Positions 1 through 34,720 of a stretch of 34,720 nucleotides of DNA are shown in pieces (positions within the stretch are counted from its first letter, which is position 1; the number at the start of each line of letters is the position of its first letter). Made by a program: the position numbers and the translations under genes. Under the pieces are notes generated by a model, which was given only the letters and a program-made list of their open reading frames with translations, was not told where the DNA came from and ran no database searches. The DNA lies in contig VFJS01000035.1 in NCBI GenBank assembly GCA_009885955.1, positions 1 to 34,720 of the forward strand, in the 5' to 3' direction. The DNA is from Spirochaetia bacterium. GTDB taxonomy: Bacteria > Spirochaetota > UBA4802 > UBA5550.

Positions 1-82
1 CCCAGATGGTCTTGTAGTTACTCCATCTTTCAAGACCGGGGATGTAATCCGGCTTTTCCCCGGATTCTGAAAAAATGTACAT
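1..82 (-). CDS. Partial unknown protein, N-terminal fragment running off the window
   Basis: An open minus-strand frame enters from the window edge and starts at an ATG at 82. An in-frame GTG at 106 is an alternative start. The visible peptide starts MYIFSESGEKPDYIPG and continues LERWSNYKTIW. Its composition (charged, with Trp, Pro and Gly) looks protein-like rather than random. No Shine-Dalgarno sequence precedes either start. I do not recognise the family from 27 residues. It lies downstream, on the same strand, of the toxin-antitoxin array, so it may be a further cargo gene of that array; this is inference only. Confidence 0.35.
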   Translation of the reverse strand, partial: MYIFSESGEKPDYIPGLERWSNYKTIW

Positions 83-84
83 AT

Positions 85-101
85 ATGCAATACGATTGCA
101 T
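85..101. promoter_or_regulatory. Perfect 7-bp palindrome just upstream of the edge gene
   Basis: ATGCAAT-ACG-ATTGCAT is a perfect inverted repeat ending three bases before the ATG at 82. This is a suitable place for an operator of the edge gene, or it may be a small RNA hairpin over its translation start. No factor can be named. Confidence 0.3.
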
Positions 102-354
102 AGCACATAAAAATAAAAAATTTACCCCAAAGATAAATAATTTTATTAAATCATAGAAAATAATTACTGTTTTTTTTAACAACCTGGTTTTAGATCGGTA
201 ATTATAAATGGTACAATAGTAAGCTTTTCTGTTAACAATGATACAAAGCTATACACTACGGGCCACAAAATATTTCTGAGGAGCAGTCCAGCAGGTTTTA
301 ATAATTTTTATCCAACGATTTCTGCATATTCTATGTTACAAACAATGAAGGTTA

Positions 355-507
355 ACTCCCCTGCCCTACCCGCCAGGGTTTGGGCATGATGCAATAAGTT
401 TTATTTTTATGGGTGTTGAAAATATTGGATACCGAAAGGCTGGTCTGCGACGAAGAAATTTACCTTTAAAGGGCGGGCGGGCTTTTAGGTTGAAGATGAT
501 TTTAAAA
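355..507. repeat. Island repeat, copy 1 (3' of higA)
   Basis: This copy shares long near-identical stretches with copies at 1255-1325, 1911-2174 and 2993-3249, all in the same orientation. Diagnostic blocks are CTGCCCTACCCGCCAGGG at the left and GGCTGGTCTGCGACGAAG then AAATTTACCTTTAAAGG toward the right, followed by a G-rich GGGCGGGC block. The outer C-rich and G-rich blocks are partly complementary, so the unit could fold back. Similarity to copies 3 and 4 stops near 507, five bases before the higA stop codon. The rest of 83-511 is AT-rich and holds nothing else I can support. Confidence 0.85.
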
Positions 508-511
508 CACG

Positions 512-826
512 TTAGACGAATTTATTTCCCATTATTCCTGAAGATTTTTTTATTAATATTTTGATATTTCTCGGCTCATGCTGAAAAGCATTCCATAAAT
601 CTAATTTTGATTGCATTGTAATCCAGCTTTCAGGTGTTGTATCAGTTGCCTTCGCTATCCGTATGGCCATTTCAGGTGTTAACCGGGCTTTCCCATGGAC
701 AAGTTCAGACAAAGTTTTTCGGGAAACATTTAATTTTTGAGATGCTTCAGTTATTGTTATATTTAAAGGTTTTAATATATCTTCCAATAATACTTCCCCA
801 GGATGTGTTGGTTTTCTTGACTTCAT
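512..826 (-). CDS. higA: HigA-family antitoxin (XRE helix-turn-helix)
   Basis: A 104-residue protein of the HigA/VapI antitoxin type. It opens with the family signature THPGEVLLEDILKPLNIT, followed by a helix-turn-helix around residues 24-60 (ITEASQKLNVSRKTLSELVHG) and the ARLTPEMAIRIAKAT segment typical of plasmid-maintenance antitoxins. By family knowledge it neutralises the HigB ribosome-dependent mRNA interferase and represses its own operon by DNA binding. It starts 14 bases after higB, in the toxin-first order normal for higBA. Length is typical. Island repeat copy 1 begins almost at its stop codon. Identification is firm; activity is inferred. Confidence 0.9.
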   Translation of the reverse strand: MKSRKPTHPGEVLLEDILKPLNITITEASQKLNVSRKTLSELVHGKARLTPEMAIRIAKATDTTPESWITMQSKLDLWNAFQHEPRNIKILIKKSSGIMGNKFV

Positions 827-840
827 ATTTTCCTCTATAT

Positions 841-1119
841 TTAATGATAATCTATATAATCAATTAAAATTGCATCTTCATTTTCAAATAAAAAAGTAAT
901 TCTCCAATTCCCATTAACCCAGACTGACCACGTACCTTCTTTATCACCTTTTAATTTATGTAGTTTATAAGCCGGCAAATTCATATCTAATGGTGACTTA
1001 GAAGCATCCAACCTGTCAAGAATACGGGCAATTTTTGGTGCATGGTCAGGATTTATTCGTTTAACGTTCCCTGTATTAAAAAATAATTGAATGCCTTTAT
1101 GTTTAAATGATTTTATCAT
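841..1119 (-). CDS. higB: HigB/RelE-family toxin, mRNA endoribonuclease
   Basis: A 92-residue protein with the HigB opening MIKSFKHKGIQLFFNTGN, a central KLHKLKGDKEGTWSVWVNG block and the C-terminal WRITFLFENEDAILIDYIDYH typical of RelE-fold HigB toxins. Known members cleave mRNA at the ribosome and are held inactive by HigA. The start at 1119 matches the family N-terminus. No Shine-Dalgarno is visible, and the best promoter places transcription start within a few bases of this ATG, so the message may be leaderless. First gene of the higBA pair. Confidence 0.9.
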   Translation of the reverse strand: MIKSFKHKGIQLFFNTGNVKRINPDHAPKIARILDRLDASKSPLDMNLPAYKLHKLKGDKEGTWSVWVNGNWRITFLFENEDAILIDYIDYH

Positions 1120-1127
1120 TTCTAATG

Positions 1128-1156
1128 AACGTAACGTATGGGGTTACAGGTGTCAA
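1128..1156 (-). promoter_or_regulatory. sigma-70-type promoter for higBA
   Basis: On the minus strand TTGACA (1151-1156) is followed after exactly 17 bases by TACGTT (1128-1133). The expected start of transcription, near 1121, is almost on the higB ATG. The -35 hexamer is perfect and the -10 is moderate. The other two gene pairs of the island have promoters of the same design. Confidence 0.6.
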
Positions 1157-1254
1157 GAAATTAATTTGGAAATATCAAAATATCTGATACCAGATGAATA
1201 ACGGCAACTTTATGGCATCAATTCAGGTTACATCTATTTAGTTCTAATAAATTC

Positions 1255-1325
1255 ATTTTGGATACCGAAAGGCTGGTCTGCGACGAAGAAATTTACCTTT
1301 AAAGGGGTGGGCGGGCTTTAAGGTT
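1255..1325. repeat. Island repeat, copy 2 (short, overlaps the DUF2442 stop)
   Basis: About 70 bases match the right half of copies 1, 3 and 4 (GGCTGGTCTGCGACGAAG ... AAAGGGGTGGGCGGGC). The left C-rich part is missing, so this copy is truncated. Its right end runs through the stop codon of the DUF2442 gene (1318-1320) and probably supplies its last residue or two. Confidence 0.8.
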
Positions 1326-1569
1326 CAATTCTGCCATTTATCCATAATTCAGATTCACTAAGGTCAACATAGTCATTCCATATAATGCCATAACCGGTCC
1401 CATCCACATGAACATTCTTAAAAAAAACGTCATCTTGAAGTGGATAAAAAGATGGTTCATTCAGAAGAGGAATACAGTCATACACTTTGATATCTCCTGT
1501 AATGAATGTTACAAGAAGCTGTTTTTTTGAAAGCGGCTTCACTGATTTAACTTTTGGATATACAGTCAT
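1318..1569 (-). CDS. DUF2442 family protein
   Basis: An 83-residue protein with the DUF2442 pattern: an N-terminal KVKSVKPLSKKQLLVTF strand block, GDIKVYDCIPLL, then DGTGYGIIWNDYVDLSESELW near the C-terminus. DUF2442 proteins are small, often encoded beside DUF4160 proteins, and are suspected antitoxin or DNA-binding partners; function is not established to my knowledge. It starts 7 bases after the DUF4160 gene, so the two form one operon. The stop codon lies inside repeat copy 2, suggesting that the repeat junction trimmed or reset the C-terminus. Confidence 0.75.
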   Translation of the reverse strand: MTVYPKVKSVKPLSKKQLLVTFITGDIKVYDCIPLLNEPSFYPLQDDVFFKNVHVDGTGYGIIWNDYVDLSESELWINGRIEP

Positions 1570-1576
1570 AATTATA

Positions 1577-1825
1577 TTACTCCAATCCTGGAAGTTGTTT
1601 AAACTGTTGAGTTTTCCACATTTCCAATAATTCCGCCTGGTATTTTTGCATCCATTCGCGTACCATTCGATCTGCTCTTACCGGCAAATCGCCTTCAATT
1701 ATTTCACAGCTTTCAATGTCATATACTGCATTATACTCTCCATATATAGCATGAAAATGGGAAATCCCATGTTCCTTGAAATACATTTTGATTATAATAC
1801 CATAAAATCTTGCTATTACTGGCAT
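1577..1825 (-). CDS. DUF4160 family protein
   Basis: An 82-residue protein starting MPVIARFYGIIIKMYF, followed by HGISHFHAIYGEYNAVYDIE, the signature of DUF4160. I chose the ATG at 1825 because GGAGGAG sits directly upstream at good spacing and because family members usually start with this MPxIxRFYG block; a GTG at 1837 would overlap that ribosome binding site. The C-terminus (REWMQKYQAELLEMW) is a helix typical of the family. Partner of the DUF2442 gene downstream. The pair is a predicted toxin-antitoxin-like module, inferred from gene size, pairing and neighbours. Confidence 0.75.
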   Translation of the reverse strand: MPVIARFYGIIIKMYFKEHGISHFHAIYGEYNAVYDIESCEIIEGDLPVRADRMVREWMQKYQAELLEMWKTQQFKQLPGLE

Positions 1826-1862
1826 GATCTCCTCCACTTATTCATGCATAATATCTGAATTA

Positions 1863-1891
1863 TTTATGTTCATTTTATGATAAGGAGTCAA
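1863..1891 (-). promoter_or_regulatory. sigma-70-type promoter for the DUF4160-DUF2442 pair
   Basis: Minus-strand TTGACT (1886-1891), 17-base spacer, CATAAA (1863-1868). Predicted transcription start near 1856, about 30 bases before the ATG at 1825. Repeat copy 3 begins 20 bases upstream of the -35 box. Confidence 0.5.
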
Positions 1892-1910
1892 GTTATTTTT
1901 CAGATTTTTC

Positions 1911-2174
1911 ACTCCCCTGCCCTACCCGCCAGGGTTGGGACATGATGCTAAATGTTTTATCTTTTATGGCTGTTGTAAATTTTGGAGACCGAAAAGGCTG
2001 GTCTGCGACGAAGAAATTTACCTTTAAAGGGGTGGGCGGGCTTTCAGGTTGAAGATGATTTTAAGAGACATACTGTGCATGACACAACCTGGGGTAGATA
2101 AGGAAAAATGAACATGTCACTATAAAAAAGATGGCGGTCGCGGTTTTTTAGGATGGCTGTTGGCAGCGTTTTTC
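1911..2174. repeat. Island repeat, copy 3 (long form, 3' of hepT)
   Basis: Long form of the repeat, about 260 bases. It matches copy 4 along nearly its full length, including the right-hand extension CCTGGGGTAGATA ... GATGGC ... GGCTGTTGGCAGCGTTTTT that copies 1 and 2 lack. It lies between the hepT stop (2237) and the promoter of the DUF4160 pair. A few single-base gaps relative to copy 4 suggest independent decay. Confidence 0.85.
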
Positions 2175-2236
2175 TGATTGATTATATCAATTTTGCAATA
2201 TCCTACGTTCAACTGTCACGTATTCCGGAGAAAACC

Positions 2237-2608
2237 TTATTCATGAAACTGACTCATTTTTTGTAAGGCTTTTTTAAGTTCCGGAATATGTTTTTTACAA
2301 ACCGAATATACAATCTCTGAGTTTATATCAAAATAATGATGACTTATTATATCCCGGATCCCTTTCACGCCTTTCCAATCAATTTCAGGATATTTTACAA
2401 ATAATGTTCCATCAGTTATTTTATCAAGATGTTTACAGCTTTCTCCAATAGCAATAAGCATCATGCAAATTGCATCAAGCCTGTCTATTCCTTCATTACT
2501 TGAAGCAAAATCATTGGGATTTCCAATGCCATTGAAACGACGTTCAATACGTTCAATACCTTCAAGCATCTGATTGACAATTTCTCTTACAAGAGAAATA
2601 TCATACAT
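2237..2608 (-). CDS. hepT: HepT-like ribonuclease toxin (DUF86)
   Basis: A 123-residue all-helical HEPN-domain protein. The catalytic motif R-x4-H-x-Y is intact: R85, H90 and Y92 in RDIISHHYF. The upstream IGESCKHLD block is also typical. HepT proteins are RNases that cleave or trim RNA, and are inactivated when their partner MntA adds AMP groups to the motif tyrosine. The start overlaps the mntA stop by 8 bases, giving translational coupling. Length is normal. Confidence 0.88.
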   Translation of the reverse strand: MYDISLVREIVNQMLEGIERIERRFNGIGNPNDFASSNEGIDRLDAICMMLIAIGESCKHLDKITDGTLFVKYPEIDWKGVKGIRDIISHHYFDINSEIVYSVCKKHIPELKKALQKMSQFHE

Positions 2609-2906
2609 ACACGGCCTCTGCCAGAATGCGTTTTTTCAGGTATCCATTCATATTTTCACTGAAATGAATCAGATCAACATGGCGATTGAAGTCATTTTCA
2701 AGGATTTCCTTGATATGTACCATAAAATAAAGGTCAGGTTCACGCATTTCTATTACCACATCAATATCGCTGTCATCCCGGATTTCATTCCTCGCAAAAG
2801 AACCGAACAGACCAATACGGGTGATGCCGTATTTTTTTTCAAAATCTGGTTTTAAAAGACTCAATTCATTAAGAACTGTTTCTCTGTTTATTACTTGATA
2901 TTGCAT
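2601..2906 (-). CDS. mntA: MntA-like minimal nucleotidyltransferase antitoxin
   Basis: A 101-residue minimal nucleotidyltransferase. The signature G-S-x10-D-x-D is complete (G35, S36, D47, D49 within GLFGSFARNEIRDDSDIDV), so metal binding and AMP transfer should be possible. A third acidic position follows in the HVDLI strand. By family knowledge it AMPylates HepT to silence it. GGAGAA upstream of the ATG at 2906 supports the start. First gene of the mntA-hepT operon, with its own promoter. Confidence 0.9.
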   Translation of the reverse strand: MQYQVINRETVLNELSLLKPDFEKKYGITRIGLFGSFARNEIRDDSDIDVVIEMREPDLYFMVHIKEILENDFNRHVDLIHFSENMNGYLKKRILAEAVYV

Positions 2907-2933
2907 ATGGATGTTCTCCAGTTAATCGATTTA

Positions 2934-2962
2934 TTAGTACAAATGTTATTTTTTGAAGTCAA
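2934..2962 (-). promoter_or_regulatory. sigma-70-type promoter for mntA-hepT
   Basis: Minus-strand TTGACT (2957-2962), 17-base spacer, TACTAA (2934-2939). Predicted transcription start near 2927, about 20 bases before the mntA ATG. Same architecture and -35 core as the other two island promoters. Confidence 0.6.
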
Positions 2963-2992
2963 GATATTTTTTTTAATTGAATTACTCTAAAT

Positions 2993-3249
2993 TGCCCTAC
3001 CCGCCAGGGTTTGGGCATAATACAATATGTTTTATTTTTATGGGGGTTGAATATTTTGGAGGCTGAAAGGCTGGTCTGCGACGAAGAAATTTACCTTTAA
3101 AGGGGTGGGCAGGCTATTAGGTTGAAGATGATTTTAAGACACAAACAGTATATGACACTACCTGGGGTAGATAAAAAAAATGAACATGCACTATAAGAGA
3201 AGATGGCCGTAGCGGTTTTTTTGGAATGGCTGTTGGCAGCGTTTTTTGG
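2993..3249. repeat. Island repeat, copy 4 (long form, outer end of the array)
   Basis: Long-form copy, collinear with copy 3 (CCCTACCCGCCAGGG, GGCTGGTCTGCGACGAAG, CCTGGGGTAGATA, GGCTGTTGGCAGCG). No toxin-antitoxin gene lies on its far side. A minus-strand frame over 3117-3404 runs through the repeat and is not a credible gene. The copy marks the right boundary of the island. Confidence 0.85.
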
Positions 3250-3444
3250 ACTGCAGGGAATATATGGGATAAGATAATTCCGGATTTATTTTGATTCATG
3301 GCAACAGGCCAAAAGCCAGACCAAGCCCCTCCCCTTTTTGAGCACCCCCCAGCTTTAATCACAATACTGATTCCAAACATACACCATTTTGGATTATGTC
3401 TCATTAAATCTCACCATTTTTCCTTGTTACCATTATGTTAAATT

Positions 3445-3465
3445 ACCGGACTGCCGGTTTTTTTT
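3445..3465 (+). terminator. Terminator-like hairpin with T tract, no upstream plus-strand gene
   Basis: ACCGG-ACTG-CCGGT followed by a run of eight T reads as a short intrinsic terminator on the plus strand. No plus-strand gene lies upstream in the window, so it may be a leftover of a gene lost next to repeat copy 4. The stem is only 5 bp. Otherwise 3250-3493 holds nothing I can support. Confidence 0.35.
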
Positions 3466-3493
3466 ATTGTTAAAATTATCACGATAATACATC

Positions 3494-4195
3494 ATGATGA
3501 TTATGAAAGCTCATTATATTCAGCACGTCCCTTTTGAAGGGCCTGCCAATCTGAAACCATGGCTGCATGGGAAGAACATTCCTCTTTCAACGACACGTAT
3601 GTACAAAAATGACCCCCTGCCTGCGCTTGATGACATAGATTTTCTTATCATCATGGGCGGGCCCATGAGCGTGGGCGATGAAAAAATTTACCCCTGGCTT
3701 GCTGAAGAGATGCGATACATTGAAACAGCCATAGGGAAAAAAAAACATGTGCTCGGCATATGCCTGGGTGCACAGCTCATAGCCCATGTCCTTGGTGCAG
3801 GGATCAGGAAAAACAGGTACAGAGAAATCGGCTGGTTCCCGGTACACATTGACGGGGATCAGGGAGAAGCAGGCCTGTTCAGAAATATCCCGGAGATTAT
3901 AACGCCATTCCACTGGCATGGCGACACCTTCGATATACCCGCAGGTGCTGTAAAATGCGCCGGGAGCAGGGGGTGCGGCAACCAGGCATTTGTATATAAC
4001 GGCAGGATAGCTGCGCTTCAATTCCATCTTGAGGCTGATACTCCAGGAATTAAAAGCCTCATAAACAACTGCCCCGATGACATAACTGACGGAAAATATA
4101 TCCAGCCCCCAAGTGAATTGCTCCTCAATGCAGAGGAAAAGGTAAGAGAAATAAGTAAGGTAATGGATACTTTCCTGGGGAACCTCCTTCTTTAA
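3494..4195 (+). CDS. Class I glutamine amidotransferase (GMP synthase-like GATase domain)
   Basis: A 233-residue stand-alone class I GATase. The nucleophile is C90 in LGICLGAQLIAHVLG and the catalytic His-Glu pair is H178/E180 in LQFHLEAD, so the triad is complete. FLIIMGGPMSV is the family's N-terminal strand-turn. This family hydrolyses glutamine to hand ammonia to a synthase, but many stand-alone members act as gamma-glutamyl peptide hydrolases or are unassigned. No synthetase partner is adjacent, so the substrate cannot be named. Three Met codons cluster at the start (3494, 3497, 3503) and none has a clear ribosome binding site. Confidence 0.85.
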   Translation: MMIMKAHYIQHVPFEGPANLKPWLHGKNIPLSTTRMYKNDPLPALDDIDFLIIMGGPMSVGDEKIYPWLAEEMRYIETAIGKKKHVLGICLGAQLIAHVLGAGIRKNRYREIGWFPVHIDGDQGEAGLFRNIPEIITPFHWHGDTFDIPAGAVKCAGSRGCGNQAFVYNGRIAALQFHLEADTPGIKSLINNCPDDITDGKYIQPPSELLLNAEEKVREISKVMDTFLGNLLL

Positions 4196-4374
4196 TTGTT
4201 TCTGTAATTTAAAATAGATCTCAGTAATAATAAATCCCTGTTTTGAAAAAAAAATTGCTTGCAAATTTGAGTATCAATAATTTATTTGTCACAACATGGA
4301 CGTCTGAAAATTTTCTTTTTCCTGACCCCCCATGATAATGAAAAATATTTTCTTGGACATAATCAGGGGTATTG

Positions 4375-4575
4375 ATGAAGTTAGATAATTGTGAAAAATG
4401 CGAATATCACATTGACTATACATTAAATGAAGTTATTTGCAAATTCTGGGATGAAGTGACTCACAGGATTACTGTTAAAAGGGCAAAGGAGATATTTGTA
4501 AAGGACTGCCCCAAGGAAAAATCAGCAAGGCAGAGCGTGCTACAGACGTTAAAGAAAAACGATGAAGAGGTTTAA
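4375..4575 (+). CDS. Small cysteine-containing protein of unknown function
   Basis: A 66-residue protein with four cysteines: CEKC near the N-terminus, then single Cys in VICKFWDE and KDCPKE. The spacing suggests a small metal-binding or structural fold, but I do not recognise the family. AGGGG upstream favours the ATG at 4375 over the TTG one codon earlier. Its TAA stop at 4573-4575 abuts the TAG of the convergent ResB-like gene, with no space for a terminator between them. The upstream gap 4196-4374 shows no feature. Confidence 0.6.
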   Translation: MKLDNCEKCEYHIDYTLNEVICKFWDEVTHRITVKRAKEIFVKDCPKEKSARQSVLQTLKKNDEEV

Positions 4576-5628
4576 CTAATATGGCCCCTTTTCAGGGCTG
4601 ATAGGCCTGTTATTCAGCCTGAACATGAAATATATGCCAAAAAAAGAGAGACCCACTGATATCATTATCAGGAAAATTGACGGATTGTAGACTGCCATTC
4701 CGGAGAAAATAAATGCCTCCTCCATCTTCTGGATTGAATAGCTTATACCTGAATAATTGAGAGTCTTGTGCTGTACAGGTCCGGCTCCAGTCAGGATGTA
4801 CCTCTCTTCCATTTCCCCGCTGCCATCGCCCTTCTGAAGAATAAAATATGCCACTGCAATTCTTTTATCTGTTTCAAAAATCCCCTGGAAATTCAGAGTT
4901 CCCCCATTTATTTTTACAGGCCTGTTCAGAGGCAGTTTATAAACATTGTATTTTTGATCCAATAAAATTATGGCGACGACATGGTTTCTGCCGTCCTGTA
5001 TTATTACCTCGCGCATGGCTGAATTGAACAGGGCCGGCGAATTATATGATATAATTCTTTCCTCCCTGGAACCGTTGCTTAACATGAATGATGACCTGAC
5101 GACAAGGTCCATCCTGGATCCATCGGGCCAGGTAATTTCCTCAAAAGTATTCACCCTCATCCTCCCGAGGCCGGGAATTTCCACCCACTCATCAAAACCA
5201 TTGCCTCCCAGCACAGCCTGAACTCTCATGGTCCTGCCGTAAAATCCGTCAATGAGATGAGCGCCCAGGGCAATTATTATCGCGGCATGGACAAGGACTG
5301 CCGCAAGTTTCCGGTTTCTGGTGTAATACCTGGATGATGAATCATATTCGCTCCCCTTCTCCCCTGTGATAAGGGAAATTACGGTCTCCAGTGTGGAGAA
5401 AAACAAACTTCCTCCAAGAAGAAAAAGGATGACAATGAGTATATAAAACCAGGTATGAACCGGTTTCACCGGAGTAAAAAAAAATTCCATGGAAAAATTA
5501 AAAAAGGCAGGGTATATCTCCGGATTAAAATTCATCACCAGACTTCCGGCAGCCAGATTCGCCACGGCACCCATTGTAATAATAAAACCAGCCTTCCTGT
5601 TGCCAAGTAAACGGATTATTTTTATCAT
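4576..5628 (-). CDS. ResB-like cytochrome c biogenesis membrane protein
   Basis: A 350-residue membrane protein with the ResB layout: hydrophobic segments near residues 13-33, 60-78 and 108-126, a long extracytoplasmic beta-rich stretch from about 130 to 315, and a final membrane helix (IFLIMISVGLSFFGIYFMF). GNRKAGFIITMGAVANLAAGSLV at the start resembles the ResB N-terminus. It immediately follows and overlaps by one base a CcsA/ResC-like gene; ResB and ResC/CcsA together form the System II haem ligation complex. The sequence is diverged, so the ResB call rests partly on the neighbour. Confidence 0.7.
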   Translation of the reverse strand: MIKIIRLLGNRKAGFIITMGAVANLAAGSLVMNFNPEIYPAFFNFSMEFFFTPVKPVHTWFYILIVILFLLGGSLFFSTLETVISLITGEKGSEYDSSSRYYTRNRKLAAVLVHAAIIIALGAHLIDGFYGRTMRVQAVLGGNGFDEWVEIPGLGRMRVNTFEEITWPDGSRMDLVVRSSFMLSNGSREERIISYNSPALFNSAMREVIIQDGRNHVVAIILLDQKYNVYKLPLNRPVKINGGTLNFQGIFETDKRIAVAYFILQKGDGSGEMEERYILTGAGPVQHKTLNYSGISYSIQKMEEAFIFSGMAVYNPSIFLIMISVGLSFFGIYFMFRLNNRPISPEKGPY

Positions 5629-6398
5629 CAGAACCTGTGTATCGACTGCGAGAAAAAACCGGTACCGATGAATGTAATCAAAATCATTATGATTCCAAGG
5701 ACATACAGCGGATGTTTAACGTGTCGAAATGATGCTAATGTATCAATGTGAAGCATATTCCCGTAGAATATCCATAATATTACAGACCAGATGAGTTTGG
5801 GGTCCCAGAGAAAATATGCGCCCCAGGCAAAGTAACCCCAGATACCTCCGAAGATCATGGATAGGGAAAAAAGGATAAAACCGATCCTTGCCATGGAAGT
5901 TATGAGCATGGTATCCCCTGCACCTGTTACCATGATCCTTGCCCCCCTCACGCCTGCTGCAATCCAGAGCGCATAGGCGCCGAATGATAGGGGGACATGG
6001 AGCGGAAACCAGATAGTCTTAAGATACGGTGATGGGTACCTGATAGAATGTGAAAAAAGAAAAACCGCGGCCCCGGAGAGCATGCCCAGGAAGATGATTG
6101 AAACCGACTCCCCGGCGGAGAATTCCCTCCTGTATATCAATGAAATAATAAGGAGAATGAAATAGAGGGTGGTGAAGGATTCAACCTTGTCGGTAAAGGG
6201 AAAATAGCTCTTCAGATATGCCCTGATAAAAAAAAATGGAACCAGCAGCACCAGGGACAGCATTACCGGATAGAGGTGAAAATTTTTACCGCTCTTATGA
6301 ATCAACTTGTGCAATCCAACGATCACACCTGCATTGGCCGAAATTATTGACAGGGTCAGGAGTATTTTTAATATGGAAGACAGTTCCATTTTATTCAT
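5628..6398 (-). CDS. ccsA: CcsA/ResC-like haem-handling protein, cytochrome c biogenesis
   Basis: A 256-residue polytopic protein with about eight predicted membrane helices. The tryptophan-rich haem-handling motif is present as GGIWGYFAWGAYFLWDPK (around residues 190-210). Conserved His residues occur in FPLHVPLSFGAYA and in the MLHIDTLASFRHVKHP loop, as expected for haem ligands. Family members present haem to apocytochrome c outside the membrane, with ResB. The usual Glu after WDPK is Leu here. The start at 6398 has GAGAG upstream, which comes from a dispersed repeat; ATG 6389 is an alternative. Confidence 0.85.
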   Translation of the reverse strand: MNKMELSSILKILLTLSIISANAGVIVGLHKLIHKSGKNFHLYPVMLSLVLLVPFFFIRAYLKSYFPFTDKVESFTTLYFILLIISLIYRREFSAGESVSIIFLGMLSGAAVFLFSHSIRYPSPYLKTIWFPLHVPLSFGAYALWIAAGVRGARIMVTGAGDTMLITSMARIGFILFSLSMIFGGIWGYFAWGAYFLWDPKLIWSVILWIFYGNMLHIDTLASFRHVKHPLYVLGIIMILITFIGTGFFSQSIHRF

Positions 6399-6402
6399 TA
6401 AA

Positions 6403-6430
6403 CTCTCTGTGTCTCAGTGCCTCTGTGGCA
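6403..6430. repeat. Single arm of a CTCTGTGTCTC-type dispersed repeat
   Basis: CTCTCTGTGTCTCAGTGC followed by CTCTGTGGCA resembles both arms of the inverted pair at 32420-32568. It sits directly before ccsA, and its minus-strand GAGAG may serve as that gene's ribosome binding site. Confidence 0.55.
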
Positions 6431-6468
6431 AAATTTTCTTTTTTAACAGACAAGGAAGGCATGTTAAA

Positions 6469-7185
6469 TTACTTGAACACATGATAGAAGTAGCCGTATA
6501 AATAAAGCGCGAATCCGCCCACTATGAAAATCAGCATCTTTAAAATCAACGGGGCCCTTGTTCTGAAGAGTATATCAACAAGCCCGATGGTTATCCCGAA
6601 AAATGATGCTGCAACACCGGCGGCTGTATAATCAAAGTTCAGAAAGTAAAATACGGAACCTGTGATGCCCAGCCCGATTATCACATCCACTGCGTCTATC
6701 AGCCGGATTACCCCGAAAGTTGCGCCAACCCTCTCCCTGCCATATTCTCCGGCCTGATGCTCAGGTTTGAAATATCTCCTTTTGGTCTCATCCAGCCAAT
6801 TCTTTTTATTAGATTGACCAATCTTTCTGCCAGGTTGGCCAATTCCATAATTCTTATTAATTAATTTTATTACTTCTTTCGCAGGGATAGTTGAAAAATA
6901 ATCTGACCTTTCGATAAATTTTTCTGAAAAGTCTGATGATCTGCCGGTCCCGACGCTCTTTTCAATATTTATTTTGCCGTCCTTGATGATGGAATAGAAT
7001 GGACTGCCCCCCTCTTCGCTCACCTCAACATAAAGCCTGACAAGTTTGGTTTTAACATTATAATCAACGCGCAGATAATCGTTATTATCTGCCGTTGTAT
7101 ATAATGTCCTCTGATAATTCCTTATTTCTGAGGGGCGCTTTTTCCAGGAAAGCTGTTGTTGACTATCGTTTTTTTTTGTTCCCAA
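6469..7185 (-). CDS. Unknown protein with C-terminal membrane helices
   Basis: A 238-residue protein I do not recognise. Residues 1-155 are soluble and charged, including a segment with alternating strands (LVRLYVEVSEEGG, FYSIIKDGKINIEK). The C-terminus has three hydrophobic helices at roughly 160-180, 185-205 and 212-235. No ATG is available at the N-terminus. The frame opens with a TTG at 7185 without a clear ribosome binding site, so the start is uncertain. Same strand as the genes on both sides, with a 265-base spacer (7186-7450) upstream that is pyrimidine-rich on the plus strand and shows no gene. Confidence 0.6.
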   Translation of the reverse strand: MGTKKNDSQQQLSWKKRPSEIRNYQRTLYTTADNNDYLRVDYNVKTKLVRLYVEVSEEGGSPFYSIIKDGKINIEKSVGTGRSSDFSEKFIERSDYFSTIPAKEVIKLINKNYGIGQPGRKIGQSNKKNWLDETKRRYFKPEHQAGEYGRERVGATFGVIRLIDAVDVIIGLGITGSVFYFLNFDYTAAGVAASFFGITIGLVDILFRTRAPLILKMLIFIVGGFALYLYGYFYHVFK

Positions 7186-7450
7186 TGTAATACTGTCAAT
7201 TAGTTATAGTAATAGATTGAATTAATGGGAATCAATCTTTTCAAAGGCCTGTTAAAGTTTCTTTTTATGGCGATTCTGCCTTCTTCTCTTTTTTCTTTTA
7301 TGGTTAGCAATTTTTCTTCTCTTTCTCTTTTTACCGCAAGGCATAAAACTCTCCTCTGTTTAAAATATTTCATTTTTCTCCCGCATATGTTCATTGGCGG
7401 CATCCCGGGAATATGCATGGCCGCGGGAATCTTATTTTTTCATCATCCGG

Positions 7451-8341
7451 TTAATCCAGATTATTGATATCTTCCTTTAAATGCTTATCGCTTTTTTTAT
7501 CATCAAGATAAATAGGAAATATGTTTTTGTCTGATGAAACGATGACCTTTATTTTATCCGATATTTTATCGATATAGATATATTTCAAAATATCGTGATT
7601 CTCCTTAATCAGCTTCGACATTTCAATAAGCTTTTCATACTTCTGCCTGTCAAGAAGTTTGTCCTGGGATATCTTCCCTTCCAGGGACTTCACCAGCATC
7701 TCATTCTTCTTATCTATCTCCCGTATCCTGGCAATATGGCGTAGCCCGTCATCATACGTCTTTGCATCGGGGACGATTATTCTCCCGGGTATGTCAAAAG
7801 CGAGTATATCAATCCCGGCCTGTTCATACTTTATCTTCATTCTGCCCTGCATATTTCCGTTTATTGACTCTCTGTCATTGCTGATAGCATACCCGCGGTA
7901 TACCGGTGTCATGTACCGGTTCAACTCATCTATCATCAGATATTTTATACCATTCCTGATATCATCTTCCAGTTCGGAAAAGCCCTTCCCCAGCTTGGTA
8001 AAGGACGTGAATTTTTCCAGATTGATTTTATATATGACCGTGTAAAATATCTTAAAAAAATAGATATCCCCCTTCAGCCCTTCAAGCCCCGGAACCTGTA
8101 AAATCATTTCAACATCGAGAGTTTTTTTCAGCTGGAGCTGATACATGGAAAACCACCAGGGGAAAGCGGCCTGCCATACAAAATTATTCCTCCCATGGAC
8201 TATTTTTACAATTTTATTATTTCTCAGGTCCTCGATGACGCACAATCTGTCGCTCTCAATATTAAGGAGAGAAAAAAAATAAAAATATCCTCCGACAATT
8301 AAAAGAAATATGATAAATTTAAACGGGAAACTTCTCATCAT
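7451..8341 (-). CDS. Unknown membrane-anchored protein, possibly SPFH/band 7-like
   Basis: A 296-residue protein with one N-terminal membrane helix (FPFKFIIFLLIVGGYFYFF), then a soluble domain. The layout of an early helix, a beta-rich stretch to about residue 115, a helical stretch beyond 120 and the RIREIDKKNEMLVKSLEGKIS region recalls band 7 (SPFH) proteins, but I see no decisive motif. GGGA lies upstream of the double ATG at 8341/8338. It directly follows hfq (14-base gap) on the same strand, so the two may be co-transcribed. The function call is a guess by layout. Confidence 0.55.
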   Translation of the reverse strand: MMRSFPFKFIIFLLIVGGYFYFFSLLNIESDRLCVIEDLRNNKIVKIVHGRNNFVWQAAFPWWFSMYQLQLKKTLDVEMILQVPGLEGLKGDIYFFKIFYTVIYKINLEKFTSFTKLGKGFSELEDDIRNGIKYLMIDELNRYMTPVYRGYAISNDRESINGNMQGRMKIKYEQAGIDILAFDIPGRIIVPDAKTYDDGLRHIARIREIDKKNEMLVKSLEGKISQDKLLDRQKYEKLIEMSKLIKENHDILKYIYIDKISDKIKVIVSSDKNIFPIYLDDKKSDKHLKEDINNLD

Positions 8342-8355
8342 TATTTTCCCGGAAA

Positions 8356-8595
8356 CTATTGCGGATTTTCATCATTTTTATACGGGATGGGCCTTGTCGG
8401 TGCAAGTGTGGATATGGCATGCTTGTAAATCAGGTTCTGTTTCTTATCGACATTCAGCAAAATAGTGAAAGTATCAAAACTGAGGACATGGCCCTTAATC
8501 GGGACCCCGTTCATAAGATAGATTGTGATTTCCACCTTCTCCTTCCTGGCTATATTCAGGAAAACATCCTGTAGTGAACTCTGTTGTTTATTCAT
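8356..8595 (-). CDS. hfq: RNA chaperone Hfq
   Basis: A 79-residue Hfq. Sm1 is seen in LQDVFLNIARKEKVEITIYLMNG, with the Q of the proximal RNA site. Sm2 carries the diagnostic YKHAISTL motif. A short acidic/polar tail (RPIPYKNDENPQ) ends the protein. I chose the ATG at 8595 because AGGG lies 9 bases upstream and MNKQQSSLQDVF fits the family N-terminus; an upstream open frame to 8697 is not needed. Hfq hexamers pair small RNAs with mRNA targets. It lies 77 bases after miaA, as in the widespread miaA-hfq arrangement. Confidence 0.95.
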   Translation of the reverse strand: MNKQQSSLQDVFLNIARKEKVEITIYLMNGVPIKGHVLSFDTFTILLNVDKKQNLIYKHAISTLAPTRPIPYKNDENPQ

Positions 8596-8672
8596 ATCTG
8601 ACATCCCTGAAATTAGTTTAATACAAACAGCCGAATAATTATTATAATACCAATTATATATGCAATGAATAA

Positions 8673-9587
8673 TTAACCATGAAATCTGTTCAACCATTTT
8701 TCAACAAAATTGAAGATTTTATCGTATTCCGAGGGCTTGAACCAGTTTATTTTACTGTTCTTTCTGAACCAGGTCATCTGTCTTTTTGCGTATTTTCTGG
8801 TTTCAATCTTTATCCTGTCAACCGCCTCGGCAATGGTTTTTTTCCCGTCTATATATTCATTAATCTCAAAATATCCAATCGATTTCATGGAATTCAAATC
8901 CGGCCCGTATCCCATGTTTCTCAATGAAATGACTTCATCAATGAAGCCCTTTTTAATCATTCCATCGACCCTGGTATCAATCCTCTCCCTGATTATATCC
9001 CTGTCATCATGCAGTCCCAGGTAGAGAGTCCTGTCGGATTCATGCCCGCTGTTCAATTCGTGGTAAGAGCTGATCGGCCTCCCGGTCTGCCTGAATACTT
9101 CCAGGCCCCTTAATATCCTCTGCCTGTCATTGGGATGAATCCTCCCTGCAAAAATACTATCAACCAGCAGTAATTCATTATAGAGGGCTTCTACACCCTT
9201 ATTCACAATCTCCAGGAGGAGATTTTCCCGAATCTCTCTGTTAATAGAAGGTATCTCTGCCAGCCCCATAAAAAATGAATTTATATAAAGCCCGGTGCCC
9301 CCTACAAAAAATGGAATCCTGCCTGCTGCTGATATTTCGTCTGACGCTGCAACAGCAGATCTGCAGAAGTCGCCTGCGGTAAACTGAGAGTCCGGTTCGA
9401 TAATATCAATAAGATGGTGCCTGACTTTTTTTCTCAGTCCGGCCCCGGGTTTGCTGCTGCCTATATCAAGATATTTGTAAACCTGGATAGAATCTGCTGA
9501 TATTATTTCAAAGATGCCCCTGGCCAGCTCAACAGCCAAATCAGTTTTGCCTGATGCCGTAGGCCCGGCTAAGACTAATGCGTTAAT
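8673..9587 (-). CDS. miaA: tRNA dimethylallyltransferase MiaA, apparently with an ATT start codon
   Basis: MiaA adds dimethylallyl to A37 of tRNAs reading UNN codons. The P-loop GPTASGKTD, ISADSIQVYKYLDIGSSKP, the HHLIDIIEP block and FVGGTGLYI are all present, and the length (about 304 residues) is typical. No ATG, GTG or TTG exists in frame between the rpoZ stop (9603-9605) and the P-loop. The first ordinary start, TTG 9539, would delete the P-loop. The best candidate is ATT at 9585-9587, with GGAG 8 bases upstream, giving INALVLAGPTASGKT, seven residues before the GPT as in relatives. A sequence error, or read-through from rpoZ whose stop is in the same frame, are alternatives. Confidence 0.9.
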   Translation of the reverse strand: MNALVLAGPTASGKTDLAVELARGIFEIISADSIQVYKYLDIGSSKPGAGLRKKVRHHLIDIIEPDSQFTAGDFCRSAVAASDEISAAGRIPFFVGGTGLYINSFFMGLAEIPSINREIRENLLLEIVNKGVEALYNELLLVDSIFAGRIHPNDRQRILRGLEVFRQTGRPISSYHELNSGHESDRTLYLGLHDDRDIIRERIDTRVDGMIKKGFIDEVISLRNMGYGPDLNSMKSIGYFEINEYIDGKKTIAEAVDRIKIETRKYAKRQMTWFRKNSKINWFKPSEYDKIFNFVEKWLNRFHG

Positions 9588-9602
9588 ATATTCAACTCCG
9601 TG

Positions 9603-9827
9603 TTACTGCACTTCAGAGTCAGATTTTTCACCTGCTTCGGCGTCATATACAAATTTTATTTTATCATTAAGCATGAGCTTGATGATATTTGGAACAACCT
9701 TCCAGTTCGTATTACTCTCAGGATAATCCCTGATATTGGCAACCTTGTCCACTGTCTTCATCATCGCTTTTGTCAGAATGTAACGGTTATTGCTGTATGT
9801 TAATAGACTGTCCAATGGTATAATCAA
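9603..9827 (-). CDS. rpoZ: RNA polymerase omega subunit
   Basis: A 74-residue omega subunit, recognised by MIIPLDSLLTYSNNRYILTKAMMKTVDKV, where the helix that clamps beta-prime occurs, and by its position directly after gmk, the classic gmk-rpoZ order. The start is a TTG at 9827 with GGAGGG five bases upstream, a strong ribosome binding site that overlaps the end of gmk. The C-terminal part (IKFVYDAEAGEKSDSEVQ) is short and acidic. It shares its reading frame with the miaA gene that follows. Confidence 0.85.
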   Translation of the reverse strand: MIIPLDSLLTYSNNRYILTKAMMKTVDKVANIRDYPESNTNWKVVPNIIKLMLNDKIKFVYDAEAGEKSDSEVQ

Positions 9828-9828
9828 A

Positions 9829-10434
9829 TCAACCCTCCATGCTGCTCATTAAACTTTTTGTTCTATCTTTTCTGCACTGTTCGGCAGTTATAATTGCAGA
9901 TATCTGCTTCGAAGCTATTTCAAGATTGTCATTCATGACAATGTAGTCATAATTTTCAAATTCCTTCATCTCATCTATGGCATTTTTCAGCCTGATTTTT
10001 ATACTCTCTTCTGATTCCGATTTCCTGGTCCGCAGCCTCTCTTCCAGAATTTTTAATGATGGGGGGATGATAAAAATCAGAACTGGATTGCCCAATTTTA
10101 TCTTTAAAATTTTTCCACCCTGAACATCCACATCAAATATGGGAATATTTCCAATGCTGAAAATTCTGTCAATCTCTTTTTTCGTGGTGCCGTAATAGTT
10201 GTTGTGAACCAGGGCCCATTCGGCAAATTCGTCCTTTTCAATCATTCCCTTGAATTCTTCAATTGTGACAAAATTGTAGCTCCGTTTGGGCTTTTCCTCA
10301 CTCCTCATTTTTCTGGTAGTTGTTGATATAGAAAATTCAAGATTTGGATTATCGGAAAGTAATTTCTTAATGAGGGTGGTTTTCCCTGCGCCTGACGGAG
10401 CTGATATGACGACCTGGATGTTACTCTCCATCAT
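9829..10434 (-). CDS. gmk: Guanylate kinase
   Basis: A 201-residue guanylate kinase converting GMP to GDP with ATP. The P-loop is [16 protein letters not shown]. The GMP-binding region reads [21 protein letters not shown], where the usual GE-x-G-x-x-Y is replaced by [10 protein letters not shown], followed by [14 protein letters not shown] and [11 protein letters not shown], all expected for the family. The start (ATG 10434 or 10431) lies inside the 3' end of the remA-like gene, so translation is probably coupled. Confidence 0.93.
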
Positions 10435-10669
10435 TCATAAGCCTGTTTGATATTGTCTCGGGCTGCATTGCCGAGAGTATAATATGATTGCTGTCCATGA
10501 TAATTATCGCCCTTGTTTTTCTGCCATGGGTGGCATCTATAAGATAGTTATTCTCCTTTGCCTCGTCCCTTAGCCTCTTTCCCGATGCCGATGCCGGAGT
10601 TATAACAGCAATGACCCTTCCGGCCGCAACAGCATTGCCGAATCCAATGTTTATAAGAATAGTCTTCAC
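10421..10669 (-). CDS. remA: RemA/DUF370-like regulatory protein
   Basis: An 82-residue protein with the DUF370 pattern: [30 protein letters not shown] near the start, then [25 protein letters not shown]. In Bacillus, RemA is a DNA-binding activator of biofilm matrix and osmoprotection genes, and its homologues are very often found between yicC and gmk, as here. The start is a GTG at 10669 with a weak AGG upstream. Its last 14 bases overlap gmk. The family call is strong; the regulatory role in this organism is inference. Confidence 0.88.
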
Positions 10670-10679
10670 GACACTTTAC

Positions 10680-11546
10680 CTAAACTATATTTCTGCACTG
10701 TTCCCTTATCTTGTCAATATAATCCTTTACATATACTGTCAGCTGTGAAATTTCAGAGCTGTTGGATTTTGATGCAATGGTATTTATCTCCCTGAAAATC
10801 TCCTGTGAAAGAAAATCGAGTTTCCGTCCAGCCTGAACTTCTGAATCCATTATTGACCTGAACTTTTTCAAATGGTCATTTAAACGGACAATTTCTTCAT
10901 TAATATCCAGTTTCTCCCCGAGTATGGCAATTTCAGAATATATTCTGCTATCGTCAATCCTGTTTTTTAAAATACTCCTGATTTTCTGGTCCAGTTTCCC
11001 GATCTTATCCTTTTTCAGCTTTTTTGACAGCATCTTAATTGCTATAACTTTCTTTCCTATTTCCTTCAGTGACTTATTTATGTCAGATCTGATGGACACA
11101 CCCTCCTTTAACCTCATTGCAATGGTCCTTTTTATGGCGTCTCTCAGGACGGTCAGGATAATCTGATGGTATTCCTCGAATATAAAGCTGTTATTTTTCT
11201 GTGTGATACCGTCAAAATGAAGTATCGATTCCAGTTTCAGTTCATCACTGATACCCAGTTTCCGGCAGACCAGAGTCAGCTCATGGTAATAGGCTTCTAT
11301 GGCTTCGTGATTAAGTGAAAGCGGCGCCCTGTTCTTCCACTTAGTCAGTTCAACAAAAACCTCAATTTTACCCCTTGAAAAACTCTCCTTTAATATTTCA
11401 TCGAACATTTTTTCCATGTTTCTCAGGGACCGGGGAAGATTTATGTTAACTTCCATATATTTGGAATTGAGCGACTTGATTTCAACAGCAATGGAGAACT
11501 GGTCCGTTTTTTTTTCAGTAACGGCATAGCCTGTCATACTTTCCAT
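10680..11546 (-). CDS. yicC: YicC family endoribonuclease-type protein
   Basis: A 288-residue YicC protein. The family opening MESMTGYAVTEKKTDQFSIAVEIKSLNSKYMEVNI corresponds to the MTGFG ... E-x-RSVN-x-R-x-L-D pattern. The C-terminal DUF1732 block GRKLDFLSQEIFREINTIASKS is also present. E. coli YicC acts in small RNA turnover and is reported as an endoribonuclease. It lies 8 bases downstream of cheD and 10 bases upstream of remA, so it belongs to the same transcript. Length is normal. Confidence 0.92.
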   Translation of the reverse strand: MESMTGYAVTEKKTDQFSIAVEIKSLNSKYMEVNINLPRSLRNMEKMFDEILKESFSRGKIEVFVELTKWKNRAPLSLNHEAIEAYYHELTLVCRKLGISDELKLESILHFDGITQKNNSFIFEEYHQIILTVLRDAIKRTIAMRLKEGVSIRSDINKSLKEIGKKVIAIKMLSKKLKKDKIGKLDQKIRSILKNRIDDSRIYSEIAILGEKLDINEEIVRLNDHLKKFRSIMDSEVQAGRKLDFLSQEIFREINTIASKSNSSEISQLTVYVKDYIDKIREQCRNIV

Positions 11547-11554
11547 TCAGTAAC

Positions 11555-12034
11555 CTAAAGAACCTTTATAGCGACATTTCTTGATTTCACTTTAACTTCG
11601 CCCGTCTCAAGATAAAAATCTATTGTCCTTCCATAATTGCCGCCCACATCCTCGGAGACAATATCAATATCCATCCCCTTCAACACTTCCTTTACCTTGA
11701 CTATGTTGTTCTTCCCGATCTCGGACATCATGCTGCTGTCGGAAAACTGAAACATGGTCGCTCCGCCCACAATTTTTGCGATGATGTTCTTCTTTTTAAT
11801 CCCTTTTTTTTCAAGCTCTTCAATAAAAAGCGGAATAGCTGTATCGGCATATTTTTTTCTGGACGATTCCGTGTTGACCCTCACCGGCAGCATAATATGG
11901 GATATCCCGCCGGTTTTACTCTTTGGATCATAGAGGCATATTCCGACACAGGAGCCGAGAATGGTCCTCAGGATATTCGGGGATTGAGATATCCCCAGAT
12001 CGGCAATTCCAACATTGATTAACGAAAAATCCAT
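11555..12034 (-). CDS. cheD: Chemoreceptor glutamine deamidase CheD
   Basis: A 159-residue CheD. The catalytic cysteine is C29 in TILGSCVGICLYD and the histidine is H46 in TGGISHIMLP. KIVGGATMF follows as in relatives. CheD deamidates specific glutamines of chemoreceptors and, in some bacteria, partners CheC-type phosphatases. Its ATG overlaps the cheR stop in a TAATG arrangement, so the two are translationally coupled; both act on receptor side chains. Confidence 0.93.
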   Translation of the reverse strand: MDFSLINVGIADLGISQSPNILRTILGSCVGICLYDPKSKTGGISHIMLPVRVNTESSRKKYADTAIPLFIEELEKKGIKKKNIIAKIVGGATMFQFSDSSMMSEIGKNNIVKVKEVLKGMDIDIVSEDVGGNYGRTIDFYLETGEVKVKSRNVAIKVL

Positions 12035-12888
12035 TATTTTCTCTCCGGCACAGGCACATATACTGGCGATTCTAAAATTTTTTTATATGAAAATTCTTCA
12101 GATATAGAGTGAAGTGTTTCCGAATGCCCTATGAAGAGGTAACCATCCTTATTAATACTGTTGTAAAAATCATGTATCAGCCTCTTCTGATGCATCTTGT
12201 CAAAGTATATCATTACATTTCTACAAAAAATTATATCCATATCTTTCTGAAAGGGAGTTTTAAAAAAATTGAGGTATCCGAAATCCACAAGGCTTTTGAG
12301 TTCATTTTTAACAATATACGTGGCAGGGTCATCCTTCTTCTGAGTAAAATATTTTGATAACAGGTTGGCAGGTACTTTCTCAATCCTTCTCCCTGAATAT
12401 TCTCCAATTTTTGCATATTCAAGGACAGTAGGCGCTATATCTGAAGCAATTATTTTAATATTCCATCCCTGGAACAGGTTCATTTTTTCAAGTATGCATA
12501 TGGCAATTGTATATGGCTCCTCACCGGTTGAGCAGGCAGCGCTCCATATGCGGAGGCGTTTCTCCTTTTTGGTCTTTGCAATCTCCGGAAGGCAGAAATC
12601 CGACAGGGCCTCAAACTGCCTTTCATTCCGGAAAAAATATGTTTCATTGGTGGAGACTACATCAATAAGGTCTTCATACTCCTTTTTCTTCTCTTCGCCC
12701 ATGATGCTCTGGAGATAGTTAAAATAGTCCGAAAACTCTTCAAGATTGAGACTCTGAAGCCTCTTTCTCAGCCTGTTTGAAAGAAGGGTAAGTTTAGTCT
12801 CCTTTAAGAATATCCCGCTTTCCTTATAAATCAGGTCGGCGAATTTGCTAAATTCCTCAACGGTGAGCCTTTTAATGTTAAAATCCAT
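12034..12888 (-). CDS. cheR: Chemotaxis protein methyltransferase CheR
   Basis: A 284-residue CheR that methylates receptor glutamates using S-adenosylmethionine. An N-terminal helical domain precedes the SAM-binding core, with SAACSTGEEPYTIA, IIASDI and DIIFCRNVMIYFD. I place the start at ATG 12888 because GAGGT lies 10 bases upstream and MDFNIKRLTVEEF fits the family. The longer frame to 12948 begins with a TTG that is the first three bases of the -35 box of its promoter. First gene of the cheR-cheD-yicC-remA-gmk-rpoZ-miaA run. Confidence 0.95.
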   Translation of the reverse strand: MDFNIKRLTVEEFSKFADLIYKESGIFLKETKLTLLSNRLRKRLQSLNLEEFSDYFNYLQSIMGEEKKKEYEDLIDVVSTNETYFFRNERQFEALSDFCLPEIAKTKKEKRLRIWSAACSTGEEPYTIAICILEKMNLFQGWNIKIIASDIAPTVLEYAKIGEYSGRRIEKVPANLLSKYFTQKKDDPATYIVKNELKSLVDFGYLNFFKTPFQKDMDIIFCRNVMIYFDKMHQKRLIHDFYNSINKDGYLFIGHSETLHSISEEFSYKKILESPVYVPVPERK

Positions 12889-12919
12889 CAATGCAATAAC
12901 CTCATTTTTATTGATTATA

Positions 12920-12948
12920 ATTTTATTAAATCTATGAATAATTGTCAA
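12920..12948 (-). promoter_or_regulatory. sigma-70-type promoter for cheR and the housekeeping run
   Basis: Minus-strand TTGACA (12943-12948), 17-base spacer, TAAAAT (12920-12925). Predicted transcription start near 12913, about 25 bases before the cheR ATG at 12888. A perfect -35 with consensus spacing. It also decides the cheR start, since the longer frame would begin inside it. Confidence 0.65.
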
Positions 12949-13032
12949 TAATTATTCAGACCGCCTGTATTTTATGATCATCTTTATAAAAAAAATTTTA
13001 ATGTAATAAACTTATTCAGTCTGAAAAAAAAT

Positions 13033-13188
13033 TGCTCACGGATTTTCACGGATGAATATTAATCTAAATGCCTATTATACGTCGGGGGTGATTTATCATT
13101 GAATACTGGATACAGACCTCAAGTTACAGGGAAAGTTTATGAAAAGAATATTAAAAAACCTGTGAACATCCGTGTAAATCCGTGAGCA
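13033..13188. repeat. Foldback element with CACGGAT-type arms
   Basis: The arms at 13033-13054 and 13167-13188 are 22-base inverted repeats with one mismatch (cores CTCACGGATTTTCACGG and CCGTGTAAATCCGTGAG). The 112 bases between them are AT-rich with no gene. CACGGAT-type foldback sequences are common dispersed intergenic repeats in many bacteria. This is the main content of the 12949-13253 spacer between cheR and the flagellar operon. Confidence 0.7.
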
Positions 13189-13210
13189 GATATTTCTAAC
13201 CGGGTAATAA

Positions 13211-13251
13211 CAGAAAACCGGTATATTGTGACAGACAATGCTAAATACCGG
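13211..13251 (-). terminator. Intrinsic terminator at the end of the flagellar operon
   Basis: On the minus strand CCGGTAT ... ATACCGG (7-bp stem, 13245-13251 with 13218-13224) encloses a nested ATTGT/ACAAT stem and is followed by TTTTCTG. It begins three bases after the stop of the last flagellar-cluster gene, which fits an intrinsic terminator. Confidence 0.6.
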
Positions 13252-13253
13252 CC

Positions 13254-14075
13254 CTATCTCGAATTTCCAAGATTCAGTACCAGCTTTATTTCACCCAGAG
13301 GAATTCCTGAATATTTAGATAAATCCTCGGCAGCAAAACCCCTGCCATTGAGCTCCCTGATCAGCGCATATTTATTATCAGATTTTTCAAAAAGCGTTAT
13401 GAGCCCTTCACCGGCAATAGTGTCATCGTCCGAATCCTGACCAGGGGCATCTCCGTCATCTGCATTGCTTTTTACATCCAATTCTGCAACATCAATTTCT
13501 ATTTTTTCTATTATTTCATTATCAGATGTGTTGTCAATTCCTCTTCCCATAGCCAGAATGCCTTCGTCCACCGTAGGCTTTTCCGGGCCCATACCCCCCT
13601 TAACATCATCAACTGAATCAGCAATTTCCCCATCTTCAACTTTATGGAAAACATTTCTCGCCCTGTCTATATAATTCATGGAAGCTTCAATCAACTTACT
13701 GAAGACTGGCTGGCCATCGGGACGGGATCCGCCGGCCGGTTTTTCCCTGCCTGAGACCTGTTCTTCTTCACTGTTACTTTTTGTCTTCCTGTAATTTTTT
13801 GCATTCACCATGACTTTATCATCAATGCACGTGACATCAACACCGCCTGTCCCTCCAGCTTTTTCCAGGAGCTTTTTCATTGTTGAAATCCTGTTTTCAA
13901 GAATTGATATATTCCTCTCAGCAGTGGAGTTGAACTCTATCATGATCTCATCCATTATCTTCCTCAGCTTTTTTTCCCTGAACTGAGAGGCAGTCTTCTC
14001 AAGCTTGAGGCTGATGACCAGGTAAAAGATGACCCACATGAATATATTTATGACAATAAGAATAAAAAACTGCAT
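13254..14075 (-). CDS. Membrane-anchored protein with DUF6115-like C-terminus, end of flagellar operon
   Basis: A 273-residue protein. An N-terminal membrane helix (FFILIVINIFMWVIFYLVISL) is followed by a coiled-coil-like stretch (about 24-75), a long low-complexity acidic middle and a C-terminal helix-turn-helix-like segment (LNGRGFAAEDLSKYSGIPLGEIKLVLNL). The same plan, an early helix and a GLSxEEIAKxLxxxxGEVxLxLNL-type end, is seen in DUF6115 proteins near flagellar genes in other phyla. AAGGAG precedes the ATG. Function unknown. The operon position suggests a link to motility or cell-envelope placement, by inference. Confidence 0.7.
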   Translation of the reverse strand: MQFFILIVINIFMWVIFYLVISLKLEKTASQFREKKLRKIMDEIMIEFNSTAERNISILENRISTMKKLLEKAGGTGGVDVTCIDDKVMVNAKNYRKTKSNSEEEQVSGREKPAGGSRPDGQPVFSKLIEASMNYIDRARNVFHKVEDGEIADSVDDVKGGMGPEKPTVDEGILAMGRGIDNTSDNEIIEKIEIDVAELDVKSNADDGDAPGQDSDDDTIAGEGLITLFEKSDNKYALIRELNGRGFAAEDLSKYSGIPLGEIKLVLNLGNSR

Positions 14076-14108
14076 TATGTCTCCTTGAATCCCATAAAAA
14101 AATACTGA

Positions 14109-14435
14109 TCATTTAAAAATATCAATAATTCTCCCCATCCTGTCATCTGAGGAATATTTTTTTTCTTTCGGTTCATCCTTTTTCTTTTCACCTGATTTCT
14201 GCATCTTCTCTTTCAGCTGTTTCTGTTTTCTCCCGCTTTCATCTTCCCGTATGGATGATTGATCTCCTTTTTTTGTTTCATCAACCTTTTCGTTTGCAAT
14301 TCTTGCCTTGTCTGCTGATTCCTTATCCAGCAGGTGCTGCTGGTCATGTATGGCCATGGATTTATTGTGTTCGGTTTTACCGATTTCATGGAGCTGTGAG
14401 ATATTGGTCTGCAGATCTATCGGCTTTATTGACAT
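14109..14435 (-). CDS. Small charged protein of the spirochaete flagellar cluster, unknown function
   Basis: A 108-residue hydrophilic protein. The start MSIKPIDLQTNISQLHEIGK looks conserved-type, while the rest is mostly Lys/Glu/Asp and probably disordered or coiled-coil, ending in DDRMGRIIDIFK. GGGAGG lies upstream of the ATG at 14435. It sits between fapA and the DUF6115-like gene. Similar small proteins with an MSI(K/Q)P-x-DLQ start occur, to my recollection, next to fapA in other spirochaetes. I cannot assign a function. Confidence 0.65.
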   Translation of the reverse strand: MSIKPIDLQTNISQLHEIGKTEHNKSMAIHDQQHLLDKESADKARIANEKVDETKKGDQSSIREDESGRKQKQLKEKMQKSGEKKKDEPKEKKYSSDDRMGRIIDIFK

Positions 14436-14447
14436 GAGTCAGCCTCC

Positions 14448-16427
14448 CTATCTCCTTCTCCTGCCAAGGAGCCCAAGCCTGGGCGCGCCATCAATGACAT
14501 CGGGTTTTTCATATTCGGAAAGACGAATCTGGTTCCCTTCAAGGGTGAACGTGATAAAATTGTATTCATCCTTTACAACAAACCTCTGGTCCTTTATATA
14601 GATAACCACGCCGGGATAGACCGATTTCTCGGCGCAGACCTTCCCCTTGTGCTCAAGCATCTCAATATATGACTTTAACTCCTCCTGCTCCTGGTTGATA
14701 TCAACAAGCCTGGAGGTAATCTTCTCGCTCCTCGCAGTCAGGTCTTCCAGGAGTTTCTCCTTTTCCTCGGACAGCTTCGATATCTTCTTCTGGTTTGTGA
14801 GTGTCTTCAGGTTAAGCTCCATCCCCTTCAGTTCCTCATCATTCTTCAGCTTTGCCTTGTCAATCTCGGCAAGCTGCTGCAGTACTTTGGGATTAATCCC
14901 GACCCTGATTTCAGTATTTGTGGAAACTTCTGCCCCGAGATACCTGGCATTTACCTCATTCCCTGCCCTGATGATACCACCGGTAATCTTGGCCCTTTTA
15001 CCCATGGAATATACTCTGTTGCCTGCATCAATCTTTGAGTGAAGAATCCCTTCCGGGACAATTACATCCTTTTCCGCTATGACATTGGCGCCCTGGACAA
15101 ACTTCGCAAATACTGAACCACCTGTTGATTCAACTTTAGCATCTTCCCTTCCGGAAATTCCCTGATGTATAATAATATCGCCCTCGGCTTCTATATATGC
15201 TTTCTGGACTGTCCCTTTTATCTCCACATTCCCGGCCGACTTAACGACAAAATTATCCTGAACACTGCCGGTTATTACAACCGACCCGAGGAAAAGAATG
15301 TTCCCTGTTTCAAGGGATACATCCCCGTTGACAACGAAGATCTCTTCAATACTGATCCTTCCACCTTTAAAAACCACCTGGCCGTTAATCTCGGCTGTGA
15401 GCTCAGATCCGTCCTCGGACAGAATCGTCCCTTTGCCATGATACAGGTGTACATCCTTCCCGCTTTTTGCCGATAGGATCCTGTTCTTCACCGTTCTTCC
15501 GGGAATCCCCTCTTCGGCCGGTATTTTCACGCAGAGGAGCTGGCCAACAACGACATTTTCCAGAAGTTCAAGATTCTTAAAGTCAACCTTGCCGCTTTCA
15601 TCCTCTTCAAACTTCACACTCGATTTATCGAGCCTCACCTTGTAATCAATATAGGCATCCTTGCCGTTCCTGGATTTAAGCCCCTTGGCTGCAAGAAGCG
15701 GCATGTTGTAATTCATTCCATCAAGATAATTCCTTATGCCATCTTCATCAATCCCGTACACTACGCCATCGCTTTTCAAAGCTTCTGTAATCTCATCAAA
15801 ATCAATATGCCTTCCGGCATATTTTGGAGGGGTGAAATGAGCATAGACATTCATCTCGTCTTCCGGGATCTCAACCCTGAAAGTACTATCATACACAGGG
15901 TTAGGTACCCACTCAGCGATTTTAACCGGCTCTCCGCTCTGTTTCTTTACAATGGATTCTATTTTTGATGCATCTACCGAGGTTATTCTCATGGAAAAAA
16001 GTTTATTGTTCACTTCCATGAGATCAGGCTTTTTCCCATTTCCCTTGCCGGGAGTTACGGTAAGCATTATGCCAGTCCTGGTTGTTCTTATCCTGAAGGC
16101 CCCGTCGATATTGTCTGAATCAATCCTGGTAAGCTGGGGTATATGCTCAGCGGCAAGTTTTTTCTCGATATCTGTCAAATCAGTATCTTCAGTCTCCTTC
16201 TCTGCCGGGATTACAAGCACCCGGTAGGGAAGTCTCCCTATCCCGAGGAATCCCCTGTTTCCTTTCTCCAGTATTTCATAATCGAGGCTGGTAATATCTA
16301 TATTAAGTTCAGACGCGGCAAGCTCAAGAGCCTGTTTCAGAGAGTCCGCGTATACTTCAACGCCCCTGTTGTCCTGATTGGTATCTTCATCGGCAATTTC
16401 CATGAAGAGATCTTTTAATGTGCTCAT
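14448..16427 (-). CDS. FapA family polymer-like protein (DUF342) with N-terminal Jag-N-like domain
   Basis: A 659-residue protein. Residues about 20-75 (VEVYADSLKQALELAASELNI ... GNRGFLGIGRLPYRVLV) match a Jag-N-type domain. About 150-530 is the DUF342/FapA region with many short beta-helix turns (GDVSLETGNILFLGSVVITGSV and similar). About 530-600 is a coiled coil. The C-terminus is a small beta domain ending in GLLGRRRR. FapA proteins are polyvalent scaffold-like beta-helix proteins linked to cell-surface polymers or cell shape, with roles poorly known. It sits 2 bases after fliA, as in Treponema. Confidence 0.85.
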   Translation of the reverse strand: MSTLKDLFMEIADEDTNQDNRGVEVYADSLKQALELAASELNIDITSLDYEILEKGNRGFLGIGRLPYRVLVIPAEKETEDTDLTDIEKKLAAEHIPQLTRIDSDNIDGAFRIRTTRTGIMLTVTPGKGNGKKPDLMEVNNKLFSMRITSVDASKIESIVKKQSGEPVKIAEWVPNPVYDSTFRVEIPEDEMNVYAHFTPPKYAGRHIDFDEITEALKSDGVVYGIDEDGIRNYLDGMNYNMPLLAAKGLKSRNGKDAYIDYKVRLDKSSVKFEEDESGKVDFKNLELLENVVVGQLLCVKIPAEEGIPGRTVKNRILSAKSGKDVHLYHGKGTILSEDGSELTAEINGQVVFKGGRISIEEIFVVNGDVSLETGNILFLGSVVITGSVQDNFVVKSAGNVEIKGTVQKAYIEAEGDIIIHQGISGREDAKVESTGGSVFAKFVQGANVIAEKDVIVPEGILHSKIDAGNRVYSMGKRAKITGGIIRAGNEVNARYLGAEVSTNTEIRVGINPKVLQQLAEIDKAKLKNDEELKGMELNLKTLTNQKKISKLSEEKEKLLEDLTARSEKITSRLVDINQEQEELKSYIEMLEHKGKVCAEKSVYPGVVIYIKDQRFVVKDEYNFITFTLEGNQIRLSEYEKPDVIDGAPRLGLLGRRRR

Positions 16428-16429
16428 AC

Positions 16430-17230
16430 TTATCCAATTATGTTAGATTTGATTCTTCCCAGCCTGCCCCTCAGCCTCATGATCGCCTTTGTATGCAACT
16501 GTGAAACCCTGCTCTCGGTCACTTCCAGTACTTCACCTATCTCCTTCAGTGTCAGATCTTCATAATAGTAGAGAACTATGACCTTCTTCTCCTTATCGGG
16601 AAGTTTCTTTATTGCATCGATAATGAAATCGCGTATCTCTTCTTTTTCAATTAAAACGTCGGGATTCATGTTGGGCGGGGCCTCGAGAGTCTCAAGGATT
16701 GAAAGCTCATCATTTTCATCACCCAGGTACCAGATATCATTAAGCGACAGCATGGATGTGCCGCTCAGCTTATTAAGCAGTGTCTGAAACTCATCTTTGG
16801 AAATTCCCAGGTCCTTTGCTATTTCATCGTCTTCAACTGTCCGTCCGAGCCTGTTTTCAAGCTCGGTGATTGCCTGTTCAATCTGCTTTGCCTTCTGCCT
16901 GATGGAACGGGGGATCCAGTCTATGGACCTGAGTTCATCAAAAATGGCGCCCCTGATCCTGGTCATGGCGTAGGTCTTGAATTTTATCCCCCTGCCGGGA
17001 TCGAATTTGCTTATGGCATCTATGAGCCCGAAGACCCCATAGGATACAAGGTCGTCGAATTCAATATTTTGCGGCATGCCCATGGAAACCTTGCCGGCCA
17101 CATATTTAACCAGCGGTGCATACTTGACAACAAAATAATCCCTGATCAGCATTTCCTTCTGTTCAATATACCTGTCCCACAGCTTGTCTTCGCCGATTTT
17201 ATCGAGTTCGTTAAATTCTTTATTATTCAT
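16430..17230 (-). CDS. fliA: Flagellar sigma factor FliA/WhiG type (sigma-28)
   Basis: A 266-residue sigma-70 family factor. Region 2 is present ([46 protein letters not shown], ending [28 protein letters not shown]). The DWIPRSIR block is characteristic of FliA/WhiG. A region 3 helix set ([17 protein letters not shown]) and region 4 with a helix-turn-helix ([29 protein letters not shown]) follow. Family members transcribe late flagellar and chemotaxis genes and are held by FlgM. Same transcript as the preceding membrane protein and fapA. Confidence 0.95.
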
Positions 17231-17246
17231 AATCCCTGCCGGAACT

Positions 17247-17849
17247 TTAATCCTGATTTCTGCTCATCATGGTCCTAATTGCCTGAGCCATTAACTTGGG
17301 TTCATACCTGGCGATTTTTTGTTTCTCTAATATATGCTTCCCCATCTTTCCTTCTGAAATATTCAATGACGACTCCAGGGTCTTGTCTTCAACCGTCTCA
17401 TACTTTGTGAGATTGTCTTCATTTAACTCCGCAAATTCACCGGTATCTTTTGTAGCAACAGTATCTGTTTTATCCGGCTTAACTTTGGAAATATCTTCGT
17501 CACCTTTATTATAAACAGATTCTTCGTCAATGTCTGATGATATGGTCTTCTCAAAGGAAGCCCCGATCTTTTCCCCGGAGAGATCAGGTTTTCCTCCTTC
17601 GGGATCAGTCTCTTCATTTCGCCCGGCACCGGACAGAAGGTTGTAGAACTCAGGGACAAACCTCTTCAGAATGATTGCTAACCCTATTCCAAGCAGCGAA
17701 AAAACAATAACAACTACAATTGCCCTGAAAATAAGGGTCCCCATTTTTACCCGGAAGATTAATCCGATAATAAGGGATAAAACCAGTCCGGTAAGTCCGA
17801 GAAGAGCCCCTGCTTTGTATTCAGACCTTAAATTTTTAATCTTTTCCAT
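17247..17849 (-). CDS. Two-helix membrane protein between flhG and fliA, unknown function
   Basis: A 200-residue protein with two N-terminal membrane helices (about 14-32 and 38-62), a variable acidic middle, and a conserved-looking C-terminal tail ([31 protein letters not shown]). I do not know its function. A gene of this type between flhG and fliA is, to my recollection, seen in other spirochaetes. It is the first gene behind an internal promoter, so it probably leads the fliA transcript. Weak ribosome binding site. Confidence 0.7.
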
Positions 17850-17920
17850 CTTATAAATACCAGATACATGCGCTGATTCAGCTATATTATTTACCCGGTT
17901 CTTTTATAAATAATTAATGC

Positions 17921-17949
17921 ATTATAAACAATGCCAAATTACAAATCAA
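17921..17949 (-). promoter_or_regulatory. Internal sigma-70-type promoter for the fliA subcluster
   Basis: Minus-strand TTGATT (17944-17949), 17-base spacer, perfect TATAAT (17921-17926). Predicted start near 17914, about 65 bases before the ATG at 17849. It lies in the 156-base gap between flhG and the next gene, the longest gap in this part of the cluster. Confidence 0.65.
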
Positions 17950-18005
17950 GCTATTTTTATCTCTCAGATCCTGTCAACAAGGTAATAATATTCCTTTCGT
18001 ATCTT

Positions 18006-18896
18006 TTATTCTATGAAATCCTCCTCTTTGGGCTCCTGCACTTCCTGGCTGCCAAGAAGATTTTTAAAAAATGTAACAAGCCCTGTCCCCTTAACCGCTT
18101 CAGATATTTTGTTGTTTATCCTGTCGGCAATAATCGCAACACATCCCGACGCCTTAGACTTGGGGTAACTCACGAAAAATGGTTTCTGATTTCTCACGGA
18201 TTTGGCAACATGTATATCGTCAAATACAAAGCCCAGGTTTTCCACCTTTACATTAAGGAACTGACCGGCGATATTTATGACACGCTGGGCCACTCTTTTC
18301 CCTTCAGCTACGGACTGAACCCTGTTTACAATCAGCTTGATAACCTTGTCTGTTGATTGGGAGGCTATTGATTTTATTATTCCATAGGCGTCGGTAATTG
18401 CCGTAGGTTCCGGGGTTGTGATTACGATGATTTCATCGGCAGCAAGCACAAAGCTGAGCACATTCTGGCCGACACCGGCGCCTGTGTCTATGATCATGAA
18501 ATCATCGGCATCAAGCTCCGATATGGAATTGATAAAGTCATTTCTCTGTTTCTGGTCGAGGTTGGCCAGCTGGTGAAACCCTGAGGCGCCGGCTATGATC
18601 TTTATCCCATCAGGAACTTCTATCACAATATCTTTCAGATTTTTTTTACCCTTGATAACATGATACAGATTGTATTTGGGTATAATCCCCAGGATAACAT
18701 TGATATTTGCCATCCCCAGATCTGCGTCGAGGAGAGTTACCGATGAACCGTCCCTGGCAAGGGCTATGGAAAGGCTCACTGCCATGCTGGTCTTGCCCAC
18801 TCCCCCCTTTCCGCTTGTAATCGCGATTGTACGAGTCTTCTTAACTTTATCGCTCTGTTCGAGCACCAGCCTTCTGAGATTTGCAGCCTGATCCAC
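18006..18896 (-). CDS. flhG: MinD-like ATPase FlhG, flagellar number regulator
   Basis: A 296-residue ParA/MinD-type ATPase. It begins with MDQAANLRRLV, the FlhG-specific DQAxxLR motif that stimulates FlhF, followed by the deviant Walker A SGKGGVGKTSM, LLDADLGMANI and DFMIIDTGAGVG. FlhG dimerises with ATP at the membrane and limits flagellum number by acting on FlhF. The GTG start at 18896 has AGGAGG upstream. It directly follows flhF, the usual pairing. Confidence 0.94.
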   Translation of the reverse strand: MDQAANLRRLVLEQSDKVKKTRTIAITSGKGGVGKTSMAVSLSIALARDGSSVTLLDADLGMANINVILGIIPKYNLYHVIKGKKNLKDIVIEVPDGIKIIAGASGFHQLANLDQKQRNDFINSISELDADDFMIIDTGAGVGQNVLSFVLAADEIIVITTPEPTAITDAYGIIKSIASQSTDKVIKLIVNRVQSVAEGKRVAQRVINIAGQFLNVKVENLGFVFDDIHVAKSVRNQKPFFVSYPKSKASGCVAIIADRINNKISEAVKGTGLVTFFKNLLGSQEVQEPKEEDFIE

Positions 18897-18913
18897 AGGG
18901 TTCCTCCTGTTTT

Positions 18914-20416
18914 TTAATTATACATATTATCGAAAAGCATGTCGACAATCTTATCTGAATCGGCGATTTCTATATCGTTCGGAACCTCCTGCCCGAAGGT
19001 GAAATAGGAAATCGGCTTACTGTATTTATCGGCAATATCCACAATATTCCCGACAAAAGAAGTTTCATCGACCTTTGTTATTATTACACTGCTGAAATTC
19101 ATAACATCAAAAGCCTTGAATACCTCCTCCAGATCCTTCTTTTTGATATTCGCGCTTACACAGAGTATCTTTTCAATCTCATATTCCTCAAGATTCGTAA
19201 AATCCCTGACCTCGCTTATTTTAAGATGATTTTTATGGCTCCTCCCTGAAGTGTCAACCATAATGATATCAGCCTTTTCCCTGTCTATGATATCCTTAAA
19301 TTCCTTCTGGTCATTTACAGAATGGATCGGGATCCTCATTATTTCGGCATATTTCTTAAGCTGCTCCGTGGCAGCTATCCGGTAATTGTCGATAGTGATA
19401 AAAACAACCCTCTGCCCCTCCCTGAGTGAATGTATGGCCCCGAGCTTGGCCATGGTAGTGGTTTTACCCACTCCGGTAGGCCCGATGAACATGATGATCT
19501 TCTTCTTTGCACTTCTGGTGATTGGACCGGTGGTAATGATCCTGCTTTTCAGGAATTCTTTAAGGGTTTTCTCGATTTTAAACTGGTCCCTCAGGTCGTC
19601 CCTGCTGATGGAATTCTTCACATTGGCCAGGATGTTCTTCCTCTGATCATCGTTATAATCATTGTCTTTCAGGATATCATCGAATTTTTTAAGGTGATGC
19701 TCGCCGTCTCCCTGATATATATGGCCGCCATGGGTATTTTTTATCTTTGCCGTGGAATTTTTTTCATTTCTTTCATTACCTTCAGCCTTTCCCGCAGTTT
19801 CTGTTTTTTCATTCCGCTCATTCCTTTCAAATCCAGGTTTTCTCTCAGTTATAGCATCCATCTCCTTTTCGGATTTAAGGAACAGCGGTTTCTCCTGCGC
19901 TGCCATGACAGGCCCTTCCTCCATGGATTCATCGCCGCTCCTTTCAATGAGCCTCTTCAAAATATCAGTTGCTGCCGGGTCCCTGTCGTCCTTATCAGCC
20001 CTGTCGGAGCTGAGGGCTGGTTTATTCTTTTCCGTCTCCTGGGGCCTGGTTATAAAACTGTTCAGGTTGCTGTTCAAAGCATCAATTGTTCTGTTTATGG
20101 ATTCCATGTCTATCTCCCTGTCATTCGATGAGGAAGACTTTTTTTTATTATCAGGCCCGCCCTTCTTGAAAAGAATGTCCTTGTCGCCGACGGTTATATC
20201 AATCCGCTTCGATTCACCCCCCTTCCTGACAGAACTTTTCTGTTCGGGGATCCCCGCAGTGACCTCCACTACCTGTTTTGAGAAAAACCTGGAGTTCATT
20301 AACCCGCCCTCCTTCACATACTTATGGCTTATCGGAATTGCCTCGTCGCCATGTTCGCTCCGCAGTTTCTGCAGAGCCTCATTATATGATTTTCCCCGTA
20401 TCTTCACATATTTCAT
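18914..20416 (-). CDS. flhF: SRP-type GTPase FlhF, flagellar placement
   Basis: A 500-residue FlhF. The short B domain opens MKYVKIRGKSYNEALQKLRSEHG. Residues about 85-240 are a low-complexity charged linker, and the NG GTPase domain fills the C-terminal half, with G1 GPTGVGKTTTMAKLGA, IDNYRIAATEQLKKYAEIM, DTSGRSH and ITKVDE. FlhF recruits the first basal body parts to the right site and is switched by FlhG. CAGGAG precedes the ATG. The long linker makes it larger than many homologues. Confidence 0.94.
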   Translation of the reverse strand: MKYVKIRGKSYNEALQKLRSEHGDEAIPISHKYVKEGGLMNSRFFSKQVVEVTAGIPEQKSSVRKGGESKRIDITVGDKDILFKKGGPDNKKKSSSSNDREIDMESINRTIDALNSNLNSFITRPQETEKNKPALSSDRADKDDRDPAATDILKRLIERSGDESMEEGPVMAAQEKPLFLKSEKEMDAITERKPGFERNERNEKTETAGKAEGNERNEKNSTAKIKNTHGGHIYQGDGEHHLKKFDDILKDNDYNDDQRKNILANVKNSISRDDLRDQFKIEKTLKEFLKSRIITTGPITRSAKKKIIMFIGPTGVGKTTTMAKLGAIHSLREGQRVVFITIDNYRIAATEQLKKYAEIMRIPIHSVNDQKEFKDIIDREKADIIMVDTSGRSHKNHLKISEVRDFTNLEEYEIEKILCVSANIKKKDLEEVFKAFDVMNFSSVIITKVDETSFVGNIVDIADKYSKPISYFTFGQEVPNDIEIADSDKIVDMLFDNMYN

Positions 20417-20456
20417 TGGAAAACTCCTGTCATTAAAAAATTATGCTTATACATTC

Positions 20457-22532
20457 TTATTTAACAGCCGCCGGAAGCAGGGCTGACACGGCCACGCTTA
20501 CCTTTACACTTCCCGGGATTTCATTGTATGAAATAACCACAGGGGCCGGGATCTCCCTCTCCAGCATGGTAAAAAGCACACTCCTGATATGCGGCGACAC
20601 AAGGAACACGGGAGTGGCGACACCTTTATTCTTGGCACTGTTAAAGGCATCGATCATTGACTTGAGTATCACATTGTGGGAATCGGGGTCCAGTCCCAGG
20701 ATCTTCCCTTCCATCGGGTCGTCGTATATGGAGTTCCTCATCATGCTCTCAATTTCGGGGTCAACGGTGATAACGGACAGGTTCTTTAGCCTGTCCAGGT
20801 ACCGGTTTACAATCTGACGGGACAATGAGACCCGCACATGCTCTGTCAGGATCCCCGTATCCTTCGTATGGTCAGCATAGGTTGCAAGGGTCTCAAGGAT
20901 AGTGACCATGTTCCGTATCGAGACTCTCTCCTTTAACAGGTTCTGGAGCACCTTCTGTACTTCTCCCACTGCAAGTTTTTCGTTCAGTTCGCTCACGACC
21001 GCGGGATAATCGTTGTTCACATTGTCGATGAGCTGCTTCACCTCCTGACGGCCCAGGATCTCATTGGCATGGCTCTTTATGATCTCTGTCAGGTGTGTTG
21101 CAATGATAGTCGGACAATCCACTACCGTGTACCCGCTGCTGTCAGCCGAATCCCTGGCATCGGGATTAATCCATATGGCCGAGAGATTGAATACCGGCTC
21201 AATGAACTCCTCTCCCTGGATGCGGTCCTTCACATCGCCCGAATCCATGGCCATGAGCTTACCCACTTTAAGCGTTCCGCGCCCTATCTCAACACCTTTA
21301 ATAAGGATGGAATAGTCCTCGGGCTCCAGTTCCATGTTGTCTCGTATCCTGATGGGAGGTACAATGAGACCCATGTCGACAGCGCTCCTCCTCCGAATGT
21401 TCGTTATTCTCTCAAGGAGTGTGCCTCCCTGTTCAGGGTCAACAAGAGGGATTAGGTTATACCCGATTTCAACATCCAGCGGATCCACCTGTATGAGCGG
21501 GAGGACCGATTCGGGCTTGTGCTCCCTCAGAGCAGACTCCTTTTCGCCCCTCTCCACAATATCCCTCGCCTTCTCCTGGCTTTTCGTGAGTACATAACCC
21601 AGGGAGCCCAGGCCCGCCGAGAGGAGAATCATTGAAATTTTCGGAAATCCGGGAATGAACACGCAGAGCCCCAGCGCCCCGGCTGTAATAAAAAGGGCCC
21701 TGGGGTGGGCGCTGAACTGCGTCGAGAGCTGCTTCCCGAGATTTTCGTCGGAGACCGCCCGTGTGACGATGATACCGGTTGCCGTTGTGATGAGAAGTGA
21801 CGGTATTTGATTGACAAGCCCGTCACCGATGCTCAGGAGAGTATAGGTCTTAAGCGCAACATCAAAGGCCTCGCCCCTGATGACCATCCCGACGATGAAG
21901 CCGCCGATTACATTTATAAGAACAATAACGATTCCTACTTTTACATCGCCCTGTACGAACTTGGATGCTCCATCCATGGCGCCGAAAAAGTCCGCCTCTT
22001 TCCGTATCTCGCTCCTCCTGGCCACGGCCTCGGCCTCTGTTATGATGCCGTTGGAGAGGTCAGAATCGATGCTCATCTGCTTGCCCGGCATGGCGTCCAG
22101 GGTGAACCTTGCCGCCACCTCGGCTGTCCTTGTTGCGCCCTTGGTGATGACGATGAACTGCACCGCAATGAGGATAATGAATACGATTGAACCTACGACA
22201 TAATTCCCGCCGACAACGAAGTTCCCGAAGGCTTTGATTATTTTACCGTCAAAGGCAGTGCCCTGAAGGAGGATCATCCTTGTTGATGAAACGTTGAGCG
22301 CCAGCCTGAATACCGTTGATATTAACAGAAGAGACGGGAATACGGAAAAGTCAAAGGACTTGTGTACAAACATGACAATCATGAGTATCAGGAGGCCAAG
22401 CATGATGCTTATGGCCAGGAACAGGTCAAGGAGAAACGTGGGTATGGGTATAACCAGCATCACAACAATGGCTATGACACCGATGCCGACGAGTATGTCC
22501 GATTTCTGCATCCAGACAGGGCTTCCCTTCAT
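20457..22532 (-). CDS. flhA: Flagellar export gate protein FlhA
   Basis: A 691-residue FlhA. Eight membrane helices occupy the first half, with the conserved cytoplasmic FHIPEP-type block seen as FTLDAMPGKQMSIDSDLSNGIITEAEA and FFGAMDGASKFVQGD. The C-terminal cytoplasmic domain, from about 345, binds chaperone-substrate complexes and includes PLDVEIGYNLIPLVD. FlhA forms the nonameric export gate ring and uses the proton gradient. GAGGTGAGG precedes the ATG. Full length. Confidence 0.96.
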   Translation of the reverse strand: MKGSPVWMQKSDILVGIGVIAIVVMLVIPIPTFLLDLFLAISIMLGLLILMIVMFVHKSFDFSVFPSLLLISTVFRLALNVSSTRMILLQGTAFDGKIIKAFGNFVVGGNYVVGSIVFIILIAVQFIVITKGATRTAEVAARFTLDAMPGKQMSIDSDLSNGIITEAEAVARRSEIRKEADFFGAMDGASKFVQGDVKVGIVIVLINVIGGFIVGMVIRGEAFDVALKTYTLLSIGDGLVNQIPSLLITTATGIIVTRAVSDENLGKQLSTQFSAHPRALFITAGALGLCVFIPGFPKISMILLSAGLGSLGYVLTKSQEKARDIVERGEKESALREHKPESVLPLIQVDPLDVEIGYNLIPLVDPEQGGTLLERITNIRRRSAVDMGLIVPPIRIRDNMELEPEDYSILIKGVEIGRGTLKVGKLMAMDSGDVKDRIQGEEFIEPVFNLSAIWINPDARDSADSSGYTVVDCPTIIATHLTEIIKSHANEILGRQEVKQLIDNVNNDYPAVVSELNEKLAVGEVQKVLQNLLKERVSIRNMVTILETLATYADHTKDTGILTEHVRVSLSRQIVNRYLDRLKNLSVITVDPEIESMMRNSIYDDPMEGKILGLDPDSHNVILKSMIDAFNSAKNKGVATPVFLVSPHIRSVLFTMLEREIPAPVVISYNEIPGSVKVSVAVSALLPAAVK

Positions 22533-22556
22533 GTAATCCTCACCTCATTCATATGA

Positions 22557-23717
22557 TTATATGGCTTCACTGAACCTTCCCCTTTCATAGAGCTCCTTGT
22601 ATACGAGGACTACGGTATAGAAGAGGTCTTCGGGGATGATGTCTCCAACGTTAACGCGCTTGTAGAGTTCCTGGGCAAGCGGCCTGTTCTGGATGATCGC
22701 GATGTTATTGTCTTTGGCTATCTGCCTTATTTTCAGCGCCATGCTGTCCACCCCCTTGGCAATTACCGTTGGGGCCTCCATGGTGGCCTTCTCATACCTG
22801 AGCGCTATGGAAAAGTGGGTCGGGTTGGTGACCACAACATCAGCATTGGGAACCTCCCGTATCATGTTCTTCATCACGATCTCGCGCTGCATTTCCCGCA
22901 GCCTGGCCCTCAGGTAGGGATCGCCCATGGTCTCTTTGAGTTCCTCTTTCACCTCTGTCTTGGTCATTTTGAGGGAATCCATGAACTCCCTTCTCTGGAA
23001 AATATAATCGGGAATCGAGAGGATGAGGAGCAGTACCGATGCCCAGATGATTATCTTCAGGCCCGATAGCATCATTGTCTTTAATGCCGCGCTAATGGAA
23101 ATATCAGAGAGGAGAAGAATTTTTTCGAAATCATCCATGATGATCAGGTATGATATAAGGCCTATCGCCGCCACTTTAAAAATTGTTTTAAATAAATTCA
23201 TGGCAACCTGCTTTGAAAAGAATAATTTCTTCATCACCGTTGCCGGATCAAACTTGATTTTGCCGAGGTCGAATTTCAGCGGGTGCGTTGAAATCTGGAA
23301 CCCCACCTGGACTATGTTTCCCAGTATGGCTGCCAGGCATGCGCCCACGAAAAGGGGGAGCAGCAGTTTTCCACCCTCAAAAATAATCTTGATAAATTCA
23401 AGGTGTATGCTCTTTTCAGTTATGTTCACCCTGGAAAAAGATGAGAGGTAGTGTCTGGTCATGCTGAAAAGCGATTCGTAAATCCATGAACCGAAAACAT
23501 AGAGGATGAGAAATCCGAAAATAACTACTGCGGACTGGGAGAGTTCCTGGGTTTTCACCACCTGGCCCTTTTCCCTGGCCTCCCTTAATTTCTTCTCGCT
23601 GGGATCTTCGGTCCTGCCTTCATCCTCCGGCGATGCAAAAAGCTGAAGGTCAAAGGTAAAAGATAGGACTTCAGCGCCGCCCCAGCGTTCATACCTGTCA
23701 AACAGGAATTCCTTCAT
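22557..23717 (-). CDS. flhB: Flagellar export switch protein FlhB
   Basis: An FlhB of about 386 residues. After an N-terminal extension containing FTFDLQLFA, a feature I associate with spirochaete FlhB, comes EGRTEDPSEKKLREAREKGQV, then four membrane helices and the cytoplasmic domain with the self-cleavage site NPTH (VVTNPTHFSIAL). Cleavage there switches export from rod/hook to filament substrates. I prefer ATG 23717 because a strong AAGGGGG lies just upstream. ATG 23741 would add eight residues and overlap the region next to the fliR stop. Confidence 0.95.
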   Translation of the reverse strand: MKEFLFDRYERWGGAEVLSFTFDLQLFASPEDEGRTEDPSEKKLREAREKGQVVKTQELSQSAVVIFGFLILYVFGSWIYESLFSMTRHYLSSFSRVNITEKSIHLEFIKIIFEGGKLLLPLFVGACLAAILGNIVQVGFQISTHPLKFDLGKIKFDPATVMKKLFFSKQVAMNLFKTIFKVAAIGLISYLIIMDDFEKILLLSDISISAALKTMMLSGLKIIIWASVLLLILSIPDYIFQRREFMDSLKMTKTEVKEELKETMGDPYLRARLREMQREIVMKNMIREVPNADVVVTNPTHFSIALRYEKATMEAPTVIAKGVDSMALKIRQIAKDNNIAIIQNRPLAQELYKRVNVGDIIPEDLFYTVVLVYKELYERGRFSEAI

Positions 23718-23742
23718 GTCCCCCTTTCCCGTAATACTCATT

Positions 23743-24522
23743 CTAAACCGGCCAGTGCAAAAGAATCTTAGTCATAAAATTAAAGGATCTCTCAAGAGAT
23801 ACCTGCATAATCCTTACAATCATTGGAGAAATAACAATGAGAACTCCGAAAGCTACCACTATCTTTATGGGGAACCCGAGCATCATGATATTCATCTGCG
23901 GCGCCGCTTTTGCCAGAACCCCCAGGCTGATGGTTATGAGAAAAATTGTTCCGATGACCGGCAGCGATATTTTCAGCGCAATGACGAACATTCCGCTGAA
24001 GGTATAGACAAGGTATTTCAGGAGGCCGCCGATGACAGTTTTTTTCATTGATATGATCGGTGCGAGCTCATAGGACTTGTAAATCCCCTCAATGAGAAAA
24101 TGATGCCCGTTGATGGCCATGAATACGAGAAGGCCGATAAGGTTTTTGAGCTGGCCGATAATGGGAACCGATACCTGGGCCACGGGGTCAAGGACCTCAC
24201 TCATGCCGAAGCCGATCTGCACCGCGAAAAAATCGCCTGAAAGCTGAAATGCGGCAAAAATTACCGAAATGAGAAAACCCAGGTAGACGCCGATGAAAAC
24301 TTCATTCATAATCATGAGATAGTATTCACCCATGCCCGCCGGAATCTTGAACCCCCTGGAAAAAAGGTACGGGAATACAAGCATGGATACAAAGAAAGAA
24401 AGCATCACCTTCAGCCTGAGCGGGAACAGGCCGCTGGAAAAAAACGGCGCCATGATAGTCATGGCAACCATACGGACCATGATCAGGAAAAAAATCTGAA
24501 AATTCTGAACAAGATATTCCAT
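23743..24522 (-). CDS. fliR: Flagellar export gate protein FliR
   Basis: A 259-residue polytopic protein of the FliR family (opening VQNFQIFFLIMVRMVAMTIMAPFFSSG, then VKMLSFFVSML-like helix, and the loop QIGFGMSEVLDPVAQVSVPIIGQLKNL). FliR joins FliP and FliQ in the export channel. Its ATG shares a base with the fliQ stop (TGATG), indicating coupled translation. Expected length. Confidence 0.94.
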   Translation of the reverse strand: MEYLVQNFQIFFLIMVRMVAMTIMAPFFSSGLFPLRLKVMLSFFVSMLVFPYLFSRGFKIPAGMGEYYLMIMNEVFIGVYLGFLISVIFAAFQLSGDFFAVQIGFGMSEVLDPVAQVSVPIIGQLKNLIGLLVFMAINGHHFLIEGIYKSYELAPIISMKKTVIGGLLKYLVYTFSGMFVIALKISLPVIGTIFLITISLGVLAKAAPQMNIMMLGFPIKIVVAFGVLIVISPMIVRIMQVSLERSFNFMTKILLHWPV

Positions 24523-24794
24523 CAGCCCTGGCCTATCTTCTCAATAAGAGAAAAAATATGATTTGTATAATTTACAAGATACCTGATGATCCATGATGCA
24601 AAAATTATTATTGCAGCGAAAATGGCCACGATCTTCGGGACAAAGGTGAGTGTCTGTTCCTGTATCGACGTGGTTGTCTGAAATATGGAGACAATGAGGC
24701 CCACGATCATTCCCACACCCAGTATTGGCGCCGATACGATGAGTATGGTCATCAGCGATTCCCGTAATACCTTTATTATCAGCAGTTCTGTCAT
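24522..24794 (-). CDS. fliQ: Flagellar export gate protein FliQ
   Basis: A 90-residue protein with two membrane helices (LMTILIVSAPILGVGMIVGLIVS and IVAIFAAIIIFASWIIRYL) and the family's FQTTTSIQEQTLTFVPKI loop between them. FliQ surrounds the FliP ring in the export gate. Length is typical. A 42-base gap separates it from fliP. Confidence 0.96.
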   Translation of the reverse strand: MTELLIIKVLRESLMTILIVSAPILGVGMIVGLIVSIFQTTTSIQEQTLTFVPKIVAIFAAIIIFASWIIRYLVNYTNHIFSLIEKIGQG

Positions 24795-24836
24795 TTCACT
24801 CTTCCTTGCATCATGAAATATTCCCTTTCATGAGTC

Positions 24837-25607
24837 TTAATACCTGTACGATTTCACAAGTTCATAGCATATAAGGTTCCAGCCATCCACAAGGACAAAC
24901 AGTATAATTTTGAACGGCAGTGATATCATGATCGGCGGCAGCATGATCATACCCATTGCCATGAGGGCGCTCGCCACGATCATATCTATGACAATGAACG
25001 GGATAAAGAGATAGACGCCTATCTCAAAGGCAATCTTGAGCTCGCTGATCATGAACGCCGGGATAAGGCAGTAGAGCGGCACCTCGTCCCTGTTCTTCGG
25101 TTTGTTGATCTTTGCCAGCTTTATGAACAGGGCAATGTCCTTTTCCCTGGTATTGTTCAGCATAAACTTTCTAATCGGTTCCATGCCCTTTGTGAAAAAT
25201 TCCTCGTTCCGTATTTTCCCGGCCAGGTATGGCTGCAGGGCCTTTTCGTTCACCTCGGTAAATGTAGGGGCCATGATAAAAACAGTGAGAAAAAGCGCCA
25301 GTCCTACTATTACCTGCGTGGGCGGCATCTGCTGCAGCGACAGGGCCCTTTTTACAAAATCAAGAACAATGACCACCCGGGTAAAAGCGGTAACCATCAG
25401 GATGATGGAGGGAGCCAGCGTCAGAATGGTAATGAGAAAAAGTATCTGGAGGCTCAGCGCTACGTCTTTTGGAGAGTTCGCCTCTTCAATGTTAAATGCG
25501 ATCTTGGGTATGGGCATCCTGATTCCACCGGCATTCTGCCCATGTGATATCGCAGGGACCAGTAAAAGCGCTGCTATGGCAAAATATTTTATAGATCTAT
25601 TCATCAT
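24837..25607 (-). CDS. fliP: Flagellar export gate protein FliP
   Basis: A 256-residue FliP. It begins with a signal peptide (KYFAIAALLLVPAISHG), followed by LQILFLITILTLAPSIILMVTAFTRVVIVLDFVKRAL, LQQMPPTQVIVGLALFLTVFIMAPTF and VIDMIVASALMAMGMIMLPP, all family hallmarks. Five to six FliP subunits form the export pore. It overlaps the fliO end by 11 bases. Tandem Met codons allow a start at 25607 or 25604. Confidence 0.96.
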   Translation of the reverse strand: MMNRSIKYFAIAALLLVPAISHGQNAGGIRMPIPKIAFNIEEANSPKDVALSLQILFLITILTLAPSIILMVTAFTRVVIVLDFVKRALSLQQMPPTQVIVGLALFLTVFIMAPTFTEVNEKALQPYLAGKIRNEEFFTKGMEPIRKFMLNNTREKDIALFIKLAKINKPKNRDEVPLYCLIPAFMISELKIAFEIGVYLFIPFIVIDMIVASALMAMGMIMLPPIMISLPFKIILFVLVDGWNLICYELVKSYRY

Positions 25608-26373
25608 GACCGTTCAGATTCTTTAATCTATGCCTCTGTCTTTTCAGATAATTCAGGTCAAACTCCGAATCGGAGAAACTCTGATTTTTGCGGTCATCGT
25701 GGTCATCCTTTTCAGATGATGACCTCTTTTTCCTGTCGGTGAACCTTTCGAAAATCCCGCTGATATGTTTTACCAGCGACTCCTGGAAGGTCTTCCCCGC
25801 GGTATGAGACGATTTGGAACTGAGAAGCCGTATGTGGTCGATTTCGCTCTTATCCTTTATTTCGGTTATGAGGTTAATATTGTTCTCTGAAACGCCCAGA
25901 ACGAATACCTTTCCTGCAAGGTCAATTATCTGCAGATATTTATTCTGGCCGATGGGGACCATGGACAGCACATGTATTGCATCCGTCCCCAACACCTGAA
26001 TCCCGGCCTTCTTTGTGACATATCTGAGAAAATAATAAAATATTCCTACAATTGTCCCCAGTATAAAAATGGTCTTGACTATGAGCCACCCGTATGACTC
26101 CTCTTCGACAACCGGTTTAAAATCCTCATCTTTGTATTCCTTCAGGGGAAGTCCGGTCTGGTCCTTCCTCTCATTTTTATCAGATGTACCGGAGTCTTCT
26201 GTATTCGATTCTCTGGGCTGTGTCCCCTTTTCATTATTTTCCTTTACCACTGCCCTGGTCTTCCCCTGAGTGGGCTTTTCGTTTTTTGAGTAAAGAAGCA
26301 CGGGGCCGGCAAGGATGGAAATGCATATAACAAAAAGTATTATGTCGCATTTAGTTCCGGTGTTATGTCTCAT
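25597..26373 (-). CDS. fliO: FliO-type flagellar biosynthesis protein (FliZ in spirochaete naming)
   Basis: A 258-residue protein with an N-terminal signal or anchor (DIILFVICISILAGPVLLYS), a long acidic periplasmic-type linker, one clear membrane helix (YGWLIVKTIFILGTIVGIFYYFLRYV) and a cytoplasmic FliO domain with IHVLSMVPIGQNKYLQIIDLAGKVFVLGVSENNINLI. FliO helps FliP assemble. The extended N-terminus before the helix is longer than in enterobacterial FliO. The position before fliP supports the call. Confidence 0.88.
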   Translation of the reverse strand: MRHNTGTKCDIILFVICISILAGPVLLYSKNEKPTQGKTRAVVKENNEKGTQPRESNTEDSGTSDKNERKDQTGLPLKEYKDEDFKPVVEEESYGWLIVKTIFILGTIVGIFYYFLRYVTKKAGIQVLGTDAIHVLSMVPIGQNKYLQIIDLAGKVFVLGVSENNINLITEIKDKSEIDHIRLLSSKSSHTAGKTFQESLVKHISGIFERFTDRKKRSSSEKDDHDDRKNQSFSDSEFDLNYLKRQRHRLKNLNGHDE

Positions 26374-26455
26374 TAAATCCTGTTTTTATCCCCCTGAAAT
26401 TGAAAAATAATATCATGATAATTGTAACCGCGGAAATCCGCTTCCGCCAGGATAC

Positions 26456-27499
26456 CTATGTGGCAAGCCTCTCATCGGGGCTCACGATGTCGGTAACCCG
26501 TACACCAAAATTCTCGTCAATGACAACAACTTCACCCTTGGCAATGAGCTTGCCGTTTACAAGGAGATCAACAGGTTCGCCTGCAAGCTTGTCGAGCTCT
26601 ATGATCGAACCCTCGCCCAGGCCCAGTATCTCCTGAACGAGCCTGGTGGTCCTTCCCAGTTCCACGGTAAGGGTCATGGGTACATCGAGAATGAGGGAGA
26701 TATCCCCCACCATATTCGGAGCTATCCCTTCATCAAGGGGCGGAAATTTTACCGGACTGATTCCAATCTGGCCGGACTGCTGCTGGTACTGCTGTTGCTG
26801 GGACATCTGCTGCTGAACAGGCCCCGATGATTTAACAATCCCCGTGGTGAGCCCCATGTCGAGTATATGATATAATTTTGAATTTATGACCCCCTCGATG
26901 GTGAGGTCATAGGTGACTTTTACAATATCCCCCATGGAGAGCTGGAGCTCGGCCGGGTTGTTGACCATCGTAAGGGCCGCAGGTGTGGTATTTATGCTTC
27001 CGCCCAGCCTGCCGGCAAACCTTGTTGCCAGTGAAGAGAGGAGCTGGTTTGTGAATTCCTGGATTGTACTCTGGCGCGCTCCATCGAGCTCTGCAGGAGC
27101 AACACCGCTGTCATCTCCGAGCATGAGTGACGAAATGGCTCCCGCATCACGCATATTGAATATGATAAGGTTTCTGCCGAAAAGAGCCCCGTTGAAATCC
27201 ATTGAAACCTGGACATACTGCCCTGGAAAACTGTTCCTCACTGCATCCTGGGGTTTAACTTCAATGATCGGGTTCGCTATGTAGATTGATCTGCCGCTCA
27301 GATATCCGCTAAGTGAAGGCGCAACGGCACTCATCGAGGAATTGAGAATGTCCCTGAGCGTGTTCTGCTGGGCGGAAGAAATACTTCCCGAACTCTGCCT
27401 TGAGTCAACCTGCGGGGCTGATTCAACCGGCGACATTATGTCATCGGCGCCTTGTAACAGGGCATCTATTTCGTCTTGTGATAGAGATCCATCACCCAT
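26456..27499 (-). CDS. fliY: Flagellar switch protein FliY/FliN with CheC-like domain
   Basis: A 347-residue FliY. Residues 1-20 carry the CheY-binding type motif LSQDEIDALLQG. About 45-215 is a CheC-like domain with one intact phosphatase site: S144, E148, N151 and P173 fit (D/S)-x3-E-x2-N-x21-P. A glutamine-rich linker follows at about 228-245. The FliN SpoA domain at the C-terminus reads DVPMTLTVELGRTTRLVQEILGLGEGSIIELDKLAGEPVDLLVNGKLIAKGEVVVID. It may both build the C-ring and dephosphorylate CheY. GGGGGA precedes the ATG. The usual fliM neighbour is missing. Confidence 0.93.
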   Translation of the reverse strand: MGDGSLSQDEIDALLQGADDIMSPVESAPQVDSRQSSGSISSAQQNTLRDILNSSMSAVAPSLSGYLSGRSIYIANPIIEVKPQDAVRNSFPGQYVQVSMDFNGALFGRNLIIFNMRDAGAISSLMLGDDSGVAPAELDGARQSTIQEFTNQLLSSLATRFAGRLGGSINTTPAALTMVNNPAELQLSMGDIVKVTYDLTIEGVINSKLYHILDMGLTTGIVKSSGPVQQQMSQQQQYQQQSGQIGISPVKFPPLDEGIAPNMVGDISLILDVPMTLTVELGRTTRLVQEILGLGEGSIIELDKLAGEPVDLLVNGKLIAKGEVVVIDENFGVRVTDIVSPDERLAT

Positions 27500-27548
27500 A
27501 ACATCCCCCAGATATTAGTATAAAAATCCAGCCCTCCGGCCGGTTTTT

Positions 27549-28079
27549 TTAATTTACGATAAATTCCTTGAAATAAATTTCCTTAATCTTCCCGGAAATG
27601 AGCCTGATATTTATATGGGCCTTTATCTCTTCGGCAAAGGTAACGGCGCTGTCAATGGAATTCAGGTCCTCGTATTTTTTTCCTTTTAATAAAATATTCA
27701 GGATATGCTGGATCTCATCTTTTCTCTTGATCAGCTCATTATTAAGCTCCGGCGACATGGTATACCCGAGGGATATCTGAAGCTTGATAAAATGCGGCTC
27801 CGGATCGGCCGTGGTGCTGGATATTGACGGCATCTCATAGGTCTGAAGCGGTTCGGGCGGAGGCGCGGCAACGATATCCTGGCTCCTTGTATAACTGCTC
27901 TCCTGCACATTTTTGGAGACAAGGAAAGATATGCCGACCACCAGTATGACAACCAGTATCCCGCCTGCAAGATAGAGCAGGATCTTGATAATCTTTGATG
28001 GTTTGGCAGCAGCGGGTTCGGCCTTCTCGGCCCCCGACTCCTCCTCTTCAACGACGTCTTCTCTTTCTTCCTCACCCAT
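27549..28079 (-). CDS. fliL: FliL-like basal body/stator protein
   Basis: A 176-residue protein with an acidic cytoplasmic N-terminus (residues 1-25), one membrane helix (IIKILLYLAGGILVVILVVGISFLV) and a periplasmic domain ending KGKKYEDLNSIDSAVTFAEEIKAHINIRLISGKIKEIYFKEFIVN, the FliL fold and end. FliL encircles stator units and raises torque. It is the first gene of the continuous flagellar run. AGGT lies upstream of the ATG. Confidence 0.9.
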   Translation of the reverse strand: MGEEEREDVVEEEESGAEKAEPAAAKPSKIIKILLYLAGGILVVILVVGISFLVSKNVQESSYTRSQDIVAAPPPEPLQTYEMPSISSTTADPEPHFIKLQISLGYTMSPELNNELIKRKDEIQHILNILLKGKKYEDLNSIDSAVTFAEEIKAHINIRLISGKIKEIYFKEFIVN

Positions 28080-28182
28080 GAACTTTACCTGTTATATTAA
28101 TCATTGAAATGTTTTCCTGAAGCCCTGTTCAAAAAAACTATAAAATTATCCCCAAAATCAAATCCTGACAGGATTATGTGAC

Positions 28183-28245
28183 ATAATAGCATAGGATGAA
28201 TATTTATGTCAATTAATTTATTCATTTTTATAAAAATGTTGTCAA
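28183..28245 (-). promoter_or_regulatory. Tandem candidate promoters for the fliL operon
   Basis: The 308-base spacer 28080-28387 is very AT-rich and holds no gene. It contains two minus-strand TTGACA boxes, at 28240-28245 and 28207-28212. The nearer one is followed after 18 bases by TATTAT (28183-28188). The farther one has AATAAA after 17 bases. Predicted start for the nearer is about 28176, giving a leader near 100 bases before fliL. Confidence 0.5.
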
Positions 28246-28387
28246 TTAATCATCATTTTCCCACAATGGATACCAAAAAATAAAACATTTAACCTGGAAA
28301 ATGATATTTTTTTTAAACTATTATTTTTATCCTTTCAATTATTATTAAATTTTCGGCATTTTTAATAAGATAATATATCAAAAAAAA

Positions 28388-28603
28388 TCAATCTTTGCCG
28401 GTTTTAAAGCTTGTTTTATACTTCAGATTAATCTCTTTTTCATAATTGCTTATCATGTTAATTATCTCATCAGCTGACTCTTTAACCAGATATTTCCTTT
28501 CATTGATAAGGGTGATAGTTGTGTCGGGCCTCTCTTCAATGATTTCGATTTGCCGGTCATTCAGAATAAATTCATCGCCGTTCAGTTTATGCAGGGTTAT
28601 CAT
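28388..28603 (-). CDS. flbD: FlbD/SwrD family flagellar protein
   Basis: A 71-residue protein with the FlbD/SwrD pattern: MITLHKLNGDEFILNDRQIEIIEERPDTTITLINERKYLVKESADEII. In Bacillus the homologue SwrD raises motor torque; in spirochaetes flbD stands at the head of the motility operon before motA. Here motA and motB do not follow; an AT-rich spacer and then fliL come next. GGAG lies nine bases upstream of the ATG at 28603. The C-terminal tail is basic. Confidence 0.92.
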   Translation of the reverse strand: MITLHKLNGDEFILNDRQIEIIEERPDTTITLINERKYLVKESADEIINMISNYEKEINLKYKTSFKTGKD

Positions 28604-28673
28604 TCCATTGTACTCCTTATGTTTAATTTTGCCTTTTCTGAAATTTTAGGGAAAACATAAAATTATTCCCTCT

Positions 28674-28830
28674 TATACTGAATGCCCTCACCCGCGCTCT
28701 GCGCGCCCTCTCCCGGTAGGGCGAGGGCTTCATATACAGAACAAGGGGGCTTAAGCTCCATGTTCTTGATTGCAAACTCCCCTCTCCCTACTTCGGGAGA
28801 GGGGTCGGGGGTGAGGGCATATTCTGTATC
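28674..28830. repeat. MITE-like foldback element with ATGCCCTCACCC-type ends
   Basis: Imperfect inverted ends of about 19 bases (ATACTGAATGCCCTCACCC on the left, its complement with one extra base near 28811-28829 on the right) bracket about 155 bases. Inside, CCCCTCTCCC-TACTTC-GGGAGAGGGG forms a perfect 10-bp hairpin at 28779-28804, which could stop transcription although no T tract follows. Sequences of this CCCTCACCC/GGGAGAGGG type are widespread dispersed repeats. It fills the flbD upstream region and runs into the 3' end of the MptE-like gene. Confidence 0.7.
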
Positions 28831-29714
28831 GGCACCCTGCCCAGCAGGGTCAAGAGATCTTCCATGCCGGTTTTGATAACATACCTGCCGGAGCATCCGG
28901 GATTGCTGCAGTCATATACCGGAATGTCCTGCCGGGAAAAAAGCTCCTCGAGCCAGGTTTTAGCGGCAAGAAACTGGCTGTTTGTATAAAAAAGCTGTGA
29001 GCCCCTCCTTATCTCGAACTCCCTCCTCCTCCTTGATGTATCCATATCCGTTGACGGCAGGACATGGAACCTGTCGCATGAATTGGCCCCGTTTTCCATG
29101 GGAAGGACCCCCCGTGCATAGATGGTATCTTTGAAGGCAAGGTCATTCCCCGCCAGAGCAAGTGAGTTTATGCCGCTTCCCAGCGCAAGTGAGACCGCCT
29201 GGGTTGTTACGATGCTGCCTGTGGCCAGGAATCCCAGATCCCTTCCTGACTGTTCCCATAGCCTGTTATATTCAGGTTCGAATATCATCCAGTTGTAGAA
29301 GCTGATATCCCCGCGCCACTTTCTGAGGTTTATGCTGGATATGCAAGAAAAAGCGATGAGGTGGATATTTTCCGTATCAGTTCCGCCGAAAAAATCAACA
29401 GGCGAAGTCTCGCATGATATCACGTAATGCGGGATAATGCCGTTTTTTCTGAGGGGCTTCAGAGCCATGTCCGCGGCAATGATGATGAGGTTTTCACGCC
29501 GGCAGAGCTCCCTGAGCTGCGGCATTCCCCTGTCAAGAGAAGGGCCGGCGCCTGCCACGATAACATCCATCCCCGAAAATCGGGGGACAATTTTCCTGAG
29601 CCCCCCGTGCTCCCTGATGCGGCTTAAATTTTTCTGAAGATTCCGCTGAAAGGCCATGTACCTCTCCTCAAGGATCCCCCTGTTAAGCCTGTCATATAAT
29701 TCACTTTTTTCCAT
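28788..29714 (-). CDS. MptE-like (DUF115) protein, possible flagellin glycosylation factor
   Basis: A 308-residue protein with the DUF115 core: DVIVAGAGPSLDRGMPQLREL, IIIAADMALKPLRKNGIIPHYVISCETSPV, then FLATGSIVTTQAVSLALGSGINSLALAGNDLAF. It is homologous to archaeal 6-hydroxymethylpterin diphosphokinase MptE. In bacteria the family (Maf-type) is tied to flagellin or surface glycosylation. I start it at ATG 29714 (MEKSELYDRLN), where the homology begins, although no ribosome binding site is clear. Its last residues (NMPSPPTPLPK) are encoded by the foldback element, so the natural C-terminus has been replaced. Confidence 0.8.
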   Translation of the reverse strand: MEKSELYDRLNRGILEERYMAFQRNLQKNLSRIREHGGLRKIVPRFSGMDVIVAGAGPSLDRGMPQLRELCRRENLIIIAADMALKPLRKNGIIPHYVISCETSPVDFFGGTDTENIHLIAFSCISSINLRKWRGDISFYNWMIFEPEYNRLWEQSGRDLGFLATGSIVTTQAVSLALGSGINSLALAGNDLAFKDTIYARGVLPMENGANSCDRFHVLPSTDMDTSRRRREFEIRRGSQLFYTNSQFLAAKTWLEELFSRQDIPVYDCSNPGCSGRYVIKTGMEDLLTLLGRVPIQNMPSPPTPLPK

Positions 29715-29814
29715 GCCATATATGGGGATAATTTGCCGGCAATAAATCAAGCAGAAAAAAAGACCCGGAGAAAATGCCAAAATTTGTTGTAAAATAAGAG
29801 GGTCGGGAGGATAT

Positions 29815-29844
29815 ATGGCTCGAGACAATGATAATGAACCGTGA
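29815..29844 (+). CDS. Possible 9-residue leader peptide overlapping the tsaE start
   Basis: GGGAGG at 29805-29810, then ATG at 29815, encodes MARDNDNEP and a TGA at 29842-29844, out of frame with tsaE. The tsaE ATG at 29828 itself has only a weak ribosome binding site, so ribosomes may reach it from this short frame. Confidence 0.3.
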   Translation: MARDNDNEP

Positions 29845-30259
29845 AATAATAACAACTACTGAAGATGAGACCAGGCTGGCCGGGATCAGGCTGGGAAGTA
29901 AATCAAACAAGGGTGATATAATCGCCCTCTCCGGAGACCTGGGTACCGGGAAGACGGTGATGGCAAAAGGGATTGCCAGGGGCATGGGAATCAGTGAAGA
30001 GATAACCAGCCCCACCTTTACCCTTCTGGAAATTTATGAAGGAGTTCTAAACCTCTACCACTTTGATCTTTATAGGATAAAGTCAACAGAAGAGCTGGAC
30101 CAGCTCTATTTTGAGGAATACTGGAACGGCGACGGCGTATCGGTGATTGAATGGCCCGAGAGGTGCGGGACAAGGCTGCCGGATAATAAAATTATGGTTA
30201 GGCTTGAATATATTGATGAGAACAGGAGAAAAATAACCATTGAATATCCTGATATTTGA
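29828..30259 (+). CDS. tsaE: tRNA threonylcarbamoyladenosine biosynthesis ATPase TsaE
   Basis: A 143-residue TsaE. The P-loop is ALSGDLGTGKTVMAKGIARGMG, followed by SPTFTLLEIYEG, the YHFDLYRI segment and IEWPERCGTRLPDNKI. TsaE binds the TsaB-TsaD dimer and uses ATP in the t6A37 tRNA modification cycle. It overlaps tsaB by 20 bases. The ATG at 29828 has a poor ribosome binding site and a short upstream frame covers it; ATG 29834 is also possible. Confidence 0.94.
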   Translation: MIMNREIITTTEDETRLAGIRLGSKSNKGDIIALSGDLGTGKTVMAKGIARGMGISEEITSPTFTLLEIYEGVLNLYHFDLYRIKSTEELDQLYFEEYWNGDGVSVIEWPERCGTRLPDNKIMVRLEYIDENRRKITIEYPDI

Positions 30260-30941
30260 CACCTCCTCCATGCTTGAATTTACCGCAGTATCTTCACCGG
30301 AAGGCGTACATTCAATAACTCAAACCACGGATAAGTCACATTCCGCCTCGCTATTCCACAACCTGGAATTGCTGCTGAAAAAAAACTCCATTACCATACG
30401 GGATATCGATCTGATAGCCGTTGGTACAGGTCCCGGTTCCTTTACCGGCATAAGAAAAGCCGTATCATCGGCCAGGATGTTCGCCCAGATATTAAGAATC
30501 CCACTTATGGGCATAAAGTCACAGCTCCTTTACGCGCTCTCCATGGAATCTTCTCCCGGCGCCAACCTCCTTGCAGCCATTGACGCAAAAAAAGGGAGGG
30601 TCTTCGGGGCCCTTTATAAAATGGGTGAAGACCCCTTACACCCCATAGAAGTTATTGAGCCCGGCGACTATTCTGTGGAGCATTTACTGGAAAAAATTGA
30701 CAGGGACATGCCCACCATTGCGGCAGGCGACGGGATTGCGCCCTGCCTGGATAAAATTTCAACGGCGCTGGTCAGCTTCAGCCATCTTAAAAACATGAAC
30801 TTTTCCGGAACCCGGGTTGCCGGGCATGTGGAGAAAATATTCAGGGCAAATCCCATTACCCATGAAGATTATTTGAATGTAGTCCCGTGCTATTCAAGGG
30901 TTTCAGATGCTGAGCTTAATTTGAAGAAAAAAACAGGGTGA
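30240..30941 (+). CDS. tsaB: tRNA threonylcarbamoyladenosine biosynthesis protein TsaB
   Basis: A 233-residue TsaB. ASKHA-fold strand ILIFDTSSMLEFTAVSS opens the protein, then HSASLFHNLELLL and the diagnostic VGTGPGSFTGIRKAVSSARMFAQ. TsaB is the partner that holds TsaD and TsaE together. Start is a TTG at 30240, with AGGAGA upstream inside tsaE. Its stop is 8 bases from the stop of the convergent PilZ-like gene, with no terminator visible between them. Confidence 0.93.
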   Translation: MNILIFDTSSMLEFTAVSSPEGVHSITQTTDKSHSASLFHNLELLLKKNSITIRDIDLIAVGTGPGSFTGIRKAVSSARMFAQILRIPLMGIKSQLLYALSMESSPGANLLAAIDAKKGRVFGALYKMGEDPLHPIEVIEPGDYSVEHLLEKIDRDMPTIAAGDGIAPCLDKISTALVSFSHLKNMNFSGTRVAGHVEKIFRANPITHEDYLNVVPCYSRVSDAELNLKKKTG

Positions 30942-30948
30942 AAGACTG

Positions 30949-32127
30949 TCAGGCGTTAGCTTTCTTTTTATTTTTCATGGTTTTCATAAGTTTCGATTTG
31001 TAATCGGATTCCATGGGCTGGATGACCGAATAAAACCTTTTCATCTCATTTTTTCTCGAGGAGTTTCCTTCAAAATCAACCCCCACAAGAAGTTCATCAT
31101 TATCCTCGTAGGTAACCTTAACCTCGCCGTAAATTGTTATGGGCGCCTGGAGTTTGAATACTATATCGAATATGAACCCCTTGGATTTCAGGACTGATTT
31201 CTTCAGATTTTCATCGGTAATTTTAAGCTTGGCGCCGCCCCTGCTGATATCCACTAGTTTCTGGTGGACCGGAAGAAAAATCGTATTGGCGTTTCTTATC
31301 CTGTCAACCAGCTTGAAAGAGTGCTCCTTCAGATCAAGGACCTTATCCAGTCCGAATGTTTCAGTCTTGGATATGAGGTTGATATACCCGAAGGGGATGC
31401 TCTTCTCATCTTCCGTGATGTAGATGATGGGGACGGCAATAATCGATTTGTATCCCTTCTGGATATTGATCTTGATGTAGTTCTGAAGCTCATTTCCAAG
31501 CACCCTGCTCACGTCAATGAAGTCATCAGACAGGGCTTTATGAGATTCAAGGTCGGCGACATCGGGAATGTAGAGTGTGCTGCCGCTTCTTTTCATGCTC
31601 TTCAGAATGGGGTTTTTCTCATCATTGGGAAATACATCAACAATAACTATATCACTCATCTGGGAATTTGCCGTCTGGAACTGGTCGAGAACCACCTTTA
31701 TGCTTGTGGGTATCTTGAAATTGGTCAGGTCAATGGTGTGCTTGGAGATTTTAAAATTTGTAGCAACAACGTCATCGGTGTTCAGCTTGAACCTGATGTC
31801 CCTTCTCCCCTGGTTGGCCCTCCTGCCGGATATCACCCTGCAGTGAAAATAACCGGGCCCCCTCGCTTCAATGATCTCCAGGTCAACCTCAAGGTACTTA
31901 TCAGCAAGGCCGTAGATGCTTAGTTTTTTTTCAGGATGGTAGCCTGGATCGGTGGTAACCATGACCGTATTATCATCAAAAAAATCGGCGATGGAAAACT
32001 CGATTTTTTCAACTGAGTATCTGACAAAAAGTTTTTTATCTTTGAATTGGGTTTTGAGTACATCTATGATGTACTCGGTGGATTCAATTAAATCGAAGTT
32101 TCTGTTTTTCCTCTGTGTAACCTTCAA
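30949..32127 (-). CDS. PilZ-like / DUF1577-like protein
   Basis: A 392-residue cytosolic protein. A C-terminal PilZ-type segment has LVDISRGGAKLKI (D-x-S-x-x-G) near residue 300 followed by IYGEVKVTYEDNDELLVGVDFEG. The N-terminal and middle parts (about 30-280) resemble the DUF1577 proteins I associate with Leptospira, including a GAF-like stretch IIAVPIIYITEDEKSIPFGYINL. PilZ domains bind cyclic-di-GMP, but the usual R-x-x-x-R partner motif is not clear, so ligand binding is uncertain. Start is a TTG at 32127 with GGGGA upstream. Confidence 0.7.
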   Translation of the reverse strand: MKVTQRKNRNFDLIESTEYIIDVLKTQFKDKKLFVRYSVEKIEFSIADFFDDNTVMVTTDPGYHPEKKLSIYGLADKYLEVDLEIIEARGPGYFHCRVISGRRANQGRRDIRFKLNTDDVVATNFKISKHTIDLTNFKIPTSIKVVLDQFQTANSQMSDIVIVDVFPNDEKNPILKSMKRSGSTLYIPDVADLESHKALSDDFIDVSRVLGNELQNYIKINIQKGYKSIIAVPIIYITEDEKSIPFGYINLISKTETFGLDKVLDLKEHSFKLVDRIRNANTIFLPVHQKLVDISRGGAKLKITDENLKKSVLKSKGFIFDIVFKLQAPITIYGEVKVTYEDNDELLVGVDFEGNSSRKNEMKRFYSVIQPMESDYKSKLMKTMKNKKKANA

Positions 32128-32302
32128 CGAGATATCCCCATGGTAAAAAAATATGTTTCTATTGGATCATTTATAATATCGAATGCGCAAACTAAAAACA
32201 TCAGTCAAAAACTGTTGAAAAAGTAAAAAAAAAATGATTAATGCACTGTTTTTTATCTAAAAACCGGTAAATATATGATCCCTATCGGAATAAATTTATC
32301 TC

Positions 32303-32331
32303 TTGACTGGATATTTGATTAAATATACATA
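32303..32331 (+). promoter_or_regulatory. Candidate plus-strand promoter upstream of der
   Basis: TTGACT (32303-32308), 17-base spacer, TACATA (32326-32331). It is about 310 bases before der, with only the foldback repeat between. It could be the der promoter or a chance match in AT-rich DNA. Confidence 0.3.
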
Positions 32332-32419
32332 TAGACCTATTATATTAAATATCATAATACCTTAATGGCTTTTGGGCCAGCCGGGTATTCGGAGTTGAAT
32401 TTGCACAGGCTGAAATGCA

Positions 32420-32568
32420 GCCGCGGAGACACAGAGGCGCAGAGTTTGATTAAGCTAATTATACGTATGATTATTAAAATATCACGTATAACCATTATAT
32501 TGATTATTCTGTTCAAAAATGTAAATAATTGACTTTCCTTTCTCTGAGTCTCCATGCCTCTGCGGCAT
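32420..32568. repeat. Foldback repeat with CTCTGCG/CGCAGAG-type arms
   Basis: The left arm, GCCGCGGAGACACAGAGG then CGCAGAG (about 32419-32445), and the right arm, CTCTGAGTCTCCATGCC then TCTGCGGCA (32542-32568), are imperfect inverted repeats bracketing about 95 AT-rich bases. A single related arm lies at 6403-6430. This is the main content of the 32128-32640 intergenic stretch, which otherwise holds only AT-rich sequence. Confidence 0.6.
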
Positions 32569-32640
32569 GTTTTTTTCAGGCTTTATACAACCCCGTGTAT
32601 GCGTATTTATCTATCCTAAAAAAAAGAGACTAATGAAATT

Positions 32641-33996
32641 ATGACAAAAGAAATACCCATAGTATCCATTGTAGGAAGGCAGAATGTGGGGAAGTCCACC
32701 CTCTTCAATTCTATCATTAAAAAAAGGAAGGCCATTGTGGACCCCCATCCCGGGCTCACCAGGGATGTGATTCTTCACACCATAACATATAAGTCAGTGG
32801 TTTTCAGCATAACCGATACGCCCGGACTGGACATATCGCGCACTTCGGAACTCTCCGCCCCCATCATTGACAACGCCATGGAACATCTCAGGAGGTCCTC
32901 GGTGATTGTCCTCCTCCTTGAAAATCCGGCTCCGGCAACCTTTGACCTCACTCTGGCAGACATGGTGAGGAAGCTTTCAAAACCGGTAATCGTGGCAGTG
33001 AACAAGACCGACGACAGCGGCCAGATGGAGAACATGATTAACTTCTACGAGATGGGTTTCAGCGACATCATCCCGGTATCGGCACTGAACAGGTTTAACC
33101 TGGAACTCCTGCTTGACAGGATCATTGACAGCCTGCCCAGTAAAAAAACATCCATAACTGAGCCCGACCTGCGCCTCTCGATTGTAGGCAGGCCGAATTC
33201 TGGAAAGTCGACGCTCCTCAACTCATTTCTGGGGTTCAACAGGTCAGTGGTCTCTGAAATCCCCGGGACTACCCGGGACAGCATAGACGACAGGTTCAAT
33301 TTCCAGGAGAAAAGAATTGAGGTGATTGACACCGCGGGCATCAGGAAAAAAAGCAAAATCACCGGGGACATTGAGTATTACTCCTTTACGCGCACCGTTG
33401 AAGCCATAGAAAAGAGCGATGTGGTGATACACCTCATCGATGCCGAGGTCGGCCTTACGGACACGGACAAGAAGATATCAGACGAGATCATGAAGGCGAA
33501 AAAACCCGTTATCATAGCCATAAACAAATGGGACTCAATTGAAAAGGGGGACAAGACCTTTAACGAGTTGAAGGATAAGATGATCTTCAGTTTCTACAAG
33601 GCCGTGGATTTCCCCATTATCTCCATCTCTGCCAGGGACAAGCTGAGGATAAACAAGCTTCTCATCGCGGCCCTTGAAGTAAAGGAGAGGGCCCTTGGTA
33701 AAATTGAAACCCCCAGGCTGAACCAGGTAATCGCCAGACTGCTAAAACCGGGGAGGCTCCCGCAGATGGGCAGCAAGCTGAAGGTCTACTACGCAGTGCA
33801 GATTAAATCGATCCCGCCTGTTTTTAAATTCTTCGTGAACAACACGTCCTTTTTCCGGAAGGATGTTATGCGGTATTTTGAGAAGTCCCTGCAGAGTGAA
33901 CTGAACCTGGAGGGAATTCCGGTAACCATAGAGCTTGAAGGAAAAAAAAAGCAGGAAAGAAACAGGCCGGGAGGAAAAGGGAACAGGGTCAGATGA
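32641..33996 (+). CDS. der: Ribosome assembly GTPase Der (EngA)
   Basis: A 451-residue Der with two tandem GTPase domains and a C-terminal KH-like domain. Domain 1 carries GRQNVGKSTLF, DTPGLD and NKTD. Domain 2, from about residue 178, carries GRPNSGKSTLL, DTAGIRKKSKI and NKWD. The KH-like part ends with basic residues (KKKQERNRPGGKGNRVR). Der is needed for 50S subunit maturation. Its 3' end overlaps the recR end by 8 bases in convergent orientation. The ribosome binding site is weak. Confidence 0.96.
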   Translation: MTKEIPIVSIVGRQNVGKSTLFNSIIKKRKAIVDPHPGLTRDVILHTITYKSVVFSITDTPGLDISRTSELSAPIIDNAMEHLRRSSVIVLLLENPAPATFDLTLADMVRKLSKPVIVAVNKTDDSGQMENMINFYEMGFSDIIPVSALNRFNLELLLDRIIDSLPSKKTSITEPDLRLSIVGRPNSGKSTLLNSFLGFNRSVVSEIPGTTRDSIDDRFNFQEKRIEVIDTAGIRKKSKITGDIEYYSFTRTVEAIEKSDVVIHLIDAEVGLTDTDKKISDEIMKAKKPVIIAINKWDSIEKGDKTFNELKDKMIFSFYKAVDFPIISISARDKLRINKLLIAALEVKERALGKIETPRLNQVIARLLKPGRLPQMGSKLKVYYAVQIKSIPPVFKFFVNNTSFFRKDVMRYFEKSLQSELNLEGIPVTIELEGKKKQERNRPGGKGNRVR

Positions 33997-34588
33997 CAAC
34001 CCTCCCATCAATGGACTTTATGAGAGTGGCAGAATCGGTAAAATCCAGATCCGCGCCGGCCGGAAGGCCATGGGCAAGCCTGGATATCTTTATCCCTGTC
34101 CCCCGGAAGAGCCCTGAAATATAAAGCGTTGTAGCATCACCCTCGATGGATGAATTGAAGGCCAGTACTATCTCATGAACATCCATCCCCTTCACCCTCA
34201 TGAGCAGCGGGGCTATGGACAGGTCATCGGGCCCTATTCCGTCCAGCGGAGATATGACCCCCATGAGTACATGATAGAGGCCATTGAATCTTCCCGTCTT
34301 TTCAAGGGTCAGAATGTCCTTTGCCCCCTCGACAACGCAGAGGAGCCCCCGGTCCCTTGCGTCATTTGAGCATATGGAGCAGGTATCGCTGTCTGAGATG
34401 CCGCCGCATGTGCCGCACGCCCGTATATGCCTCTTCAGCTCAGTGATAGCGGCAGTGAGGCTGTTCACATCGTCCATGGGCATGGACAGTACATGAAATG
34501 CAAACCTGGACGCGCTCTTTGTCCCGATCCCCGGAAACTTTGCGAACTCTTTTATGAGCCCGTCAAGGTATTTTGATGAATTATTCAT
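33989..34588 (-). CDS. recR: Recombination mediator RecR
   Basis: A 199-residue RecR. Helix-hairpin-helix FPGIGTKSASRFAFHVL is near the start, then the zinc-finger cysteines in CGTCGGISDSDTCSIC, and a Toprim domain opening LLCVVEGAKDILTLE. It loads RecA with RecF/RecO at gaps. I start it at ATG 34588 (MNNSSKYLDGLIKEF), with AAGG just upstream. The longer frame to 34714 is translated group II intron sequence and should not be part of the protein. Confidence 0.95.
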   Translation of the reverse strand: MNNSSKYLDGLIKEFAKFPGIGTKSASRFAFHVLSMPMDDVNSLTAAITELKRHIRACGTCGGISDSDTCSICSNDARDRGLLCVVEGAKDILTLEKTGRFNGLYHVLMGVISPLDGIGPDDLSIAPLLMRVKGMDVHEIVLAFNSSIEGDATTLYISGLFRGTGIKISRLAHGLPAGADLDFTDSATLIKSIDGRVVI

Positions 34589-34616
34589 ACACCTTCTCAG
34601 TTTTATTTTTAGCTCA

Positions 34617-34720
34617 ATAGAGTAGACTCTGGTCGGATATCTACATCCGACCAGAAGCCCCTCATCAAACCGTACGTGCCCTATTAAGGCATACGGCTTA
34701 CCGACAGGATTCATCTCAAG
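34617..34720 (-). mobile_element. 3' end of a group II intron (domains V and VI), cut by the window edge
   Basis: On the minus strand, the segment AAGCCGTATGCC - TTAATAG - GGCACGTACGGTTT (about 34667-34699) matches domain V, with the AGC triad and the ACGTACGGTT return strand. GATGAGGGG follows, then an 11-bp perfect hairpin TCTGGTCGGAT/ATCCGACCAGA, as in domain VI, and a 3' end CTACTCTAT at 34617. The loop of domain V is not the usual GAAA. Exon sequence resumes at 34616, leading into the recR ribosome binding site. The rest of the intron, including any reverse transcriptase, would be outside the window. Confidence 0.75.

Follow-up and report, generated by a model that had tools for sequence, protein, structure and literature searches.

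The stretch of DNA analysed here (the window, 34,720 nt) corresponds to contig C41 in a draft genome that comprises 4.77 Mb in 117 contigs and is 98% complete. The contig breaks off inside a group II intron, the 3' end of which lies just upstream of recR and on the same strand. The features at this locus, together with one further element in the window, are as follows.

33989..34588, minus strand: recR (TIGR00615, 236.5 bits, plus Pfam RecR domains)
34589..34616, minus strand: 3' exon and recR leader, made up of TGAGC, the final bases of a MITE right arm (ATCCG^TGAGC), followed by CTGAGAAGG
34617..34720, minus strand: last 104 nt of a group II intron at its 3' end, running from the close of domain IV through domains V and VI, from Rfam, copy comparison and fold; the contig end falls inside the intron
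34617..34663, minus strand: domain VI hairpin and 3' end CTACTCTAT, from sequence and fold
34667..34699, minus strand: domain V hairpin with an AGC triad and the non-GNRA loop CCTTAATAGGG, from sequence, fold and copy comparison
13037..13184, no strand assigned: empty copy of the ATCCGTG element, with a minus-strand ORF on either side; its reverse arm spans 13037-13053 and its forward arms 13158-13184

The intron end matched RF00029 in Rfam over the full model (1-77) at window 34617-34701 (minus strand), with 41.3 bits against a gathering score of 40. The terminal 104 nt (34617-34720) folded at -45 kcal/mol, compared with -27.5 ± 3.1 for shuffled sequences (z = -5.7), and 0 of 200 shuffles folded as well. 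The predicted fold comprised two hairpins, that of domain V and a long one for domain VI, and the terminus CTACTCTAT occupied 34617-34625 (minus strand). These results bear out the original prediction of a group II intron end with domains V and VI on the recR strand. The A at 34623 is the candidate branch point, judging from its position 7 nt before the intron end. The intron end lies 28 bases from the recR start codon (ATG at 34588, minus strand); its placement just upstream of recR was thus correct, and the distance of 29 bases first given for it was not. The span that had been proposed, 34589-34720, covers the intron end plus this 28-base leader. Within the leader, GAGAAGG in CTGAGAAGG is Shine-Dalgarno-like and would be the recR ribosome-binding site, and CTGAGAAGG itself is possibly a degraded MITE right end. 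The recR frame is also open upstream through the intron 3' end, forming a 241-aa ORF (window 33989-34714, minus strand). This open frame is probably due to chance; unspliced RNA could yield an N-terminally extended RecR.

Across the draft genome, RF00029 gave 30 matches, 29 above the cut-off and one below it, which fell into several sequence families. A genome search with the 104-nt 3' end found it at 11 places with 100% identity and at three more with 92-97% identity over the full length. Ten of the 11 identical ends sit at contig ends, as is usual when an assembler meets identical repeats. The 5'-end query was located at 17 places, eight of them at 100% identity, and seven of those eight run into a contig end. 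The sole complete copy is 1911 bp long and lies on contig C17 (C17:10685-12595; L021:2186-4096). It begins GTGCGCC, in keeping with a 5' GUGYG end, and it contains domains I-IV and an RT/maturase. Its IEP has 492 aa (L021:2519-3997) and a TIGR04416 match of 383.7 bits; the Pfam matches of this protein were RVT_1 and GIIM only, with no endonuclease (HNH/En) domain among them. The 3' exon of the C17 copy (AGCC..) is off-pattern, and this copy may be a scaffolding join. Because 11 identical 3' ends occur together with a complete copy that has an RT/maturase, the sequences indicate a family that spread recently and is not a decaying relic.

The original prediction had also called the domain V loop atypical and suggested that it might mark a decaying copy. 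The loop (CCTTAATAGGG) is indeed atypical in not being GNRA. The same domain V is present in 13 of the 14 family copies in which the 104-nt end was located over its full length, the C60 copy being unmatched by the pattern used. Because identical copies share the same loop, it is a trait of the family rather than a product of decay.

We located the other side of the insertion on contig C35. The genome has a single YbaB match, which lies on C35 downstream of a DnaX-like ORF (named by reading its sequence), and C35 terminates in the 5' end of the intron, with the first 103 nt visible there. In 27 of the 28 relatives carrying recR, ybaB adjoins it; the gap is at most 33 bp in 25 of these 27, with 86 and 204 bp for the remaining pair of genomes, and it is 183 bp here without the intron. 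Because the sole ybaB is on C35 and ybaB and recR are adjacent in relatives, C35 and C41 very probably flank a single intron, in the order dnaX-ybaB-(element::intron)-recR, an order that rests on gene order and not on a spanning read. When joined, the C35 and C41 flanks restore ATCCGTGAATATCCGTGTGAATCCG^TGAGC, which is the MITE right arm. The intron lies in the recR leader and in sense, one of the two placements that had been proposed, with its 5' end after ybaB. As a separate observation, a palindrome-like, different sequence fills the 204-bp gap of one relative (G003, L137), and repeated invasions of the ybaB-recR gap may have taken place.

We considered whether the copy at recR is dead or truncated, a remnant of which the two ends alone are kept, an outcome that the original prediction had allowed for. 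Decayed or internally deleted copies of the family do exist (C60, C10, C99, C39 and C110), and the C60 copy measures only ~510 nt end to end and holds IEP fragments with stops. However, both visible ends at the recR locus, each of ~103 nt, match the full C17 copy at 100% identity, whereas the clearly decayed copies have 82-96% identity at the 5' end, and the contig breaks are those expected from identical full copies. The domains I-IV and RT that were to be looked for beyond the window edge were found in the identical-ended C17 copy, and at the recR locus itself the corresponding sequence is the 103 nt of 5' end on C35. Given the full copy on C17 and the matching 5' end on C35, a remnant is unlikely, and we infer a full-length intron at recR, of which the assembly holds the two ends and lacks the interior.

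The 183-bp spacer between ybaB and recR holds a dispersed element with ATCCGTG arms. The pattern ATCCGTGNNNATCCGTG, with up to two mismatches, had 242 genome matches compared with 3 for the reversed control, and we read 59 element clusters from the loci around the first 100 listed of these 242 matches. The usual plan of the element is an end GTAACTACTCAGC, then GCTCACGGATNNNCACGGAT.., a variable core, ATCCGTGNNNATCCGTGNNNATCCGTGAGC and an end GCTGAGTAGTTAC. Eight copies had both ends at no more than one mismatch to GTAACTACTCAGC, and seven of them (all except L109) had perfect 8-bp flanking duplications; there was no perfect 8-bp duplication among the listed end pairs with more mismatches. The IS66 transposase (PF03050) had three genome matches, the best of which, on C65, has these 13-base ends, GTAACTACTCAGC and GCTGAGTAGTTAC, on its two sides. 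IS66 elements produce 8-bp target duplications and begin with GTAA. Because the ends are common to the C65 IS66 transposase element and the copies have 8-bp duplications, we identify the dispersed element, on this sequence evidence, as an IS66-type MITE. At the recR locus the MITE has kept its arms, its ends are degraded, and no target duplication is visible.

The intron at recR interrupts the MITE right arm between ATCCG and TG, and most other copies occupy the same or similar GTG repeats. GTG starts 9-11 nt upstream of the intron in 14 of the 17 located 5' junctions, including 8 of 8 identical 5' copies; the exceptions (L056, L059 and L060) are diverged copies. The 3' exon begins with TG in 10 of the 11 identical 3' copies, C17 being the exception. 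By reading, eight of the 11 have the TGAGC-type MITE end, C3 has CTCTGTGG and C102 has TGAAC. Another type of repeat, CTCTGTGTCTCCG, which has a shorter period, hosts some of the copies. In an alignment of copies, a hairpin loop GTGAACACGCAGG (the EBS2 candidate) and GCCGGAT (the EBS1 candidate) each line up from copy to copy, the EBS1 columns having been picked by eye. The candidate EBS1, CGGAT, pairs 5/5 with IBS1 ATCCG, and in L049 an EBS1 of CGAAT stands beside a TTTCG exon with 4/5 pairs. The EBS2 candidate ACACG pairs with CGTGT; its fit is limited to the family of the window intron, and by eye there was none in two foreign relatives described below (L063 and L064). No terminator hairpins were seen when the 17 5' junctions and 14 3' junctions, mostly GTG repeats, were read by eye; the sites do not fit the terminator or attC targets of class C introns.

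Insertion after an intrinsic terminator was rejected because the 5' exons are repeat arms, not a hairpin and T-run. The original prediction had named a terminator as a possible neighbour of the insertion and had suggested looking for one at the 5' exon; the neighbour is instead the MITE arm.

We concluded with considerable confidence that a recently mobile intron, whose IEP has no recognised endonuclease domain, retrohomed into an IS66-type MITE already present between ybaB and recR, and that the insertion was guided by EBS1 and would be spliceable in sense. The MITE would first have inserted between ybaB and recR in a dnaX-ybaB-recR operon. The intron RNA would recognise the MITE arm ..CCGTGNNNATCCG^TGNNN.. 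via EBS1 (CGGAT/ATCCG) and probably EBS2 (ACACG/CGTGT), insert between ATCCG and TG, and be reverse transcribed by its own RT, presumably with replication-fork primers, as in other endonuclease-less introns. In its sense orientation the intron could be spliced from the ybaB-recR transcript, so that the MITE leader would remain together with the ribosome-binding site of recR, and the insertion would presumably be neutral for recR. That is, the truncated intron end can be explained as a three-layer nest of operon, MITE and intron.

An improbable alternative is that the intron regulates recR, such that splicing or its failure sets the level of RecR and the insertion has been kept by selection. 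The sense orientation and the position 28 nt from the ATG would suit such a role. However, the identical intron end occurs at ten other loci, and a same-strand ORF (ATG start, at least 100 aa) begins within 80 bp of the intron in six of the 11 identical copies, recR being the closest at 28 bp; a nearby same-strand ORF at six of 11 loci is as expected from a repeat-targeting parasite. In addition, the 3' exon supplies recR with a ribosome-binding-like site of its own, and none of the 27 relatives with adjoining ybaB and recR has room for an intron (gaps of 204 bp or less). The placement of the intron is probably not special to recR. The nearest ORFs were in sense with the intron in 8 of 11 cases downstream and 7 of 8 upstream; these are raw counts with no background comparison and were not used as evidence. 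A class C intron inserted behind a transcription terminator is very improbable: the IEP lacks a recognised En domain and its PDB matches include IIC maturases, but GTG-repeat arms make up the 5' exons, and a conserved site that pairs with EBS1 recurs at the 5' junctions.

Other introns of this genome were also noted. Two families (C5, C11, C43 and C45, at L001-L004; C6, C40 and C42, at L015-L017) share a second dispersed repeat, TTGAATAGGGTTGTANNAAATACTTTCTG, as the location of their 3' exons; this repeat had 24 genome matches compared with 0 for the control, and the two families lie ~20 nt apart within it. A further family (C8, C9, C10, C6, C7, C23, C66 and C92, at L005-L012) has one shared 3' end; its 3' exons resemble short hairpins with GCAGGATGC-like motifs, and these introns are perhaps hairpin-targeting. 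Lastly, L040:232-281 (C16) is a 50-bp palindrome in which the domain VI end of the window intron faces its own complement, and one flank of it resembles the 3' exon of the C17 copy.

Relatives of the intron in other lineages lie beside exons that may match their own EBS1. In a Prevotellaceae relative (L064, IEP 53% identical), CAAAG stands beside CTTTG (5/5) and the intron is located among CTTTGTG repeats; in a relative from Ignavibacteriae (L063, IEP 61%), CTAAA stands beside TTTGG (5/5 with one G-T); and in a Scalindua relative (L062, IEP 59%) the EBS1 pairing is 4/5. Several foreign pairings, of one intron's EBS1 with another's exon, also score 4, and the match of EBS1 to local repeats across lineages is suggestive, not proof. 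The Scalindua intron site is CTCTGTGGCGCCCG^TGG, and the sequence around it looks to be coding. Tandem YTTTGTG matches exceeded the control in the Prevotellaceae (38 vs. 1), Scalindua (13 vs. 0) and Bacteroidales L066 (7 vs. 0) genomes, and there was no such excess in two Ignavibacteriae genomes, L063 and L065 (3 vs. 3 and 4 vs. 6). More distant relatives (IEP 41-46%; L239-L242) were read as a control: the two with sites resolved at both ends, L239 and L240, lie outside GTG repeats, the former beside an IS110 transposase frame and the latter at GTAAGCG, close to an IS66 gene. Among 198 genomes of the phylum searched, own included, ATCYGTG tandems were found in 31, with one control match in total, and IEP relatives at E 1e-80 or better in four. 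We offer only tentatively, as something we doubt more than we believe, the broader idea that this intron lineage exploits intergenic inverted arrays of GTG heptamers across phyla (ATCCGTG, CTCTGTG, CTTTGTG), retuning EBS1 to the local repeat dialect when it moves between hosts and finding dozens of safe landing sites per genome. Should EBS1 prove to match the local repeats of further hosts, this would reveal how introns of this kind pass from one host to another.

Judged by titles and opening abstracts, we found no description in the literature of introns in these GTG repeats. The longer repeat motif strings had no match in open full text; motifs are rarely printed in that form, and the repeats may hence have been described. 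The literature matches listed first for the short motif, a small part of the total, looked unrelated, as judged by their titles.

Excerpts of earlier work describe homing sites, terminators and attC sites as target types of group II introns (PMC4424553), thermophilic introns inserted in insertion elements and other introns (PMC2882425), and a Thiomargarita genome rich in group II introns and in MITEs (PMC4853749). The nearest parallels, as far as the excerpts go, are RmInt1 and RmInt2 of Sinorhizobium meliloti (class D), which home to ISRm2011-2 and to inverted repeats of ISRm17, respectively (PMC5894124); they share with the window intron an IEP without En, many copies and a multi-copy insertion element as target. 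Unlike them, the window intron family targets a short, non-coding MITE of IS66 type, as well as similar GTG repeats, at no fewer than ten intergenic sites. TeI of Thermosynechococcus elongatus likewise has a high copy number, having proliferated through changed target specificity and insertion into other mobile elements, but its targets are other introns and an IS200-family element, with no MITE or tandem-repeat arms described in the excerpts (PMC2882425). An intron on the small E. coli plasmid pEC_RSHH22_2 (WP_115425395.1, L240; IEP 41% identical) has the 3' exon GTAAGCG.., with an IS66-like ISEc23 transposase gene just upstream; it may use an IS66-type element and be inserted at an IS66 end, although its exon sequence differs from that of the window intron and has no GTG-repeat arm. 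Intron homing into insertion elements is thus already known, and what is less usual here is a multi-copy GTG-repeat target borne by a MITE: a natural case of an intron that would use a dispersed, transposon-borne repeat for multi-copy homing and do genes little harm.
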